This document shows, one piece after another, positions 1-64,000 of a stretch of DNA of 64,000 nucleotides. The stretch comes from Jannaschia sp. Os4 (GTDB lineage: Bacteria > Pseudomonadota > Alphaproteobacteria > Rhodobacterales > Rhodobacteraceae), in assembly GCF_016820245.1 (NCBI RefSeq), contig NZ_JAFCAR010000001.1:186001-250000 (forward strand). Direction: 5' to 3'. The first letter of the stretch is position 1. Every line of letters begins with the position of its first letter. The position numbers were made by a program, and so were the translations under genes. The notes under the pieces were generated by a model. That model saw only the letters and a program-made list of their open reading frames with translations, was not told the origin of the DNA and made no database searches.

Positions 1-646
1 GCGCCTGCTGGTGGAGACCTTCCCCCGCGACGGGCGCCACCACGTCTGCTTCTACGGCTTCGCGGGCCGGAACGCGCACCAGACGCTGGCGCTCCTGCTC
101 ACCAAGGGGATGGAGGAGGACGGGCTCGACCCCTTGGGCTTCGTCGCCACCGACTACGCCGCGCTGATCTGGGGGCTGGAGCCCGTCGCCGACATTCGCC
201 CCTACCTCCGGGTCGAGGGCGTGCACGAAGCGCTGGAGACGTGGCTCGCGGGCAACGCCGTGATGAAGCGCACGTTCCGCGCCGCAGCCATCATCTCCGG
301 GCTGATCGACCGCAACTTCCCCGGCAAGCGCACGAGCGGAAAGCAGGCCACCTTCAGCAGCGACATCCTCTACGACACGCTGCACCGCTACGACCCCGAA
401 CACCTCATGCTGAAGATCACCGAGGAGGAGGCGATGCGCGGCCATATCGACTTCGGGCGCGTCGAGCTGATGCTCGAGACGATCGGCGACCGCATCGACC
501 ACGTGGCGCTGGACCGGGTCTCCCCGCTTTCCGCGCCGCTCTTCCTCGAACGGGGCCGCGTGCCCATCAAGGGCCGCGCCGAGAGCCGCCTGATCGAGGA
601 GGAGGCGGCCCGACTGATGGCCGACGCGGGGCTCAGCCTCGAATGA
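1..646 (+). CDS. Ligase-associated DEXH-box helicase, C-terminal part (5' end outside window)
   Basis: The reading frame is open from the first base, so the gene starts upstream; about 215 C-terminal residues are present. They resemble the C-terminal region of Lhr-like DEXH helicases found next to ATP-dependent DNA ligase genes in proteobacteria. No helicase motor motif falls inside the window. The call therefore rests on the C-terminal sequence style (for example HHVCFYGFAGRNAHQTLALL) and on the neighbouring pdeM, which is the standard partner in this DNA-damage cassette. The protein would act in the cytoplasm on DNA during repair. The ligase and exonuclease-like members of the cassette, if present, would lie upstream of the window. 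Confidence 0.82.
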   Translation, partial: RLLVETFPRDGRHHVCFYGFAGRNAHQTLALLLTKGMEEDGLDPLGFVATDYAALIWGLEPVADIRPYLRVEGVHEALETWLAGNAVMKRTFRAAAIISGLIDRNFPGKRTSGKQATFSSDILYDTLHRYDPEHLMLKITEEEAMRGHIDFGRVELMLETIGDRIDHVALDRVSPLSAPLFLERGRVPIKGRAESRLIEEEAARLMADAGLSLE

Positions 647-708
647 GGGCGTGGCGCGGGGCCGGGTCGCCCGCTAGGCTCCGCTCGCACCCCACCGGAG
701 ACGACGCC

Positions 709-792
709 ATGAAGCTCCTCCTCCTCCTCGCGCTCCCGACGCTGACCCTCGCGGGCTGCACCTGCGCCGGAAGCTCCCCCTGCTTCATGTGA
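709..792 (+). CDS. Tiny Cys-containing lipoprotein (27 aa)
   Basis: A short ATG frame encodes 27 residues. Eleven residues of Leu/Ala-rich hydrophobic sequence lead into a lipobox (LAGC), followed by a tail with two more Cys (CTCAGSSPCF). A purine-rich stretch (GGAGACG) precedes the start. The lipobox predicts acylation of the first Cys and anchoring in the envelope as a mature peptide of about a dozen residues. It sits between the helicase and pdeM genes on the same strand. I recognise no family. Very small lipoproteins of this kind are common in the group but are often left unannotated. It could be a chance ORF, but a well-formed signal and lipobox in 27 codons argues against that. Confidence 0.5.
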   Translation: MKLLLLLALPTLTLAGCTCAGSSPCFM

Positions 793-913
793 CCGCGCCC
801 GGCCCCGGCCGAGTCCGCCCCGCCACATGAGGCGCCGACTTCCGCGCATCCCCCCGCCCTCCCCCTTGCCGCCGGAATCGCGGTCTGATTCCCGTCGCCG
901 CATGAGGGACGGG

Positions 914-1579
914 ATGAGCGGAACGAAGGCCTTCGCCTTCGCGGGGGAACGGCTGGTGGCCCTGCCGAGCGGCGCGCTCTGGTGGCCCGCCGCCGGCGTG
1001 CTGACGGTCAGCGACCTGCACTTGGGCAAGTCCGAGCGCATCGCCCGCCGGTCGGGGATGCTGTTGCCCCCCTACGAGGTGGAGGACACGCTCCGCACCC
1101 TCGAGCAGGACATGGAGGCCGTGCAGCCCCGCGCCGTCATCTCGCTGGGCGACAGCTTCGACGATATGGAGGCGGCCGTCCGCCTGCACCCCGACCACCG
1201 CGCGTGGATCATGCGGCTGGTCGAGTCCGTCGACTGGACGTGGGTCACCGGCAACCACGACCCCGCCCCCGTCGCCTATGGCGGCACCCCCGCCGACGGG
1301 GTGGAGTGCGGCCCGCTATCCTTCGTCCACATCGCCACCGACGCGGGCCGGCACGAGGTGTCGGGCCACTACCACCCCAAGGCCAGCCTGCGCGTCCGCG
1401 GCCGCGCGATCAGCCGCCCCGCCTTCCTGCACGATGGCAACCGCCTGATCCTGCCCGCCTACGGCACCTTCACCGGGGGCCTGCGGTCGCGCGACCCGGC
1501 CCTGTCCAAGCTCATGGCCCCCGGCGCCCGCGCGATCCTCGCTGGCAGCCCGATGGTCGAGATCCCGATGCCGCGATGA
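914..1579 (+). CDS. pdeM: Ligase-associated DNA damage response endonuclease PdeM
   Basis: A calcineurin-like metallophosphoesterase of 221 aa. The metal-binding motifs are in order: DLHLGK (residues 34-39), GDSFDD, GNHDPA and GHYHPK, which together build a two-metal active site. PdeM proteins are encoded with a DEXH helicase and a DNA ligase in a bacterial repair cassette, and the end of that helicase lies just upstream. I chose the ATG at 914 because it follows a GAGGGA ribosome-binding site and begins just before the conserved core. An in-frame ATG at 827 would add an Arg/Pro-rich leader unlike the family. The stop overlaps the lipocalin start (ATGA), indicating co-translation. Confidence 0.88.
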   Translation: MSGTKAFAFAGERLVALPSGALWWPAAGVLTVSDLHLGKSERIARRSGMLLPPYEVEDTLRTLEQDMEAVQPRAVISLGDSFDDMEAAVRLHPDHRAWIMRLVESVDWTWVTGNHDPAPVAYGGTPADGVECGPLSFVHIATDAGRHEVSGHYHPKASLRVRGRAISRPAFLHDGNRLILPAYGTFTGGLRSRDPALSKLMAPGARAILAGSPMVEIPMPR

Positions 1580-2106
1580 GGGCCGTCCTCGCCGCCCTCG
1601 CGCTCGCCGCCTGCGCCCCCGCCGCACCCCCCGAGCCGTCGCGCGCCCCGACGTGGCGCGACGCGGACGCGACGGTCGCCTCCAAGGCCGACTTCGAGAT
1701 GCGCGCCTTCGCCGGGACGTGGCACGAGGCGGCGCGCCTGCCGGTCGCGTTCCAGTACGACTGCGCCGCTGGCCGCTGGCGCGTCGGGCCGCCCGCGGGC
1801 GACGTGGCGACGCTGCGGACGACCTGCGTGGACGGTGGCGGCGCGACCGTGCGCCGGATCGACGGGACGCTCCGGCACGGGCGCCTCGGCCGCCTGCGCG
1901 CCGACTTGGACCACGGCGCGTGGGAAGGCGACCTCTGGGTCCTGTGGGCCGACGCGACCTACCGCTCGGCGGTCGTGGCGTCCCCCGACGGGCGGGCGGC
2001 GTGGATCCTCGACCGGAGCCCGTCGATGCCGCCGGACCGGCTGCGGGCCGCGCGCGAGGTGTTGCGCTTCAACGGCTACGACACGGACGCGCTGATCGGC
2101 GGTTGA
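1576..2106 (+). CDS. Lipocalin-family lipoprotein (Blc-like)
   Basis: The protein has 176 aa. A short signal ends in a lipobox-like LAACAP, so the mature protein is probably anchored through the Cys near residue 12. The N-terminal lipocalin signature is recognisable (GTWHEAARLPVAFQ), and a later strand region reads WVLWADATYRSAVVASPDG, both as in bacterial Blc/apolipoprotein-D-like lipocalins. Members bind lipids or small hydrophobic ligands at the envelope. The start overlaps the pdeM stop by four bases (ATGA), so the pair is translationally coupled even though the functions look unrelated. The gene is followed by a 460-base gap. Confidence 0.75.
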   Translation: MRAVLAALALAACAPAAPPEPSRAPTWRDADATVASKADFEMRAFAGTWHEAARLPVAFQYDCAAGRWRVGPPAGDVATLRTTCVDGGGATVRRIDGTLRHGRLGRLRADLDHGAWEGDLWVLWADATYRSAVVASPDGRAAWILDRSPSMPPDRLRAAREVLRFNGYDTDALIGG

Positions 2107-2566
2107 GTCACGTGGCCGGAGGGCGGAATCGCCATATCCCACGGGGATCGAAGGGCTTTCAACCAGAAGGCGAAGAACGGCAACGAATCGGTGCTCGATA
2201 AAGTTCCATCGATTCGGGAATCGCCGTTGACCGACGATTCGCGGGCGTCCTAAGAACGCTCGCAACGGTCGGGCAGTGACCGGAGCAACCCAGCCGGATC
2301 AACCGGCGGGAAGGGGCGGAACGCGGACAGGATTTCCCGAGGGAGGGGTGTTCGGAACGCGCAGGCATGGGGTGGATGGCGGCGGTCGTCCACCCCTTTC
2401 CACGTCCGGCCCCGCGTGCCCGCGCCCCCGCTTGACGTCCTCCCCCACCCGCCCCATACGGCGCGCTCCATTGGTGTTGGTGGCCCCCGCGAGGGGATGC
2501 CTGTCGGCCGATCCGGGAACGGGGAGGCAGAGGACAACGCCCTTCACGCTCGAAGGAGATCAGACG
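2107..2566. other. Non-coding gap upstream of rpsD
   Basis: This is the longest stretch without a convincing gene. Frames through it are open only because of the high GC content, and they have no recognisable protein features. Around 2160-2280 the base composition is less GC-rich than the neighbouring coding DNA. A promoter-like pair sits near the 3' end and a strong ribosome-binding site at 2553-2559. I see no tRNA and no obvious self-regulatory ribosomal-protein leader, but a structured leader for S4 cannot be excluded by eye. Confidence 0.5.
2432..2460 (+). promoter_or_regulatory. Candidate housekeeping promoter for rpsD
   Basis: A TTGACG -35-like hexamer (2432-2437) is separated by 17 bases from CATACG (2455-2460). 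The -35 is close to consensus and the -10 is weaker. This would give a leader of about 100 bases before the rpsD start codon at 2567. The call is based on sequence match and position only. Confidence 0.45.
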
Positions 2567-3187
2567 GTGACCAAACGCACCTCTGCCAAGTACAAGCTCG
2601 ACCGCCGCATGGGCGAGAACGTCTGGGGCCGCCCCAAGTCCCCGGTCAACCGCCGCGAGTACGGCCCCGGCCAGCACGGCCAGCGCCGCAAGGGCAAGAT
2701 GTCCGACTTCGGCCTGCAGCTCCGCGCCAAGCAGAAGCTCAAGGGCCATTACGGCGACCTGACCGAGAAGCAGTTCAAGCGCATCTTCGCCGAGGCCCAG
2801 CGGGTCCGCGGCGACACCGGCGAGAACCTGATCGGCCTGCTGGAGCGCCGTCTCGACGCGGTCGTCTACCGCGCCAAGTTCGTCGCCACGATCTTCGCCG
2901 CGCGCCAGTTCGTGAACCACGGCCACGTCACGGTGAACGGCCAGCGCGTGAACATCCCCTCCTACCGCGTGAAGGAGGGCGACGTGATCGCGGTCCGCGA
3001 CAAGTCCAAGCAGCTGGCCCTCGTGCTGGAGGCCTCGCAACTCGCCGAGCGCGACGTCCCCGACTACCTCGAGGTGGACCACAACAAGATGACGGCGTCG
3101 TTCGTCCGCACCCCGGGCCTCGGCGACGTGCCCTTCGCGGTGCAGATGGAGCCGAACCTCGTCATCGAGTACTACGCGCAGAACTGA
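2567..3187 (+). CDS. rpsD: 30S ribosomal protein S4
   Basis: The protein has 206 aa, the normal length for S4. S4 is a primary 16S rRNA-binding protein that nucleates small-subunit assembly. The N-terminal domain begins [20 protein letters not shown] and includes the typical [14 protein letters not shown] stretch. The S4 RNA-binding domain follows (about residues 95-160, with [11 protein letters not shown] and [21 protein letters not shown]). The start is GTG at 2567, preceded by AAGGAGA; the first residues match the family exactly, so the upstream in-frame extension is rejected. It lies alone rather than in the alpha operon, which is usual in this bacterial group, and ends at a strong hairpin. 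Confidence 0.98.
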
Positions 3188-3214
3188 TCCGGCGGACCGT
3201 CACGGTCCCCGACG

Positions 3215-3240
3215 ACGGCCGCCCCCCCGGGGGCGGCCGT
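3215..3240 (+). terminator. Hairpin terminator after rpsD
   Basis: A perfect 12-bp inverted repeat (ACGGCCGCCCCC / GGGGGCGGCCGT) with a two-base centre begins 27 bases after the rpsD stop codon and is followed by TTCGCATTTC. The T-tract is poor, but the stem is very stable. It also lies just beyond the stop codon of the oppositely oriented gene ending at 3248, so it could work in both directions. Confidence 0.7.
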
Positions 3241-3247
3241 TCGCATT

Positions 3248-4066
3248 TCAGGCATCCGCCGCGCGGACCTCGCCCTCGTCCATCCTCTGGATGGTGTGCG
3301 CCTGCGCCCACGCCGCAAGCACGGGCAGCAGCGGCCCGTCCCGTTGCGGCAGGTGCGGCAGGTCGCGCAGCACGACCTCCACCCGGCGCCACGCCGTCCC
3401 GCCCCGCGCGTGGGAGTCCCGCGCGAAGCCGAGGATCGCGGCGGGCAGCTGCCGATCGAGGCGGGGGGCGGCGTACCACAGCGCGAAGGGCGCCGCGTGC
3501 AGGCCCGCGACCAGCTCTGCCAAGCGCGGCAGGTCCTCCGCCGGATCGAGCGCCTCGAGATCCTGCAGGGTCGCAAAGGCGCGCCCCGCCTGCACCGTCT
3601 GGCGCACCGAGAGCAGGAACGACACCGACGCCGTCAGCACGACCATCCCGTTGACGCCCACGAGCACGCCGACGATCCCCCACGGCGCGGCCGACGGGGC
3701 CGTCCGCGCGCCGCCCAAGGTCGAGAGCAGGTGGCCGGTATGGGCGGCGAAGTCCGGCGCCTCGGGCTCGACCCCCGTGGGGCCCATCGCCAGCGACCCG
3801 GCGAACGATCCGTAGATCAGCGACCATCCGACCCACGTGCCGACGATCCAGACGGTGGCCACCGCGCTCATCACCACGACGCCGGAGACGCGGGTGAACA
3901 GCGCCTCTCCGCCCCAGCGCGCCGCCGCGCGCATCCCCATGAACACGAGGTGGCCGACATGGCCGGTCAGGGTGGCGCGCATGGTCGCCCCCACCGTGAC
4001 GGCGAGGAAGTCCAGCGTCACCGCCGCGAGCACGACGAGGCCGAGGATCAGCACGATCGGGTCCAT
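3248..4066 (-). CDS. Integral membrane protein, ion-channel-like
   Basis: The protein has 272 aa. The N-terminal half is hydrophobic, with segments near residues 3-22, 60-85 and 125-150, and a loop before the last segment (HTGHLLSTLGGARTA) placed like a potassium-channel pore loop but without a GYG selectivity filter. The C-terminal half (about 160-272) is soluble and rich in Ala, Leu and Arg. The layout resembles small two-helix channel-family proteins of Rhodobacteraceae, but I cannot assign an ion or function. It is transcribed alone, converging with rpsD, and divergently from hss across 119 bases. Confidence 0.5.
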   Translation of the reverse strand: MDPIVLILGLVVLAAVTLDFLAVTVGATMRATLTGHVGHLVFMGMRAAARWGGEALFTRVSGVVVMSAVATVWIVGTWVGWSLIYGSFAGSLAMGPTGVEPEAPDFAAHTGHLLSTLGGARTAPSAAPWGIVGVLVGVNGMVVLTASVSFLLSVRQTVQAGRAFATLQDLEALDPAEDLPRLAELVAGLHAAPFALWYAAPRLDRQLPAAILGFARDSHARGGTAWRRVEVVLRDLPHLPQRDGPLLPVLAAWAQAHTIQRMDEGEVRAADA

Positions 4067-4185
4067 GGGCTCCGGTTCGGGTGCACGACCCGGCCCAACG
4101 GGTTCGCGAATCGGGGGTTCCGATCCCCCCGCGCGCGCCTTAAGGCCCCGCCGTCGCGTCCGCCCGCTGCCCTTGGAGTCCCCTC

Positions 4186-5604
4186 ATGCCCGACCACCCC
4201 ATCCACGCCACCGTCGACGGCGCCGTCGTGATGATCGGCTTCGGCTCCATCGGGCGCGGCTTCCTGCCCCTGCTGCAGCGCCACGTCGGCCACGACGCGT
4301 CGAAGCTCGTCGTCATCGAGCCGTCCGCTGCCGCCTGCGCCGACCTTGCGGCGCGCGGCATCGCCTGCCGGCAGGTGGCGCTGACGCCGGATAACTACCG
4401 CGTGGAGCTCGATGCCGTGATGACCCCCGGCGCGGGCTTCGTGGTAAACCTCTCGGTCGACACCTCCTCGCTCGATCTGATGCGCCACTGCCGCGCGCGC
4501 GGCGTCCCCTACATCGACACCGTGGTCGAGCCGTGGGCCGGCTTCTACTTCGACACCACCGACAACGCGGCCCGCACGAACTACGCCCTGCGCCAAGCCG
4601 TCCGCGACGAGAAGGCGGCCAACCCCGGCGGCACGACCGCCGTGTCCTGCTGCGGCGCCAACCCCGGCATGGTCTCGTGGTTCGTCAAGGCCGCGCTGCT
4701 CCGGCTGGCCGCCGACACGGGCCGGGACGCCGCCGCCCCCGCCGACCGCGCGGGCTGGGCCACGCTGATGCGCGACCTCGGGGTCAAGGGCGTCCACATC
4801 GCCGAGCGCGACACGCAGGCCCGCCTCGCGCCCCGCCCGCGCGGCACCTTCGTCAACACGTGGTCGGTCGAGGGCTTCATCGCCGAGGGCTTCCAGCCCG
4901 CCGAGCTGGGCTGGGGCACCCACGAGACGTGGTTCCCCGAGAACGGCCACCGCCACGACACGGGCTGCCGCGCCTCCATCTGGCTCGACCGCCCCGGCGC
5001 GATCACCCGCGTCCACACGTGGTGCCCGACGCCGGGGCCGCAGTTCGGCTTCCTCGTCACCCACAACGAGGCGATCTCCATCGCGGACTACTACACGCTC
5101 GGCCCCGTGGACGCGCCGGAGTTCCGCCCCACCTGCCACTACGCCTACCACCCCGCCGACGACGCGGTGCTGTCGCTCCACGAGATGTTCGGCTCGGGCC
5201 GTCAGCAAGAGGCGCACCACATCCTGACCGAGGACGAGATCGTCGAGGGCATCGACGAGCTGGGCGTCCTGCTCTTCGGCCATGCCAAGAACGCGCTCTG
5301 GTACGGCTCGCGCCTGTCGAACGAGGAGACGGTCCGCCTCGCCCCCGACCAGAACGCCACCGCGCTGCAGGTCACGTCCGCCGTACTCGCCGGGATGGTC
5401 TGGGCGCTGGAGAACCCCGGCGCGGGCATCGTCGAGACCGACGAGATGGACCACGCCCGCTGCCTCGAGATCCAGACGCCCTACCTCGGACCGGTCGAGG
5501 CGCACTACACCGACTGGACCCCGCTGAAGGACCGCTGGCAGCACTTCCCCGAGGACATCGACGAGTCCGACCCGTGGCTCTTCCGGAACGTGCTGGCGAG
5601 CTGA
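4186..5604 (+). CDS. hss: Homospermidine synthase
   Basis: The protein has 472 aa, the usual length for the bacterial enzyme. Homospermidine synthase makes sym-homospermidine from putrescine (or spermidine plus putrescine) in an NAD-dependent reaction in the cytoplasm. The N-terminal Rossmann fold is clear (VVMIGFGSIGRGFLPLL, residues 14-30). It is followed by the family's VVEPWAGFYFDTTDN stretch and CCGANPGMVSWFVKAAL. Strong conservation continues to the C terminus (SLHEMFGSGRQQEAHH). The gene stands alone between a channel-like gene and a repeat-associated hairpin that probably ends its transcript. Homospermidine is a characteristic polyamine of many alphaproteobacteria. Confidence 0.93.
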   Translation: MPDHPIHATVDGAVVMIGFGSIGRGFLPLLQRHVGHDASKLVVIEPSAAACADLAARGIACRQVALTPDNYRVELDAVMTPGAGFVVNLSVDTSSLDLMRHCRARGVPYIDTVVEPWAGFYFDTTDNAARTNYALRQAVRDEKAANPGGTTAVSCCGANPGMVSWFVKAALLRLAADTGRDAAAPADRAGWATLMRDLGVKGVHIAERDTQARLAPRPRGTFVNTWSVEGFIAEGFQPAELGWGTHETWFPENGHRHDTGCRASIWLDRPGAITRVHTWCPTPGPQFGFLVTHNEAISIADYYTLGPVDAPEFRPTCHYAYHPADDAVLSLHEMFGSGRQQEAHHILTEDEIVEGIDELGVLLFGHAKNALWYGSRLSNEETVRLAPDQNATALQVTSAVLAGMVWALENPGAGIVETDEMDHARCLEIQTPYLGPVEAHYTDWTPLKDRWQHFPEDIDESDPWLFRNVLAS

Positions 5605-5622
5605 CGCCGCCCCTCCCCCGCT

Positions 5623-5685
5623 CCCCCCTTTCTTGGCGGAAATATTCCGGGGGAGGCGCCGTCAGGCGACGGGGGCGGAGCCCCC
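5623..5685 (+). repeat. Dispersed palindromic repeat, copy 1, after hss
   Basis: A core reading CCCCCCTTTCTTGGCGG then AAATATTCCGGGGGA (5623-5654) is followed 16 bases later by a hairpin GGGGGC-GGA-GCCCCC (5671-5685). Two more copies with the same order of parts lie at 10503-10566 (inverted) and 10686-10744. The hairpin is 67 bases past the hss stop and could serve as a terminator. The core conservation TCTTGG..GAAATA..CGGGGGA is what defines the family. Confidence 0.75.
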
Positions 5686-5808
5686 TGATCCGTCGGCCCA
5701 CCCGCACCGAGGGTCATCCCGGCGCCGCGAACGGGGCGCCGCACTGCCGTATGCACGGGGGGCGCCCCCCTGCGGACGCCGCCTCGGGTCGCCTTGGCCA
5801 CGCGGCGC

Positions 5809-6561
5809 TCACCCTCTCGGGGGCAGCCCCACCTCGGCCCGGCCCTCGGGCGTCTTGAGGCTGAAGTCGGTGCCCGCGTGCCGCGCAGCGCCCGCCTCGA
5901 ACAGCCAACCGATCGCCTGCGCCACCTCCTCCGCCGGGATGTGCGCCTCCCAGTCGAGCCGGCTCACCGGATTGATCCCCGACGCCTTGATCTCGCGCTG
6001 CATCTCTGTGGCCACCGTCCCCGGCGACAGCCCCACGACCGACACCCCCTTGGGCGCCATCTCCTTGTCCGCCACCTTGGTCAGCGAAAGCAGCCCCGCC
6101 TTCGTCGCGCAGTAGTGCGACCACCCCTCCAAGGCCCCCGTCGCGGCCCCCGACGAGATGTTCACGACCACCCCCGTGCCCCGCGCGCCCATGCCCGGCA
6201 GCACCGCTCGCAAGGCGTTGTAGGCGCCCGTCAGGTTCACGTTCACGACGGTGGCCCACGCCTTCGGGTCGCTATCCTCGATCCGCGCGATCGGGTCGAT
6301 CAGCCCCGCGTTGTTGACCAGCCCCGCCACCGGGCCGAACGCCGCCTCCATCCGCGCCACGGCGCCCGCCACGGCGTCCCAGTCGGCCACGTCCAAGGCC
6401 AGCGCGAGGCCGCCCGTCTCCTCGGCCAACGCCTCCAGCGGCGCGGCGGAGCGGGCCACCAGCCCCACCTTCGCGCCCCGCGCCGCGAGGTGCCGCGCGG
6501 TCGCCGCGCCGATGCCCCGGCTCGCGCCGGTGATGAGGATGGGGGCGCCGTCGATCTGCAT
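5809..6561 (-). CDS. Short-chain dehydrogenase/reductase
   Basis: A classical SDR of 250 aa. It has the TGASRGIG cofactor motif (residues 11-18), NNAG (83-86), and the catalytic Ser137, Tyr150 and Lys154 in the YCATK context. The fold predicts NAD(P)-dependent oxidoreduction in the cytoplasm; the substrate is unknown. I chose the ATG at 6561, which has an AAGGAGC ribosome-binding site and begins at the Rossmann fold; the longer frame adds a non-conserved leader. It is divergent from a LysR-type regulator with 92 bases between, so that regulator probably controls it. The 204 bases downstream hold repeat copy 1. Confidence 0.85.
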   Translation of the reverse strand: MQIDGAPILITGASRGIGAATARHLAARGAKVGLVARSAAPLEALAEETGGLALALDVADWDAVAGAVARMEAAFGPVAGLVNNAGLIDPIARIEDSDPKAWATVVNVNLTGAYNALRAVLPGMGARGTGVVVNISSGAATGALEGWSHYCATKAGLLSLTKVADKEMAPKGVSVVGLSPGTVATEMQREIKASGINPVSRLDWEAHIPAEEVAQAIGWLFEAGAARHAGTDFSLKTPEGRAEVGLPPRG

Positions 6562-6634
6562 GGGCAAGCTCCTTCTGTCGCCCTCCCCTACCCCACCCGC
6601 GCGCCCCGCGTCAGGGCTGGACCCCGCCCGGCAC

Positions 6635-6653
6635 CCGTGCACGATCCGCACGG
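6635..6653. promoter_or_regulatory. LysR-type T-N11-A dyad abutting the regulator start codon
   Basis: CCGTGC-N7-GCACGG is a perfect six-base inverted repeat and contains T (6638)-N11-A (6650), the recognised LysR box. It lies in the divergent SDR/LysR intergenic region and touches the LysR ATG at 6654, where a ribosome-binding site would be expected. Binding there could give autorepression. This is sequence-based only. Confidence 0.6.
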
Positions 6654-7520
6654 ATGGACACCCGGACCCTGCATCTCCTGCTCGACGTGGCCCGCCTCGG
6701 CAGCCTCGCCGCCACCGCCCGCCACCACGGGATCGACCCCACCACGGTCTCCCGCGCGGTCGCGCAGGCCGAGGCGCGGATCGGGGCGCGCCTGTTCCAC
6801 CGCTCGACCCGCCGCCTGACCCCGACGGAGGCGGGCGCGCGGTTCCTGCGGGACGTCGCGGAGCCCGCCGCCCGGATCGAGGCGGCGATGGAGGCGGCCC
6901 GCGCGGGCACCGACCGCGTCACCGGGCGGGTGCGCCTCGCCGCCTCGGTCGCCTACGGCACGGAGGTGCTGGCCCCCGCCCTGCCCGCGCTCTTGGAGCG
7001 GCACCCGGACCTCGCCGTGGACCTCGTGCTGGACGACGCGCCCCGCGACCTCGTCGGCGAGCGGATCGACGTCGCGGTCCGCCTCGCACCCGCGCCCACC
7101 GGCGACCTCGTGTCCCGCAAGCTGCACCCGGTGCGGTATCGCCTCGTGGCCGCGCCCGGCACGGGACGCGCCGACCCCGAGGTCCTCGCCGCGCGGGCGC
7201 TCGTCCATGCGCTTCCCGGCGCGCCGCCGGTCTGGCGCGTCCGGACCGGCGCGGGCGAGCGCGACGTCCCCCTCGCGCCCCGCGCGACCTTCACCTCCCC
7301 CCTCGCCCTGCGCGCGGCGGCGCGGGCGGGCCTCGGGGTTGCGCTCTTGGCGGACTGGCTCGTGGCGGGGGATCTCGCCGCGGGCCGCCTCGCCGTCGTC
7401 TCGGAGGCGGAGGCGACGCCGACCGGCTTCGATGCCGCCGCATGGGCCCTCTACCCCGCGCGCGACCACCTCCCCGCACGGGTGCGCGCGACGATCGGCT
7501 GGCTCACGGCCCGCGCCTGA
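6654..7520 (+). CDS. LysR-family transcriptional regulator
   Basis: The protein has 288 aa. Residues 1-60 form the LysR winged helix-turn-helix (TLHLLLDVARLGSLAATARH, then TTVSRAVAQAEARIGARLFHRSTRRLTPTEAG). The remainder is the two-lobed effector domain, shown by VRLAASVAYG and LDDAPRDLVGERIDVAVRL. Such regulators usually control the divergent neighbour, here the SDR gene at 5809-6561, and often themselves. No Shine-Dalgarno is visible because an inverted repeat occupies that position. The 3' end overlaps the convergent gene ending at 7504 by 17 bases. Confidence 0.88.
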   Translation: MDTRTLHLLLDVARLGSLAATARHHGIDPTTVSRAVAQAEARIGARLFHRSTRRLTPTEAGARFLRDVAEPAARIEAAMEAARAGTDRVTGRVRLAASVAYGTEVLAPALPALLERHPDLAVDLVLDDAPRDLVGERIDVAVRLAPAPTGDLVSRKLHPVRYRLVAAPGTGRADPEVLAARALVHALPGAPPVWRVRTGAGERDVPLAPRATFTSPLALRAAARAGLGVALLADWLVAGDLAAGRLAVVSEAEATPTGFDAAAWALYPARDHLPARVRATIGWLTARA

Positions 7521-8493
7521 TCCAGCGGTTCACCACCCGCGCGACCTCGCGCGGGGAGAGGTCGCCCAGCACCGCGGCGGGCAGCGGCACCATCCGCGCC
7601 CCGTCGAGCAGGATCGCCACGCCGAGCGAGGTGGGCACCGCGCGCATCCCCTTGGTCCACGGCGCCTCGATCACGAGGTCGGGGGCTTCGGCGCGCATCC
7701 CCTCGGGGCGCAGCGAGACCCGCCACCGATGCGGCAGGCCGGGCGCGCGCATCCGGGCCAAGGCGCGGGCGCGGTGCCCCGCCCAGCCTGACAGCGCCAG
7801 CAGCAGCCCCATCGGGAGCCCGATCACGGCGAGGCGGAGCGGGACGGCCCACCCGGGGAAGTCCGGCCAGGCCGAGACCGCCACGGGCCACAGGACCGCG
7901 AGCGCGAAGAGGAGGTCCGGCAGGATCGCGCGGCGGCCCTCCGGCCGCGCGGCGGCGCGGGTCCAGCGGGCCCGCCCGCGCTTGGGCAGGTCGAAGGACA
8001 GGTCCAGCGACGCGCCCCCCTCGCGCCGGGCGATCCACGCGCGGACCTTCTCGGCGGCGCGGGCCGGATCGGCGAGGGCGGCGGCGGGGATCGGCAGCAC
8101 GTCCTCCGGCCCGCGCCAGAGCAGCAGGTCGCCCTTGGTCGAGCGCGGGGCCCCGAAGGTGGTCCACCCCGCCTGCAGCCGGGCCGCCCCCGCCCGCCAG
8201 TCCACCCCCTGCCGCCCGATGCGGGCCTTCACGGGTCCGGACACGAGGGGGCCGCGCCGCCGGGCGCGCGCGCGCGCCGCCTCGAACCATGCCAGCAGCA
8301 GGACGCCGAGCGCCAAGGCGGCCACCGGCGCCCACGGCCAGTCGGGGCGCAGCGCGGCGGCGGCCACCGCTGTGCCGGCGCAGGCCGCCGCGCCCAAGCC
8401 CACGACCCAGCCGCCGCGCCGGGCCACCGCCGCGCGCGCCAGCGCATCGGCAGCGTCCGCGCCGATCTCGAAGGAGTAGTCCCGTCCCGCCAT
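7504..8493 (-). CDS. Membrane protein with two tandem YcxB-like units
   Basis: The protein has 329 aa and is built as a duplication. Each half has a hydrophobic hairpin (about residues 27-67 and 188-222) followed by a soluble beta-rich stretch. Both stretches share the pattern basic/Trp - hydrophobic strand - P.P..AL/VL - helix - (V)W: first GRQGVDWRAGAARLQAGW to PIPAAALADPARAAEKVRAWI, then LRPEGMRAEAPDLVIEAPW to PLPAAVLGDLSPREVARVVNRWI. This resembles the YcxB-like C-terminal domain of small membrane proteins of unknown function. The function is unknown. It is convergent with the LysR gene and divergent from the MFS gene. Confidence 0.6.
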   Translation of the reverse strand: MAGRDYSFEIGADAADALARAAVARRGGWVVGLGAAACAGTAVAAAALRPDWPWAPVAALALGVLLLAWFEAARARARRRGPLVSGPVKARIGRQGVDWRAGAARLQAGWTTFGAPRSTKGDLLLWRGPEDVLPIPAAALADPARAAEKVRAWIARREGGASLDLSFDLPKRGRARWTRAAARPEGRRAILPDLLFALAVLWPVAVSAWPDFPGWAVPLRLAVIGLPMGLLLALSGWAGHRARALARMRAPGLPHRWRVSLRPEGMRAEAPDLVIEAPWTKGMRAVPTSLGVAILLDGARMVPLPAAVLGDLSPREVARVVNRWIRRGP

Positions 8494-8589
8494 CCGCCGT
8501 CCGGATGCCCGCGCCCCGAGGGTTATTCAATGACGCCCCCGCGTGAAGCGCGCGTGGACAGACCGTCCCCGCGGGAGTAGCGCATCCGC

Positions 8590-9813
8590 ATGCCCACCGT
8601 CCGCCTCTCCGACGCGCACGCCCTGCCCCGCTGGCGCCGGCCCGAGGCGCTGCTGATGCTGATGGCCTTCGCCATGCCGGTGGCGTTCGCCACGTGGTCG
8701 GCGCTGCTCAACAACTTCGTCGTCGAGGAGGTCGCGTTCGACGGCTCGGACATCGGCTGGCTCCACACGATCCGCGAGATCCCCGGATTCCTCGCGGTCG
8801 GCGTCATCGCGGTCCTCTTCGTGATGCGCGAGCAGACCTTGGCGCTGTCGTCCCTCGTCCTGCTGGGCGTGACCACCGCGCTGACGGCGCAGTTCCCGAG
8901 CCTGTCGGGCATCCTGTGGATCACGTTCCTGTCGTCGGTCGGCTACCACTACTACGAGACGGTCAACCAATCCCTGCAGCTCCAGTGGCTGTCCAAGGCC
9001 GAGGCGCCGCGCAAGCTGGGCATCCTGCTCTCGGTCGGCTCCTTCGCCACGCTGCTGGCCTACGGGCTGATCGTGGTGACGTGGCGCGCGTTCGACCTGT
9101 CCTACGACCTCGTCTACTGGGTCGCGGGCGGGTTCACCGCCGTCGTGGCGCTGATCGCGTGGGCCGTCTTCCCCCGGTTCGAGGCCACGCCCCAGCGTCG
9201 CGAGATCGTGCTGCGCCGCCGCTACTGGCTCTACTACGCGCTGCAGTTCATGTCGGGCGCGCGGCGCCAGATCTTCATCGTCTTCGCGGGCTTCATGATG
9301 GTCGAGCGCTACGGGTTGGAGGTGCACGAGGTCACGGCGCTCTACATGGTGACGCTCGTCATCAACATGGTCTCCGCCCCCCTGATCGGGCGCGCCGTGG
9401 GCCGCTGGGGCGAGCGCGCGGCGCTGATCGTGGAGTATGCGGGGCTGGGCACGATCTTCGTGCTCTACGCGGGCCTCTACGCGTTCGACTGGGGCGTGGC
9501 GGTGGCCTGCGTCCTCTACATGGCGAACAACGTGTTCTTCTCCCTCGCGCTGGCCATCAAGACCTACTTCCAGAAGATCGCCGACCCCGCCGACATCGCG
9601 CCCACGGCGGCCGTGGCCTTCACCATCAACCACATCGCGGCGGTCTTCCTGCCCGCGAGCCTCGGCTACCTGTGGCTCGCCTCGCCGATGGCGGTGTTCG
9701 TGGCGGCGGCGGGGATGGCGGGCGCGTCGCTCGCGCTCTCGACGCTGGTGCCGCGCCACCCGGTCGAGGGGCACGAGACCGTGCTCGCCCCCCGACTGGC
9801 GGCGGCGGAGTAG
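8590..9813 (+). CDS. Major facilitator superfamily transporter
   Basis: The protein has 407 aa with about twelve hydrophobic segments spread over its length and an Arg-rich central cytoplasmic loop (around residue 200, [14 protein letters not shown]) between the two six-helix bundles. It is an inner-membrane secondary carrier. The substrate cannot be read from the sequence. The stop codon is 32 bases before msrA on the same strand, so the two may be co-transcribed. The 96-base divergent region upstream is shared with the YcxB-like gene. Confidence 0.8.
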
Positions 9814-9845
9814 CGGCCCCATATCGTCCGGAAAGGAGACCGCCC

Positions 9846-10496
9846 ATGTTCCTCTTCCAACGCAAGAAGGCCGAGATGGTGAGCGCCGACGACGCCCTGC
9901 CCGGCCGCGCCACGCCGATCCCGACCGCCACGACGCACCACGTCTTCGGCACGCCCCTGCGGACCGAGCCGAAGGAGGGCGAGGCGCAGGCCATGTTCGG
10001 CATGGGCTGCTTCTGGGGCGTGGAGCGGATGTTCTGGCAGGTGCCGGGCGTCACGATGACCACCGTGGGCTACGCGGGCGGCTACACCCCCAACGCCACC
10101 TACGAGGAAGTCTGCTCGGGCCGCACGGGCCACAACGAGGTGGTCCACGTCATCTACGACACGTCGAAGGCGACCTACGAGGATCTGCTGAAGGTGTTCT
10201 GGGAAGGCCACGACCCGACCCAGGGCATGCGGCAGGGCAACGACGTGGGCACGCAGTACCGGTCGGGCATCTACGCCTACTCGCCCGAGCAGAAGGCCGC
10301 CGCCGAGCGCACCGGGGCCGAGATGGCGCCCCGCCTGCGCGCGGCGGGCTACGGGGCGATCACGACGGAGATCGTGGACGCGCCGGACTACTACCTCGCC
10401 GAGGACTACCACCAGCAGTACCTGTCGAAGAACCCGAACGGCTATTGCGGGATCGGCGGGACGGGCGTGACCTGCCCGATCGGCACGGGCGCCTGA
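9846..10496 (+). CDS. msrA: Peptide-methionine (S)-S-oxide reductase MsrA
   Basis: The protein has 216 aa and repairs methionine-S-sulfoxide in proteins and free methionine. The catalytic GCFWG motif places the nucleophilic Cys at residue 55. The C terminus has the two resolving Cys candidates (Cys201 and Cys210, in [13 protein letters not shown]), as in MsrA enzymes that are regenerated by thioredoxin. The YAGGY and HNEVVHV stretches are also family hallmarks. A GGAGA ribosome-binding site precedes the ATG. There is no export signal, so it is cytoplasmic. The gene follows the MFS gene and is followed by a repeat copy whose hairpin can end transcription. Confidence 0.96.
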
Positions 10497-10502
10497 CGTT
10501 CA

Positions 10503-10566
10503 GGGGGCTCCGCCCCCGCCTCCCTCCGGTCGGCTCCCCCGAGGTATTTCCGCCAAGATGAGGGGG
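10503..10566 (-). repeat. Dispersed palindromic repeat, copy 2 (inverted), after msrA
   Basis: Read on the minus strand, a core CCCCCTCATCTTGGCGG then AAATACCTCGGGGGA (10566-10535) leads to a hairpin GGGGGC-GGA-GCCCCC (10517-10503). The hairpin begins 7 bases beyond the msrA stop and is a probable terminator for it. Together with copy 3 this forms a large inverted pair around about 120 bases of unique DNA. Confidence 0.75.
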
Positions 10567-10685
10567 CCGTTCACCGCACCTTTACCGGCGTCGTCCCACC
10601 AGGGTCGCGCGGTACAGGCTGAGGAGCCGATGGCCGCCCAAGGTGAGGGCCGTTGGTCCTCCGGGGCAGGCGGAGCGATCCCCTG

Positions 10686-10744
10686 CCCCTCATCTTGGTT
10701 CAAATACCTCGGGGGAGGCCCGGAGGGCCGGGGGCAGCGCCCCC
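10686..10744 (+). repeat. Dispersed palindromic repeat, copy 3, before the hemF stop
   Basis: The core CCCCTCATCTTGG is followed by AAATACCTCGGGGGA (10686-10716), and the hairpin GGGGGC-AGC-GCCCCC (10730-10744) follows 13 bases later. The core differs from copy 2 mainly at the three bases after CTTGG. The hairpin is just past the hemF stop codon on the minus strand, so copies 2 and 3 each put a hairpin at the end of a converging gene. Confidence 0.75.
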
Positions 10745-10751
10745 TCCCCGC

Positions 10752-11645
10752 TCAGGGCCAGCGCGCCAGCGGCGGCAGGCTCATCAGCACGGCGCTCGCG
10801 TCGTGCCCCGTCTCCAGACCGAACTTGGTGCCCCGGTCCCAGACGAGGTTGTACTCCGCGTAGAGGCCCCGGTGGACGAGCTGCGCCTCGCGGTCGTCCT
10901 CGGACCACGCCATGTCCTTGCGCCGCTCCACCAGCGGCACGAAGGCGGGCAGGAACGCCTCGCCCACGGCCTTGGTGAAGGCAAAGTCCGCGTCCCAGTC
11001 GCCGGTGTCGAGGTCGTCGTAGAAGATGCCGCCGACGCCCCGCGCCCGGCCCCGGTGCGGCACGAAGAAGTACTCGTCCGCCCACGCCTTCAGCCGGTCG
11101 TAGCGCCCAGCCTCGTGCGCCTCGCAGGTCTCGCGCAGCACGCCGTGGAAACGCCTCGTGTCCTCGTCGTACTCCAGCGCGGGGTTCAGGTCCGTCCCGC
11201 CGCCGAACCACGACGCGTGGGGCGTCCAGAACATCCGCGTGTTGAGATGGACCGCCGGCACGTGCGGGTTGCGCATGTGCGCGACGAGGCTGATGCCGGA
11301 CGCCCAGAAGCGCGGGTCGTCGGCCATGCCGGGGATGTCCTTGCGCGCCGCCATCGCCGCCACCGCGCGGGGCTGGAGCGTGCCGTGCACCTCGGACCAG
11401 TTGACGCCCACCTTCTCGAAGAGCCGCCCCTCGCGCATCACCGACATCAGGCCGCCGCCCGCGTCCGAGCCATCCTCGGCGGTGCGCTTGGTGTCGCGGA
11501 CCTCGAACCGCGCCACCGGGAGGTCCGACCCCGGCCCTGATTCGTGGGCCGCCTCCAGCGCCTCGAACCGCTCCACGATCCGGTCGCGCAATGCGCGAAA
11601 CCACGCGCTGGCGGTCTGCTTTCGGTGGTCGGTCTCGTCCAGCAT
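10752..11645 (-). CDS. hemF: Oxygen-dependent coproporphyrinogen-III oxidase
   Basis: The protein has 297 aa. It catalyses the aerobic oxidative decarboxylation of coproporphyrinogen III to protoporphyrinogen IX in haem synthesis. Family signatures are clear: MRNPHVPAVHLNTRMF, then WFGGGTDLNPAL, YFFVPHRGRARGVGGIFYDDL and the C-terminal YNLVWDRGTKFGLETG. I use the ATG at 11645 because the protein then begins near the usual length; longer in-frame starts add unconserved sequence. It is divergent from the carboxypeptidase gene across 272 bases that otherwise hold no gene. No oxygen-responsive Fnr box is obvious there. Confidence 0.96.
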   Translation of the reverse strand: MLDETDHRKQTASAWFRALRDRIVERFEALEAAHESGPGSDLPVARFEVRDTKRTAEDGSDAGGGLMSVMREGRLFEKVGVNWSEVHGTLQPRAVAAMAARKDIPGMADDPRFWASGISLVAHMRNPHVPAVHLNTRMFWTPHASWFGGGTDLNPALEYDEDTRRFHGVLRETCEAHEAGRYDRLKAWADEYFFVPHRGRARGVGGIFYDDLDTGDWDADFAFTKAVGEAFLPAFVPLVERRKDMAWSEDDREAQLVHRGLYAEYNLVWDRGTKFGLETGHDASAVLMSLPPLARWP

Positions 11646-11917
11646 GAGCGAATCTCCGTCGGTCCGGGGGGAGGGTATCGGCGGACCTCCGCGGGATCGT
11701 GCCGCAATTTCGCCACGACCCCCACCCCCATGTTGTAGGCCCTCTTGCCCACGCATACCCCATCTGCCGGGGGGCGGCGGGGACCCGCCCGGAATGGGGA
11801 GTCTTTGGGGCAATGGGTTTGAGCACTGTCTTTACGTCGCGGCGCAAGCTACTGTCGACGAAACAGAACACGAGCCGGGGCACGAACCACCGGCTCACCG
11901 GGCAGAGCAGGCATTTC

Positions 11918-13282
11918 ATGAGAACCGTGACCATGCGGCTGGCGGCGCTGTGCGCCGTGCTGATCCTGATGACGGGCATGGCCGCGGCCGCGCCCTACGC
12001 GGCGATGGTGATCGACGAGCGCTCGGGCGAGATCCTGCACGCGCGCAACCACGACACGCGCCTGCATCCCGCCTCGCTCACCAAGATGATGACGCTCTAC
12101 ATCGCGTTCGACGCCGTGCGCCGGGGCGAGATCGGCCTCGACACCGAGGTGCGCATCTCCCGCAACGCCGCCGCCGAGCCGCCCTCCAAGCTGGGCCTGC
12201 GCGCGGGCCAGCGGATCAAGCTGCGCTACCTGATCCGCGCGGCCGCGGTGAAGTCCGCCAACGACGCCGCCACCGCCATCGGCGAGGCGATCGCCGGGTC
12301 CGAGGACGCCTTCGCGCGCCGCATGAACCGCACCGCCCGCGCGCTGGGGATGAACCACACGACGTTCAAGAACGCGCACGGCCTCACCATGTCCGGCCAC
12401 CTCTCGACCGCGCGGGACATGACGACGCTGGGGATGCGCCTCTTCCGCGACCACCCGGCCTACTACAACATCTTCTCGCGCCGCTCGACCGACGCGGGCG
12501 TCACGCAGGTGCGCAACACCAACCGGCGCCTGCTCGACGCCTATCGCGGCGCCGACGGCATCAAGACCGGCTACACCCGCGCCGCCGGGTTCAACCTCGT
12601 GGCCTCCGCCGAGCGCGACGGGACGCGGATCATCGCCACGGTGTTCGGCGGTCGCTCCACGGCGACGCGCAACAAGCGGGTGATGGAGCTGCTCGACATG
12701 GGCTTCGAGCGCGCCGAGTCGGGCGAGCGGGACGCCGCCCCCGAGGCGGCGGCCGACGTCGTCGCCACGGCGACCATCGGCCCGCGCGCGCCCGCCGCCT
12801 CCATGCGGCCCCGGATGCGGCCGGGCGGCGCGCCGGCGGACGACCTCGTGATCGCCAGCGCCTCCACCCCCGAGACGGGGCCGATGCGGCAGGTCGTCTG
12901 GGCCGCCTCCGCAGCGCCCCAGCCGGAGACGCGCGCGATGGCCGCCGTGGACGGCGCGACCATCGTCGAGCGCGTGGTGGCCCAGCGCCCGACCATGCGC
13001 CCCGGCGAGGACGGTCCCCTGCGCGTGGTCACCACGGACGCGCCCAACCGCGACTACGGCATCGTGCTGGGCAAGCGGCGGACCCGCTCGGACGCCGACA
13101 AGCTCCTGCTCACGGCGGCCATGCGCGAGTTGGAGACGCTCGACGGCACCATCCGGGGGCTCCAGGTGGTGCAGGGGGGCTGGCGCCCCTCGTTCCTCGG
13201 CCTGTCGCTGACGGAGGCGCAGCGCGCCTGCCAGCGCCTCGCGGCGCGCGACATGGACTGCGAGGTGATGCGCGGCGCCTGA
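11918..13282 (+). CDS. D-alanyl-D-alanine carboxypeptidase (penicillin-binding protein 5/6 type)
   Basis: The protein has 454 aa. A signal peptide (about residues 1-25, ending AAAA|P) exports it to the periplasm, where it trims the terminal D-Ala of peptidoglycan pentapeptides. The serine peptidase S11 motifs are complete: S53-x-x-K56 (PASLTK), S113-A-N115 and K216-T-G218 (KTGYT). The last 75 residues (from DYGIVLGKR) form a small extra domain reminiscent of SPOR-like folds, reached through a Pro/Arg/Met-rich linker (about 260-380). I chose the ATG at 11918 since it opens directly onto the signal peptide. The next ATG, five codons later, is equally possible. Confidence 0.9.
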   Translation: MRTVTMRLAALCAVLILMTGMAAAAPYAAMVIDERSGEILHARNHDTRLHPASLTKMMTLYIAFDAVRRGEIGLDTEVRISRNAAAEPPSKLGLRAGQRIKLRYLIRAAAVKSANDAATAIGEAIAGSEDAFARRMNRTARALGMNHTTFKNAHGLTMSGHLSTARDMTTLGMRLFRDHPAYYNIFSRRSTDAGVTQVRNTNRRLLDAYRGADGIKTGYTRAAGFNLVASAERDGTRIIATVFGGRSTATRNKRVMELLDMGFERAESGERDAAPEAAADVVATATIGPRAPAASMRPRMRPGGAPADDLVIASASTPETGPMRQVVWAASAAPQPETRAMAAVDGATIVERVVAQRPTMRPGEDGPLRVVTTDAPNRDYGIVLGKRRTRSDADKLLLTAAMRELETLDGTIRGLQVVQGGWRPSFLGLSLTEAQRACQRLAARDMDCEVMRGA

Positions 13283-13285
13283 GGG

Positions 13286-14893
13286 TCAGACGCCCGCCGC
13301 GGCGTCCGCCTGAAGGTCGAAGGCCGCCGCCATCAGCGCGCGGGTGTAGGGGTGCGACGGCGCGTCGAAGACCTGCGCCGCCTCGCCCGCCTCCACCACG
13401 TCGCCCCGTTTCATCACCATGATCCGGTGCGACAGCGCGCGCACGACCCGCAGGTCGTGGGAGATGAACAGGTAGGCCAGCCCGTGCTTGCGCTGCAGGT
13501 CGCGCAGCAGCTCCACCACCTGCACCTGCACCGTCTGGTCGAGCGCGGAGGTCGGCTCGTCCAGCACCACCAGCTCCGGCTTCAGGATCATGGCGCGGGC
13601 GATGGCGATGCGCTGGCGCTGCCCGCCCGAGAACTCGTGCGGGTAGCGGTCCATCGCCTCGGGATCGAGGCCCACCTCGCGCAGCATGTCGGCCACCTGC
13701 TCCCGGTGGGGGCGCGCGTCGCCCGTGTCGTGCAGGCGCAGCCCCTCGGCCACGATCTCGCCCACCGTCATCCGCGGCGAGAGCGACCCGAACGGGTCCT
13801 GGAACACGATCTGCATCTCTTGGCGGAGCGGGCGCATCTGGCGGCTCTTCAGCCCGTCGATGTCGCGGCCCATGAACACGATCCGCCCCTCGGACGAGAT
13901 CAGGCGCATGATGGCCAGCGCGAGCGTCGTCTTGCCCGACCCGGACTCGCCCACGATCCCCACGGTCTCGCCGCGCCGCACCGAGAGCGTGGCGTCGTTC
14001 ACCGCCTTCACGTGCCCCACGGTCCGCTTGAGCAGGCCGCGCTGGATCGGGAACCAGATCTTCAGCCCGTCCGTCGACGCGATCTCCGGCGCGTCCGGCG
14101 CCACCGGCTCGGGCGCCCCGTCCGGCTCGGCGTCGAGCAGCATCCGGGTGTAGTCGTGCTGCGGGTCGTCGAAGATCTCGACCGTCGGCCCCTCCTCCAC
14201 GATCTCGCCGTGGCGCATCACGCAGACCCGGTCGGCGAAGCGGCGCACGATCCCGAGGTCGTGGGTGATGAACAGCATCGCCAGCCCCTCCTCGCGCTGG
14301 ATCGAGGCGAGCAGTTCCAGCACCTGCGCTTGGATCGTCACGTCCAGCGCCGTGGTCGGCTCGTCCGCGATCAGCAGGTTGGGCCCGTTGGCCAGCGCCA
14401 TGGCAATCATCACCCGCTGCCGCTGCCCGCCCGACAACTGGTGCGGGTAGGAGGCCAGCCGCGTCTCCGGCTCGGGGATGCCCACCTTGGTCAGCAGGTC
14501 GAGGATGCGCGCCCGGATGGCCGACCCTTCCAGCCCTTGGTGCACGCGAATCGACTCGCCCAGCTGCTTCTCGATCGTGTGCAACGGGTTGAGCGACGTC
14601 ATCGGCTCTTGGAAGATGAACGAGACGTCGTTGCCCCGCACCCGGCGCAACTCCTTCTCGTCCGCGCCGACCATCTGCGCGCCGTCGTAGAGGATGGAGC
14701 CCTCCACCTCGGCGCTGTCGGGCAGCAGGTTCACGGTCGAGAGCGCGGTGATCGACTTGCCGGAGCCGGATTCGCCCACGAGGGCGACGGTCTCGCCCTT
14801 GGCGACGTCGAAGGAGACGCCGCGTACGGCCTTCGTGACCGAGTCGCCTTGGCGAAACGTGACGCGCAGGTCGCGGACTTGGAGGAGGGTCAA
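13286..14893 (-). CDS. yejF: Oligopeptide ABC transporter, fused double ATPase (YejF-type)
   Basis: The protein has 535 aa with two ATP-binding domains in one chain. Each has a Walker A (GESGSGKS near residue 39; GESGSGKTT in the second half), a signature ([18 protein letters not shown]) and a Walker B ([24 protein letters not shown]). This is the dimeric engine of a Yej/Opp-type importer. The most likely start is TTG at 14893. It overlaps the stop of the upstream small gene (TTGA) and opens on [16 protein letters not shown], the family N terminus, whereas a longer frame adds an unrelated leader. It is the last gene of yejA-yejB-yejE-small gene-yejF and converges with the carboxypeptidase gene. 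Confidence 0.92.
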
Positions 14894-15138
14894 GCGGCAT
14901 CTCCCGAGGCGAGAGCGGCTAGGCCAGCAAGGATGAAGAGAATGAGAGCGGCGCCCCATTTAGCATAAATGCTGCGCTTGTGCGCCTGGACCAGATCCTC
15001 ATTCCCGACACTTGCTCTGCCGCCCCAACGGAGCGCAGCCGGGTTGTTCGATTGGAACACCGCCATTTGGACGCAGGCCCACACCACGAGACCAAGTGCC
15101 AGACATCCAAGGGCTGAGGGGACAACACTTCCGCTCAC
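14890..15138 (-). CDS. Small two-helix membrane protein embedded in the yej operon
   Basis: The protein has 82 aa with hydrophobic helices near residues 7-28 and 61-77 and a polar loop between (NNPAALRWGGRASVGNEDLV). It is locked into the operon on both sides: the GTG start overlaps the yejE stop (GTGA) and its stop overlaps the TTG start of yejF (TTGA). I do not recognise a family. Codon use is unlike the neighbours, with AGA, AGT, TCA, GTT, TAT, AAA, ATT and CTA in a short gene amid very GC-rich DNA. This suggests a later insertion or relaxed selection. The translational coupling suggests it is really translated, perhaps as an accessory of the importer. Confidence 0.65.
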   Translation of the reverse strand: MSGSVVPSALGCLALGLVVWACVQMAVFQSNNPAALRWGGRASVGNEDLVQAHKRSIYAKWGAALILFILAGLAALASGDAA

Positions 15139-16334
15139 TGGTTCCCCTCCGACGACGTGCTGCTCGCCTGCGCCGGGGTCGCCAGCGCGGGCTGCGGCTC
15201 GGCCTTCTTCCCCGCCACCGGCGCCACGGTGAAGACCTTGCGCGGGTCGAAGGCGTCGCGGACCCCCTCGAAGATGAACACCAGGAGCGACAGCATGATC
15301 GCGAAGGTGAAGAAGGCGGTGAAGGCCAGCCACGGGGCCTGCAGGTTCTGCTTCGCCTGGAGCGTGAGGTCCCCCAGCGAGGGCGCCGACGACGGCAGGC
15401 CGAAGCCGAGGAAGTCGAGCGAGGCCAGCCCCCCGATCGTGCCCGTCACGATGAAGGGCAGCATGGTGATCGTCGCCACCATCGCGTTGGGCAGGACGTG
15501 GCGCGCCATGATCGTGCCGTTGCCGACCCCCAGGGCGCGGGCGGCGCGCACGTACTCGAAGTTGCGCGCACGTAGGAACTCGGCCCGGACGACGCCGACG
15601 AGGGCCGTCCAGCCGAACAGCGTCATCAGCCCGACCAGCAGCCAGAAGTTCATGGGCAGGATCGCGGCCACGATGATGATGATGTAGAGGCTGGGCGTGG
15701 AGCCCCAGATCTCGATGATCCGCTGGAAGATCAGGTCGATCCACCCGCCGAAGAAGCCCTGCACCGCGCCCGCCGCGATCCCGATGATCGACGTGAGGAA
15801 CGTCACGATCAGCGCGAAGGCCACCGACAGCCGGAAGCCGTAGATCACCCGCGCCAGCACGTCGCGCGCGGTGTCGTCCGTGCCCAGCCAGTGCTGCGAG
15901 TCCGGAGCGGAGGGCGCGGCCCCGTCGATGTCGTTCACCGTGTCGTAGCTGTAGGGGATGACGGGCCAGAGCAGCCAGCCCGCCTCGACGCTCTCGCCGT
16001 CGTAGGTGCCGGTCGCCTGCACGGAATCGATCACCTCCTCGGGGAAGTCGAAGCAGTCCTCGAGGCCGCCGGACACGATCAGGCACTCGACCTCCGCCTC
16101 GCGGTATTCGGCCTCGGTGCGGAAGTCGCCGCCGAAGGCCGTCTCCGGGTAGAAGTTGAACACGGGCACGTGCAGGTCGCCGCGGTAGGACACGAGCAGC
16201 GGCTTGTCGTTGGCGATCAGCTCCGCCACCAGCGACAGCCCGAACAGCACCGCGAAGAGCCAGAAGGACCAGAAGGCGCGGCGGTTCGCCTTGAAGTTCG
16301 CTAGACGGCGGCGGTTGAGCGGGGAGAGCGCCAT
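15135..16334 (-). CDS. yejE: Oligopeptide ABC transporter permease YejE
   Basis: The protein has 399 aa. One N-terminal membrane helix (about 22-41) is followed by a roughly 110-residue periplasmic region (DLHVPVFNFYPETAFGGDF to YSYDTVND), then the DppC-type permease core. The core has the EAA-loop-like stretch (FEYVRAARALGVGNGTIMARHVLPNA) that contacts the ATPase. The long periplasmic insert is characteristic of YejE compared with ordinary DppC. The C terminus (about 370-399) is a low-complexity Ala/Pro/Ser tail. It is one base away from yejB and overlaps the small membrane gene downstream. Confidence 0.93.
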   Translation of the reverse strand: MALSPLNRRRLANFKANRRAFWSFWLFAVLFGLSLVAELIANDKPLLVSYRGDLHVPVFNFYPETAFGGDFRTEAEYREAEVECLIVSGGLEDCFDFPEEVIDSVQATGTYDGESVEAGWLLWPVIPYSYDTVNDIDGAAPSAPDSQHWLGTDDTARDVLARVIYGFRLSVAFALIVTFLTSIIGIAAGAVQGFFGGWIDLIFQRIIEIWGSTPSLYIIIIVAAILPMNFWLLVGLMTLFGWTALVGVVRAEFLRARNFEYVRAARALGVGNGTIMARHVLPNAMVATITMLPFIVTGTIGGLASLDFLGFGLPSSAPSLGDLTLQAKQNLQAPWLAFTAFFTFAIMLSLLVFIFEGVRDAFDPRKVFTVAPVAGKKAEPQPALATPAQASSTSSEGNQ

Positions 16335-16335
16335 C

Positions 16336-17409
16336 TCAGGTCTCCCGGCTCTCGAAGTCGATGCGCGGGTCGATCCAGATGTAGGTCAGGTCCGTGATCA
16401 GCCCCATCACCAGCCCGATCAGCGCGAAGGCGTAGAGCGTGCCGAACATCACCGGGTAGTCGCGCGAGACGGCGGCCTCGAAGCCAAGCCGCCCCAGCCC
16501 GTCGAGCGAGAAGATCGTCTCGATGATGAGCGAGCCGCCGAAGAACACGCTGACGAAGAGCGCCGGGAAGCCCGAGATCACGATCAGCATCGCGTTGCGG
16601 AACACGTGGCCGTAGAGGACGCGTGCCTCGGACAGCCCCTTGGCCTTGGCCGTGGTCACGTATTGCTTGCGGATCTCGTCGAGGAAGGAGTTCTTCGTCA
16701 GCAGCGTCAGGCCGGCGAAGGCCGAGATGGTCGAGGCGGTCACGGGCAGCGCGATGTGCCACAGGTAGTCGAGCACCTTCTGGCCCGCGTTCAACTGCTC
16801 CCAATTATCGCTCGTCAGCCCGCGCAGCGGGAAGATCTGCAGGAACGACCCGCCCGCGAACATCACGAGCAGCAGGATGGCGAAGAGGAAGCCGGGGATC
16901 GCGTAGGCCACGATGACGATGCCGGAGGTCCACGTGTCGAAGCTGGACCCGTCGCGCACCGCCTTGCGGATGCCCAGCGGGATCGAGATCAGGTAGGCCA
17001 GCAGCGTCGACCACAGGCCCAGCGTGATCGAGACGGGCATCTTCTCCAGCACGAGGTCGACCACGGAGATGGAGCGGAAGTAGCTCTCGCCGAAGTCGAA
17101 GCGCAGGTAGTTCCACATCATGTCGAGGAACCGCTCCAAGGGCGGCTTGTCGAAGCCGAACTGGCGCTCCAGCTCCTCGATGAAGTCCTGCGGCAGGCCG
17201 CGCGCGCCCGCGTAGCCCTCGCCCCCCTCCGCGATCTCCGATCCGCCGCCGGAGATGCCCTCGAACACGTCGCCGCCGCCCTCCAGCTGCGCGATGATCT
17301 GCTCGACGGGGCCACCGGGCACGAACTGCACGAGGGTGAAGTTGATGACCATGATCCCCAAGAGCGTGGGGATCATGAGCAGCAGGCGGCGGAGGATGTA
17401 GGCGGCCAT
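16336..17409 (-). CDS. yejB: Oligopeptide ABC transporter permease YejB
   Basis: The protein has 357 aa with six or so membrane helices. The N terminus ([20 protein letters not shown]) is the typical DppB start. A periplasmic insert with [13 protein letters not shown] and [18 protein letters not shown] follows helix 1, as in YejB. The permease core carries the EAA-like motif ([28 protein letters not shown]). It pairs with YejE to form the channel for oligopeptides. It starts six bases after yejA and ends one base before yejE, so the three are one transcript. Confidence 0.93.
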
Positions 17410-17415
17410 CGGGGG

Positions 17416-19284
17416 TTAGATCGGCGCGCCTTCGGAGCGCAGGCGTTCGTGGGCCTCGGCGTCGTACCACCAGAAGTCGAGCGCGCCCAAGGCGAGCGGC
17501 GGCAGATCCTCCGGATGGTCGAAGATGTCCCAGTAGGCGACCGTGTGCACGTCCTTGTACCATTGCGGGATCCAGAAGCCGTAGGCGCGCAGCACCCGGT
17601 CCAGCGCGTTGGCCCGCACCGTGACCTCCTCCAGCGACTCCGCGTCGGCGAAGGTCTCGACCAGCCGGTCGATCGCCGGGTCGGTCAGCGCCATAAGGTT
17701 GCGCGACGAGTCCTCGGCCGTGTCGGAGTGGAACCACTGCTTGAGACCCGTCACCGTCGGCTCGTAGCCCTGCGTCGGCGAGTGGTTCACGAGGTCCCAG
17801 TCCCCGGCGCGCCGCCGCTCGATGTACTGGCTCACGTCGACCCGCTCCAGCCGGGCGTCGACGCCGATCCGGCGCAGGTTCTCGACATAGGGGTTCACGA
17901 TCCGGTCGAAGGCGGGCGAGGTCTGGAGGAACACCGCCTCCAGCGTCTGGCCGTCCTTGCGCCGCAGCCCGTCGTCCCCGGTCTCCCAGCCTGCCTCGTC
18001 GAGGAGGCGGCTCGCCGCGCGGAGCATCCGGCGGCCCGGCGCGTTCTGCGCCGCGTCGTTGGCGAAGGGCGCGCGGGCCTCCTCCTCGAGGATGGACGCG
18101 TCGAGCAGACCCTCGTCGATCAGGGGCTGCAAGAGCGCCGCCTCCTCGGCCGAGGGCAGGCCCGCCGCCTGGAGGTCGGTGTTCTGCCAGAAGCTCTCGG
18201 GCCGCTGGTAGATGCCGTAGAACAGCGTCTCGTTGGCCCACTCGAAGTTCAGCATCATCGCCACGGCGTCGCGCACCCGCGCGTCCCGCCACTTCTCGTC
18301 GCGCAGGTTGAACACGAAGCCCTGCGCCTGGCCGATCGCCCCGTTGGGCAGCTCGACCTTCTCGACCCAGCCGCGCTCGACGGCGGGGAAGTCGTAGGAG
18401 GTGGCCCATTCCTTCGAGGAGTTCTCGTTGCGGAACGTGTAGACCCCGCCCTTGAACCCCTCCAGCGCGGCGGCGGCGTCCGCGAACACCTCGACCCGCA
18501 CGGAGTCGAAGTTCCAGCGCCCGACGTTCATCCAGTGGTCGGCGCCCCACCAGTCCTCGTCGCGCACGTAGGTGACCGACCGGCCCATGTCGACCTCGCC
18601 CAGCACGTAGGGGCCGGTCCCGAGGAACGGGGTGTCCTGCGTCTCGTCGAGGCGGCGCAGCTCGGTGCCGTCCTCGGCCACGAAGTCGTGCTTGGCGAAG
18701 ACGCTGCCGCCGGCGAAGCCGACGCGGTCGCGCAGCGGCGCGTCCTCGTTGAAGGTGAACTTCACGCGGTGCGGCCCGAGCACCTCGACCTCCGAGACGA
18801 AGTTCTCCACCACGGACACGAACTCGGGCAGGCCCTGCTCCAAGGTCATCTCGTGGGAGAAGGCCACGTCCTCGGCGGTCAGCGGCACCCCGTCCGACCA
18901 CGTGACGTCCTCGCGCAGGTTGAAGATGACCCACGCGCGGTCCTCGGGATACTCCATCGTCGTGCAGAGGTAGCAGTAGGCCGCGTAGGGGTCGTCCGCC
19001 GTCGAGGCGAGGATGCTCTCGGGGATGACGGACCGGACGTTCGTCTCCTCCACGCCCTTGCGGGTGTAGCCGTTGAAGCTGTCGAAGGTGGACTGCGACC
19101 AGAAGCTGATCTCGCCGCCCTTCGGCGCGTCGGGGTTCACGTAGGCGAGGCGCTCGGCGTCGGGGCCGTACACGGGCTCGCCGAAGTTGACGTAGGCGTG
19201 GGTCTCGATGACCGTCTCGTGGCTTTCGCCGTAGGCCGCGTGCGCCGCCAGCGCGACGGCGGCGGTCGTGATCCAGAGCTTCAT
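17416..19284 (-). CDS. yejA: Oligopeptide ABC transporter substrate-binding protein YejA
   Basis: The protein has 622 aa: a periplasmic family-5 solute-binding protein with a signal peptide (MKLWITTAAVALAAHAAYG|ES). The start YVNFGEPVYGPDAERLAYVNPDAPKGGEI is characteristic of YejA, as are WVIFNLREDVTWSDGVPLTAEDV and the C-terminal FWIPQWYKDVHTVAYWD. It would deliver peptides to YejB/YejE; the Yej system in other proteobacteria is tied to uptake of peptides, including peptide antibiotics. The ATG at 19284 follows an AAGGGAGG ribosome-binding site. It is the first gene of the operon, with a 149-base upstream region containing a small palindrome. Confidence 0.93.
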   Translation of the reverse strand: MKLWITTAAVALAAHAAYGESHETVIETHAYVNFGEPVYGPDAERLAYVNPDAPKGGEISFWSQSTFDSFNGYTRKGVEETNVRSVIPESILASTADDPYAAYCYLCTTMEYPEDRAWVIFNLREDVTWSDGVPLTAEDVAFSHEMTLEQGLPEFVSVVENFVSEVEVLGPHRVKFTFNEDAPLRDRVGFAGGSVFAKHDFVAEDGTELRRLDETQDTPFLGTGPYVLGEVDMGRSVTYVRDEDWWGADHWMNVGRWNFDSVRVEVFADAAAALEGFKGGVYTFRNENSSKEWATSYDFPAVERGWVEKVELPNGAIGQAQGFVFNLRDEKWRDARVRDAVAMMLNFEWANETLFYGIYQRPESFWQNTDLQAAGLPSAEEAALLQPLIDEGLLDASILEEEARAPFANDAAQNAPGRRMLRAASRLLDEAGWETGDDGLRRKDGQTLEAVFLQTSPAFDRIVNPYVENLRRIGVDARLERVDVSQYIERRRAGDWDLVNHSPTQGYEPTVTGLKQWFHSDTAEDSSRNLMALTDPAIDRLVETFADAESLEEVTVRANALDRVLRAYGFWIPQWYKDVHTVAYWDIFDHPEDLPPLALGALDFWWYDAEAHERLRSEGAPI

Positions 19285-19374
19285 GGCGTCCCTCCCTTGC
19301 GGACCCGATGGCGCGTCCCGGCCACGTAACGACGGCGACGGGGCCCCCGCAAGGGAGGCCATCCTGACGGATTC

Positions 19375-19388
19375 GTCATGTAGCGCGC
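19375..19388. promoter_or_regulatory. Operator-like palindrome upstream of yejA
   Basis: TGACG-GATT-CGTCA is a perfect five-base inverted repeat about 90 bases before the yejA start codon, in the only non-coding gap upstream of that operon. I do not recognise the cognate regulator. It is short enough to be chance. Confidence 0.3.
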
Positions 19389-19433
19389 GGGATTCGGGGG
19401 GAAAGCGGCAGGCGGGTTCGTTGGGCCGGCGCG

Positions 19434-20018
19434 TCAGCGCCGCGTCGCGGTCGCGCCGGCCAGATCGCGAGCAGGCGGAAAGCGACCTTCGTGCTTGGCG
19501 CGGACCCGCCACATGCGCTTCCGCGCGCCCTCCGGCTCCAGCGCCCGATAGATCCCCCCGGAATACTTGGCCCAATCCAAGGCCATCCCCTCGACGACCA
19601 TCATCGCCGACAGGTCCGTGCCGTCGGGAAGGGTGCACCGTCCGACTAGCCTGTCGTAGCTCGGGTCCCCATCCGGCTCGACCGTGACCTGCAGCCCCTT
19701 GGTCAGGCGCACGAGGGCCCACTTCGCCTTCTGCCCGTAGGGCTGGTCCATCTCGGGCGCGTCGATACCGAAGAGCCGCACATGCACCCCCCGGACGACG
19801 ATCGTGTCCCCGTCGATCACATGGCAGCGCCCGCTGAACGGAGCGGTCGGCAGGGGCGCACGCTGCGGCGCGGCAGGTCTGGACTGCGCCGGAGAGGCCC
19901 GCGTCGGCGCCGGGGGCCGGGACCGCGGCGGCGGCCCGCGGCGCCGATCCTGCCGCGCCGGCCGAGCGAAGAACAGGATCACCCCGACTAGGCCGGCGAA
20001 TACCACAATCAACTCCAT
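19434..20018 (-). CDS. Thermonuclease-family (SNase-like) protein, membrane-anchored
   Basis: The protein has 194 aa. One N-terminal hydrophobic helix (about residues 3-19), then a Pro/Arg-rich spacer (20-60), then a staphylococcal-nuclease fold with CHVIDGDTIVVRGVHVRLFGIDAPE and YGQKAKWALVRL, the places where the Ca-binding Asp and catalytic Arg/Glu residues lie. It would hydrolyse nucleic acids at the outer face of the inner membrane or in the periplasm. The C-terminal WRVRAKHEGRFPPARD is slightly unusual. It lies 15 bases downstream of the flavin-reductase-like gene on the same strand, so co-transcription is likely, but no functional link is evident. Confidence 0.82.
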   Translation of the reverse strand: MELIVVFAGLVGVILFFARPARQDRRRGPPPRSRPPAPTRASPAQSRPAAPQRAPLPTAPFSGRCHVIDGDTIVVRGVHVRLFGIDAPEMDQPYGQKAKWALVRLTKGLQVTVEPDGDPSYDRLVGRCTLPDGTDLSAMMVVEGMALDWAKYSGGIYRALEPEGARKRMWRVRAKHEGRFPPARDLAGATATRR

Positions 20019-20033
20019 GGTGGTCGCCCGCCC

Positions 20034-20636
20034 TCAGTCGTCCGGCCGCTTCAGCTCGAACACGTCGCGGACCACCGCGTAGTCGCGGTAGCCGCAGCGG
20101 GCGAGCGCGTCGAACGCGGTGAGATCGAACCGCCCGTCCACCACGCAGTCGTCGCGCAGGTGAACGCCCACCACCTCGCCGAACACGACCCGGTTCGCGG
20201 CGCCCGGCAGGCGCTCGACGCGCGTCAGACGGCATTCCAGCGTCGCGGGCGCGTCGGCCACGCGCGGGGCGTCGATAGTCTCGCACTCGGCCTTCGCCAC
20301 GCCCGCCAAGGCGAACTCGTCCGTGCCCGCCGGGTGCGGGCCGGAGGTCAGGTTCATCACGTCCCGCTGCCCGAACGCCACCGTTGAGATGCTGAACACC
20401 CCCGTCTCCTCGATCTGCGCCACGCTGTCCTTGGTCCCGTCCCGGTCGTCCTTGGCGCTCGTCGAGGCGAACATCACCTGGGGCGGCACGTAGGCCACCG
20501 CGTTGAAGAACGAGTAGGGCGCGAGGTTGTCGCCCAAGCGCCCGCGCGTCCCCACCCACGCGATCGGGCGGGGCGCGACGATGGCGTTGAACGGGTTGTG
20601 CGGCAGGCCGTGGCCGTCCTCGGGGCGGTAGAACAT
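20034..20636 (-). CDS. Flavin reductase-like FMN-binding protein
   Basis: The protein has 200 aa. It has the flavin-reductase-like split-barrel layout: FNAIVAPRPIAWVGTRG at the N terminus, LAPYSFFNAVAYVPPQVMFAS with the FMN-contact region, and a later ALECRLTRVERLPGAANRVVFGEVVGVHL strand pair. Members bind FMN and use NAD(P)H, or act as flavoproteins of unknown substrate. AGGGAG precedes the ATG. The gene is divergent from a GNAT gene over 91 bases. Confidence 0.8.
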   Translation of the reverse strand: MFYRPEDGHGLPHNPFNAIVAPRPIAWVGTRGRLGDNLAPYSFFNAVAYVPPQVMFASTSAKDDRDGTKDSVAQIEETGVFSISTVAFGQRDVMNLTSGPHPAGTDEFALAGVAKAECETIDAPRVADAPATLECRLTRVERLPGAANRVVFGEVVGVHLRDDCVVDGRFDLTAFDALARCGYRDYAVVRDVFELKRPDD

Positions 20637-20689
20637 CGGGCACTCCCTCTGCCGGTTCGTCTGCCCGCCGGTCTACGAGGCGCGCACGG

Positions 20690-20701
20690 GGGGTGCACCC
20701 C
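20690..20701. promoter_or_regulatory. Palindrome in the divergent flavin reductase/GNAT region
   Basis: GGGGTGCACCCC is a perfect 12-base palindrome midway between two divergent genes, a position typical of an operator. No regulator gene adjoins it, and a palindrome of this composition could be chance in such GC-rich DNA. Confidence 0.3.
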
Positions 20702-20727
20702 GAAATCCGCCCTGCTAGCCCCGCCGC

Positions 20728-21189
20728 ATGGAGATCGCGCCGGAGACGTCGGAGGACTGGTGGGAGGTCGAGGCCCTGCTCGACCTCTGCTTCGGACCGG
20801 GGCGCACCGCGCTGTCGTCCTACCGCCTCCGGGACGGCGTCGATCCCGTCCCCGCCCTGTGCCTCGTCGCCCGCGACGGCGGGGCGATCGCGGGCGCGAT
20901 CCGCACGTGGCCCTGCGCCGTCGGGACGCGCCCCGCCCTGCTCCTCGGCCCCGTCGCCGTGCACCCGACGCGGCAGGGCGAGGGGCTGGGCGCCCAGCTC
21001 ATCGGCGCCGTCCTGTCCATCGCCCCCACCCGCGTCATCCTCGTCGGCGACGAGCCCTACTACCGCCGCTTCGGCTTCCGCCGCCTGCACGGCGTCGAGA
21101 TGCCCCCCCCGACGAACCCCGGCCGGGTCTTGGGCGTTGGGGACTGGACCGGCGTGACGGGCCCCGTGACCCGCGCCACAACCGACTGA
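20728..21189 (+). CDS. GNAT-family N-acetyltransferase
   Basis: The protein has 153 aa. The acetyl-CoA pyrophosphate loop is visible as HPTRQGEGLGAQLI (residues 82-95), followed by the helix/strand pair ILVGDEPYYRRFGFRRL, the YhbS-like arrangement in which Y.RFGF closes the core. The substrate is unknown. It is 14 bases upstream of the EcsC-like gene on the same strand. Confidence 0.85.
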   Translation: MEIAPETSEDWWEVEALLDLCFGPGRTALSSYRLRDGVDPVPALCLVARDGGAIAGAIRTWPCAVGTRPALLLGPVAVHPTRQGEGLGAQLIGAVLSIAPTRVILVGDEPYYRRFGFRRLHGVEMPPPTNPGRVLGVGDWTGVTGPVTRATTD

Positions 21190-21203
21190 TCCCGGAGGGA
21201 AAC

Positions 21204-21962
21204 ATGCCCGACGCCTCGCACCTGCCCGTCCCCGCCGCGCTCGACCGCGAGGCCGAGCTCGACCGCCTCGCCCGCCGGATGCGGAGCGCGTCCGGCGTCG
21301 GCATGCAGCTGCTCAACACCCTCGGCACCCAGGCCGAGGGGCTGCTCCGCTTCCTTCCCGACGCGGTCCGCACGGGCCTCACCAAGGCCACCGAGGCCGC
21401 GCTCGAGCATGCCTTCGACGCCGCCTCCTACTCCCGCGGCGGGCGTATCCCGGACACCTCCGACTGGATGACCCGCGCGGTCACCTTGGGCACCGGCGCG
21501 GCCGGCGGCGCGGGCGGCCTGCCGTCGGCCTTGGCGGAGCTGCCGGTCACGACCACGGTGATCCTCCGCGCCATCCAAGGAATCGCGGACGAGCACGGCT
21601 TCGACCCCGACGACCCCGTCACCCGCGCCGCCTGCGTGCGCGTCTTCGCCGCCTCCGGCCCGCTCGACGACGCCAAGGACACCGACCTGTCCTTCCTCAC
21701 CCTGCGCCTGACGGTGACCGGCAAGACGGTCCAGAGCATGGTCGCCCGCGTCGCCCCCCGCTTCGCCATCCCGTTGGGCCAGAAGCTCGCCGCCCAAGCC
21801 GTCCCGGTGATCGGCGCGGTGGCGGGCGCGGCGACGAATTGGGTGTTCACGAGCTACTACCAGGACGTCGCGCGCGTGCAGTTCGGCCTCATGCGCCTCG
21901 CGCGCGAGACCGGCGAGCCCATCGAGGACCTAGCCGAGGCCCTCAAGGCGCGGATGACGTAG
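21204..21962 (+). CDS. EcsC-family protein
   Basis: The protein has 252 aa and resembles the EcsC domain of proteins associated with the Bacillus Ecs exporter locus, here without any ABC genes beside it. Ala/Gly-rich amphipathic helices dominate (TLGTGAAGGAGGLPSALAELP, then TTVILRAIQGIADEHGFDPDDP, the most conserved block). A further glycine-rich hydrophobic stretch lies at about 190-215 (KLAAQAVPVIGAVAGAATNW). The biochemical role of the family is not established. AGGGA lies upstream of the ATG. Confidence 0.75.
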   Translation: MPDASHLPVPAALDREAELDRLARRMRSASGVGMQLLNTLGTQAEGLLRFLPDAVRTGLTKATEAALEHAFDAASYSRGGRIPDTSDWMTRAVTLGTGAAGGAGGLPSALAELPVTTTVILRAIQGIADEHGFDPDDPVTRAACVRVFAASGPLDDAKDTDLSFLTLRLTVTGKTVQSMVARVAPRFAIPLGQKLAAQAVPVIGAVAGAATNWVFTSYYQDVARVQFGLMRLARETGEPIEDLAEALKARMT

Positions 21963-21988
21963 GCGCGGGCCGCCGGGCCGGGACGGCG

Positions 21989-22540
21989 TCAGGGCGCGGT
22001 CCACGCCCCCGCGAACCCGTCCGCCGCGACGAACAGCGCGCGCCGGTGCGGCTCGTGCTTCAGCGACACCACGTCGATGCGCGCCACCGCCATGCGCAGG
22101 GCGACGAACCGCTCGATCTCCGGCGTCCGGCCCACCGCCTCCGGGGCCTCCACGGGCGTGCCCGGCGCGGGATCGGTGCCGTAGTTCGTGCGGCTCCCCT
22201 CGGGCACCCGCGCCCAACGGTCGGGGTCGGCGGGGATCAGCGTCATCCCTCCGGCCAGCCGCACCTGCACCTGCCGCCGCGAATCCCACGCGAGGATCTC
22301 CGCGCGGGGATCGTGCCGGAGGGCCTCGACCTTCTCGGTCCGCAGGTCGCTGTGCACCTCGACCGCCGCCTCCGACCGCGACGCCCGGCGCAGCCCGACG
22401 GTCCGCGCCTGCGGCCCCCGCGCGCCGACCGTCGCCAAGGTCACGAAGCGGAACGGGTCGCGCGCGTCCGCCGTGCCGCGCCCGAGCCGCTGCCAGACAT
22501 GGGCGAGCGTGCCCTCCAAGGTGGCGAAGGGGTCACTCAT
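21989..22540 (-). CDS. Pyridoxamine 5'-phosphate oxidase-like FMN-binding protein
   Basis: The protein has 183 aa with the split-barrel FMN-binding pattern: FRFVTLATVGARGPQARTVGLRRA for the phosphate-binding strand pair, then SDLRTEKVEALRHDPRAEILAWD. The C-terminal part is shorter and less conserved than in true PdxH, so the vitamin B6 role is doubtful. Its ATG overlaps the stop of the AttH-like gene by eight bases, making it the last member of the att-like operon. A flavoprotein tail gene is not part of the classic attEFGH set. Confidence 0.75.
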   Translation of the reverse strand: MSDPFATLEGTLAHVWQRLGRGTADARDPFRFVTLATVGARGPQARTVGLRRASRSEAAVEVHSDLRTEKVEALRHDPRAEILAWDSRRQVQVRLAGGMTLIPADPDRWARVPEGSRTNYGTDPAPGTPVEAPEAVGRTPEIERFVALRMAVARIDVVSLKHEPHRRALFVAADGFAGAWTAP

Positions 22541-23555
22541 AGCCCGTCATCTCCAGGTAGCCGCGGGCGCGGTGGCTGCCTTCCGCGACGACCGGCCCCT
22601 CCCAGTAGGGGAACAGGGTCGCCTGCCACGAGTCCGGGTTCACCGCCGCGACCTCAAGGTCCACGCCCTTCGCCGGGATCGCGAGGCGGAAGCGGACGGG
22701 CACGTCCCGCCCTTCGACCCCGGCCGTCTCCAAGGGCTCGATCTCGATGCCGTCGTAGAGCGCCTCGACCGTCCCGTCGGGCGCGATCCACGTCGCGTAG
22801 AGGAAGGGCGAGCCGCCCCGCAGGCGGAACGCCATCAGGCGGTGCCCGTCGTCGAGATGCAGCGAGAACCAGTCCCAGCCCTCCTGGTCGCCCTCCAAGG
22901 GCTGCGAGGACCACTCCCGGTCGAGCCAGCCCTGCCCCGTCACGGCCACGTCCCCGGCGGGGAGCGAGAGGGTTCCCGCGACCTCGTAGAAGGGCTGCGA
23001 GTAGTAGTAGGACGCCTGCCCGCTCTCGGACTTGACGGAGAAGCCGTCATCCCCGTGGAACACCAGGGGGCCGGTCGCGGCGAGGTCCAGCGCGTAGGAG
23101 GCCGCGCCCGCGCGCGCGGCGACGGCGAGCGCGTCGTAGGCGTCGCCGTCGGTCGCCGTCGAGGTCATCGCGAAGTCGTCGATCCACGCCGCGAAGGGCG
23201 CCGCCGTCACCCCCGCCTGGCCGATCCCGCCGCGCGCGAGCGTCTCGCCGGTGAAGTGTGCGTCGGGCGTCGTGATCCCGCTGTGGCCCATCCAGACCTG
23301 CGGCCCCTCCGGCGTCAGGGCCGAGCGGAACAGCGTCCACTGGATGCCGTAGGTGCGCCCGTCCGCGCCGTCGAGCACGGCGGTCAGGTACCACCACTCG
23401 ATGCGGTAGTCCGGGTGCGGCCCGTGGTCCTCGGGGAAGGCGAAGGTCGGGTCGGGCGCGGGCAGCGCGAAGCCCTCGCCGCCTTGGCCGAGGCCCGCGA
23501 AGCCTTGGGCTTGGGCGGTCGCGGGAAACAGGAGCCAGAGGACCAGCCAGCGCAT
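22533..23555 (-). CDS. attH: AttH-like secreted lipocalin/CrtC-fold protein
   Basis: The protein has 340 aa: a short signal peptide (cleavage after TAQA, residue 16), then a double lipocalin-like barrel of the AttH/CrtC hydratase superfamily. Hallmarks are HPDYRIEWWYLTAVLDGADGR, GIQWTLFRSAL, TGQGWLDREWSSQPL and GWDWFSLHLDDGHRLMAFRLR. It is encoded directly after the permease (TGATG overlap), as in attEFGH of Agrobacterium, and would act in the periplasm or outer membrane on a hydrophobic ligand moved by the ABC complex. The ligand is not known. CrtC-type carotenoid hydratase activity is an alternative, but the operon context favours AttH. Confidence 0.82.
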   Translation of the reverse strand: MRWLVLWLLFPATAQAQGFAGLGQGGEGFALPAPDPTFAFPEDHGPHPDYRIEWWYLTAVLDGADGRTYGIQWTLFRSALTPEGPQVWMGHSGITTPDAHFTGETLARGGIGQAGVTAAPFAAWIDDFAMTSTATDGDAYDALAVAARAGAASYALDLAATGPLVFHGDDGFSVKSESGQASYYYSQPFYEVAGTLSLPAGDVAVTGQGWLDREWSSQPLEGDQEGWDWFSLHLDDGHRLMAFRLRGGSPFLYATWIAPDGTVEALYDGIEIEPLETAGVEGRDVPVRFRLAIPAKGVDLEVAAVNPDSWQATLFPYWEGPVVAEGSHRARGYLEMTGYE

Positions 23556-25897
23556 CACCGCTCCCCCGCGAACACGCCGACCAGCCGCGCGGGCGCCATG
23601 CGCCAGAGCCGCCACGCCGGGACCAGCGCGGCGAGCGCGGCGGCGAGCAGCGCCCAGAGGGCGAGTTCCAGCCATTGCCCCGGATAGACCAGCATCGGCA
23701 GCCGCCACCCGAAGGCCGCCACGTTCACCACCGCCAGCAGCACCCACGCCAGCGCCAGCCCCACCGGCACGGCCAGCGCCGCCGTCAGCGCGGCGAGCAG
23801 GGTGGCGCGGGCGAGGTCGGACAGCGCGATGGCCCTGCGGGTGAGCCCCAGCGCCCAGACCGGCGCGACCTGCGGCAGGCGCATCGTCCCCAGCGTCGTC
23901 AGCGAGGCCCACAGCGCGAAGCCCGCCACCCCGAGCGTCAGCACGTTCAGCGCCCGCGTCACCGCGAAGGTCTGCTCGAACACGTCGAGGGAGAACCGCT
24001 TGATGCCCGCTTGGTCGACCAGCCGGTCCGGCGGAAGGCCGAACCGCGCCTCCAGATCGTCGCGCAGCGCCGCGTCCCCGGTCACGAGCGCCAGCCGCCG
24101 CCGGTCCGCCTCCGGATAGGCCGCGTCGAACGCCCCGAGCCCGAGGATCGCCTGCCCCCGCGGGTTGCCGTAGTCGGAATACACGCCCAGCACCTCCCAC
24201 GCCGTCCCGCCCAAGTCGACGGCGTCGCCCGCCCACAGGTCCATCCGCCGCGCCGTCTGCTCGTTGAGCAGCGCGCCCTCGCCGGCGTGCAGCCGGTCCC
24301 ACGGCGCGGCCACGGCGTCGAGCAGCGGCCACTCGTCGCGGAAGATGGGGTGGTCGGGCTGGCCGAACAGCTCGCCCGGCGCCCCCGCGACGTCGGTCTG
24401 CACCGAGACGATGGGCAGCACGTCGGCCCGGTCGCCCACGAAGGCCGCGATCTCCCGCGCCTGCGCCTCGTCCGCCCCGGTGACGTAGAGCTGCGCGGCC
24501 AGCCGCTGGTCCAGCCAGCCGGTGAAGGTCTCGCGGAAGCTGCCCACCATCGTGCCGACGCCCACGTTCGCCGCGAGCGCGAGGAGCAGCGCCATCAGGG
24601 CGAGGGACAGGCCGGGCACCTGCTGGCGCGCGTCGGCGACCATCCACTCGGCGACCGGGCCGCGCACGAGCCGGGACAACCCGTCGAGGGCCGCGACGAG
24701 CAGCGGCGGCAGGAGCAGCGCCGCCCCGAGGAGGAGCGCGCCGAGCAGCGCGAAGCCCGCGCCCAGCCCCTGCCCGAACGCCCCGAGGAGCGCCGCCGCG
24801 GCGAGCAGCGCCACGCCCCCCGCCCCCTGCCGCCGGAGCGTCGCCGCCCGCGCCCGCGCCCATGCGCGCGGCATGGCGGGCGCGAGGACCGGCAGGCGCG
24901 CGAGCTGCCACAGCGACTGCCCCCCGGCGAGCGCGGCCCCCGCGACGGCCATCCCGAGCCCCGTCAGCCACCATGCCGGCGCCAGCGTCAGGCCCCCGTC
25001 GACCGGGGCGCCGTAGAGCCCGCCCAGCGTCGCGGCCACGCCGGGCAGCAGGGCGGCGGCCACGAGGTAGCCCAGCGCGCAGCCGATCAGCCCCGCGACG
25101 AGGGTCAGGATCAGCAGCTCCCCCGCCAGCAGCGCGGTCAGCGCGCGGGCCGACAGGCCGATGGCGCGCAGCGTGCGGAACAGGGGGCGCCGCTGCTCGA
25201 AGGCCAGACCGATGGCGGCGTTGACGATGAACAGCCCCACCGCGAAGGCGAGCAGCCCGAAGGCCGTGAGGTTGAGGTGGAAGCTGTCCGTCAGCCGGTC
25301 GAGGTCGCCCTCGGCGGGCGGTGCCTCGCGTGCCGTGCCGGGGACGACCGAGGCCGGGTCGCCCTCCACCCCCGGCAGCAGGAGCAGACGGTCGATCCGC
25401 GCCGTGCCGAGCAGGCGCTGCACCGCGGCGATGTCCGCCACCGCCGTCCCGGGCGCCACGCCGTCCAAGCGGCGCACCGCGATGGGCAGCGCCGCGCCCG
25501 CGCCCCCGAAGGCCAGCTCGCCCGTCAGGAACGCGGTCAGGTCATCCGCCCCCGACAGGTCCGGCACCCCCTCGCCCGGGGGCGCGGTGAAGGGGTCGAT
25601 CCCGATCACCCGCGTGCCCCGCACCCGCCCCTCCAGCACGGGCGTCACCGGCCAGCCGGCGCGGCGGAAGGCGGCGAAGTCGGCGAGCGCGAGGTCGCGC
25701 CCGGGATGCACGATCCGCTCCAGCGAGTCCTGACCCAGCTGCGCCGCCGCCCAATCGTAGGAGGTTCGCGCCTGCGCGTTGATCGCCTGCACGCCGGTCC
25801 ACAGGCCGGTGGCCAGCGCGAGGCCCACGATCAGCGTCAGCGCCTGCAGCGGGTGCCTGCGCCAGTGCGACAGCAGCGCGCCCAGCGCCGCCCTCAC
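23555..25897 (-). CDS. FtsX/MacB-type ABC transporter permease (AttFG-like, fused)
   Basis: The protein has 780 aa. The first helix (residues 15-35) is followed by a large periplasmic domain (about 38-210), a three-helix FtsX core (about 215-330), a central helical bundle (350-420), a second large periplasmic domain (about 450-655) and a final FtsX core (660-770). It thus holds two permease units in one chain, equivalent to separate AttF and AttG. Such permeases drive extraction or export of envelope lipids or lipoproteins using a MacB/LolD-like ATPase. The start is GTG at 25897, overlapping the ATPase stop (GTGA); the 3' end overlaps the attH-like start. Confidence 0.85.
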   Translation of the reverse strand: MRAALGALLSHWRRHPLQALTLIVGLALATGLWTGVQAINAQARTSYDWAAAQLGQDSLERIVHPGRDLALADFAAFRRAGWPVTPVLEGRVRGTRVIGIDPFTAPPGEGVPDLSGADDLTAFLTGELAFGGAGAALPIAVRRLDGVAPGTAVADIAAVQRLLGTARIDRLLLLPGVEGDPASVVPGTAREAPPAEGDLDRLTDSFHLNLTAFGLLAFAVGLFIVNAAIGLAFEQRRPLFRTLRAIGLSARALTALLAGELLILTLVAGLIGCALGYLVAAALLPGVAATLGGLYGAPVDGGLTLAPAWWLTGLGMAVAGAALAGGQSLWQLARLPVLAPAMPRAWARARAATLRRQGAGGVALLAAAALLGAFGQGLGAGFALLGALLLGAALLLPPLLVAALDGLSRLVRGPVAEWMVADARQQVPGLSLALMALLLALAANVGVGTMVGSFRETFTGWLDQRLAAQLYVTGADEAQAREIAAFVGDRADVLPIVSVQTDVAGAPGELFGQPDHPIFRDEWPLLDAVAAPWDRLHAGEGALLNEQTARRMDLWAGDAVDLGGTAWEVLGVYSDYGNPRGQAILGLGAFDAAYPEADRRRLALVTGDAALRDDLEARFGLPPDRLVDQAGIKRFSLDVFEQTFAVTRALNVLTLGVAGFALWASLTTLGTMRLPQVAPVWALGLTRRAIALSDLARATLLAALTAALAVPVGLALAWVLLAVVNVAAFGWRLPMLVYPGQWLELALWALLAAALAALVPAWRLWRMAPARLVGVFAGER

Positions 25898-26553
25898 GCC
25901 AGCACCCCGCCCCGCAGGTGGAGCCGCCGCGACAGGCGCCCGGCCAGCCGCTCGCTGTGGGTCACCATCATCAGCGCCGCGCCCGTGCCCTCCGCCGCCT
26001 CGCGCAGCAGGTCCAGCACCGCGTCGCCCGTCGCCTCGTCGAGGTTGCCCGTCGGCTCGTCCGCGAGGATCAGCCTAGGCCGCGCGATCAGCGTCCGTCC
26101 CACCGCCACCCGCTGCTGCTGCCCGCCGGAGAGCTGCTCGGGGTAGCGCGAGAGGTGCTCCGCCAGCCCCAGCCGCTCGGCCATCGGCGCGACGTCGGGC
26201 GTCCCGCCCTTCAGGCGGGCGTGGAACGCGAGGTTGGCGGCCACGTCGAGCGAGGGGATCAGGTTGAACTGCTGGAACACGAGCCCGACCTCGGCCCGGC
26301 GCAGCCGCGCGCGCGCGGCGTCGTCCATCTCCGAGAGCGCCCGTCCGCCGATCTCGATCGTGCCCGAGCTGGGCGCGTCGAGGCCCGCCACGAGGTAGAG
26401 CAGCGTCGACTTCCCCGACCCGCTTTCGCCGGTGAGCGCGAGCGTCTCGCCGGGCGCGAGGTCGAGCGACACCCCGCGCAGCACCGGGAGCGGGCCGTCG
26501 GCGGTGTCGAAGGCCTTGGTGAGGTCGCGGACGCGGAGCATGGAGGCGGACAT
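25894..26553 (-). CDS. ABC transporter ATPase (LolD/MacB/AttE-like)
   Basis: The protein has 219 aa. It has a Walker [11 protein letters not shown], a Q-loop FQQFNLIPSLDVAANL (the LolD/MacB style), signature LSGGQQQRVAVGR and Walker B RLILADEPTGNLD. The GNLD ending is typical of the MacB/LolD branch that powers FtsX-type permeases rather than importers. It is first in the four-gene operon ATPase-permease-AttH-PNPOx, with GTGA coupling to the permease. An internal ATG four codons on (MLRVRDL) is an alternative start. Confidence 0.92.
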   Translation of the reverse strand: MSASMLRVRDLTKAFDTADGPLPVLRGVSLDLAPGETLALTGESGSGKSTLLYLVAGLDAPSSGTIEIGGRALSEMDDAARARLRRAEVGLVFQQFNLIPSLDVAANLAFHARLKGGTPDVAPMAERLGLAEHLSRYPEQLSGGQQQRVAVGRTLIARPRLILADEPTGNLDEATGDAVLDLLREAAEGTGAALMMVTHSERLAGRLSRRLHLRGGVLA

Positions 26554-26594
26554 AGGGCGCGGGCGGGGGGAAGTCGCGCGTCGTCTCGCCGCCC

Positions 26595-27323
26595 TCAGAA
26601 CTCCACGTCGGGCAGGCTGTCGAACGCCGCCCGCAGCGCACCCGCCCAGCCGTCCGAGATCGCGCGCCAGTCCGGGTCCGTGTCCTCGATCCGCCGCGAG
26701 TAGCCCAGCCGCAGCGCGTCGGCCTCCAGCACCTGCAGGTCGAGCGGCGTGCCGACCGACAGGTTCGCCCGGATCGTCGAGTCGAACGACACCATCAGGA
26801 GCTTCACCGCGCGCTCGAACCCCATGTCCCGGTCGTAGGCGCGCACGAGGATCGGACGCCCGTACTTGGTCTCGCCGATCTGGAAGAACGGCGTCTCGGG
26901 CTGGGCCTCGATGAAGTTGCCCTCGGGGTAGATGAGGTAGAGGCGCGGCGGGGAGCCCTTCACCTGCCCGCCGAGGATCATGGAGGCCGAGAACCCCGCC
27001 TCCTTCTCGAGCGGCGCCCGCGTCGACTGGATCACCTCCCGCAGGGTCTCCCCGACCAGCCGGGCCGCTTGGAACATCGACGGCACCGACAGAAGCGACG
27101 GCTCGCGCTCGCTCGGCGCGAGGTTGCGCTCCTCCAGGAGCGAGATCACCGCCTGGGTCGTGGCGAGGTTGCCGGCGGTCATCAGGATCATCGCCCGCTC
27201 GCCCGGCACCTCCCACGTGAAGGTCTTGCGATAGGTCGACACGTTGTCGACGCCCGCGTTGGTGCGGGTGTCGGACAGGAAGACGAGGCCGCGGTCGAGT
27301 TGCAGGCCGATGCAGTAGGTCAT
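26595..27323 (-). CDS. Anbu-type proteasome-like peptidase
   Basis: The protein has 242 aa. The N terminus MTYCIGLQLDRGLVFLSD fits the Anbu (ancestral beta subunit, BPH) family of NTN hydrolases. After Met removal Thr1 is the nucleophile, with Asp17 and Lys32 in the expected places. The glycine-rich turn AGNLATTQAVI is also typical. Anbu forms open ring-like or spiral homo-oligomers, and its in vivo substrate is unknown. It is commonly encoded with an ATP-grasp, an alpha-E and a transglutaminase protein. These partners occur here, but 600 bases away and separated by a divergent LigT-type gene. Confidence 0.9.
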   Translation of the reverse strand: MTYCIGLQLDRGLVFLSDTRTNAGVDNVSTYRKTFTWEVPGERAMILMTAGNLATTQAVISLLEERNLAPSEREPSLLSVPSMFQAARLVGETLREVIQSTRAPLEKEAGFSASMILGGQVKGSPPRLYLIYPEGNFIEAQPETPFFQIGETKYGRPILVRAYDRDMGFERAVKLLMVSFDSTIRANLSVGTPLDLQVLEADALRLGYSRRIEDTDPDWRAISDGWAGALRAAFDSLPDVEF

Positions 27324-27403
27324 GGAGATCCCCGAGTTGCGTGCCTCCCTTGGCGAGACTCCCCCGCCGCCGCAACCCGTCGGGCGCGGGCGGGTTGGGG
27401 CGC

Positions 27404-27910
27404 ATGGCCGACCCGATGATCCTGACCCTGCGGCTCGACGCGGACGCGATGTCCCGGCTCGAGGTCGAGCGCCGCGCGTTCTTCCCGGCGGCGCGCAACG
27501 TGATCCCCGCCCACGTCACCCTGTTCCAGCGCCTGCCCTACGACCGGCCGGACGAGGTGATGGCGGGCTGCGCGGCCGTGGCGCGCGCCACGGCGCCGAT
27601 GCCCGCGCGGGCGGCGGGGATCCTCGCCTTCTCGCAGGGCGGCGCGATCGCGCTGGAGGTGGACGGCTTCCACCGCCTGCGCGAACGGCTGGCCACCAAG
27701 TGGTCCTTCCCCCTCGCGGATCAGGACCGGGCCAAGCGCAAGCCCCACGCGACGGTGATGAACCGCTCCCGCAAGGAGGCCGTGGCCGTCGCCCTGGAGA
27801 TGCTCCGCGCCCGGTTCGCGCCCTTCGACGCGACCGCCGAGGGGCTCGACCTCTGGCACTACCGCGGCGGCCCGTGGGAGGCGGCGGGGGCGTGGTCCTT
27901 CGTGGGCTAG
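27404..27910 (+). CDS. LigT-type 2'-5' RNA ligase/2H phosphoesterase family protein
   Basis: The protein has 168 aa with both 2H motifs: HVTL (His37) and HATV (His115). The spacing and the lobe between them fit the compact 2H phosphoesterase/RNA ligase fold, which acts on 2',5'-linked or cyclic phosphodiesters. The substrate is unknown. I chose the ATG at 27404; the longer frame has an unlikely Arg/Pro leader. The gene stands between Anbu (divergent, 80 bases) and the transglutaminase (convergent, 3 bases), interrupting an otherwise familiar neighbourhood. Confidence 0.8.
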   Translation: MADPMILTLRLDADAMSRLEVERRAFFPAARNVIPAHVTLFQRLPYDRPDEVMAGCAAVARATAPMPARAAGILAFSQGGAIALEVDGFHRLRERLATKWSFPLADQDRAKRKPHATVMNRSRKEAVAVALEMLRARFAPFDATAEGLDLWHYRGGPWEAAGAWSFVG

Positions 27911-27913
27911 GCG

Positions 27914-28789
27914 TCAGCCCTGCGACTGCCCGCCGTCGCCCTGCGACTGGGTCATGCCGTTCATCGACTGCTGCTGCTGGCGCTGCTGCTCGACCTCGAC
28001 CGAGACGTCCAGCCGCTCCGCGCCCGCCCCCTGCCGCATCCCCGTGACGGGGGCGGCGGCGGCGTAGTCCAGCGCCGTCGCCACGCGGACGTAGCGCCCG
28101 TCGGGCGAGATGCCGTTCGACACGTCGAACCCGACCCAGCCCAACCCGTGGACATGCGCCTCGGCCCACGCGTGGGTCGCGTCCTGCGCCACCCGGTCGT
28201 CCATCATCAGGTAGCCCGAGACGTAGCGCGCGGGCACGTCCATGAACCGGCAGGCGGCGACGAACACGTGGGCGTGGTCCTGGCAGACGCCGGTGCCGTG
28301 ATCGACGGCCTCCTCGGCGCTCATGCCGACATGGGTCGAGCCGGTGGCGTAGGGGATCGCGTCGCGAATCGTGGCCGAGAGCGCGTGCAGGCGGTCGAGC
28401 GCGCCGTCGCCGCCCGCCTCGCGCGCCTGCCCCGCGAGCCGCCGCACGCCGTTGCCCGCCCGCGTCCGGTCCGTCGGCCGCAGGAACATCCACAGCGGCA
28501 TGTAGCCCCCATGCGCCCCGATCACGCCGGACCCGTCCGTCGCCTCGACCCGCCCCTCGGCGACGATGGCCACCTCGGTCGCGCCCTCGTCGACGGAGGC
28601 GAGCTGCACCCGGTTCGCGTGGCTGTCGTCGAAGGCCGTCTCGATCCGCCCGCCCTCGACCGTCACGTCCCAGTCGAGCACCTTCTGCCCCGCCCGGCTC
28701 TTGGGCGTGACGCGCAGCTGCTGCAGGCCGTAGCGCACCGGCTCGTCGTAGCGGTAGCGGGTGACGTGGCGGATGCGGAGGAGGGTCAT
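27914..28789 (-). CDS. Transglutaminase-like protein of the Anbu/ATP-grasp system
   Basis: The protein has 291 aa. The N-terminal beta region (MTLLRIRHVTRYRYDEPVRYG) is characteristic of bacterial transglutaminase N-domains. The cysteine-protease-like catalytic triad is visible: Cys169 (GTGVCQDHAHV), His207 (DATHAWAEAHV) and Asp222 (GWVGFDVSNG). These proteins are predicted to cut or form peptide/isopeptide bonds in the peptide-modification system that also uses alpha-E and ATP-grasp partners. The C terminus (about 263-291) is an unusual Gln-rich tail (QQRQQQQ). ATGA coupling to the alpha-E gene shows they are one operon; this is its last gene. Confidence 0.9.
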   Translation of the reverse strand: MTLLRIRHVTRYRYDEPVRYGLQQLRVTPKSRAGQKVLDWDVTVEGGRIETAFDDSHANRVQLASVDEGATEVAIVAEGRVEATDGSGVIGAHGGYMPLWMFLRPTDRTRAGNGVRRLAGQAREAGGDGALDRLHALSATIRDAIPYATGSTHVGMSAEEAVDHGTGVCQDHAHVFVAACRFMDVPARYVSGYLMMDDRVAQDATHAWAEAHVHGLGWVGFDVSNGISPDGRYVRVATALDYAAAAPVTGMRQGAGAERLDVSVEVEQQRQQQQSMNGMTQSQGDGGQSQG

Positions 28790-29727
28790 TCCACGAACCT
28801 GTAGTCGCGCTCGATCTGCGCGGCGAGGGCCACGTTGGCCGTGAGGAAGTCCTGCAGGAACTCGTGTAGCCCGGTCTCGAACACCCCGGCGATGGTCGTC
28901 TTGGCGAGCCGCTTGCGCAGGTCCGCGGCCATGATCTGCGACGGCCCCCGCGCCGAGTAGCACTCCTCGAGGTAGCGCAGGTTGCTCTCGATCTTGTCGG
29001 CGCAGAACGCGAGGCTGCGCGGCATCCGCCCGTCGAGCATCAGGAAGGCCGCGATCTCCGCCGCCCCGCCCCTGCGCCCGTGGACCTGCCGGAAGGCGCC
29101 CTCGCCCGACACGCCCCGCAGGATCACCTCCCATTGCGCGTTGTCGAGCCGCGAGCCCGGCCCGGAGGCCGAGGGCAGCAGCACGTAGTACTTCACGTCG
29201 AGCAGGCGGGCCGTGGCGTCGGCGCGCTCGAGGAAGGTGCCGAGCCGCGCGAAGTCGTAGGCGTCGTCGCGCAGCATCGTCCCGTGCAGCGCGCCGCGCA
29301 CGTAGCCCGAGGAGGAGCGGATCGTCCCGAGGACGCGCGGCATGTCCCGCACCGAGACGCGGCGCGACAGCGCGTCCCGCGCCGACATCCAGCCGTCGTT
29401 CACCGCCTCCCACACCTCGCGGGTCAGCGCCGTGCGCACGAGGCGCGCGTTGGTCCGCGCCGACTCGACGCAGGACAGGACGGAGGACGGGTTGTCCGGC
29501 GCGCGCAGCAGCCAGTCGATCACCGCCTCGGCGTCCACGGCCTCGTGGCGCGCGTCGTAGCCCGCGCGGGTCGCCGAGGTCTGGAGCACGCTCGTCCACT
29601 CGCTGGTCGCCGCGTCGGGCCGGGTCAGCGCGATGCGCTGGCCGGTCTCGACGAGGCGGGCGAGGTTCTCGGAGCGCTCGAGGTAGCGGAACATCCACAG
29701 GATGCCGCCGGCGGTCTTGCCCAGCAT
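28786..29727 (-). CDS. Alpha-E domain protein
   Basis: The protein has 313 aa and is all-helical. It starts MLGKTAGGILWMFRYLERSENLARLVE, the canonical alpha-E opening, and contains GTFLERADATARLLDVKYY and FCADKIESNLRYLEECY. Alpha-E is one of the conserved components of the ATP-grasp/transglutaminase/Anbu gene neighbourhood; its biochemical role is not established, with a helper role in peptide or amide chemistry proposed from genome context. It overlaps the small membrane gene upstream (TGATG) and the transglutaminase downstream (ATGA). Confidence 0.92.
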   Translation of the reverse strand: MLGKTAGGILWMFRYLERSENLARLVETGQRIALTRPDAATSEWTSVLQTSATRAGYDARHEAVDAEAVIDWLLRAPDNPSSVLSCVESARTNARLVRTALTREVWEAVNDGWMSARDALSRRVSVRDMPRVLGTIRSSSGYVRGALHGTMLRDDAYDFARLGTFLERADATARLLDVKYYVLLPSASGPGSRLDNAQWEVILRGVSGEGAFRQVHGRRGGAAEIAAFLMLDGRMPRSLAFCADKIESNLRYLEECYSARGPSQIMAADLRKRLAKTTIAGVFETGLHEFLQDFLTANVALAAQIERDYRFVE

Positions 29728-29966
29728 CAGTCCGGCCCCCCCATGTCGGGGAAGACCGGGTCGTAGTCCGCCTTCCCCCTGAAGGCGCCCGGACCGAGGC
29801 GCGCGCGCAGCCATGCGGACAGGCAAAGCATGCCCGCGACCCCGAGCGCGTAGAGGTGGACGAGACCGGCTTCCCCGCCCGCGAGCACGAAGCCGACCGC
29901 CCCGCACCAGAGCGCGAGGAGGAGCCACCCGAGCGCGTCCGCGATCCTGCGCCGACGGCCGCTCAT
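29727..29966 (-). CDS. Small two-helix membrane protein within the ATP-grasp operon
   Basis: The protein has 79 aa. Two hydrophobic helices (about residues 10-31 and 35-54) are followed by a short soluble tail (PGAFRGKADYDPVFPDMGGPD) and preceded by a basic N terminus (SGRRRRIAD), predicting N-in topology. Both ends overlap neighbours: its ATG overlaps the ATP-grasp stop (ATGA) and its stop overlaps the alpha-E start (TGATG). I recognise no family. Position and coupling strongly suggest it is translated with the complex and could dock it to the membrane. Confidence 0.72.
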   Translation of the reverse strand: MSGRRRRIADALGWLLLALWCGAVGFVLAGGEAGLVHLYALGVAGMLCLSAWLRARLGPGAFRGKADYDPVFPDMGGPD

Positions 29967-31387
29967 TCCTCCAGCACCCACGTGTCCTTGGTCCCGCCGC
30001 CCTGCGACGAGTTCACCACGAGCGACCCCTTCTTCAGCGCCACGCGCGTCAGGCCGCCGGGCGTGATCTCGATCCCCTCGGGCGAGACCAGCACGAAGGG
30101 GCGCAGGTCGACGTGGCGGGGCGAGAGGCCCTTCTTGGTGAAGATCGGGCAGGTCGATAGCGCGAGCGTCGGCTGCGCGATGTAGTTGTCGGGCCGCGCG
30201 GTCAGCTTCTCGCGGAAGGCGGCGATCTCCTTCTTCGACGCCGCCGGCCCCACCAGCATCCCGTAGCCGCCCGAGCCGTGCACCTCCTTGACGACGAGGT
30301 CGGCGAGGTTGTCGAGCACGTGGGCCAGCGCGTCCGGCTCCGAGCAGCGCCACGTCGGCACGTTCTCGAGGAGCGGGCGCTCGCCGGTGTAGAACTCCAC
30401 GATCTCGGGCATGTAGCTGTAGATCGCCTTGTCGTCGGCCACGCCCGTGCCGGGCGCATTGGCGATGGTGATCCCGCCCGCGCGGTAGACGTCGAAGATG
30501 CCCGGCACGCCCAGCATCGAGTCGGGGCGGAAGTTAAGCGGGTCGAGGAAGGCGTCGTCCACCCGCCGGTAGAGCACGTCGATCGGCGTGTAGCCGCGCG
30601 TCGTGCGCATCGCCACGCGCCCGTCCACGACGCGCAGGTCCGACCCCTCGACCAGCTCCACGCCCATCTGGTCGGCGAGGAACGAGTGCTCGTAGTAGGC
30701 CGAGTTGTGGATGCCCGGCGTCAGCACCGCCACCACCGGCTCGCCGTCGCAGGCGGGCGGCGCCGAGGCCTCCAGCGAGCGGCGCAGCGACCGCGGATAG
30801 TTCGACACCCGCTGCACGCGGTTGCGGGCGAACAGCTCGGGGAACATCGAGAGCATCGTCTCGCGGTTCTCCAGCATGTAGCTGACGCCCGAGGGCGTGC
30901 GCGCGTTGTCCTCCAGCACGTAGAACTGGTCCGGCCCCGTCCGCACGAGGTCCGTGCCGACGATGTGGGTGTAGATGCCGCCCGGCGGCGTCACGCCGAT
31001 CATCTCGGGCAGGAAGGCGTCGTTGCGGGCGACCATGTCCACCGGCACGCGCCCCGCGCGCACGATCTCCTGCCGGTGGTGGATGTCGTGGAGGAAGGCG
31101 TTGAGCGCGCGGACCCGCTGCTCGATCCCCTTGGACAGGCGCGACCATTCCCGCGCCGACAGGATGCGCGGCACGATGTCGAACGGGATCAGCCGCTCCG
31201 CCGCGTCCTTCTCGCCGTAGACGTTGAAGGTGATCCCCGTCAGCCGGAACTGGTCGTCGGCCTCCCGCGCCTTCGCCCGCAGGCGGGCGGGGTCCTCGGT
31301 GCGGAACCAGTCCGCGAAGGCGCGATAGGGCGCGCGGGCGCCCTCGGCCCCCGGCGTGTCGGTCATCTCGTCGAAGGGGCCGTCCAT
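29963..31387 (-). CDS. Circularly permuted ATP-grasp protein
   Basis: The protein has 474 aa, of the COG2308-like permuted ATP-grasp type. Recognisable blocks are TGITFNVYGEKDAAERLIPFD, then HDIHHRQEIV, YVLEDNARTPSGVSYMLENR (acidic/Asn metal site), NAPGTGVADDKAIYSYMPEI and the glycine loop VVKEVHGSGGYGMLVGP. ATP-grasp enzymes join carboxylates to amines via acyl phosphates, so this is the predicted peptide/amide ligase of the system. It is first in the operon ATP-grasp-small TM-alpha-E-transglutaminase, 49 bases after the phospholipase D gene on the same strand. A second ATG at residue 8 (MTDTPG) is a possible start. Confidence 0.92.
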   Translation of the reverse strand: MDGPFDEMTDTPGAEGARAPYRAFADWFRTEDPARLRAKAREADDQFRLTGITFNVYGEKDAAERLIPFDIVPRILSAREWSRLSKGIEQRVRALNAFLHDIHHRQEIVRAGRVPVDMVARNDAFLPEMIGVTPPGGIYTHIVGTDLVRTGPDQFYVLEDNARTPSGVSYMLENRETMLSMFPELFARNRVQRVSNYPRSLRRSLEASAPPACDGEPVVAVLTPGIHNSAYYEHSFLADQMGVELVEGSDLRVVDGRVAMRTTRGYTPIDVLYRRVDDAFLDPLNFRPDSMLGVPGIFDVYRAGGITIANAPGTGVADDKAIYSYMPEIVEFYTGERPLLENVPTWRCSEPDALAHVLDNLADLVVKEVHGSGGYGMLVGPAASKKEIAAFREKLTARPDNYIAQPTLALSTCPIFTKKGLSPRHVDLRPFVLVSPEGIEITPGGLTRVALKKGSLVVNSSQGGGTKDTWVLEE

Positions 31388-31436
31388 CGCGGCACCATCG
31401 CCCCCCCTCCGCCGGGGCGCAACCCGAAGTCCGGTC

Positions 31437-32996
31437 TCAGACCATCTCCTCGGGGACGCCGGGCACGTCCTGCCCGAAATCGCGCCACCGCTTCGTCGCG
31501 TGGGGCAGCACGAAGCCGCGCCGCTCCTCGGGCCGGGTCGCCGCGTTGTGCGCCCCCAGCCGCCGCCACGCGCGGATCATGGTGCTGGGGTCGAGATACT
31601 CCTCCGGCCAGTCGCCCGGCCCGAGGATGCCCGACATGCAGCGCCGCCGCACCTCGCCCGCCGCCGCGCCCCGGATCGGCACGGCGACCTCCGTGTCCCA
31701 GTAGAGGCTCCGCCCGTTCAGGTTGGCCGAGCCCACCACGGCGATCTCGTCGTCCACGACCGTGACCTTGGAGTGCAGGTAGATCAGCGGCGCGCCGTGG
31801 ATGATCGAGGGGCCGGAGCCCTGCGCCGTCACCCGCCGCGCGGGCGACGCCACGTAGAGGCGGGCGCCGAACGCGCCCTGCAGCTTCCGCAGCGCCCGCG
31901 TCTGGAGGAACACCCCGAGGCGCGCGTCCACGCGGGTGTTCCCCTCGAAGGCCACGTCCTCCGGCGCGGCGGGCACGACCGCCAGCAGCGACAGCTGCGG
32001 CACCTCCCGGGCGCGCTCGGCCAAGGCGGCGGCGATCCGGCGGTCGCGCAGGAACTGCGTCTCGACGTAGACGAAGCGCTCGGCCCGGGCGATGGCGTCG
32101 TGCAGGGCCTCGGCGATCTCGGACAGGACCGGGCGGGGGGACATGCGGATGCCGTCGAAGTTGCGCCTCTGCGACAGCGTGCGCAGGATCAGCCCGCCGG
32201 CGTCCGACGGCTCGGCCTCGTCCGCGATCACGGCCTCGAACTCCTCGACATGGCGGCGCAGGGCCTTCGCCGTCGCGGGATCGCGCAGCGTGACGTGGAC
32301 GTCGTGCCACGTCTCGGGGCCGGGCCGGTCGTGGGCGGGCGTGTCCCAGCGCCGCTCGTTGAGGTCGAGGCCGCCCACGTAGGCGATCTCGTCGTCGATC
32401 ACCGCGACCTTCTGGTGGTGCGTCACCGGGCTGAGCGGCGGGACGGGCCAGCGCCGCGGCCCCGCCGCGTCCTCGTCCAGCATCAGCAGCCGCGAGGTGT
32501 TCGGGTGCTCCGAGCGGAACCGCGCGCGGCGGGACTCGGACATCTTCAGCAGCCGCCCCGCCTTGTCCCGCAGCATCCGGTCCACGCGCGGCCAGAGCAG
32601 CAGGCGCGGCAGCATGCCGATGGTCGCGGGGTGGAGCGAGGCATGCGCGTCGAGGCGGCTGCCCGCCGGCGCCAGCTCGCGGAGCGCGCTGACCTGGCGC
32701 AGCGTCCGCCACGTCATGCCGTGCAGCTCCTCGCCGACGACCCCGTCGAAGTCCGACAGCACGATCCTCACCGCCACGCCGCGCTGCAGCACGTGCAGGA
32801 TTAGGTCGAACCAGTCCCCCCCCACCGCCTGCCCCTCGGCGGTCCGCAGGCGGGTGGAGAGGTCGAAGATGCGGAAGGCGCACAGCACGCTCTCGCGCGC
32901 GCCCAGCACGTGGCGCTCGAACGCGGGGTAGGCCTCCGCGGCGGTAACGTGGATCTCGGGGGGGGGCTGCTCGCCCGCACCGTCGCGCCGTTCCAT
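31437..32996 (-). CDS. Phospholipase D-family protein
   Basis: The protein has 519 aa with two HKD active-site motifs: H194-x-K196 with downstream D (HHQKVAVIDDE) and H408-x-K410 (YLHSKVTVVDDE), each followed by the typical GG.N or GSANLN.RS stretch. This is the transphosphatidylase layout of cardiolipin synthases and secreted PLDs, but there are no N-terminal membrane helices or clear signal peptide. It starts one base after the histidine kinase stop codon, making it the fourth gene of nepR-ecfG-kinase-PLD, and would therefore be stress-induced. Role by inference: phospholipid remodelling during stress. Confidence 0.88.
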   Translation of the reverse strand: MERRDGAGEQPPPEIHVTAAEAYPAFERHVLGARESVLCAFRIFDLSTRLRTAEGQAVGGDWFDLILHVLQRGVAVRIVLSDFDGVVGEELHGMTWRTLRQVSALRELAPAGSRLDAHASLHPATIGMLPRLLLWPRVDRMLRDKAGRLLKMSESRRARFRSEHPNTSRLLMLDEDAAGPRRWPVPPLSPVTHHQKVAVIDDEIAYVGGLDLNERRWDTPAHDRPGPETWHDVHVTLRDPATAKALRRHVEEFEAVIADEAEPSDAGGLILRTLSQRRNFDGIRMSPRPVLSEIAEALHDAIARAERFVYVETQFLRDRRIAAALAERAREVPQLSLLAVVPAAPEDVAFEGNTRVDARLGVFLQTRALRKLQGAFGARLYVASPARRVTAQGSGPSIIHGAPLIYLHSKVTVVDDEIAVVGSANLNGRSLYWDTEVAVPIRGAAAGEVRRRCMSGILGPGDWPEEYLDPSTMIRAWRRLGAHNAATRPEERRGFVLPHATKRWRDFGQDVPGVPEEMV

Positions 32997-32997
32997 G

Positions 32998-34713
32998 TCA
33001 GTAATCCTTGGCCGGTGGCTTGCTGGCCTCCTCGGGGAAGCGCAGTTCGACGGCGTAGGTTCCCGATCCGTCGGCGCCGGTCTCCAGCCGCCCGCCGACC
33101 TGCTGCGCGAAGGCGCGGATCAGCTGCGACCCGAGGCGTGCGCCCCCCGGCTCGGCATCGGCGCCGCCGGCCCCCTCCGCGGCGACGGGGTTCTCGATCC
33201 GGAGCCGGACCTCGCCCGCCTCGACCGAGACGTGGATGCGCGCCCCGCCCGCGCCGTGGCGCTGGGCGTTGGTCAGCGCCTCCGACACCAGCAGCGAGAG
33301 CGGGACCGCGCGGTCCGGGTCCAGCGCGATCCCGTCCGGGCCCTCCACGGCCGGCGCGGGCCCGAGCGCGGCGCCGCCCTGCCCCGCCTGCTGGGCCAGC
33401 TCGCGCAGGAGGCGGCGGAGGTCGATGCGGTGGAGGTCGTCCGACTGGTAGAGCGCGCGGTGCACCAGCGCGAGCCCCATGATCCGGTCCTGCAGCCGCC
33501 CGAGCGGCGCCCGCGCGGCGGCGTCGGCGACCCGCCGCCCCTCCATGTTCACGACGGACGAGATGAGCTGCAGGTTGTTCTTCACCCGGTGGTGGACCTC
33601 CTTCAGCAGCACGTTCTTCTCGCGGAGGTTGTCCTCGAGGGTGGCCTCGTCGCGCAGGATCGACCCCGCCATGTCGCGGAAGTCGTCCTCGATCCGCACG
33701 AGTTCGGCGGGCGCGCCGGCCAGCTCGGGCGAGTCCGAGAGGCGGCGCGACCGCGCGAAGCGGCGCATCTGGTCCGACAGGGTCCGGATCGGGCGTCCGA
33801 CCATCATCTCCACCGCGAGGATCGCCACCACGAGCGACGTCGCCCACATCGCCAAGGGCATCCCGAGCGAGCGCAGCGCGGACAGCCACGGCGGGGTCTG
33901 CGAGGCGACGGGCCAGCTGCCGACCGCGTAGGCCACGTCGGGGACGAGCGTGGCGACCGCGTAGGCCCTGCGCTCGCCCGTGGCGTCGGCCACCACCCGG
34001 ACGCGGCCGGGCTGCGCGAGGAGGTCGGCCAGCCCGTCCTCCGGGGGCAGGTGGAGCTCGACGTCCGCGCCGGGGACCGTCGAGGTCAGCACCCGCCCGG
34101 CGGCGTTCAGCGTAATCAACTCGATCGTCCGCTCCGCCGCGCCCAGCCCTCCGGCGACGGTCGCCGCCACGCTGTCGACCGGCACGGAGATCGACACGAA
34201 GCCCTTGAGGTCGGCGCCCTCGCGCACCGGGCGCGTGACGATCAGCACCGCCTGCCCGCTGAGCGGCGCGTCGGGGTTGCTGGTGATGTTGATCCTCGGA
34301 TCCTCGACGGACTCCCCGAAGGAGTCGAAGGTCGAGAAGTCGAAGGGCCGCCCCGCCGTGGAGCAGGTCATGCGCCCGTCGCGGGGCAGCAGCCCCACGA
34401 AGGAATAGTCCGGCCGCTCCTCGAGGATGCGCCCGAGGTAGACGGCGCAGCCATCCGGGTCGGCCTGGAGCCGGTCGAACAGGACCCCGATCGCGCCCGC
34501 CGCGCCGAGCGCGCCTTGGATCGTCGACTGGAGCGGGTTCGCCGCCCGCTCGGTGCGGGCGAGCAGCAGCAGGTCCTCCTGCCGCTCGGCGGCCGAGATG
34601 ACGCGCGCGCTCTGCCAGTAGGCGATGGCCCCGAGGGGCAGCAGCGCGAGCGTGAGCATGAGGATGAGGCGGGGCCTCAGCCCCGCGCCCCTCCGGTCGG
34701 CGGCATCGGCCAC
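32998..34713 (-). CDS. Sensor histidine kinase of the general stress response (HisKA_2/HWE type)
   Basis: The protein has 571 aa. It has a membrane helix at about 17-33, a large periplasmic sensing region (about 35-275), a second helix at about 283-304, a HAMP-like linker (GRPIRTLSDQMRRFARS), then KEVHHRVKNNLQ with the phospho-acceptor at His374/375, and a HATPase domain (SLLVSEALTNAQRHG; GARLGSQLIRAF). This family commonly feeds PhyR in alphaproteobacteria. It starts four bases after ecfG, so sensor, sigma factor and anti-sigma factor are co-transcribed. The signal it detects is unknown. Confidence 0.9.
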   Translation of the reverse strand: MADAADRRGAGLRPRLILMLTLALLPLGAIAYWQSARVISAAERQEDLLLLARTERAANPLQSTIQGALGAAGAIGVLFDRLQADPDGCAVYLGRILEERPDYSFVGLLPRDGRMTCSTAGRPFDFSTFDSFGESVEDPRINITSNPDAPLSGQAVLIVTRPVREGADLKGFVSISVPVDSVAATVAGGLGAAERTIELITLNAAGRVLTSTVPGADVELHLPPEDGLADLLAQPGRVRVVADATGERRAYAVATLVPDVAYAVGSWPVASQTPPWLSALRSLGMPLAMWATSLVVAILAVEMMVGRPIRTLSDQMRRFARSRRLSDSPELAGAPAELVRIEDDFRDMAGSILRDEATLEDNLREKNVLLKEVHHRVKNNLQLISSVVNMEGRRVADAAARAPLGRLQDRIMGLALVHRALYQSDDLHRIDLRRLLRELAQQAGQGGAALGPAPAVEGPDGIALDPDRAVPLSLLVSEALTNAQRHGAGGARIHVSVEAGEVRLRIENPVAAEGAGGADAEPGGARLGSQLIRAFAQQVGGRLETGADGSGTYAVELRFPEEASKPPAKDY

Positions 34714-34717
34714 GGGA

Positions 34718-35302
34718 TCAGAGGCTGCCGTTCTGCATGGAGCTGACCACGGCCATCGTGGCCGGGTCGGTCAGTTCGAAGGCGTCCTCCTGGGACATGC
34801 CCATCAGCTCGACCAGCTTGGCGCGGCCGCGGTTGACCCGGCTCTTGATGGTGCCGACCGCGACGCCGCAGGTCTCGGCGGCCTCCTCGTAGGCGAAGCC
34901 GGACGCCCCGACGAGGATCAGCGCCTCGCGCTGCTCCTCGGGGAGCTTCTCGAACGCGGTCTCGAAGTCCATCAGGTTCAGCCGCCCGTCGTGGTCGGGC
35001 TTGCGCGACAGGGACGCGGTGATGACGCCGTCGGTGTCGGGCACCTCGCGCTTCGCCTTGCGGCGGTTCGAGTAGTAGGTGTTGCGCAGGATGGTGAAAA
35101 GCCACGCCCGCATGTTCGTGCCGGGCTTGAACTTGTCGAGGTTCGACCACGCCTTCACGAGGGCGTCCTGCACCATGTCGTCGGCCAGGGACGCGTTGCG
35201 CGTCAGCGATACCGCGAAGGCGCGCATCGCGGGGAGATGCTCGACGATCTCCTTGCGGGGATCGGGTGCGCCGGGGATCGGCGCGTCGGAGGCGTCGGTC
35301 AT
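34718..35302 (-). CDS. ecfG: EcfG-type RNA polymerase sigma factor (general stress response)
   Basis: The protein has 194 aa. Sigma region 2 is FAVSLTRNASLADDMVQDALVKAWSNLDKF with GTNMRAWLFTILRNTYYSNRRK, and region 4 is EKLPEEQREALILVGASGFAYEEAAE followed by VGTIKSRVNRGRAKLVEL. The neighbouring nepR and phyR identify it as the EcfG branch that drives the alphaproteobacterial general stress response from GGAAC-N16/17-cGTT promoters. Its ATG overlaps the nepR stop (ATGA), so anti-sigma factor and sigma factor are made together. Autoregulation is likely through the promoter at 35533-35564. Confidence 0.95.
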   Translation of the reverse strand: MTDASDAPIPGAPDPRKEIVEHLPAMRAFAVSLTRNASLADDMVQDALVKAWSNLDKFKPGTNMRAWLFTILRNTYYSNRRKAKREVPDTDGVITASLSRKPDHDGRLNLMDFETAFEKLPEEQREALILVGASGFAYEEAAETCGVAVGTIKSRVNRGRAKLVELMGMSQEDAFELTDPATMAVVSSMQNGSL

Positions 35303-35469
35303 TTCGAGCCCTCCGCGTCGGCGGGCTCGGGCGCGCTGCCCCGTTCCAGTTGCGCCAGCAGCTTCGCGAAGCGGTCGGGGACGTCCTCCTGCAGCACGTC
35401 GTCGTAGACGCGACGCAGGTTCTGGTCGATCAGGTCGTCGACCCGATTGCTGGGTTGGTCTTGGCTCAT
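35299..35469 (-). CDS. nepR: Anti-sigma factor NepR
   Basis: The protein has 56 aa, starting at the ATG at 35469 (MSQDQPSNRVDDLIDQNLRR). The conserved NepR core is present: LRRVYDDVLQEDVPDRFAKL, then LAQLE. NepR holds EcfG inactive and is titrated by phosphorylated PhyR (partner switching). Its position, first in the operon, overlapping ecfG (ATGA) and divergent from phyR, is the standard arrangement. The acidic tail (EPADAEGSK) is not conserved in the family. Confidence 0.93.
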   Translation of the reverse strand: MSQDQPSNRVDDLIDQNLRRVYDDVLQEDVPDRFAKLLAQLERGSAPEPADAEGSK

Positions 35470-35532
35470 ACGGTCCCCATGTCCCCCGTGCGTCCGGCCG
35501 CACGCGCCTGCGGGATCTGACGTCCCGGTCGC

Positions 35533-35564
35533 GGAACTAAACCCGAGAGTGCATGTTTGGTTCC
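35533..35564. promoter_or_regulatory. Overlapping divergent EcfG promoters between nepR and phyR
   Basis: On the plus strand GGAAC (35533-35537)-N16-TGTTT (35554-35558) faces phyR. On the minus strand GGAAC (35564-35560)-N16-GGTTT (35543-35539) faces nepR. The two elements are nested into one 32-base near-palindrome (GGAAC.AAAC ... GTTT.GTTCC). EcfG sites are GGAAC-N16/17-CGTT-like, so each matches at the -35 and nearly at the -10. RNA polymerase could probably occupy only one direction at a time. Confidence 0.8.
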
Positions 35565-35597
35565 CGGCACAACCGACAACAGAAGATGGGGGACATC

Positions 35598-36392
35598 GTG
35601 ACGGACACCACCGCCGAGATCAGCCGGGCGCTTCCGTACCTGCGGCAGTATGCGCGGGCGCTGACGGGCTCGCAGGCATCGGGCGACAACTACGCGGCCG
35701 CGACCTTGGAGGCGATCCTCTCCGACCGCAGCCTCCTCGAGGACGCGACGAGCACGCGGGCGGCCCTGTTCCGGACCTTCCACGGCATCTGGATCTCGTC
35801 CGGCGCGCCGGTCGCGGGCGACGAGGCGGGCCTCGCCGCGCGGGCCCAGAAGCACATGGCGGGCCTGACCGGCAACACCCGCGAGGCGCTGCTGCTCCAC
35901 ACCCTGCTCGACTTCACCTTCGCCGAGGTCGCCGAGATCATGGGCCTCGACCCGGTCGAGGCGCACGAGCTCGTCGAGACCGCCCGGCGCGAGATGGCGG
36001 ACGCGGTGGCCGGCAGCGTGATGATCATCGAGGACGAGTCGATCATCGCGATGGACCTTGAGGCGCTGGTCTCCGACATGGGCCACCGCGTCACCGGGAT
36101 CGCGCGCACCCATGCCGAGGCGGTCAAGCTCGCCGGCGAGGAACTGCCGGACCTGATCCTCGCGGACATCCAGCTCGCCGACAACTCGTCGGGCATCGAG
36201 GCGGTCAACGAGGTGATGCAGGATCTGGGCAAGCGCCCCGTCATCTTCATCACCGCCTTCCCCGAGCGGCTGCTGTCGGGCGAGCGCAAGGAGCCCGCCT
36301 TCCTGATCCCGAAGCCCTACACCCAGGAGAAGGTCCGCTCGGCGGTGTCCCAGGCCATGTTCTTCGCCTCGACGGAGACCCTGTCGGCCTAG
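35598..36392 (+). CDS. phyR: General stress response regulator PhyR
   Basis: The protein has 264 aa from the GTG at 35598. An EcfG-like sigma domain (SRALPYLRQYARALTGSQASGD to EVAEIMGLDPVEAHELVETARREM) is followed by a receiver (VMIIEDESIIAMDLEALV; phospho-acceptor Asp in LILADIQLADNSSG; VIFITAF; IPKPYTQEKV). When phosphorylated, the sigma-like domain captures NepR and frees EcfG. The GTG is preceded by GGGGGA. An ATG at 35586 is possible, and an ATG at 35552-35554 would overlap the -10 of the promoter, so it is excluded. A strong hairpin ends the gene. Confidence 0.95.
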   Translation: MTDTTAEISRALPYLRQYARALTGSQASGDNYAAATLEAILSDRSLLEDATSTRAALFRTFHGIWISSGAPVAGDEAGLAARAQKHMAGLTGNTREALLLHTLLDFTFAEVAEIMGLDPVEAHELVETARREMADAVAGSVMIIEDESIIAMDLEALVSDMGHRVTGIARTHAEAVKLAGEELPDLILADIQLADNSSGIEAVNEVMQDLGKRPVIFITAFPERLLSGERKEPAFLIPKPYTQEKVRSAVSQAMFFASTETLSA

Positions 36393-36404
36393 TGAAAGTA
36401 CCGG

Positions 36405-36427
36405 TCCGGCCCCGCCACGGGGCCGGA
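36405..36427. terminator. Bidirectional hairpin between phyR and the receiver-like gene
   Basis: TCCGGCCCCG-CCA-CGGGGCCGGA is a perfect 10-bp stem with a three-base loop, lying 12 bases beyond the phyR stop and one base from the stop of the converging gene. It would end transcripts from both sides. The T-runs are short. Confidence 0.75.
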
Positions 36428-36428
36428 T

Positions 36429-36806
36429 TCAGGAGCTGCCGACGGTGCGACGGCCTGTCGCAGCGCCGGATTTCGCTATGTCGATCGACGCATGGAAGTC
36501 GGCATCCGTGAACGGACGCCGCAGGATCGTCCAGCCGCGATCGCTCGCGACCTGCGACGCGCCGCCCGTCGGGATCGCCAGGACGGACGCGCCCGACGAC
36601 GCGATCGCGGAAGTTTCGGCCACGGCCTCGAAAACGCTTTCATCGCCTTGGAGGACGACGACGATCGTCCCGGCGTCCGGTCCGGCCGGCACGAGGTCGG
36701 ACGGGGTCTCGGCCTCGACGATCTCGGCGGCGGGATGCACCTCCCGGATCAGGTCCACGAGGTCGATCCGGATCAGCAGGTCCGTCGCGTATATGTAAAA
36801 TCCCAT
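36429..36806 (-). CDS. Degenerate receiver-like protein next to phyR
   Basis: The protein has 125 aa. Its strand/helix pattern follows a response-regulator receiver: MGFYIYATDLLIRIDLVDLI, then EIVEAETPSDLV, VVVLQGDE, SVLAIPTGG and a terminal LRRPFTDADFHASI that matches the usual KPF/Asp region. The expected phospho-acceptor Asp after the third strand is not present (the strand reads GTIVVVLQGDES) and the switch Lys is replaced by Arg. It therefore looks like a pseudo-receiver. It converges with phyR and is divergent from the Crp/Fnr gene. A stress-related role is inferred only from location. Confidence 0.65.
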   Translation of the reverse strand: MGFYIYATDLLIRIDLVDLIREVHPAAEIVEAETPSDLVPAGPDAGTIVVVLQGDESVFEAVAETSAIASSGASVLAIPTGGASQVASDRGWTILRRPFTDADFHASIDIAKSGAATGRRTVGSS

Positions 36807-36838
36807 ACGTGTGCCCCGGCCCCCTCGCGACCCGCTGT

Positions 36839-36864
36839 GGAACAAGGCCCACGACGTCGCATTT
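36839..36864 (+). promoter_or_regulatory. Possible EcfG-type promoter for the Crp/Fnr gene
   Basis: GGAAC (36839-36843) is followed after 16 bases by CATTT (36860-36864), one base off the CGTTT consensus, 36 bases before the Crp/Fnr start codon in an AT-richer intergenic segment. The single mismatch in the -10 makes this tentative. Confidence 0.4.
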
Positions 36865-36899
36865 AACTGCGACATAGGAAAAGGGGGATTTGCGTCCTG

Positions 36900-37628
36900 A
36901 TGGTCACAAAGTGCGAAGCCTGCCCCCTGCGCCGCCGCGGCCTGTTCACCGCAATGAGCGAGGAGGAGATCCGTCAGACGCAACGCTTCAAGGTCGGCGA
37001 GATGATGGTCGAGGGGGGGACGCCGGTCCTCACCGAGGGGGCCCATTCGGCCCAGCTCTTCACCGTCCTGTCGGGCCTCGGCATCCGGTACAAGATGCTC
37101 GAGAACGGGCGGCGGCAGGTCCTCAACTTCGTCTTCCCCGGCGATCTGCTCGGCCTCCAGGCCGCCGTGATGGGCGAGATGGGGCACACGGTCGAGGCGC
37201 GGGGCAAGATGCGGCTCTGCGTGTTCGACCGCGCCGCGCTGTGGGACTTCTTCAAGTCGTCCCCGGGCCGGTCCTTCGACCTGACGTGGCTGGCGGCGAC
37301 CGAGGAGCACTTCCTCGGCGAGGCGCTCACCACCGTGGGCCAGCGCAATGCGGAGCAGGCGGTGGCGTGGGCCTTGGTGAAGGTCTACCTGCGGGCGACG
37401 CAACTGGACCTCACGGTCTCAAACACCATGACCCTGCCGTTCAAGCAGCAGGACCTCGCCGACGCGCTGGGGCTGAGCCTCGTGCACACGAACAAGACCT
37501 TGGCCAAGCTGCGCGAGCGTCAGATCGCGACGTGGCGGGACGGGACGCTGACCGTGAACGACCTCGACCTTCTCGCCGAGCTCGGCCTGACGACGACCCA
37601 AGCGCCGCCGCGCCGCCCCATCATGTGA
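36900..37628 (+). CDS. Crp/Fnr-family transcriptional regulator
   Basis: The protein has 242 aa. The N terminus MVTKCEACPLRRRGLFTAM has paired Cys as in Fnr-like proteins, but the cyclic-nucleotide/sensor fold (VLSGLGIRYKMLENGRRQVLNFVFPGDLLGLQA) follows without the full FNR iron-sulfur cysteine set. The helix-turn-helix is FKQQDLADALGLSLVHTNKTLAKLRER. It probably senses a redox or metabolic cue. It lies between the general stress response block and a formate/nitrite-type channel gene. The 3' end overlaps the convergent small gene by eight bases. Confidence 0.88.
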   Translation: MVTKCEACPLRRRGLFTAMSEEEIRQTQRFKVGEMMVEGGTPVLTEGAHSAQLFTVLSGLGIRYKMLENGRRQVLNFVFPGDLLGLQAAVMGEMGHTVEARGKMRLCVFDRAALWDFFKSSPGRSFDLTWLAATEEHFLGEALTTVGQRNAEQAVAWALVKVYLRATQLDLTVSNTMTLPFKQQDLADALGLSLVHTNKTLAKLRERQIATWRDGTLTVNDLDLLAELGLTTTQAPPRRPIM

Positions 37629-37821
37629 GGGACGACGGGCCCGAGCGGGCCCGGCGCGGCCCGAACAGGCTCCAGCCGAGGAAGCCGATCACGGGCAGGC
37701 CGATCACGAAGGCGGCCCATGCGGCGCGCCGCGCGATCGAGGCGTCCGCCCCTGCGATGGACCACAGGGCCCATGCGTCCGCGGCGATCAGTGCGCCGAG
37801 CGTGATTAGGGTCGTCTCCAT
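37621..37821 (-). CDS. Small membrane protein, PLDc_N-like
   Basis: The protein has 66 aa with two hydrophobic helices (about residues 3-23 and 33-51). It ends in FLGWSLFGPRRARS, matching the helix-P..G-helix-R pattern of the PLDc_N (phospholipase D nuclease N-terminal) domain that occurs alone in small stress-associated membrane proteins. The function is unknown. Upstream (37887-37862 on the minus strand) GGAAC-N16-CGGTT loosely resembles an EcfG promoter. The gene is 107 bases downstream of the formate/nitrite channel gene on the same strand. Confidence 0.68.
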   Translation of the reverse strand: METTLITLGALIAADAWALWSIAGADASIARRAAWAAFVIGLPVIGFLGWSLFGPRRARSGPSSLT

Positions 37822-37928
37822 ACGGGCCTCGTTGGGCGGTTCAGTGTCCGGTCAGGGGACGAACCGCGGGCCGGGCGGGGCCGTTCCGGGGAAAGCACCC
37901 CGCATTCGAGGCGCCTTTTGCACGGATT

Positions 37929-38828
37929 TCACAGGTCCTTGCGGTCCAGTTCGTCCATCACCTGTCCGTAGGCCAGCAGCGTGAAGATCGCCGTCCCGCC
38001 GACGATATTCCCCGCAAGGACCGGCAGGAAGAAGGTGAGCGCCCCCTCGGCCAGCCCGAGTTCGCCGCCCCAGACGAGCCATGCCCACTCGACCGACCCC
38101 GCGACGACGTGGGTGAAGTCCCCCGCCGCGATGAGCCACGTGAAGATCAGGATGATGGGCAAGGCGTTGCCGCGCTGCGGCAGCATCCACACGAGCGCCG
38201 CGACGAGCACCCCGGCGGGGATCGCGCGGGCGAAGGCGGTGGCGGGCTCAAACCCGGTGGCATGCAGCGAGAGCGAGGTGATCGCGGGCCAGAGCTCCGT
38301 CGGGATGGCGGGGGTGAAGCGGTAGAGGGCGGCCACCGCGAACGCGCCGACCACGTTCGCCGCCAGCACGATCCCCCACAGCCGGAGCATCGGCCCGAGC
38401 AGCCGCCCCCGCCCCTCGTGCACGACGGGCAGCACCGTGGTGATCGTGTTCTCGGTGAAGAGCTGCATCCGCCCGAGGATCACCACGAGGAACCCCAGCG
38501 AGTAGCCGAGGTTCTCGATGAGGTAGGACCACGACGCTTCCGCCGGCAGGTAGGTGCGGAAGATCGCCTCGCCGAGCACGGACATGGAGATCATGATCCC
38601 GGCCGCGATGCCCGACCAGACCAGCGAGCGCGTCGGGCGGGTCAGCTCCTCCTCGCCGTCGCGGCGGATCACCTCGTAGAGGAGCTTCGGCGCGAGCTTC
38701 GACGCCGCCTCCACCGCCTCTTCGTCGCGGGCCTCCTCCTCCAGGGCCTCCTCGGCGGCGGCCGCCGCCGCGGGGTCGAGGTTCTGCAGCGGAGCGGCGA
38801 GCCGCCCGTCGGGGGTCGGGGTGGTCAT
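37929..38828 (-). CDS. Formate/nitrite transporter-family channel (FocA/NirC-like)
   Basis: The protein has 299 aa. An acidic Ala-rich cytoplasmic N terminus of about 60 residues (AAAAAAEEALEEEARDEEAV) is longer than in FocA itself. It precedes six membrane helices of the FNT fold, including LGRMQLFTENTITTVLPVV, the FNT N-terminal signature, and GDFTHVVAGSVEWAWLV and VLAGNIVGGTAIFTLLAYGQV. FNT proteins form pentamers conducting formate, nitrite or hydrosulfide; the N-terminally extended, stress-associated subgroup has no assigned substrate. A consensus EcfG promoter lies 29-54 bases upstream of the ATG, so expression under general stress is likely. Confidence 0.88.
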   Translation of the reverse strand: MTTPTPDGRLAAPLQNLDPAAAAAAEEALEEEARDEEAVEAASKLAPKLLYEVIRRDGEEELTRPTRSLVWSGIAAGIMISMSVLGEAIFRTYLPAEASWSYLIENLGYSLGFLVVILGRMQLFTENTITTVLPVVHEGRGRLLGPMLRLWGIVLAANVVGAFAVAALYRFTPAIPTELWPAITSLSLHATGFEPATAFARAIPAGVLVAALVWMLPQRGNALPIILIFTWLIAAGDFTHVVAGSVEWAWLVWGGELGLAEGALTFFLPVLAGNIVGGTAIFTLLAYGQVMDELDRKDL

Positions 38829-38856
38829 GCGGGCGGCTCCTCGGTGTGCCGGCGTG

Positions 38857-38882
38857 AAACGAACGGGGACGGGCGGCGTTCC
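38857..38882 (-). promoter_or_regulatory. Consensus EcfG promoter for the FNT-family channel gene
   Basis: On the minus strand GGAAC (38882-38878)-N16-CGTTT (38861-38857) is an exact match to the EcfG consensus, placed about 30 bases upstream of the channel gene ATG (38828). With ecfG 3.5 kb away this makes the gene a likely member of the stress regulon. Confidence 0.82.
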
Positions 38883-38911
38883 CCCCTCCCCGACCACGTG
38901 GTTCTCCGCCG

Positions 38912-40132
38912 ATGACGATACGACGCCTGCTCTCGACCGCGTGGATCCGCCAAGCCGTCCAGGAGGTCCGCGCCAGCTACTGGTTCCTGCCCGCCTGCGC
39001 GATGGTGGCCGCGCTCGTCCTCGCATGGGCGATCAACTGGGCGGACGGGGCGCTGGTCGAGGCCGAGGCGGACCTGCCGCAGGTGATGACCGGGCTCGAC
39101 GCCGACGGCGCGCGGACCCTGATCTCCACCATCGCCTCGGCGGTGATCGGGGTGACGGGGGTGATGTTCTCGCTGACCATCGTGGCGGTGACGCACGCGG
39201 CGGGGAAGTACGGCCCGCGCCTGATCGGCAACTTCCTCCGCGACCGGGGCAACCAGACGGTGCTCGCCATCCTGATCGGCGTCTTCACCTTCGCCGTAGT
39301 CAACCTGTGGTTGATGGGCGGCCCGGAGGACCGGGTGCCGCACCTCGTGGTGGCGGCCACGTTCGTCTCGATCTTCCCGGCCATCGCGGCGGTGATCTAC
39401 TTCATCCACCACGTCCCCGAGACCATCAACGTCTCGAACATCGCCGCCGGCTTGGGCGGCACGCTGATCCGCATGGTGCGCGAGGAGATCGACGGCCAGC
39501 AGGACGAGGCCGAGCCGCGCGACGCGCCCGACCGCGACCCGGACGCGACGCTGCGCCCCGACGGCGGCGGCTACGTGCAGGCCGTCGACTTCGAGGGCTT
39601 GGAGGGCTGGGCGGAGGCGCGCGACGCCGTGCTGCGGGTGGAGGCGATGCCGGGCAGCTTCGTCGCGCCCCGCGGCTCGTGGCTCTCCGTCTGGGGCGCG
39701 GAGCCAGACGAGACGGTCGAGCGCGCCATAGCCTTGGGCGCGCAGCCGACGGAGACGCAGACGATCACGTTCGTCGCGGACCAGCTCGTCGAGATGTGCG
39801 CGCTCGCGCTGAGCCCCGGCGTGAACGACCCCTTCACGGCGATCACCTGCCTCGACTGGCTCGCCGCCGGGCTGATGGAGGCGCTGGAGCACGGCGAGGG
39901 GCTCAGGGCCCGGACGCGGGGCCGGGTGATCCGGGCCGACCTCGACTTCGCCGCGCTCTACGCGCGCGCCTTCCCCGCCGCCGCGCCCTACGTGAAGGAC
40001 GACGCGATGGCCGCCGCCCATGCGGAGCGGCTGGTGGCGGACCTCGCGCGGCGCGCCGAGCGGGGCGGCTGGCCGCCGCGGATCGTGCGGACGCTGCGGG
40101 CGGACGCGAGACGGTTCCGCGACGCGGCCTGA
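38912..40132 (+). CDS. DUF2254-family membrane protein
   Basis: The protein has 406 aa. Four hydrophobic helices lie in the first 165 residues (about 22-45, 70-95, 115-135 and 143-165). A soluble domain follows with the family's recognisable stretches VTGVMFSLTIVAVTHAAGKYGPRL and ALSPGVNDPFTAITCLDWL. The function of the family is unknown. It is divergent from the channel gene over 83 bases that contain the EcfG promoter pointing the other way; no clear promoter for this gene is visible. Confidence 0.85.
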   Translation: MTIRRLLSTAWIRQAVQEVRASYWFLPACAMVAALVLAWAINWADGALVEAEADLPQVMTGLDADGARTLISTIASAVIGVTGVMFSLTIVAVTHAAGKYGPRLIGNFLRDRGNQTVLAILIGVFTFAVVNLWLMGGPEDRVPHLVVAATFVSIFPAIAAVIYFIHHVPETINVSNIAAGLGGTLIRMVREEIDGQQDEAEPRDAPDRDPDATLRPDGGGYVQAVDFEGLEGWAEARDAVLRVEAMPGSFVAPRGSWLSVWGAEPDETVERAIALGAQPTETQTITFVADQLVEMCALALSPGVNDPFTAITCLDWLAAGLMEALEHGEGLRARTRGRVIRADLDFAALYARAFPAAAPYVKDDAMAAAHAERLVADLARRAERGGWPPRIVRTLRADARRFRDAA

Positions 40133-40279
40133 CCCGCGGGGAATCGGCGGGAACGCGGCTTATCCGCATCACCACCCATAGTTGAATTGCGCCCGCGAGC
40201 GGCGCGTGGAAACAAGGCGATGCGCCCGGCAGAAGGCGCGGCCGGTCTGCCACCCGGCCACCCGAGGGGGGACGACGAC

Positions 40280-42079
40280 GTGACGCGAAGCATCCGGGCG
40301 TTTGTGGCGCTGGGGCTGTGGTCGATGCTGATCGGGGGGCCCGCGGCCGCCCAGCAGCTCGTCCTCGACCTGCCCGTGGACGAGGACCTGTCGGACCGCC
40401 TGCGCGCCGTGTCGCTCCTGCGCGAGGTGCTGGAGGAGCCGGACCCCGCCGATCCGCCCACCCGCCGCGACGTCGTGGCCGCCGCGCAGGCCGACTACGC
40501 CCGGCTCGTGACCGCGCTCTTCGAGGAGGGGCACTTCGCGCCCGTCGTCTCCATCTCCGTCGACGGCACGGAGGCCGCCGCCCTGCCCGTCGTGGGGCGG
40601 CGCGATCCCGTGCGGCGCGTGGTCGTCTCGGTGCAGGCCGGCCCGCGCTTCCTGTTCGGGCGCGCCCGGATCGGGCCGCTGGCGGACGACACGGAGATCC
40701 CCGAGGCCTTCGCCCCCGGCCAGCCCGCCGGGACCGGCCCCATCCGCGACGCCGCCCGCGCCGCCGTCACCCGGTGGCGCGAGGAGGGGCGCGCCAAGGC
40801 GGCGGTCGGCGGGCAGGAGATCGTGGCAGACCACGCCGCAGCGCGGCTGGACGCGACCGTGGAGATCGAGCCCGGGCCGGTCGTCGTCTACGGACCCAAG
40901 ACGTTCCGCGGGAGCGAGCGCGTCCGCACCGAGCAGATCCGTCGCATCACCGACCTGCGCGAGGGCAGCACCTTCGACCCCGAGGAGGTCCGCCTCGCCG
41001 CCCGCCGCCTGCAGCGCACCGGGGCCTTCGCCTCCGTCGCCATCGTCGAGGGCGAGCGCCTCGTCGACGGCAACCGCCTCCCGCTCGACATCACGGTGGT
41101 GGAGGACCCGCCCCGCCGCTTCGGGATCGGCGCGGAGGTGTCGAGCAGCGAGGGGCTGACGCTGTCGGGCTTCCACCTGTGGCGCAACCTGACGGGCTAC
41201 GCAGATTCGCTGCGGATCGAGGCGGAGGCCAAGGGGCTCGGCGGCAGCACGGGGGGCGAGGATTTCGGCCTGTCCTTCGCCTACAACCGCCCGGCCACGT
41301 TCAACCGCGAGACCGACCTGGTGGTCACGGGCGCGGTGCGCTCGATCGATCAGGAGGACTTCGAGTCCGAGCAGATCGAGCTGCAGGCCCTCGCCCGGCG
41401 CATCGTCAACGACGAGACGACGTTCAGCTACGGGGTCGGCTACCGCCGCTCGGAGGTGACGGACGCCTTCGGGTCGCGGACCTTCAACATCTTCTCGCTG
41501 CCCTTGGCCGGGACCTACGACCGCCGGGACGAGGCGCTCAACCCGGCGGACGGCTACTACATCGAGACCACGATCCGGCCCTTCGTCGGCACCGAGACCA
41601 CCGGCGGCGGCCTGCGGTTCACGGCGGACGCGCGGGGCTACCAAGGCTTCGGGCCGGGACGGCGCAGCGTGCTCGCGGTGCGGTTCCAGCTGGGCACCGT
41701 CGTCGGCCCGGACCTCGAGGACACGCCGCCGGAGGACCTGTTCTTCTCGGGCGGCGGCGGCACGGTGCGGGGCCAAGGGTTCCAGTCGCTCGCCATCGAC
41801 CAAGGCGGCGGCGAGCGGTCGGGCGGACAGTCGTTCTTCGGCATGAGCACCGAACTCCGGCAGGGCGTGACGGAGAACATCGGCATCGTCGGGTTCGTGG
41901 ACGCGGGCTGGCTGTCGGCGGAGTCGGACTGGTCCGATCCGGTCAACCACGTCGGCGCGGGGATCGGCGTCCGCTACAACACCGGCATCGGGCCGATCCG
42001 GTTCGACGTGGGCGCGCCGGTCTCGGGCCCCGACGACGGGGGCGTCCGCGTCTACATCGGCATCGGGCAGGCGTTCTGA
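40280..42079 (+). CDS. tamA: TamA, outer-membrane BamA-like translocation/assembly protein
   Basis: The protein has 599 aa. The GTG at 40280 has GAGGGGGGA upstream and opens onto a signal peptide ending AAA|QQ. POTRA domains (about 30-260, for example FRGSERVRTEQIRRITDLREGSTF) precede a 16-strand barrel with the Omp85 signature (FFSGGGGTVRGQGFQSL) and a terminal aromatic residue (IGIGQAF). TamA partners with TamB in outer-membrane protein assembly and, by more recent views, phospholipid transport. Its stop overlaps the tamB start (TGATG). The 147-base upstream gap contains GGAAC at 40150 but no EcfG -10. Confidence 0.93.
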   Translation: MTRSIRAFVALGLWSMLIGGPAAAQQLVLDLPVDEDLSDRLRAVSLLREVLEEPDPADPPTRRDVVAAAQADYARLVTALFEEGHFAPVVSISVDGTEAAALPVVGRRDPVRRVVVSVQAGPRFLFGRARIGPLADDTEIPEAFAPGQPAGTGPIRDAARAAVTRWREEGRAKAAVGGQEIVADHAAARLDATVEIEPGPVVVYGPKTFRGSERVRTEQIRRITDLREGSTFDPEEVRLAARRLQRTGAFASVAIVEGERLVDGNRLPLDITVVEDPPRRFGIGAEVSSSEGLTLSGFHLWRNLTGYADSLRIEAEAKGLGGSTGGEDFGLSFAYNRPATFNRETDLVVTGAVRSIDQEDFESEQIELQALARRIVNDETTFSYGVGYRRSEVTDAFGSRTFNIFSLPLAGTYDRRDEALNPADGYYIETTIRPFVGTETTGGGLRFTADARGYQGFGPGRRSVLAVRFQLGTVVGPDLEDTPPEDLFFSGGGGTVRGQGFQSLAIDQGGGERSGGQSFFGMSTELRQGVTENIGIVGFVDAGWLSAESDWSDPVNHVGAGIGVRYNTGIGPIRFDVGAPVSGPDDGGVRVYIGIGQAF

Positions 42080-45000
42080 TGAAGCGCCTCCTCCCCGCCC
42101 TCCTGCTCTGCGCCGCGCCCGCCCTCGCCCAGGAGGAGCGCGACCGCGGCTTCATCGTGGGCCTGATCGAGGACAACCTTTCCGCCCCCGGCCTGTCGAT
42201 GCGGCTCGACGGGTTCGAGGGCGCGCTGTCGTCGCGGGCGACGCTCGACCTGCTGTCGGTCTCGGACGACGAGGGCGAGTGGCTCAGGCTGGAGGACGTG
42301 GTCCTCGACTGGAACCGCTCCGCGCTGCTGCGCGGGCGGCTGGAGGTCGAGGAGCTGACCGCAGGGCTGATCGAGGTGGTCCGCACGCCGCTGCCGCCGG
42401 AGGGGTTCGAGCCGCCGCCCGCGGGCGCCGGGGGCTTCTCGATCCCCGAACTGCCGGTGTCGGTCGAGATCGAGCGGCTCGCGGCCGAGCGCATCCGCTT
42501 GGGCGAGGCGCTGGTCGGGCAGCCGGTGGAGGCGACGCTCGAGGCGTCGGCCACCTTGGCGGACGGGGCGCTGGACGTGGACGCGCGGGCCGGGCGGCTC
42601 GACGGGCCGGAGGGGACGTTCGCGGTCGTGGCGAGCTACGCGCCGGGCGGCACGCTCTCGGTGGACGTGGACGTGTCGGAGGCGCCGGGCGGGATCGCGG
42701 CCTCGCTGCTCGGCCTGCCGGGCGAGCCGTCGGTCGACCTCTCCGTGCAGGGCACCGGCCCGCTGTCGGACTTCGCCGCAGACATCCGGCTGGCGACGGA
42801 CGGGGCCGAGCGGCTGGGCGGCACGGTCGCCGTCGGGCAGGACGGCGGCGACCGGACCTTCGCGGTGGACCTCGCGGGGGACGTGACCGCGCTGCTGGCG
42901 CCCCGCTACCGGGAGTTCTTCGGCGAGGACGTGGCCCTCGTGGCGCGCGGGCGGCAGGCGCCGGACGGCGCGCTGTCGCTGGAGGCGCTGGACCTCGACG
43001 CCAAGGCGCTGGACGTCGCGGGCCGCGTGGAGATCGGCGAGGACGGATGGCCCCGCGTGATCGACCTGACCGCGACGGTCGCGGATACCGACGGGGGGCC
43101 GGTGCTGCTGCCCGTGGGCGGGACGGTCACGGTGGGCGGGCTGGACCTGCGGCTCGCCTTCGACGCCGCCGTCTCGGACGAGATCTCCTTGGACGCGACC
43201 CTCACGGACCTCTCGACGGACACGGTCGAGTTGGAGCGCGCGGCGCTGGTCGGGCGCGGCACCATCGACCGGGACGCCGAGGCGGGGACCAACGCGGTCG
43301 GCGCGGCGGCGGGACGGCTGGCGCTGGAGGCGGACGGGCTGGCCTTCGTCGACCCCGCGCTCGGCGAGGCGGCGGGCACCGGCGTAGCTCTGGAGACGGA
43401 CGTCGCGTGGCGCCCGTCCGAGCCGCTGCGCCTGACCGGCCTCGCGCTGGAGGCGGGCGACCTGTCGGTCGCGGGCGACGTCGCCGCGGGAGCGATCGGC
43501 GAGGGCCTGCCGCTGACCTTGGACATCGAGGCGGAGGTGCCCCGGCTCGCCCGGTTCGCGGCCTTGGCGAGGCTGGACCTCGCGGGCGCCGTCGAGGTCG
43601 CGCTCACCGGCGAGGCCGCGCCCTTGGCGGGGTCGTTCGACCTGACACTCGACGGCACGGCCACGGACCTCGTCACGGGCATCGCGCAGGCGGACGGCCT
43701 GCTCTCGGGGCGCACGGACCTCGCCCTGCGCGCCCGGCGCGACGAGACGGGGACCTATCTCGAGGACCTCGACCTCTCGAACCCGCAGGTGACGGCCACG
43801 GGATCCGCGACGATCCTCTCGGAGGAGGCGCCGGACTACGCCGTCGACGACACCGGGTCCGCGCGCCTGTCGGTGCGGCTGGCCGACGTCTCGCCGCTCG
43901 TGCCGCAGATCGACGGCCCGGCCGACCTGACGCTCGACCTGCAGGGCGGCGCGACGGCGTGGCGGGGGACGGCTGGCATCGCCGCCCCGGACGGCATCCG
44001 CGCGACGGCCTCGGGGACGCTCACCGGCCCCGCGACGGACGTGGAGATCACGGCGGAGGTGCCGGACCTCTCGGTCCTCGTGGATGCGCTCGAGGGCGGC
44101 GCGGTGGTGACGGGCCGGGCCTTCCGCGACGGGGAGGCCTTCGCGGTGGACCTGACCGGGACGGGGCCGTGGAACAGCCGCGTCACGGCCACGGGCCCGG
44201 TGACCGGGCCGGACGCGGAGATCGCCTTCACCGCCGAACTGCCCCGGCTGGGCGACGTGACGCTGCTGCAGGGCGCGCTGCCCGAAGGGCTCGCGGGCGC
44301 GGCGGAGGTGGCGGGCACGCTCGCCTCCGAGGAGGGCGCGTGGGTGATCGACGCCGACCTCGCCACCGACGCGGGCGTGGCGGCCGAGGTGGAGGGTCCG
44401 GTCGCGGGCCGGCCCTTGGACCTCGCCGTGGCTTTGGACGTGCCGGACCTCACCCTCGTCGCGCCGGTGCCGGAGGGGCTGCAGGGCCCCGCCACGCTGC
44501 GCGGCCGGGTGTTCGACGAGGCGGGGCTGCGGGTCGATCTGGTCGTGGACGGCCCCGCGGGGCTGGACGCGGGCGTCGAGGGCGCGCTGGCGCCGCTCGC
44601 GCTCGACGTGACGGCGGCGGTCGAAGACCTGTCGGCCCTGGCCCCGGTGCCCGAGGCGCTGGCCGGGCCGGCGGTCGCGCGGGCGACGGTCGCGGACGCC
44701 GACGGGGCGATCACGGTCGATGCGGCGCTCTCGCTGCCGCAGGACATCGCCGCGACGGCCACGGGGACGGCGGCGGGCGGGCCGCTGGACGTGGGCTTCG
44801 CCGCGCGGGTGCCTGCGGTCGAGGCGCTCGGGCTGATCCCCGGCCCGGTCGCGGGCGAGGCGGTGGTGCAGGGCCGCGTCCGCTCGGTCGGCGCGGGGCT
44901 GGCGGTGGACGTGCGGCTGGAGGGGCCCGAGGGGATCGAGGCGACGGTCTCCGGCCCCGTGACCGGCCCGTCGCTGGACGTGGAGATCGAGGCGCGGGCG

Positions 45001-48000
45001 CCCGACATCGCGCGGCTTGCGAACGTCCCGCCGCAACTCTCCGGCCCCGCCACGCTGTCCGCCACGGCGCGGCGCGACGGCGAGGCCATCGTCATCGACG
45101 CCGACCTCGACGGGCCGGGCTTCGACCTGACGGCGCAGGGACCCGTCACCGGGGCGGAGGTGGACGCCACCTTCCGCGCCGCCGTGGACGACCTCGCCGC
45201 GCTGGCGGGGCTGCCAGAGACGCTGACAGGGCGCGCCACGCTCGAGGGGCGGCTGACGGGCTCGTCGCAGGCCTACGTGCTCGACGCCGACCTCGACGCG
45301 CCCGCCGGGATCACCGCGTCGGTGGACGGGCAGCTCACCGGGCCGGGCGCGGACGCGGACGTCTCGCTGCGCGTCCCGGACCTGTCCGACCTCGCCGCCG
45401 TGCCGCCCGCGCTGGCCGGGCCGCTGACGCTGGACGGGCGGCTCACGCAGGTGGACGGCGCGCCCGCGCTCGACGCCACGCTGACCGCGCCCGCCGGGAT
45501 CGAGGTGACGGTGGACGGGCCGCTGACGGGGCCTGGGGCGGACGCGACCTTCTCTGCCGTCGTGCCCCGGCTGGGGGCGCTGGCGAACCTGCCCGCGCCC
45601 TATGCCGAGGGGGCCGCCCGGCTGGACGGGCGGCTGACGTCCGAAGGCGGGTCCTACGTCGTCGACGCCGACCTCGCAGCACCCGCCGGGATCACCGCGT
45701 CGGTGGCGGGGCCGGTCACGGGCGACCTGTCGCTCGACGTCGCGGCGCGCGTGCCCGACCTCGCGGCGGCCGTGCCGGGCGAGCTGCCCGGCGCGCTGCG
45801 CGGGCCGGTCACGCTGGAGGGCACGGTCACGCGCCCGGACGCGATCGTCGTGGACCTGCGCGCGGACGGGCCGTCGGGCATCGTGCTGCGCGTCGAGGGG
45901 CCCGCCACCGGGCCGGACGCCGCGCTCAGCTTTGCGGCCACGGTGCCCGAGGTGGAGGCCTTCGTGCCCGGCGTCCCCGGCGTCGAGGGCACGGTCAGCG
46001 CGGACGGGGTGCTGGCGCGGATGGGCGCGGACTGGACGCTGACCGCCGACCTGCGCGGCCCGGCGGGGACGGCGGCCACGGTGGACACCGTCCTGACGGA
46101 CCAGCCGCTGACGCTGGCGGTGGACGTCTCCGTGCCGACCCTCTCGACCTTCGCGCCGGGGGTGCCCGGCGGGCTGGACGCGGCGGGGACGGTCACGCTC
46201 GCCCCCGAGGGGGTGCAGGTCGACCTCACCGGCGGCGGCCCCTACGGCGCGTCCTTCGCGCTGCAGGGCGTGGCGACGGGCGAGGCGCCGGAACTGGACC
46301 TCACGGCGCGCGTGCCGGACGCGAGCGTGCTGGCACCGCAACTGCGCGGGCCGCTGGCGTTGGACGCCACGGCGACGCAGCGCGGCGGGAACTGGTTCGT
46401 CGATGCGGACGCGAACGGGGCGCAGGGGCTGCGCGCCTCCGTCTCGGGGCAGGTGACGGGCGACCTCGCCGTCGACTTCTCGGTGGACGCGGCCAACGTC
46501 GCGGCCTTCGCGCCGGGGCTCAACGGCCCACTGTCGGCGACGGGGACGGCACGGCAGGTGGACGGGCGGATCGTGCTGGACGCCGACGCGTCGGGGCCGT
46601 TCGGCTCGCGCCTCTCGGTGCAGGGGCCGGTGACCGGCGGGGTGGACGTGACCTACGACCTGTCGCTGCCGGACGTCTCGCCGCTGATCCCCGACTTCGC
46701 CGGCCCGCTGCGCGCGCGCGGCACCGCGCGGCAGCAGGGCGACGCGATCGCGGTCCAGTCCGACATCGACGGGCCGGGCGGCACACAGGCGACCGTCTCG
46801 GGCACCGTCGGCGGCGCGGGCGGCCTCGGGCTGTCGGTGCAGGGCACGGCCCCGCTGGGCCTCGCCAACCCGTTCCTCGAGCCGAACCGCATCGCGGGCA
46901 CGGCGGCCTTCGACCTGCGGATCGCGGACGGGGGGCTGGACGGCATCACCGGCACGGTCACCACCTCCGGCGCCGCGCTGAGCCTGCCGACCCTGTCCAA
47001 CGGGCTGGAGGGGATCGACGCGCGCATCGTGCTGACCGGCGGGCGGGCGCAGATCGACGTCACCGCGTCCGTCGCCACCGGCGGGCGCATCGCGGTGCGC
47101 GGCCCGGTGGACCTGTCCGCGCCGTTCGACGCCGCGCTCGTCGCGGAACTCGACGTGCTGCTGGAGGACCCGACCCTCTACACCACGCGGGCGCGGGGCG
47201 AGATCAGCATCACCGGCCCGCTCACCGGAGGGGCGCGCATCGCGGGTCGCGTCGTGCTGGACGACACGGAGATCAGCGTCCCCTCCACGGGCCTGACGGC
47301 GCTGGGGGACCTGCCGCCGATCACCCACGTCAACGTCCGCCCCGAGGTGCGCCGCACGCTCGACCGCGCGGGGCTGGACCTGCGCGCAGCGGCCGAGGGC
47401 GCATCCGGCGGGGGCGGCGGACCGGTCTATTCGCTGGACCTCGTGCTGCAGGCCGACCGCATCTTCGTCCGGGGCCGCGGCCTCGACGCGGAGCTCGGCG
47501 GATCGCTGCGCATCACGGGGACGACGGCGAACCCGGTCACGGCGGGCGGGTTCGACCTCGTGCGCGGGCGGCTCGACGTGCTCCAGCAGCGGTTCCAGCT
47601 GGACGAGGGGTCGATCAGCTTCCAAGGCTCGCTCACCCCGTTCATCCGCCTCGTGGCCCGCGCCGAGGGCGCGTCCGTGGACGCCGCCATCGTCGTGGAG
47701 GGCCCGGCGGACGCGCTGGAGGTCCGGTTCGAGAGCGCGGCGGGCCTGCCGCAGGAGGAGATCATCGCGCAGCTCTTCTTCGGGCGCGACCTCAGCCAAC
47801 TCTCGCCGCTCCAAGCGCTCCAGCTCGCCTCGTCGGTCGCCACGCTGGCGGGCGGCGGCTCGGGCGGGGTATTGGAGAACCTGCGCGGCGCGGCGGGCCT
47901 CGACGACCTCGACATCACCACGGACGCGCAGGGGAACACGGCGGTGCGGGTGGGCAAATACATCACGGACAACGTCTACACGGACGTGCAGGTCGGGCAG

Positions 48001-48123
48001 GACGGCACAGCCACCCTGTCTCTGAACCTCGACGTGACGCAGAGCCTGACCGTGCGCGGCTCGGTGGGCGGGGCGGGCGACACCTCCGTCGGCATCTTCT
48101 TCGAGCGCGACTATGGCGAGTGA
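42079..48123 (+). CDS. tamB: TamB, giant AsmA-like bridge protein with tandem repeats
   Basis: The protein has about 2,014 aa, against roughly 1,250 in E. coli. A signal peptide/anchor (residues 1-18) and an N-terminal AsmA-like region are followed by about 16 degenerate ~62-residue units (about 586-1580). The conserved DUF490/TamB C-terminal domain starts near 1690 (RGRLDVLQQRFQLDEGSISFQG) and ends GIFFERDYGE. TamB spans the periplasm as a hydrophobic beta groove with TamA at the outer end. The extra units predict a longer groove. The 3' end overlaps the first pqiA by 11 bases. Confidence 0.92.
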   Translation: MKRLLPALLLCAAPALAQEERDRGFIVGLIEDNLSAPGLSMRLDGFEGALSSRATLDLLSVSDDEGEWLRLEDVVLDWNRSALLRGRLEVEELTAGLIEVVRTPLPPEGFEPPPAGAGGFSIPELPVSVEIERLAAERIRLGEALVGQPVEATLEASATLADGALDVDARAGRLDGPEGTFAVVASYAPGGTLSVDVDVSEAPGGIAASLLGLPGEPSVDLSVQGTGPLSDFAADIRLATDGAERLGGTVAVGQDGGDRTFAVDLAGDVTALLAPRYREFFGEDVALVARGRQAPDGALSLEALDLDAKALDVAGRVEIGEDGWPRVIDLTATVADTDGGPVLLPVGGTVTVGGLDLRLAFDAAVSDEISLDATLTDLSTDTVELERAALVGRGTIDRDAEAGTNAVGAAAGRLALEADGLAFVDPALGEAAGTGVALETDVAWRPSEPLRLTGLALEAGDLSVAGDVAAGAIGEGLPLTLDIEAEVPRLARFAALARLDLAGAVEVALTGEAAPLAGSFDLTLDGTATDLVTGIAQADGLLSGRTDLALRARRDETGTYLEDLDLSNPQVTATGSATILSEEAPDYAVDDTGSARLSVRLADVSPLVPQIDGPADLTLDLQGGATAWRGTAGIAAPDGIRATASGTLTGPATDVEITAEVPDLSVLVDALEGGAVVTGRAFRDGEAFAVDLTGTGPWNSRVTATGPVTGPDAEIAFTAELPRLGDVTLLQGALPEGLAGAAEVAGTLASEEGAWVIDADLATDAGVAAEVEGPVAGRPLDLAVALDVPDLTLVAPVPEGLQGPATLRGRVFDEAGLRVDLVVDGPAGLDAGVEGALAPLALDVTAAVEDLSALAPVPEALAGPAVARATVADADGAITVDAALSLPQDIAATATGTAAGGPLDVGFAARVPAVEALGLIPGPVAGEAVVQGRVRSVGAGLAVDVRLEGPEGIEATVSGPVTGPSLDVEIEARAPDIARLANVPPQLSGPATLSATARRDGEAIVIDADLDGPGFDLTAQGPVTGAEVDATFRAAVDDLAALAGLPETLTGRATLEGRLTGSSQAYVLDADLDAPAGITASVDGQLTGPGADADVSLRVPDLSDLAAVPPALAGPLTLDGRLTQVDGAPALDATLTAPAGIEVTVDGPLTGPGADATFSAVVPRLGALANLPAPYAEGAARLDGRLTSEGGSYVVDADLAAPAGITASVAGPVTGDLSLDVAARVPDLAAAVPGELPGALRGPVTLEGTVTRPDAIVVDLRADGPSGIVLRVEGPATGPDAALSFAATVPEVEAFVPGVPGVEGTVSADGVLARMGADWTLTADLRGPAGTAATVDTVLTDQPLTLAVDVSVPTLSTFAPGVPGGLDAAGTVTLAPEGVQVDLTGGGPYGASFALQGVATGEAPELDLTARVPDASVLAPQLRGPLALDATATQRGGNWFVDADANGAQGLRASVSGQVTGDLAVDFSVDAANVAAFAPGLNGPLSATGTARQVDGRIVLDADASGPFGSRLSVQGPVTGGVDVTYDLSLPDVSPLIPDFAGPLRARGTARQQGDAIAVQSDIDGPGGTQATVSGTVGGAGGLGLSVQGTAPLGLANPFLEPNRIAGTAAFDLRIADGGLDGITGTVTTSGAALSLPTLSNGLEGIDARIVLTGGRAQIDVTASVATGGRIAVRGPVDLSAPFDAALVAELDVLLEDPTLYTTRARGEISITGPLTGGARIAGRVVLDDTEISVPSTGLTALGDLPPITHVNVRPEVRRTLDRAGLDLRAAAEGASGGGGGPVYSLDLVLQADRIFVRGRGLDAELGGSLRITGTTANPVTAGGFDLVRGRLDVLQQRFQLDEGSISFQGSLTPFIRLVARAEGASVDAAIVVEGPADALEVRFESAAGLPQEEIIAQLFFGRDLSQLSPLQALQLASSVATLAGGGSGGVLENLRGAAGLDDLDITTDAQGNTAVRVGKYITDNVYTDVQVGQDGTATLSLNLDVTQSLTVRGSVGGAGDTSVGIFFERDYGE
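43834..46820 (+). repeat. Tandem ~62-residue repeat array inside tamB
   Basis: About 16 consecutive units share the consensus pattern D(v).....VPDL..LAP.P..L.GP..L.GR....G...VDADL.GP.GI.A.V.GPVTG. Individual units run from about 58 to 67 residues and are too diverged at DNA level to be recent copies. Some neighbours are close, for example the units with APAGITASV near 45300 and 45690. Each unit probably adds beta strands to the lipid-transport groove. Confidence 0.85.
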
Positions 48124-48784
48124 CGCGCTCCCCGGCGGCGCGCCGGTCTGCTGCCCGACCTGCGACGCGCTGCACGAGATAGGGCCGTTGGCGAAGGGCC
48201 AGCGCGCGCGCTGCATCCGCTGCGGCACGGTGCTGGCGATGGGCCGCCCGGAGGCGATCGCGCGGGTCGTGGCGCTAGCCCTCGCCTCGCTGATCCTCAT
48301 GGGGATCGTGGTGTTCTTCCCGTTCCTTCAGCTGAAGAACGGCGTGTTCACCGCGCGGGCCTCGGTCTTCGACACGGTGATGACCTTCGATTCGGGCATC
48401 ATGGCGCCGCTGTCGCTGGCGGTCGGCGCGTTCATCATCGTGCTGCCCGCGACCCGCTTCGCGGCGCTGATCTGGTCGCTGGGCCCGCTCGCCTTCGACG
48501 CGCGCCCGTGGCCGGGGGCGGCGCGCCTGCTGCGCCTCGCCATCGCGCTCAAGCCGTGGGCGATGGCGGAGATCTTCATGGTGGGCGTCGCCATCGCGCT
48601 GGTGAAGCTCGCCGACCTCGCCACCCTGACGATGGGGCCGGCCTTCTGGGCCTTCGGGGCCATCGTGCTGATCGCGGCGTTCAAGGACACGCAGATGACG
48701 CGCCACACGCTCTGGACCGCGCTGGAACAGGCGAGCGGCACGCCGATCCGCGGCGGGGCCGACGCGCCCGAGCGGCCGGCATGA
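48113..48784 (+). CDS. pqiA: PqiA-family membrane protein, first copy
   Basis: The protein has 223 aa. A zinc-ribbon-like N terminus (CCPTCD then RCIRCG) is followed by four membrane helices typical of one PqiA half (RVVALALASLILMGIVVFFPFLQL; MAEIFMVGVAIALVKLADLA). PqiA is an inner-membrane partner of the MCE protein PqiB in a transport system for lipids or other hydrophobic molecules across the envelope. In E. coli PqiA is one longer protein; here it is split in two adjacent genes. The start overlaps tamB and the stop overlaps the second copy (ATGA). Confidence 0.9.
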   Translation: MASDALPGGAPVCCPTCDALHEIGPLAKGQRARCIRCGTVLAMGRPEAIARVVALALASLILMGIVVFFPFLQLKNGVFTARASVFDTVMTFDSGIMAPLSLAVGAFIIVLPATRFAALIWSLGPLAFDARPWPGAARLLRLAIALKPWAMAEIFMVGVAIALVKLADLATLTMGPAFWAFGAIVLIAAFKDTQMTRHTLWTALEQASGTPIRGGADAPERPA

Positions 48785-49410
48785 GCGGCCCCGCCGTCAC
48801 CGAGGCGACGACCGCGCTCGACGCGGGGCTGGTGGGATGCCGCACCTGCACGCTGCCCTCGCGCTTGGGAACCGGGCGGTGCCCGCGCTGCGGCGCGCGG
48901 CTGGTGTCGCGGGACGACACGTCGCTCCAGCGGGTCTGGGCGTGGTGGTGGGCGGGGCTGCTGCTCTACGTCCCGGCCAACATCTACCCGATGCTGCTGA
49001 CCGCGCAGCTGGGCCGCAAGGTCGAGGCGACCATCGTCGGCGGCGTCTGGGAACTCGTCGAGCTGGGCTCGGTGGGGATCGCGGCCATCGTGTTCTTCGC
49101 CTCGGTGATGATCCCGGTGGGCAAGTTCGTGGCGATCGCCTACCTCGCGCTGATCGTGCGCAACGACCACAGGCAGAACCCCGGTCGCCTGCTCCACCTC
49201 TACGAGGTTGTGGAGTTCATCGGGCGGTGGTCCATGATCGACGTGTTCGTCGTCGCGATTCTGGCCGCCCTCGTGCAGTTCGACCTCCTCGCGACGATCA
49301 ATCCCGGCATCGCGGCGTTCTGCTTCGCGCTCTCGGTCATCTTCACCATGCTGTCGGCCATGTCCTTCGACAGCCGCGCCATCTGGGACCGCATCGAGCG
49401 GGACGCCTGA
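48781..49410 (+). CDS. pqiA: PqiA-family membrane protein, second copy
   Basis: The protein has 209 aa. It has another pair of CxxC motifs (VGCRTCTLPSRLG then CPRCGARL) and helices with the PqiA signature region YVPANIYPMLLTAQLGR and EFIGRWSMIDVFVVAILAALVQF. Together with the upstream gene it equals a full-length PqiA, so the two are probably subunits of one complex. Coupled translation (ATGA) with the first copy supports this, and pqiB follows after four bases. Confidence 0.9.
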   Translation: MSGPAVTEATTALDAGLVGCRTCTLPSRLGTGRCPRCGARLVSRDDTSLQRVWAWWWAGLLLYVPANIYPMLLTAQLGRKVEATIVGGVWELVELGSVGIAAIVFFASVMIPVGKFVAIAYLALIVRNDHRQNPGRLLHLYEVVEFIGRWSMIDVFVVAILAALVQFDLLATINPGIAAFCFALSVIFTMLSAMSFDSRAIWDRIERDA

Positions 49411-49414
49411 GATC

Positions 49415-52159
49415 ATGACCGACACACCACCGCCCGCCGCCCACCAGCCCCGCATCGAGGAGCCCGACCAGCCCGGGCGCCTGCGCCGCGTGGTCAGCGC
49501 GGTCTGGCTCGTGCCGATCGTGGCGGTCGTGATCGCGGGCGCCATCGCGTGGCAGTCGTTCCGCGACCGCGGCACGCTGATCGCCGTCGCCTTCCCCAAC
49601 GTGGCGGGCATCGCGCCGGGCGAGACGACGCTGCGCTACCGCGAGGTGGTGGTGGGCGTGGTCGAGGACGTGGGATTCACGGCCGACCTCTCGCTCGTGA
49701 ACGTCTACGTCCGGGTCAACAAGGACATCGCGCCCTTCCTCGACGAGGACGCCTCGTTCTGGATCGTCCAGCCCGAGGTCTCGGCGCGCGGCGTGTCGGG
49801 CCTCTCGACCATCCTGTCGGGCATCTACATCGAGGGCACGTGGGACGCGCAGGCCGGCGAGCCGCGCACCGCCTTCCTCGGCGACGACCGCGCCCCCACC
49901 GTGCCGCCCGACACGGAGGGCACGGTGATCGTCCTGCGCGCGCGCGACTCCAACCGGCTCGAGGCCGGGGCGCCCATCCTGTTCAAGGGGATCGAGGTCG
50001 GCGAGACGTCGAACCCGCGCCTGTCGCGCGACGGCACCGAGGTGCGGATGGACGCGTTCGTGCGCGCGCCCTACGACCAGCAGCTCTCCACCGCGACGCG
50101 GTTCTGGGACGTCTCGGGCGTGTCGGCCACCCTCGGCGGATCGGGGGTCGAGCTGCGGGTCCAGTCGCTGGCGTCCATCCTCGAGGGGGGCCTCAACTTC
50201 GACACGCTCGTCTCCGGCGGCAGCCCGATCGAGGACGGGCACGTGTTCGACATCTTCGCCGACGAGGACACCGCCCGCGCCTCCGCCTTCGAGCTGCCCA
50301 GCGCGCGCTCGGTCGCGGTCTCGGCGCTGTTCCCCGCCGCCGCGACGGGGCTCACGGACGGGGCGCCGGTGCGCTACCGGGGCGTGCGGGTGGGCCTCGT
50401 GACCGACGTGACCGGCTACATCCGCCCCGACGACGACACGCGGGCGGTGCAGCTCCTCGTGCGCATGGCGCTCCAGCCCGCCCGGATGGGCCTCGACGTC
50501 GTCGGCGAGGATCTCGACGCGATCGACTACATCGGCGACCTCGTGGCGGGCGGGATGCGCGCGCAGCTCGTGTCGACCTCGCTCTTGGGCGGCGACCTCG
50601 CCGTGGACCTCGTGGAACCGGAGGGGGTGCCGTCCGCCGTCCTCGAGGTGGGGATCGCGGACACACCCCTGATCCCGACTGTGGCGGGCGACAACTCGTC
50701 CTTCGCGGACACGGCGGAGGGGGTCCTCGCGCGGCTCAACGACCTGCCGATCGAGGAGCTGATGGGCTCCGCCACGGACCTCCTCGACAACCTCAACCGC
50801 ATCGCCGCCGACCCCGACACCCGCGCCCTGCCCGGCGAGGTGCGCGACACGGTCGAGCAGGCGCAGGGCCTCGTGCGCGACGGGCGCGCGATCGTCTCCT
50901 CGCCGGACGTGGCCGCCGTGCTGCTCGACGTGCGTACCATCGCGGACGACCTGCAGGGCATCGTGGCCGAGATCGCCGCGCAGCGCGTGGCCGAGCGCCT
51001 GTCCGAGACGCTGGCGGCGGCGACCGAGGCGGCGGGCAACGTCGCCGCCGGGACCGTGGACCTGCCCGACCTGACGGCCGCCGCCCGCTCGGCCATCGAC
51101 AGCGCCGACGCCATCCTCTCCTCCGAGGACGCCCAGGCGCTGCCCTCGGTCGCGCGCTCCGCGCTCGCGGGGATCGAGGGGGTGACGACCGCCCCCGAAC
51201 TCCGGACGATCCTCGCCGATGCCGCGGCCTCGGCGACCGCCCTGCGGGCCACCGCCGAGGAGGTGGCCGCCGCCGGGCTCGCCGCGCGCCTGTCGGACGC
51301 GCTCGCGGACGTGCAGTCCGCCGCCGCCAACGTGGCCGAGGGGACCGCAGACCTCGGGCCGCTGCGCGACTCGCTGCAGAACGCGGTCGCCGCCGCCGAG
51401 GCGATCCTCGCCGACCCCGACACGGCCGCCCTGCCCGCGGCCGCGCGCGGCGCACTCCAGGGGGTGGACGAGCTGGTCTCCGACCCGGCGCTCGACGCGC
51501 TGCTGGCCGACCTCGCCGCCACCGCCGCCGAGACGGCGGACATCGCGGCCCAGCTCAACGCCGAGGGCGCCGCGCAGGCGCTGACCGCGACCCTGCAGGA
51601 TGCCCAGCGCGCCGCCGCCGCCGTCGCCGAGGGCGCCGCCGAGGTGCCGCTGCTCACCGAGCAGGCGGGCCGGGTCCTCGACGAGGTGACGGTCCTGACC
51701 AAGGACCTGCAGGGCCTGACCGCCAAGGCGCAGGCGCTGGAGCTGGAGGGGCTGATCGCCTCGGCGACGCAGTTCCTCGACAGCGCGGACGCCTTCATCT
51801 CCTCGGACGAGGCCGACGACGTGCCGCCCGCGCTGGTCGACACGCTGGAGGAGATCCGGCTGCTCGTCGAGAGCGTCCGCACCGGGCCGACGCTCGACAA
51901 CCTGAACTCCACCCTCGCCTCGGCCTCGGGCGCGGCGCGCAGCGTGGACATCGCGGCCCAGAACCTGCCTGACCTTCTGACCCGCCTGTCGGCGCTGTCG
52001 AACAACGCGGGCGCGCTGCTCACGACCTACTCGGACGGCTCGCGCTTCTCGACCGACCTGATCGCCACGCTCGACGCCGTGGCGTCGGCGGCGGAGGAGA
52101 TCGAGAAGCTGGCCCGCACGCTCGAACGCAACCCCAACGCCCTCATCTTCGGAAGGTAG
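49415..52159 (+). CDS. pqiB: PqiB, MCE-domain intermembrane transport protein with long helical extension
   Basis: The protein has 914 aa, against about 550 in E. coli. One membrane helix (residues 27-46) is followed by three MCE domains (about 50-145, 165-280 and 295-400; VAFPNVAGIAPGETTLRYREVVVG and LFKGIEVGETS are typical). An Ala-rich helical region follows to the end, containing four related modules around DPDTAALP...L..VDELVSDPAL (starting near residues 460, 570, 668 and 785). In PqiB the C-terminal helices form a needle toward the outer membrane, so the extension predicts a longer needle. It lies four bases before pqiC. Confidence 0.9.
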   Translation: MTDTPPPAAHQPRIEEPDQPGRLRRVVSAVWLVPIVAVVIAGAIAWQSFRDRGTLIAVAFPNVAGIAPGETTLRYREVVVGVVEDVGFTADLSLVNVYVRVNKDIAPFLDEDASFWIVQPEVSARGVSGLSTILSGIYIEGTWDAQAGEPRTAFLGDDRAPTVPPDTEGTVIVLRARDSNRLEAGAPILFKGIEVGETSNPRLSRDGTEVRMDAFVRAPYDQQLSTATRFWDVSGVSATLGGSGVELRVQSLASILEGGLNFDTLVSGGSPIEDGHVFDIFADEDTARASAFELPSARSVAVSALFPAAATGLTDGAPVRYRGVRVGLVTDVTGYIRPDDDTRAVQLLVRMALQPARMGLDVVGEDLDAIDYIGDLVAGGMRAQLVSTSLLGGDLAVDLVEPEGVPSAVLEVGIADTPLIPTVAGDNSSFADTAEGVLARLNDLPIEELMGSATDLLDNLNRIAADPDTRALPGEVRDTVEQAQGLVRDGRAIVSSPDVAAVLLDVRTIADDLQGIVAEIAAQRVAERLSETLAAATEAAGNVAAGTVDLPDLTAAARSAIDSADAILSSEDAQALPSVARSALAGIEGVTTAPELRTILADAAASATALRATAEEVAAAGLAARLSDALADVQSAAANVAEGTADLGPLRDSLQNAVAAAEAILADPDTAALPAAARGALQGVDELVSDPALDALLADLAATAAETADIAAQLNAEGAAQALTATLQDAQRAAAAVAEGAAEVPLLTEQAGRVLDEVTVLTKDLQGLTAKAQALELEGLIASATQFLDSADAFISSDEADDVPPALVDTLEEIRLLVESVRTGPTLDNLNSTLASASGAARSVDIAAQNLPDLLTRLSALSNNAGALLTTYSDGSRFSTDLIATLDAVASAAEEIEKLARTLERNPNALIFGR

Positions 52160-52163
52160 CCCC

Positions 52164-52700
52164 ATGCGCCGTATCCTCGCCCTCTGCGTGGCGCTCGCCG
52201 GATGCGGCGACACGCTGCAATACGTGCCGCCCCCCGTGACGTCGCAGGAGCGGGTGGGCGTCTCGGCCCGCACGGTCATGATCGAGGACGTCTCCGTCCC
52301 CGAATACGCCTCCGTGCAGGAGATCGCGGTGCAGCAGCCCGACGGCTCGATCATCGCGGACGCCGACAACGTCTGGGCCGACCTGCCCGACCGCGCCTTG
52401 GCCGCCTCGCTGCTGCGCAACCTGAACGCCATCACCAGCGCCAAGGTCGCCCCCGCGCCGTGGCCGCTCTCGGGGTTCCCCGACGCCGAGCTGAGCGTCT
52501 TCGTCGAGGACATGTACGCGGGGGCCGACGGGCGCGTGCGCCTGTCGGGCATCTACGCCATCGCATCGGAGACGGGGCGCGACCGGCTGGGGCGGTTCGA
52601 CCTCTCGGCCCCGATCACCGTGCCGGGCTTCGTCGGGATCACCGCCGCGCACGAGGTGGTCTGGGCGGAGCTCGCGCTCAAGATCGCGGGCGACCTATAG
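52164..52700 (+). CDS. pqiC: PqiC-like outer-membrane lipoprotein
   Basis: The protein has 178 aa. The lipobox LAGC (Cys14) follows a short signal, and the DUF330/ABC-type auxiliary lipoprotein fold follows (ARTVMIEDVSVPEYASVQEIAV; WADLPDRALAASLLRNLNAIT). PqiC is thought to dock PqiB at the outer membrane. It is the last gene of tamA-tamB-pqiA-pqiA-pqiB-pqiC. Confidence 0.88.
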   Translation: MRRILALCVALAGCGDTLQYVPPPVTSQERVGVSARTVMIEDVSVPEYASVQEIAVQQPDGSIIADADNVWADLPDRALAASLLRNLNAITSAKVAPAPWPLSGFPDAELSVFVEDMYAGADGRVRLSGIYAIASETGRDRLGRFDLSAPITVPGFVGITAAHEVVWAELALKIAGDL

Positions 52701-52719
52701 CCGCGCGACGCCCGCCCCC

Positions 52720-53382
52720 ATGCGTGTCGACCTCGTCCTCTTCGACCTCGACGGCGTGCTCGTGGACAGCGAGCCGCTCTCCGGGGCCGCGCTGATCGCG
52801 GAACTGGCCGCCTGCGGGATCCGCATCGACGCGGACCGGGTGCGGCGCGACTTCCTCGGGCGGTCCTTCGTCAAGGTCGCGGAGGGGCTGCGCGCGAGCC
52901 ATGGCGACCTCCTGCCCGCCGACTTCGAGGCGCGCTACCGCGCCCGCCTCTTCGCCGCCTTCGAGGACGGGCTGCGGGCGACGCCCGGCGTGGCGGCGAT
53001 GCTCGACCGGCTGCGCGCCCCGTCCCGGGTCGCGACCTCCTCCACCCCGCTGCGGGCCGCCACCGCGCTGCGCATCGCGGGGCTGGCGGAGCGGTTCGAG
53101 GGGCGGGTGGACACCGCGTCCGAGGTGCCGCGGGGCAAGCCCGCGCCGGACCTGTTCCTCCTCGCGGCCCAGCGGGGCGGCGTCCCGCCGGAGCGGTGCC
53201 TCGTGATCGAGGACAGCGCGCCGGGGCTGATGGCGGCCGCGGCGGCGGGCATCCCCTCGGTCCTGTATCTCGGCGGGGGCCATCACGCCGGGCGCGACTG
53301 GGACGGCCCCGCGCCCTCCGTCGGCACCTTGACCTCGTGGGAGGGCCTCTGCGACCTCTGCCCCGCCCTGCTGGAGGACTAG
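52720..53382 (+). CDS. HAD-family phosphatase (beta-phosphoglucomutase-like)
   Basis: The protein has 220 aa with HAD motif I LVLFDLDGVLVDSE (Asp9/Asp11), motif II in RVATSSTP, Lys in VPRGKPAPDLFLLAA and motif IV VIEDSAPGLMAA. The subfamily acts on sugar phosphates or isomerises them. It lies between the pqi operon (19-base gap) and the SorC regulator (one-base gap), on the side of the polyol genes, and probably handles phosphorylated sugar by-products. Confidence 0.85.
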   Translation: MRVDLVLFDLDGVLVDSEPLSGAALIAELAACGIRIDADRVRRDFLGRSFVKVAEGLRASHGDLLPADFEARYRARLFAAFEDGLRATPGVAAMLDRLRAPSRVATSSTPLRAATALRIAGLAERFEGRVDTASEVPRGKPAPDLFLLAAQRGGVPPERCLVIEDSAPGLMAAAAAGIPSVLYLGGGHHAGRDWDGPAPSVGTLTSWEGLCDLCPALLED

Positions 53383-53383
53383 G

Positions 53384-54322
53384 ATGACCGACCCCCGCCT
53401 CGACGACGCCGCCCGCGCGGGCTGGCTCTACTACGTCGCGGGGCGGACGCAGGACGAGATCGCGCGCAACCTCGGGGTCTCCCGCCAGAAGGCGCAGCGC
53501 CTCGTGAGCCAAGCGGCCGGCGCGGGGCTTGTGAAGGTCCGGCTCGACCATCCCATCGCACGCTGCATGGAGCTCGGCGCCGCGCTGCGCGACCGCTGGG
53601 GCCTGCGGCTGGCGGAGGTCGTGCCCTCCGATCCCGACGCGCCGGGCCTCCTGTCGGGGGTGGCCGCCGCCGCCGCCGTGGAGATCGAGCGCGTGCTGGC
53701 CGAGGAGGAGCCGCGCATCCTCGCCCTCGGCACGGGCCGGACCGTCGTCGCCGCCGTCGAGCAGGTCGACCGGATGGAGCGCCCGCAACACCGGATCGTC
53801 TCGCTGCTCGGCGACATGATGCGCGACGGCTCGGCCTCGCCCTTCGGCGCGACGGGGCGCTTGGCCGAGCGGGTCGGGGCGCGCCACTACCCGATGGCCC
53901 TGCCCGTCTTCGCCTCCGACCCCGAGGAGCGGGCGATGCTCCACGCGCAGGCGCCCGTCGCCTCGACCCTCGCGCTCTGCGCGCGGGCGGACGCGGTGTT
54001 CGTCGGGCTCGCCAGCGTCGGGCCGAAGGCCCCCATGGTCGCGGACGGCTTCGCCAGCCCCGCCGAGGTGGCGGCCCTCACGGCGCAGGGCGCGGTGGGC
54101 GAGATCACGGGCCATCCGTTCGACGCCGACGGCGCCTTGCTCGGCGGCGACCTCCCCGAGCGCATCACGGCCGCCCCGCTGGAGCCCGACTCGGACAGGC
54201 CCACGACCGTGATCGCGGTCGGGCAGGACAAGGTGGCCGGCCTGCGGGGCGCCCTGAGGGGACGGCTCGCGGACGGGATCATCACCGACGAGGCGACCGC
54301 GTCGAGCCTCCTAGAGGGTTGA
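53384..54322 (+). CDS. SorC/DeoR-type sugar-binding transcriptional regulator
   Basis: The protein has 312 aa. The N-terminal helix-turn-helix is GRTQDEIARNLGVSRQKAQRLV (about 21-42). The C-terminal sugar-phosphate-binding domain has LALGTGRTVVAAVEQVDRM, IVSLLGDMMRDGSAS and the ending GIITDEATASSLLE typical of SorC proteins. It lies directly upstream of smoE and is the likely controller of the polyol operon, acting at sites such as the palindrome at 54428-54439. Confidence 0.88.
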   Translation: MTDPRLDDAARAGWLYYVAGRTQDEIARNLGVSRQKAQRLVSQAAGAGLVKVRLDHPIARCMELGAALRDRWGLRLAEVVPSDPDAPGLLSGVAAAAAVEIERVLAEEEPRILALGTGRTVVAAVEQVDRMERPQHRIVSLLGDMMRDGSASPFGATGRLAERVGARHYPMALPVFASDPEERAMLHAQAPVASTLALCARADAVFVGLASVGPKAPMVADGFASPAEVAALTAQGAVGEITGHPFDADGALLGGDLPERITAAPLEPDSDRPTTVIAVGQDKVAGLRGALRGRLADGIITDEATASSLLEG

Positions 54323-54427
54323 AAACGTTTCGGGCCGCGGCGTCGGCGCAAAGGCGAGATCCGGCATGGCCCGCGCATCACCCGCTTGACCTCGGCGCCT
54401 CGATATGTGAGCCATTGCCCACTTGGA

Positions 54428-54439
54428 GGGCATATGCCC
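54428..54439. promoter_or_regulatory. Candidate operator before smoE
   Basis: GGGCATATGCCC is a perfect 12-base palindrome, seven bases before the GGGAGGA ribosome-binding site of smoE (start 54458). The 135-base intergenic region is AT-richer than the surroundings and contains an ATATG/CATAT echo further upstream (54403-54435). A SorC-family protein encoded just upstream is a plausible ligand; which one binds is not shown by sequence. Confidence 0.45.
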
Positions 54440-54457
54440 ACCGCTGGGAGGATACCA

Positions 54458-55771
54458 ATGACAATGACCATCCGCGCCCTTCTCGGGGCGACGGCGCTCG
54501 TCGGCACGGCCGGCGCCGCGCTGGCCGACGGCCACGCCACCACCCTGACGATCGCGACCGTGAACAACGGCGACATGATCCGGATGCAGGGCTACACGGA
54601 CCAGTTCACCGAGGAGACCGGCCACCAGGTCGAGTGGGTCACCCTCGAGGAGAACGTCCTCCGCCAGCGCGTGACGACGGACATCACCACCAACGGTGGC
54701 CAGTTCGACATCATGACCATCGGCATGTACGAGGCCCCGATCTGGGGCGCGAACGGCTGGCTGGTGCCGCTGGACGACCTGTCGGACGAGTACGACGTCG
54801 ACGACATCCTGCCCGCCATGGCCGGCGGCCTGTCGCATGACGGCACGCTCTACGCCGCGCCGTTCTACGGCGAATCGTCCATGATCATGTACCGCACGGA
54901 CCTGATCGAGGCCGCCGGCGTCGAGATGCCCGACTCCCCGACCTGGGAGCAGGTGCGCGACGCCGCCGCCGCCATGACCGACCGCGACGCCGAGCAGTAC
55001 GGCATCTGCCTGCGCGGCAAGGCCGGCTGGGGCGAGGGCGGTGCGTTCATCACCGCAATGGCCAACTCGTTCGGCGCCCGCGTGTTCGACGAGAACTGGG
55101 ACCCGCAGCTCGACTCCCCCGAGTGGGCCGAGACGGTCAACTTCTTCAAGGACATGATGGACGCCTACGGCCCTCCGGGCTACGCGACCAACGGGTTCAA
55201 CGAGAACCTGAACCTGTTCCAGCAGGGCAAGTGCGGCATGTGGATCGACGCCACCGTGGCGGCGTCCTTCGTGACCAACCCCGACGACAGCCAAGTCGCG
55301 GACTCGGTCGGCTTCGCGCTCGCGCCGAACACCGGCCTCGGCAAGAACGCCAACTGGCTCTGGGCCTGGGCGCTCGGCATCCCCGCCGGCACCCAGAAGG
55401 CGGACGCCGCGAAGGAGTTCATCGAGTGGGCCACCTCGAAGGAGTACATCGAGCTGGTCGCCGAGAATGAGGGCTGGGCCAACGTGCCCCCGGGCGCGCG
55501 CCAGTCGCTCTACGACAACCCCGACTACCAGTCGGTGCCCTTCGCGCAGATGACGCTCGACTCGATCCTGTCGGCTGACCCGAACAACCCGACCGTCGAG
55601 CCGGTGCCCTACGTGGGCGTCCAGTTCGCCGCGATCCCGGAGTGGGCGGGCATGTGGTCCCAAGTGAGCCAAGAGCTGTCGGCCGCCTACGCCGGCCAGC
55701 AGTCGGTCGAGGAAGCGCTGGAGAAGGCGCAGGCCATCGCCGTCGAGGAGATGGAGGCGGCCGGCTACTGA
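54458..55771 (+). CDS. smoE: Polyol (sorbitol/mannitol) ABC transporter substrate-binding protein
   Basis: The protein has 437 aa: signal peptide to residue about 23 (GAALA|DG), then a family-1 sugar-binding protein (FTEETGHQVEWVTLEENVLRQR, EAPIWGANGWLVPLDDLSD, FYGESSMIMYRTDL). It matches the SmoE type of Rhodobacter polyol operons. GGGAGGA precedes the ATG at 54458; a start two codons later is possible. It delivers polyols to SmoF/SmoG. A strong hairpin follows the gene, which usually keeps binding-protein expression above that of the permeases. Confidence 0.92.
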   Translation: MTMTIRALLGATALVGTAGAALADGHATTLTIATVNNGDMIRMQGYTDQFTEETGHQVEWVTLEENVLRQRVTTDITTNGGQFDIMTIGMYEAPIWGANGWLVPLDDLSDEYDVDDILPAMAGGLSHDGTLYAAPFYGESSMIMYRTDLIEAAGVEMPDSPTWEQVRDAAAAMTDRDAEQYGICLRGKAGWGEGGAFITAMANSFGARVFDENWDPQLDSPEWAETVNFFKDMMDAYGPPGYATNGFNENLNLFQQGKCGMWIDATVAASFVTNPDDSQVADSVGFALAPNTGLGKNANWLWAWALGIPAGTQKADAAKEFIEWATSKEYIELVAENEGWANVPPGARQSLYDNPDYQSVPFAQMTLDSILSADPNNPTVEPVPYVGVQFAAIPEWAGMWSQVSQELSAAYAGQQSVEEALEKAQAIAVEEMEAAGY

Positions 55772-55791
55772 GCCGCCCCACCTGAGAGATC

Positions 55792-55816
55792 GGGGCACCC
55801 CTGTGCGGGGTGCCCC
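55792..55816 (+). terminator. Stem-loop between smoE and smoF (partial terminator)
   Basis: GGGGCACCCC-TGTGC-GGGGTGCCCC is a perfect 10-bp stem with a five-base loop, 20 bases after the smoE stop and with no T-run. Its place after a binding-protein gene suggests partial termination or 3'-end protection, giving more smoE than permease message. Confidence 0.7.
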
Positions 55817-55904
55817 ACCCCCGAACGCTTGATCCGCAAGCGGTGCCCATCGCACCGCCTCCGCGTCCAGCGATCCCCGCCTCCACCGAACACGGAGCGA
55901 CCAC

Positions 55905-56771
55905 ATGGCGACCAAAGCGTCCCGCACCGCCGCCCGATTCATGATGGCCCCGGCCGTCACGCTCCTGCTCGGCTGGATGCTCGTCCCGCTGATCATGACG
56001 CTTTACTTCTCGTTCGCGGACTACCGCCCGCTGCGGAACGTGTTCGAGCCGTGGATCGGCTTCGACAACTACGAGCGGTTCGTGTCGTCCTCGGCCTTCT
56101 GGGACTCGGTCACGACCACGCTCGTCATGGTCGGCTCGATCCTCGCGATCACGGTCGTGCTCGGCATCCTGATCGCGCTGCTGCTCGACAAGCCGATCTT
56201 CGGGCAGGGCATCGTCCGCATCCTCGTGATCTCGCCCTTCTTCGTCATGCCCACCGTGTCGGCGCTAGCGTGGAAGAACATGATGATGGATCCGGTGAAC
56301 GGGGTCCTGTCCCACGTCTGGCGCTTCTTCGGGGCGACGCCGCACGACTGGTTGGTCGAGACGCCGCTGCTGTCGATCATCCTGATCGTCTCGTGGCAGT
56401 GGCTGCCCTTCGCGACGCTGATCCTGCTGACGGCGATCCAGTCGCTCGACGGCGAGCAGCTGGAGGCCGCCGAGATGGACGGCGCGCCCGCGCTCAAGCG
56501 GTTCTGGTACATCATCCTGCCCCACCTCGGCCGGGCGATCACCATCGTGATCCTGATCCAGACGATCTTCCTGCTGGGCATCTTCGCCGAGATCTTCGTG
56601 ACGACCCAAGGCTCGTTCGGAACCCGGACGCTGACCTACCTCGTGTTCCAGCGCGTGCTGGAGAGCCAGAACGTCGGCCTCGGGTCCGCTGGCGGCATCC
56701 TCGCCGTCATCCTCGCCAACATCGTCGCGATCTTCCTGATGCGGATCGTGGGGAAGAACCTCGATGCGTGA
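55905..56771 (+). CDS. smoF: Polyol ABC transporter permease SmoF
   Basis: The protein has 288 aa with six membrane helices. The EAA loop is visible ([25 protein letters not shown]), where the ATPase docks. It is of the MalF-type inner-membrane permease family. It starts with ATG after a GGAGCG site and lies 24 bases before smoG. Confidence 0.92.
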
Positions 56772-56795
56772 CGCCGACCGCAAAGGAGCCGCCTG

Positions 56796-57625
56796 ATGGC
56801 CCGCGCCGCCTCCAACCGCTCCCGCTTCGGCTGGACGATCCTCGCATGGATCATCGGGCTGATCCTGTTCTTCCCGATCCTCTGGACGATCCTGACCTCG
56901 TTCAAGACCGAGGCCGAGGCCATCGCCGCCCCGCCCTCCTTCCTGTTCTTCGACTGGACCTTGGAGAACTACGGCGTGGTGCAGGAGCGCTCGAACTACA
57001 TGCGCTTTCTGTGGAACTCCGTGATCATCGCGGGCGGCTCCACCGTCCTCGGCGTGCTGATCGCGGTGCCCGCCGCGTGGGCGATGGCGTTCCAGCCGAC
57101 CAAGCGGACCAAGGACATCCTTCTCTGGATGCTCTCGACCAAGATGCTTCCGGCGGTGGGCGTGCTCTACCCGATCTACCTGATCTGCATCCAGCTGGGC
57201 GTGCTCGACAACCGCGCGGCGCTCGTCTTCATCCTGATGCTGATCAACCTGCCGATCATCGTGTGGATGCTCTACACCTACTTCCGCGAGATCCCGGGCG
57301 AGATCCTCGAGGCGTCGCGCATGGACGGCGCCACGCTCAAGGACGAGATCGTCCACGTCCTGACGCCGATGGCCGTGCCGGGCATCGCCTCGACGCTGCT
57401 CCTGAACTTCATCCTCGCGTGGAACGAGGCGTTCTGGACGCTGAACCTTACGGCCGTGAACGCTGCGCCGCTCACCGCCTTCATTGCCTCCTACTCCAGC
57501 CCCGAGGGCCTGTTCTTCGCCAAGCTCTCGGCGGCCTCCACCATGGCCATCGCGCCGATCCTCGTCCTCGGCTGGTTCTCCCAGAAGCAGCTCGTTCGGG
57601 GCCTCACCTTCGGAGCAGTCAAGTA

Positions 57626-57626
<1 letters not shown>
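56796..57626 (+). CDS. smoG: Polyol ABC transporter permease SmoG
   Basis: The protein has 276 aa with six membrane helices and a MalG-type EAA loop ([29 protein letters not shown]). It pairs with SmoF. AAAGGAG precedes the ATG. The stop overlaps the smoK start (TAATG), so translation is coupled. Confidence 0.92.
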
Positions 57627-58620
<994 letters not shown>

Positions 58621-58624
<4 letters not shown>

Positions 58625-59364
58625 ACCGGGACGGGCAGTCCGTCCTGATCACCGGCGCCGCCCGCGGCATCGGGCTGGCCTTCGCGCGCGCCTTCGCCGC
58701 GGCGGGGGCCACGGTCTGGCTCGGCGACCTCGAGGCCCCGGAGCGCCAAGCCGCCGAGATCGGGGGCCACGCGCTGGCGATGGACGTGACCGACCAGTCC
58801 TCCATCGACGCCGCCGTCGCGGCCGCGCGGCCTGACGTGCTCGTCAACAACGCCGCCCTGTTCCACGCCTCCCCGACGGTCGAGATCGACCGCGCCACCT
58901 ACGACCGCCTCGTGGCCGTCAACGTGACCGGCGCCCTCTTCACGCTGCAGTCCGCCGCCCGCTCCATGATCGAGCGCGGGTCGCGCGGCTACGTCGTCAA
59001 CATGGCGTCCCAAGCCGGCCGCCGGGGCGAGCCGCTCGTCGCGGTCTACTGCGCGACGAAGGCGGCGATCATCTCGCTGACCCAGTCCACCGGCCTCGAC
59101 CTCATCCGGCACGGCATCAACGTGAACGCCATCGCGCCGGGCGTGGTCGACGGGGAGCATTGGGACGGCGTCGACGCGCTCTTCGCCCGGCACGAGGGCA
59201 AGCCCGTCGGCCAGAAGAAGCGCGAGGTCGGGGCCGCCGTCCCCGCCGGGCGCATGGGCACGGCGGACGACCTCGTGCCGATGGCGCTGTTCCTCGCCTC
59301 GCCGGCGGCGGACTACGTCGTCGGCCAGACCTACGGCGTCGACGGAGGAAACTGGCTCGCATGA
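58621..59364 (+). CDS. smoS: Sorbitol dehydrogenase-type SDR (SmoS)
   Basis: The protein has 247 aa: TGAARGIG (11-18), NNAA (77-80), catalytic Ser130, Tyr143 and Lys147 (YCATK). It is a classical SDR of the SmoS/polyol type, oxidising sorbitol or galactitol to the ketose with NAD+. The GTG start overlaps the smoK stop by four bases. The next gene, mtlK, also overlaps (ATGA), so the operon is tightly coupled. Confidence 0.88.
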
Positions 59365-60797
59365 AGGATCACGCCCCCATCCGCCCGTCCCGCGGGACGC
59401 TGGACCGACTGCCCGAGGGCGTCGCCCGTCCCGCCCACGACCCCGCCGCGCTGACCCCCGGCATCGTCCACGTCGGCGTCGGCAACTTCCACCGCGCCCA
59501 CATGGGCGTCTATCTCGACCGTCTCTTCGACATGGGCCGCGACCACGACTGGGGCATCGTCGGGGCGGGCGTCCGGCCCGGCGACGCCGCCATGCGCGAG
59601 CGGCTCGCCGCGCAGGACTGGATGACCACCGTGGTCGAGCTCGAGCCGTCGGCCCTCGATGCGCGCGTCATCGCCCCGATGACCGGCTTCGCGCCCGTGG
59701 ACCCCGCCGCCACCGTGGCCGCGATGGCCGACCCGGCGATCCGCATCGTCTCGCTCACCGTGACCGAGGGCGGCTACTTCACCGACGCGGAGGGGGCCTT
59801 CGACGAGGGCCACCCGGAGATCGTGGCCGACGCCGCCGGCGACGCGCCCAAGACCGTCTTCGGCATGATCCTCGCCGCCCTGCGCGCCCGCCGGGCCGCC
59901 GGGCACGGGCCGTTCACGGTGATGTCCTGCGACAACCTGCAGGGCAACGGCCACGCTGCGCGCCAAGCCCTCGAGGGGCTGGCGCGGATGCGGGGCGAGG
60001 CGGACCTCCTCGACGGGGTCTCGACGCCCAACGGCATGGTCGACTGCATCACGCCCGCGACCGACGACGCGGTGCGCGCGATGGTCTCCGAGACCTTCGG
60101 CGTGGCCGATGCCGCCCCCGTCGTGTGCGAGCCGTTCCGCCAGTGGGTGCTGGAGGACGACTTCGCCGCCGGCCGCCCCGCGCTGGAGGCCGTGGGCGTC
60201 GAGTTCGTGGACGACGTCGTGCCCTACGAGCTGATGAAGCTGCGCGTCCTCAACGCGGGCCACGCGGCGCTCGCCTACCCGGCGGCCCTGCTGGGCCACC
60301 ACATGGTCCACGACGCGATGGCCGACGCCGACATCCGCGCATGGGTCCGCGCCCTCATCGCGCGCGAGGCGATCCCGACGCTGGCCCCGATCCCCGGCGT
60401 GGACCCCCACGCCTATCTCGACACCTGCCTCGACCGCTTCGCCAACGCCCGCGTGGGCGACACGGTGCCCCGGCTCTGCTTCGACGGCTCGGGGCGGCAG
60501 CCGCAGTTCGTCCTGCCGACGCTGCGCGACCGCCTCGCGGCGGACGCCCCCGTCGACGGCCTCGCGCTGGAGGTGGCCCTGTGGCGCGCCCACTGCGCGA
60601 CCGCCGAGCCGCTGGAGGATCCCAAGGCCGGGATGCTGCGCGACGCGGCACGGCACGATCCGGCGGCCTTCCTCGCGCTGGAGGAGGTGTTCGGCGACCT
60701 CGGCGCCGCGGCGCCCTTCGCGGAGGCCTTCGCGTCGGCCTGCGCCACGCTCGACCGCGACGGCCCCCGCGCCGCGATCCGCGCCTACGCCGCCTGA
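59361..60797 (+). CDS. mtlK: Mannitol 2-dehydrogenase (MtlK)
   Basis: The protein has 478 aa, a long-chain mannitol dehydrogenase. The N-terminal cofactor domain has IVHVGVGNFHRAHMGVYLD, a Rossmann-like start. The catalytic KxxxxNxxH motif is seen in ELMKLRVLNAGHAALAY. It oxidises D-mannitol to fructose. No fructokinase or xylulokinase follows in this window, unlike the longer Rhodobacter operon; a tRNA on the other strand begins 74 bases later. Confidence 0.92.
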   Translation: MKDHAPIRPSRGTLDRLPEGVARPAHDPAALTPGIVHVGVGNFHRAHMGVYLDRLFDMGRDHDWGIVGAGVRPGDAAMRERLAAQDWMTTVVELEPSALDARVIAPMTGFAPVDPAATVAAMADPAIRIVSLTVTEGGYFTDAEGAFDEGHPEIVADAAGDAPKTVFGMILAALRARRAAGHGPFTVMSCDNLQGNGHAARQALEGLARMRGEADLLDGVSTPNGMVDCITPATDDAVRAMVSETFGVADAAPVVCEPFRQWVLEDDFAAGRPALEAVGVEFVDDVVPYELMKLRVLNAGHAALAYPAALLGHHMVHDAMADADIRAWVRALIAREAIPTLAPIPGVDPHAYLDTCLDRFANARVGDTVPRLCFDGSGRQPQFVLPTLRDRLAADAPVDGLALEVALWRAHCATAEPLEDPKAGMLRDAARHDPAAFLALEEVFGDLGAAAPFAEAFASACATLDRDGPRAAIRAYAA

Positions 60798-60870
60798 CCC
60801 GCGACCGCGACGACCGGACCCGCCCGCGGGAGCGGGGCCATCGTCTTGCCGGTCCGTCTGGAAACGCGCG

Positions 60871-60946
60871 TGGTGCCGCTGAAGGGACTCGAACCCCCGA
60901 CCCCATCATTACGAATGACGTGCTCTACCAGCTGAGCTACAGCGGC
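60871..60946 (-). tRNA. tRNA-Thr (anticodon CGT)
   Basis: On the minus strand the sequence folds as a complete 76-base tRNA. The acceptor stem GCCGCTG pairs with CAGCGGC, the D-arm is GCTC...GAGC, the anticodon stem CGTCA/TGATG encloses the loop TTCGTAA with anticodon CGT, and the T-arm contains TTCGAGT. A discriminator A and encoded CCA follow. It reads ACG codons. It lies between the mtlK 3' end and hemY. Confidence 0.95.
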
Positions 60947-61025
60947 AAGCCACGCGCCCGCGCCGTTTAGCGAGGCCCCGCGCCGGGGGCCAGCCCCAAA
61001 TCGACCGGCCCCCGACGTTGCGGGC

Positions 61026-62663
61026 TCAGCTGCGCGAGGTGCCCGCCGTGGTGGGCGTCTCGTCCTGCGGCGCGGGCGGGCTGTCCCCGGCGGGAAGCGT
61101 CTCGAACCCCTCCTTGGCGTCGACGTCGGCCGTCGTGCCCACGACCTTCGGGTCCATCGGCCTCGGCGGCTCCGGTGCCCTGTGCGTCGCGGGCAGCGGC
61201 ACCGCCGGTCGCGGCGCGGGCGCGACGGAGGGACCGGGAAGGGCCTCGGCCTTGGCCTCGGCGACGACCGGCGCCGACGGCTCCTCCGCGGCGGTCAGCA
61301 ACGGCATCATCTCGGGCGCGAGCGCCGGAACCGCATCCTGCGTCACGCGCGCCTCGGTCCAGCCCAGCGAGTCGAACGCCTCGCAGTTGGTGCAGACCGG
61401 CACCCAGTGCCCGTGCACCGTCCCGCAGTTGTCGCACACCCACTGCGGGCCGCGCGACGCCGACAGCGCCTTGGTCAGCCAGGCCCGCACCACGTTCTCC
61501 GGCGCGCCCTCGCCCTTCTCGATCGCCGCCATCAGCGACAGGGCGCGGGCGGAGGGGTGCGTCTCGTGCGTGCTGCCGAGCGCCCGGCGCGCGCCGGGGA
61601 AGTCCTCGGCGGCGAGGTGCAGCTCCGTGTCGAGCATCCGGCTCTCCGGCGCCGAGGGGTCCAGCTTGAGCAGCGCGCCGAACCGCTTGATCCGGGCCTG
61701 CGGCGTCTCGCCGGGCTCGATGTCCGCGTAGGCCGCGGCGAGGTCGGGGTGGTGCGTCTTGGCCCACGCGGTGCGCAGCACCTTCGACGCGCGCCGCCCC
61801 TCCCCGGTCTCGATCAGCATCCGCGCCGCGAGCACCGCCGCCGGCACGAGCTCGGGCGACAGGCGGTTCGCCTCCAGCGCCTCGGCGCGGGCCTTGTCCG
61901 TCTCGCCCGCCGCCAGCCGCTCGCGCGCGTCCGCCAGCGTCAGCACCGCCTCGCGCCGCTTGTAGACGTCCTTCGGCAGCACCCCGGACTTCAGCTTGGC
62001 CGTCAGCACGCGCCGGGCGCCGGCCCAGTCGCCCTCACGCGCCTGCATCCGGATCAGCGTGTCCTGGGTCTCGACATGGCCGGGCTTCAGCGCGAACGCC
62101 TTCTCCGCCAGCTTCATCGCCGTGTCGGTGCGGCCCGCGTCGAGCTCCTCGCGCAGGAGGCCGCGGATGCCCACGAACCGCGTCCTGTCGTTCTCGACGA
62201 GCTGCTTCCACTTCTCGCGCGCCTTCGGGACGTCGCCCGCCGCCTCGTGCGCCTGCGCCACCATCAGCGTGGTGACCTCGGGCCGGTTCAGCAGCTTCTC
62301 GGCCTTGTCCGCCTTGGCCATCGCCTCGCGCGGCTCGCCCGCCGCGAGCGCGATCATCGCGTCGCTCAAGGCGTCGTAGCCCCGCCGCTCCCGCGAGCGG
62401 GCGAAATGGCGGCTAATCGCGGTCTCGTCGCCCGCGAGGAAGCGGAACACGGCCCAGAGCAGCTTCAGGAGCTTCAGCGCGATCCACGCGCCGACCATCA
62501 GCGCGACGAGGGCGAGCAGCGCGATCAGCGGGGACAGGACGTATTCCGTGCCCGCCAGCGTGACGACCACCGACCCGGAGGCCGCGAGCAGCCAGCGCGC
62601 GCCCAAGGCGAGCACCGCCACGAGCGCGAAGAAGGCGAGGATCTTGAACAGGGTCCAGAGCAT
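61026..62663 (-). CDS. hemY: HemY-family membrane protein with TPR-like repeats and C-terminal zinc ribbon
   Basis: The protein has 545 aa. Two N-terminal helices (about 5-25 and 42-65; LLKLLWAVFRFLAGDETAISRHF is a HemY hallmark) anchor it in the inner membrane, with helical TPR-like repeats facing the cytoplasm (about 95-390). Then follows an added zinc-ribbon-like segment (CDNCGTVHGHWVPVCTNCEAFDS, Cys pairs near 413 and 427). A low-complexity Pro/Ala tail of about 100 residues completes it. HemY is linked to late haem synthesis by gene context in proteobacteria. It is one base from the mitofilin-like gene. Confidence 0.85.
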   Translation of the reverse strand: MLWTLFKILAFFALVAVLALGARWLLAASGSVVVTLAGTEYVLSPLIALLALVALMVGAWIALKLLKLLWAVFRFLAGDETAISRHFARSRERRGYDALSDAMIALAAGEPREAMAKADKAEKLLNRPEVTTLMVAQAHEAAGDVPKAREKWKQLVENDRTRFVGIRGLLREELDAGRTDTAMKLAEKAFALKPGHVETQDTLIRMQAREGDWAGARRVLTAKLKSGVLPKDVYKRREAVLTLADARERLAAGETDKARAEALEANRLSPELVPAAVLAARMLIETGEGRRASKVLRTAWAKTHHPDLAAAYADIEPGETPQARIKRFGALLKLDPSAPESRMLDTELHLAAEDFPGARRALGSTHETHPSARALSLMAAIEKGEGAPENVVRAWLTKALSASRGPQWVCDNCGTVHGHWVPVCTNCEAFDSLGWTEARVTQDAVPALAPEMMPLLTAAEEPSAPVVAEAKAEALPGPSVAPAPRPAVPLPATHRAPEPPRPMDPKVVGTTADVDAKEGFETLPAGDSPPAPQDETPTTAGTSRS

Positions 62664-62664
62664 G

Positions 62665-64000
62665 TCACTCCCCCTCTTGGTTGGCGGCGGGGGAAGCGAA
62701 GTCGTCGAGGGCGGCGAGCGCGGCGACCCGCGCGCGCGCTTGCGCGGTCCAGCCGTCCAGTTCGGCGGCGGCGGCCTCGGGCAGGGCCTCGATCTCGGTC
62801 AGGGCCTCCCCGATCTCGCCCGCCGCGACGGCGGCGTTCGCGCGGCTGAGCACCGCCTCGGGGTCGTCGCCCGTCCGCGGCTCCAGCGACCGGGCGCCGA
62901 GCTGCGCGCGGAGGAACCCGCCGACGCCCCCGCCCCCCGGATCGGCGGCGCGGGCGGCGCGGAGGGCGGCGCGCGCCGCGTCGTCCCACTGCTCCTGCAG
63001 CATCGCGACCGAGGGCACCCCCGTCTCCGCGAAGGCCGCGAGCGCCTCGGGGGCCGCGGCCTCCATCTCGGCCAGCGCGTCCGCGTAGGGCCGGCCCGTG
63101 CTCACCGCCAGCGCGAGCCGATCGCGCAGGGCGTCCGCCGCGCTCGCCTCGGCGGCGGCGGCGTTGGCGAGCGCCTCCTCCCGCAGGCCCGCAACGCGCT
63201 CCTCCACCGCGGCGACGCGGTCGGGCAGGTCCGCGACGCCGTCCGGCAGGGCGGGCAGCGCATCCACGCGCGCGCCCAGCTCCGCGACGGTGGCGGGAAG
63301 GGCGGCGACCTCCTCGGGCAGTTCGGGCGGCCCGACGGCGTCGAGCCGGGCGGAGAGCGCATCGAGATCGGCGCGCAGGGCGGCGACCGCCTCGGGCTCG
63401 GCGCCCCCCTCGGCGGCGGCGGCGGGCGCGGCCTCCAAGGCGGCGATGCGCGCCTCCAGCGGGGCCGGATCGAACCCGTCCTCCCCCTCGGCGGGCAGGG
63501 CGTCGAGCCGGGCCGCGAGGTCGGCCTGCGCCGCCTCCAGCGCGCTCAGGTCGGGCGCCTCGGCGGCGGGCACGGCGTCGAGGTCGGCGCGCAGGGCGGC
63601 CAGCTCGGCCTCCAAGGCCGCGACGCGCGCGTCCCCCGGCCCCTCCGTGCCCTCGTCGGCGGGGAGGAAGGTCGCGGCGGCCCATCCGATCCCGCCGGCG
63701 ACGAGGCCCCCGAGGACCAGCGGCACGAAGCCCGACCCGCGCCGCTCCACGACCTTCTCCACGGGGCGGTCGGTCCGTTCGGATGCGGCCGGGACGGCGG
63801 CCACGGCGGGGATCGCGGTCGCGGCGGCGGCGGTGGCTCCGTCGACCCGGGACGGCGCGTCGTCCTTCGCCGCGTCCCCGTCCGCCGACGCCGCGACGGC
63901 ATCCGGAGACTCCAGCGCGGGATGCGATTCGGGGGCGATGGGGATCGCGGTCTCGGACCTCGCCTTCTCGGCCCCCGCCTCGACCGGGTCGGGGGTCGGG
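62665..64000 (-). CDS. Mitofilin-like coiled-coil membrane protein (start outside window)
   Basis: The frame stays open to the window edge on the minus strand, so the N terminus is missing. Visible order: a low-complexity Pro/Ala/Glu region, one membrane helix (FVPLVLGGLVAGGIGWAAATFLP), a long Ala/Glu/Leu coiled coil (ARVAALEAELAALRADLDAV), and a conserved helical C-terminal part. This fits the COG4223/mitofilin-related protein encoded beside hemY (and often hemC-hemD) in alphaproteobacteria. In related bacteria it is suggested to shape inner-membrane folds. A GTG at 63804 is an internal candidate start, but the sequence upstream looks coding. Confidence 0.8.
   Translation of the reverse strand, partial: PTPDPVEAGAEKARSETAIPIAPESHPALESPDAVAASADGDAAKDDAPSRVDGATAAAATAIPAVAAVPAASERTDRPVEKVVERRGSGFVPLVLGGLVAGGIGWAAATFLPADEGTEGPGDARVAALEAELAALRADLDAVPAAEAPDLSALEAAQADLAARLDALPAEGEDGFDPAPLEARIAALEAAPAAAAEGGAEPEAVAALRADLDALSARLDAVGPPELPEEVAALPATVAELGARVDALPALPDGVADLPDRVAAVEERVAGLREEALANAAAAEASAADALRDRLALAVSTGRPYADALAEMEAAAPEALAAFAETGVPSVAMLQEQWDDAARAALRAARAADPGGGGVGGFLRAQLGARSLEPRTGDDPEAVLSRANAAVAAGEIGEALTEIEALPEAAAAELDGWTAQARARVAALAALDDFASPAANQEGE

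Follow-up and report, generated by a model that had tools for sequence, protein, structure and literature searches.

How is the general stress locus of Jannaschia sp. Os4 connected to the genes that lie directly behind it? In the window, by which we mean the whole 64,000-nucleotide stretch that was analysed, the first-pass annotation had read eight genes as a possible single stress operon, which would place a set of ATP-grasp, Alpha-E and transglutaminase genes under direct general stress control. All eight genes are present on the minus strand at 27914-35469 (Table 1), and the recomputed spacing agrees with the earlier reading: nepR and ecfG overlap by 4 bases, gaps of 4 bases and 1 base precede the kinase and PLD genes, 49 bases separate PLD from ATP-grasp, and each of the three genes after ATP-grasp overlaps its neighbor. 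Is this one transcription unit or two? We consider it likely that two units, each conserved on its own, follow one another directly, the second having its own promoter in the 49-base gap, with read-through from the first adding a stress input.

Table 1. Features of the stress locus and of the genes behind it (window coordinates).
Feature	Position	Strand	Basis or detail
Anbu-type proteasome-like protein	26595-27323	-	Pfam PF00227; same syntenic position in relatives
2'-5' RNA ligase-superfamily gene, between transglutaminase and Anbu genes	27341-27910	+	Pfam PF13563
Bacterial transglutaminase-like protein	27914-28789	-	Pfam PF08379 and PF01841
Alpha-E protein	28786-29727	-	Pfam PF04168, E 1.3e-82
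79-aa small protein with hydrophobic stretches	29727-29966	-	ORF; start and stop overlap neighbors
Circularly permuted ATP-grasp protein (CP_ATPgrasp_2)	29963-31387	-	Pfam PF14403, E 5e-165; PDB 3n6x
Gap between PLD and ATP-grasp	31388-31436		49 bases
Predicted conserved promoter of ATP-grasp operon	31394-31422	-	-35 TTGCGC 31422-31417, -10 GATGGT 31399-31394; predicted leaderless start at ATG 31387
PLD-superfamily protein, two PLD active-site motifs	31437-32996	-	Pfam PF00614 and PF13091; cardiolipin synthase models weak, below cut-off
PhyK-like HisKA_2/HWE sensor histidine kinase	32998-34713	-	Pfam PF07568; NCBIfam PhyK model matched over about its full length, below cut-off (224 of 750 bits)
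ecfG, general stress response ECF sigma factor	34718-35302	-	Pfam Sigma70_r2/r4_2 and PhyR_sigma2; NCBIfam PRK12546 'RNA polymerase sigma factor' over cut-off (title names a sigma factor, not EcfG)
nepR, anti-sigma factor	35299-35469	-	Pfam PF18557, E 1.7e-16, over cut-off; NCBIfam NepR model below its cut-off
Predicted EcfG-type bidirectional promoter element GGAACCAAAC...GGGTTTAGTTCC, phyR/nepR intergenic	35533-35564	-	-35 GGAAC 35564-35560, -10 GGTT 35543-35540
phyR, anti-anti-sigma response regulator, divergent from nepR	35586-36392	+	Pfam PF22029 and PF00072 (translated from 35553); NCBIfam PhyR family over cut-off (from 35586)

The stress locus and the Anbu operon

By their profile matches NepR, an EcfG-type sigma factor and PhyR are encoded together in the window, which marks the first part as a general stress locus; the ecfG product is 88-92% identical in five genus mates. 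The consensus expected of an EcfG promoter in front of nepR is GGAAC-N16/17-CGTT. A palindromic element lies between phyR and nepR at all 20 genus loci, and at 10 of the 20 the strict form, GGAACN16-17CGTT, points at nepR. The window is not among these ten; its nepR element, GGAAC-N16-GGTT, is one base off the consensus. Because 35553 falls within this element, 35586 is preferred as the phyR start. The genome as a whole holds 65 strict EcfG motifs against 23 for a reversed-pattern control, an excess that suggests a regulon, and none of the 65 falls within 27914-35469.

The second half of the cluster is the known Anbu operon, a peptide-modification system that is still poorly understood. Pfam matches place the ATP-grasp, Alpha-E and transglutaminase genes of the window in Anbu-operon order, and the Anbu gene itself is present as the fourth member, at the same place as in relatives, separated from the other three by the ligase gene; it is assigned by PF00227 and synteny. 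The small protein found no match in Pfam or NCBIfam. The Anbu identity, like the gap element described below, was overlooked in the earlier reading of the cluster.

The gap between PLD and ATP-grasp

Does anything in the 49 bases end one transcript or begin another? A terminator scan found no intrinsic terminator in 27300-36600, and the segment 31370-31445 folds no better than its shuffles (z 0.22); on the lack of a terminator the earlier reading, which saw no hairpin in the gap, is right. Since the genes are tightly spaced and no terminator divides the stress part from the Anbu part, transcription that starts at the EcfG promoter could read through.

The gap does contain a promoter-like element, TTGCGC-N17-GATGGT, that ends 6 bases ahead of the ATP-grasp ATG, a position that suggests a leaderless mRNA. 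The pattern TTG-N20-NANNNT, with its end 4-9 bases ahead of the ATG of ATP-grasp, recurs in 18 of the 20 genus genomes (17 of 20 with the original rather than the revised start of locus L138). Among control ORFs it occurs in 1 of 344, or in 2 of 344 when every ATG within the first 40 codons is allowed as a start, and in 500 rounds of shuffling its mean was 0.11 of 20, with a maximum of 2. When a promoter matrix was built from matching relatives (17 of 19) and without the window, its sites being chosen by that same pattern, a single one of the 6651 window positions followed by ATG, namely the gap site, scored this high. Against the textbook -35 and -10 hexamers the element matches at 6 of 12 positions by our own count, and a generic scan of 27300-36600 did not report it. 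In related genera the pattern, with a spacer of 16-18, is about equally common without NepR (12/40) and with it (15/44). The window has a G-rich stretch 14-23 bases ahead of the ATP-grasp ATG (-9.1 kcal/mol, where the genus median is -1.5). This stretch might serve as a distant ribosome-binding site, in which case a leaderless start fits less well.

How, then, might the two parts be transcribed? The PhyR-NepR-EcfG locus, together with the PhyK-like kinase and PLD genes, would be driven by the EcfG-type promoter between phyR and nepR. The Anbu operon, comprising the ATP-grasp, small protein, Alpha-E and transglutaminase genes, would start at a housekeeping-type promoter within the gap and would give a leaderless mRNA; both the activity of this promoter and its sigma factor are what we infer here. 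Given the close contact and the missing terminator, some EcfG transcripts would probably run on, setting a stress input atop a basal transcript. Should the gap element be weak in the window species, read-through could dominate.

Relatives and rival explanations

Is the contact between the two parts kept in relatives? NepR and Alpha-E are both found in all 20 genus genomes, and in four of these, the window included, PLD leads into ATP-grasp behind nepR-ecfG. The distance from PLD to ATP-grasp is 373-1554 bases in the other three: a small ORF together with a terminator intervenes in G204, a small ORF in G212, and an ORF of 451 aa on the opposite strand in G216; the window genome alone among the 20 has uninterrupted contact from nepR to ATP-grasp. 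G215 has 101 bases between PLD and ATP-grasp, with nepR-ecfG-kinase located elsewhere. Among the matches listed, 74 family genomes and 14 class genomes have both NepR and Alpha-E; in seven of these the two loci lie within 25 kb, and in none of the seven does PLD lead into ATP-grasp on one strand.

The first-pass annotation proposed looking for ecfG near ATP-grasp in other genomes. Among the matches listed, 3, 3 and 4 of the 74 family genomes have the loci within 10, 20 and 25 kb (expected 0.40, 0.79 and 0.99; P 0.008, 0.046 and 0.018), and 1, 3 and 3 of the 14 class genomes do (expected 0.08, 0.17 and 0.21; P 0.08, 0.0007 and 0.0013), the P values ignoring shared ancestry. The test left aside our own genome, NepR matches below cut-off and a fused 800-aa Alpha-E type, and in many family and class genomes the two loci are on different contigs, where no distance is obtainable. 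There is a modest tendency for the stress and Anbu loci to lie near each other more often than expected. Of 80 named ATP-grasp loci, a list that may omit records very near our own genome, one has nepR-ecfG-phyR in the examined flank.

The EcfG motifs of relatives keep the idea of stress control alive. Seven of the 20 genus genomes have the strict motif GGAACN16-17CGTT within 500 bases upstream of ATP-grasp, compared with 13 of 334 control ORFs (stress-locus genes among them) and a mean of 0.09 (maximum 1) in shuffles; the window has none there. An EcfG motif also stands 87-89 bases before the Anbu match in two of the six genomes with the ligase gene. At the family level the strict motif was found in 4 of 44 NepR-bearing genera (40 plus G039, G092, G128 and G081, of the 74 with both genes) and in 0 of 40 NepR-less ones, the genera being hand-picked in list order rather than at random, with contig-end matches and some fragmented genomes passed over. 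Family-wide EcfG control of ATP-grasp was dropped, this difference being too weak. Upstream of ATP-grasp in five genomes the motif is followed by a conserved hairpin and may serve a separate small RNA. Scored on the top 150 candidates of each genome, a model of the hairpin matches its own seven source genomes among the 20, each time just upstream of ATP-grasp, with one weak second match in G202 (E 0.05) and none in our own genome. At gathering thresholds Rfam found no match for the hairpin region in the 7 loci; in the window it found tRNA only.

One might still hold that the eight genes form a true stress operon, with one EcfG-dependent transcript from the nepR promoter and the gap element a relic. 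The spacing and the missing terminator agree with this, and so does the fact that ATP-grasp in the window has no strict EcfG motif ahead of it; nor does the gap here hold the ORFs or the terminator that intervene in three relatives. We nevertheless judge it improbable, as the gap element is conserved where a promoter would be expected and with the expected spacing, 1 of 20 genomes joins the complete nepR-PLD block to ATP-grasp without interruption, G215 pairs PLD with ATP-grasp away from nepR-ecfG-kinase, and the order is missing in all seven of the other genomes that have the two loci within 25 kb. By the earlier annotation's own measure, which was a strong promoter or terminator in the gap with separate, uncorrelated transcripts, the conserved promoter-like element, if active, speaks against a simple eight-gene unit; what stands of the operon claim is the spacing and the absent terminator.

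Could stress control of the Anbu operon instead be an old trait of the genus, normally exerted through a dedicated EcfG promoter that the window species lost, the joining to nepR-PLD taking over? This is possible though doubtful, and it is compatible with the two-promoter explanation, to which it adds. The motif excess upstream of ATP-grasp, for which the 10 of 20 at nepR itself gives a scale, the motifs before Anbu, the family counts and the modest proximity all point this way; yet 13 of 20 genus genomes, the window included, are without the strict motif, the family difference is weak, a terminator in G204 separates the motif's small ORF from ATP-grasp, and five motifs may belong to a separate small RNA. 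That the neighborhood is a chance rearrangement without regulatory meaning seems to us unlikely. It would account for the adjacency missing in 16 of 20 genus genomes, for the single flank among 80, and for a promoter pattern of the second unit that is independent of NepR, but it sits poorly with the EcfG motif excess and with the proximity of the loci, clearest within 10 kb in the family and 20 kb in the class, other cut-offs being weaker. Two units with a promoter each, and some read-through between them, remain our preferred explanation.

Significance and known systems

What might the arrangement mean? As a tentative suggestion, the Anbu operon may repeatedly have come under the general stress response of Alphaproteobacteria. 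In this genus the leaderless housekeeping promoter would stay constant, and the source of the added stress input would vary: an EcfG promoter of the operon's own, a leader driven by EcfG and carrying the conserved hairpin, or joining to nepR-PLD. A search of the open-licence literature, with supplementary regulon tables outside its scope, found no published link between EcfG and the Anbu operon. The portions of PMC5666114 and PMC6376114 that bear on the operon leave its substrate and the conditions of its need unsettled. A stress link backed by motifs in a single genus would offer a condition to test and organisms to test it in, and the predicted promoter, conserved and of leaderless type, names the precise start site to look for.

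The relatives' hairpin recalls GsrN, the EcfG-driven small RNA, as described in the relevant part of PMC5869019, in that an EcfG motif is followed by a conserved hairpin, here upstream of ATP-grasp in some relatives. The likeness is one of arrangement, and among the candidates scored the hairpin was seen only upstream of ATP-grasp and not in the window. The first unit resembles the PhyR-NepR-EcfG locus of Alphaproteobacteria in having phyR divergent from nepR-ecfG, an EcfG-type promoter element between them and an HWE/HisKA_2 kinase adjoining ecfG; it differs in the PLD gene after the kinase, and then the Anbu operon. In other bacteria the latter shows moderate constitutive expression according to the passages on it in PMC5666114, which cites work that found the operon's expression moderate and constant, and Anbu induced when nitrogen is limiting; such constitutive expression is in line with a promoter of the operon's own. 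Compared with the operon as set out in those passages and in their counterparts in PMC6376114, the window has the same four genes in the published order, and differs by a gene for a small protein that follows ATP-grasp and precedes Alpha-E, by an opposite-strand 2'-5' RNA ligase gene between transglutaminase and Anbu, and by its place 49 bases behind a stress locus.

The gap before the ATP-grasp gene

The eight minus-strand genes that the first-pass annotation placed at 27914-35469 are present as claimed. The annotation also held the gap between the PLD and ATP-grasp genes to be hairpin-free, and here too it stands: a scan for intrinsic terminators finds none in these 49 bases, and the predicted fold of the stretch is no more stable than that of shuffled sequences.

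What does the gap hold instead? It contains the element TTGCGC-N17-GATGGT, ending 6 bases upstream of the ATP-grasp ATG. With its end 4-9 bases ahead of that ATG, the pattern TTG-N20-NANNNT is found in 18 of the 20 genus genomes, counted with the corrected start at locus L138 of a relative (17 of 20 under the previous start). It occurs at 1 of 344 control ORFs of at least 200 aa from the same loci, or 2 of 344 when any ATG in the first 40 codons is allowed, and dinucleotide shuffles give a mean of 0.11 of 20, with a maximum of 2. The five most conserved of 45 upstream positions are -35, -34, -33, -7 and -11. When a matrix built on the 17 matching relatives out of 19, with the window excluded, is run over the whole window, no plus-strand and two minus-strand positions score at least as high as the gap site, and the one of these two with an ATG at the right distance is the gap site itself. 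We infer that the element is a promoter read by the housekeeping sigma factor. Of the 12 positions in the textbook hexamers it agrees with 6 by our own count, and the G-rich stretch upstream of the window's ATP-grasp ATG is odd for a leaderless gene. Leaderless transcripts starting at AUG are documented for Sinorhizobium meliloti, and PMC3616915 cites them for Rhodobacter sphaeroides. With a spacer of 16-18 the pattern turns up as often in NepR-bearing genera (15/44) as in those lacking NepR (12/40), and therefore we assign it to the ATP-grasp operon rather than the stress system.

Features of the window and of the loci of relatives (L numbers)
Feature	Position	Strand	Match or remark
phyR, divergent	start 35586 preferred		NCBIfam PhyR family, above cut-off; ORF-based start 35553 falls within EcfG-type promoter element
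NepR	in 27914-35469	-	Pfam; NCBIfam NepR model below cut-off
ECF sigma factor	in 27914-35469	-	Pfam, with PhyR-like sigma2 match
HisKA_2/HWE kinase	in 27914-35469	-	Pfam; NCBIfam PhyK model nearly full length, below cut-off
PLD protein	in 27914-35469	-	Pfam
Gap	31388-31436		49 bases
Circularly permuted ATP-grasp protein	ATG 31387	-	Pfam
79-aa protein	in 27914-35469	-	without family in Pfam
Alpha-E	in 27914-35469	-	Pfam
Bacterial transglutaminase	in 27914-35469	-	Pfam
2'-5' RNA ligase-type gene	27341-27910	+	between transglutaminase and Anbu, opposite strand; same-place matches in 5 of 19 genus mates
Proteasome-like gene (Anbu)	26595-27323		Pfam
451-455-aa ORF	L106:8027-9382	-	also L125, L126; L106 copy without Pfam match
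56-58-aa ORF	L105:7809-7976, L107:7509-7682	+	strict EcfG motif before; L105 copy without Pfam match
56-58-aa ORF	L109:10399-10566, L132:11448-11615	-	EcfG-type motif before
Conserved hairpin	L131:9446-9508, L133:10456-10524, L134:10527-10594	-	
Conserved hairpin	L135:6747-6814, L130:6715-6782, L129:6812-6866, L138:6776-6842	+	

Neighbourhood of the two loci in relatives

NepR and Alpha-E are present in all 20 genus genomes. The order nepR through PLD and then ATP-grasp on one strand is found in four (the window genome, G204, G212 and G216); in G208, G211 and G215 PLD lies upstream of ATP-grasp with nepR-ecfG-kinase elsewhere, and in G203 both loci share a strand, 28 kb apart. The distance from PLD to ATP-grasp is 49 bases in the window, 101 in G215, 373 in G212 (across a 58-aa ORF), 446 in G204 (across a 56-aa ORF and a terminator) and 1480-1713 in G208, G211 and G216, where the opposite-strand ORF of 451-455 aa intervenes. 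In a phylogeny from seven concatenated proteins all seven genomes with PLD before ATP-grasp fall inside one clade of ten, and so we read the neighbourhood as old there and repeatedly broken. The tight contact behind a whole stress block we read as peculiar to the window species among the 20.

Are the loci close in more distant genomes? Among 74 family genomes with both NepR and Alpha-E (one per genus, our own excluded), the two genes lie within 10 kb in 3 (expected at most 0.40, P 0.008) and within 20 kb in 3 (expected 0.79, P 0.046); the class gives 1/14 (expected 0.08, P 0.08) and 3/14 (expected 0.17, P 0.0007), all small numbers with kinship ignored. G092 and G128, both with convergent loci, pair as sisters in the tree and could reflect a single event; G039, G081, G273, G228 and G337 have different orders or wider spacing. 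In none of these seven genomes, each with both genes within 25 kb, does PLD lead into ATP-grasp on one strand, and therefore a transcript running from nepR does not explain why the loci are close. Among 80 named ATP-grasp loci, a set in which records very near our own genome may be missing and some flanks are under 10 kb, one (L259) has nepR-ecfG-phyR in its flank. G273 belongs to a different family within the class. At its locus L338 phyR and nepR are divergent, and ATP-grasp and Alpha-E share the strand of phyR and lie on its side of the pair, about 1.5 kb away from it; a strict EcfG motif immediately after phyR points in their direction.

EcfG motifs and a conserved hairpin

Might the stress sigma factor act on the ATP-grasp operon directly? 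A palindromic EcfG-type element lies between phyR and nepR at all 20 genus loci, and a strict motif points to nepR at 10; the window's element has GGTT in place of CGTT at -10. Within 500 bases upstream of ATP-grasp, strict GGAAC-N16/17-CGTT occurs in 7 of 20 genus genomes, as compared with 13/334 control ORFs (stress-locus genes among them) and 0.09/20 in shuffles; the window has none in that interval. Outside the genus it precedes ATP-grasp in 4/44 with NepR versus 0/40 without, too few to decide. An EcfG motif also stands 87-89 bases before the Anbu match in 2 of the 6 genomes with the ligase gene. In G204 a terminator separates the ORF with the EcfG motif from ATP-grasp, which speaks against EcfG control of ATP-grasp there. 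The ORFs of 56-58 aa, each with one hydrophobic stretch, are followed by the ATP-grasp operon; none is seen in the window's gap.

Seven genomes, all from the other clade, carry a hairpin upstream of the ATP-grasp promoter, its apical part constant and its outer stem compensating (11 of 17 pairs changed on both sides); five of the seven have a strict EcfG motif upstream as well. When the top 150 candidates of each genome were scored with a model built from the seven, it matched these seven, and G202 gave one weak second hit. Rfam at gathering thresholds gave no match in 7 loci searched, 5 of them with the hairpin (L129, L131, L134, L135, L138). The hairpin is a candidate for a stress-driven small RNA or leader element.

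One operon or two units

The first-pass annotation proposed a possible eight-gene stress operon, with the stress locus reading through into the ATP-grasp system. This proposal is supported only in part: the gene arrangement and the terminator-free gap agree with it, but the second unit has a conserved promoter-like element of its own. The best reading, judged from sequence, is that two units abut, the second under a conserved predicted promoter. The ATP-grasp operon would start from that promoter, and read-through from the stress unit might be added on top.

The half from ATP-grasp to transglutaminase is the known Anbu operon, because the gene set, proteasome-like gene included, matches the published one. 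PMC6376114 describes four genes whose order is conserved, namely ATP-grasp, alphaE, transglutaminase and Anbu, and PMC5666114 an identical set; with the operon so described the window shares ATP-grasp, Alpha-E, transglutaminase and the proteasome-like gene.
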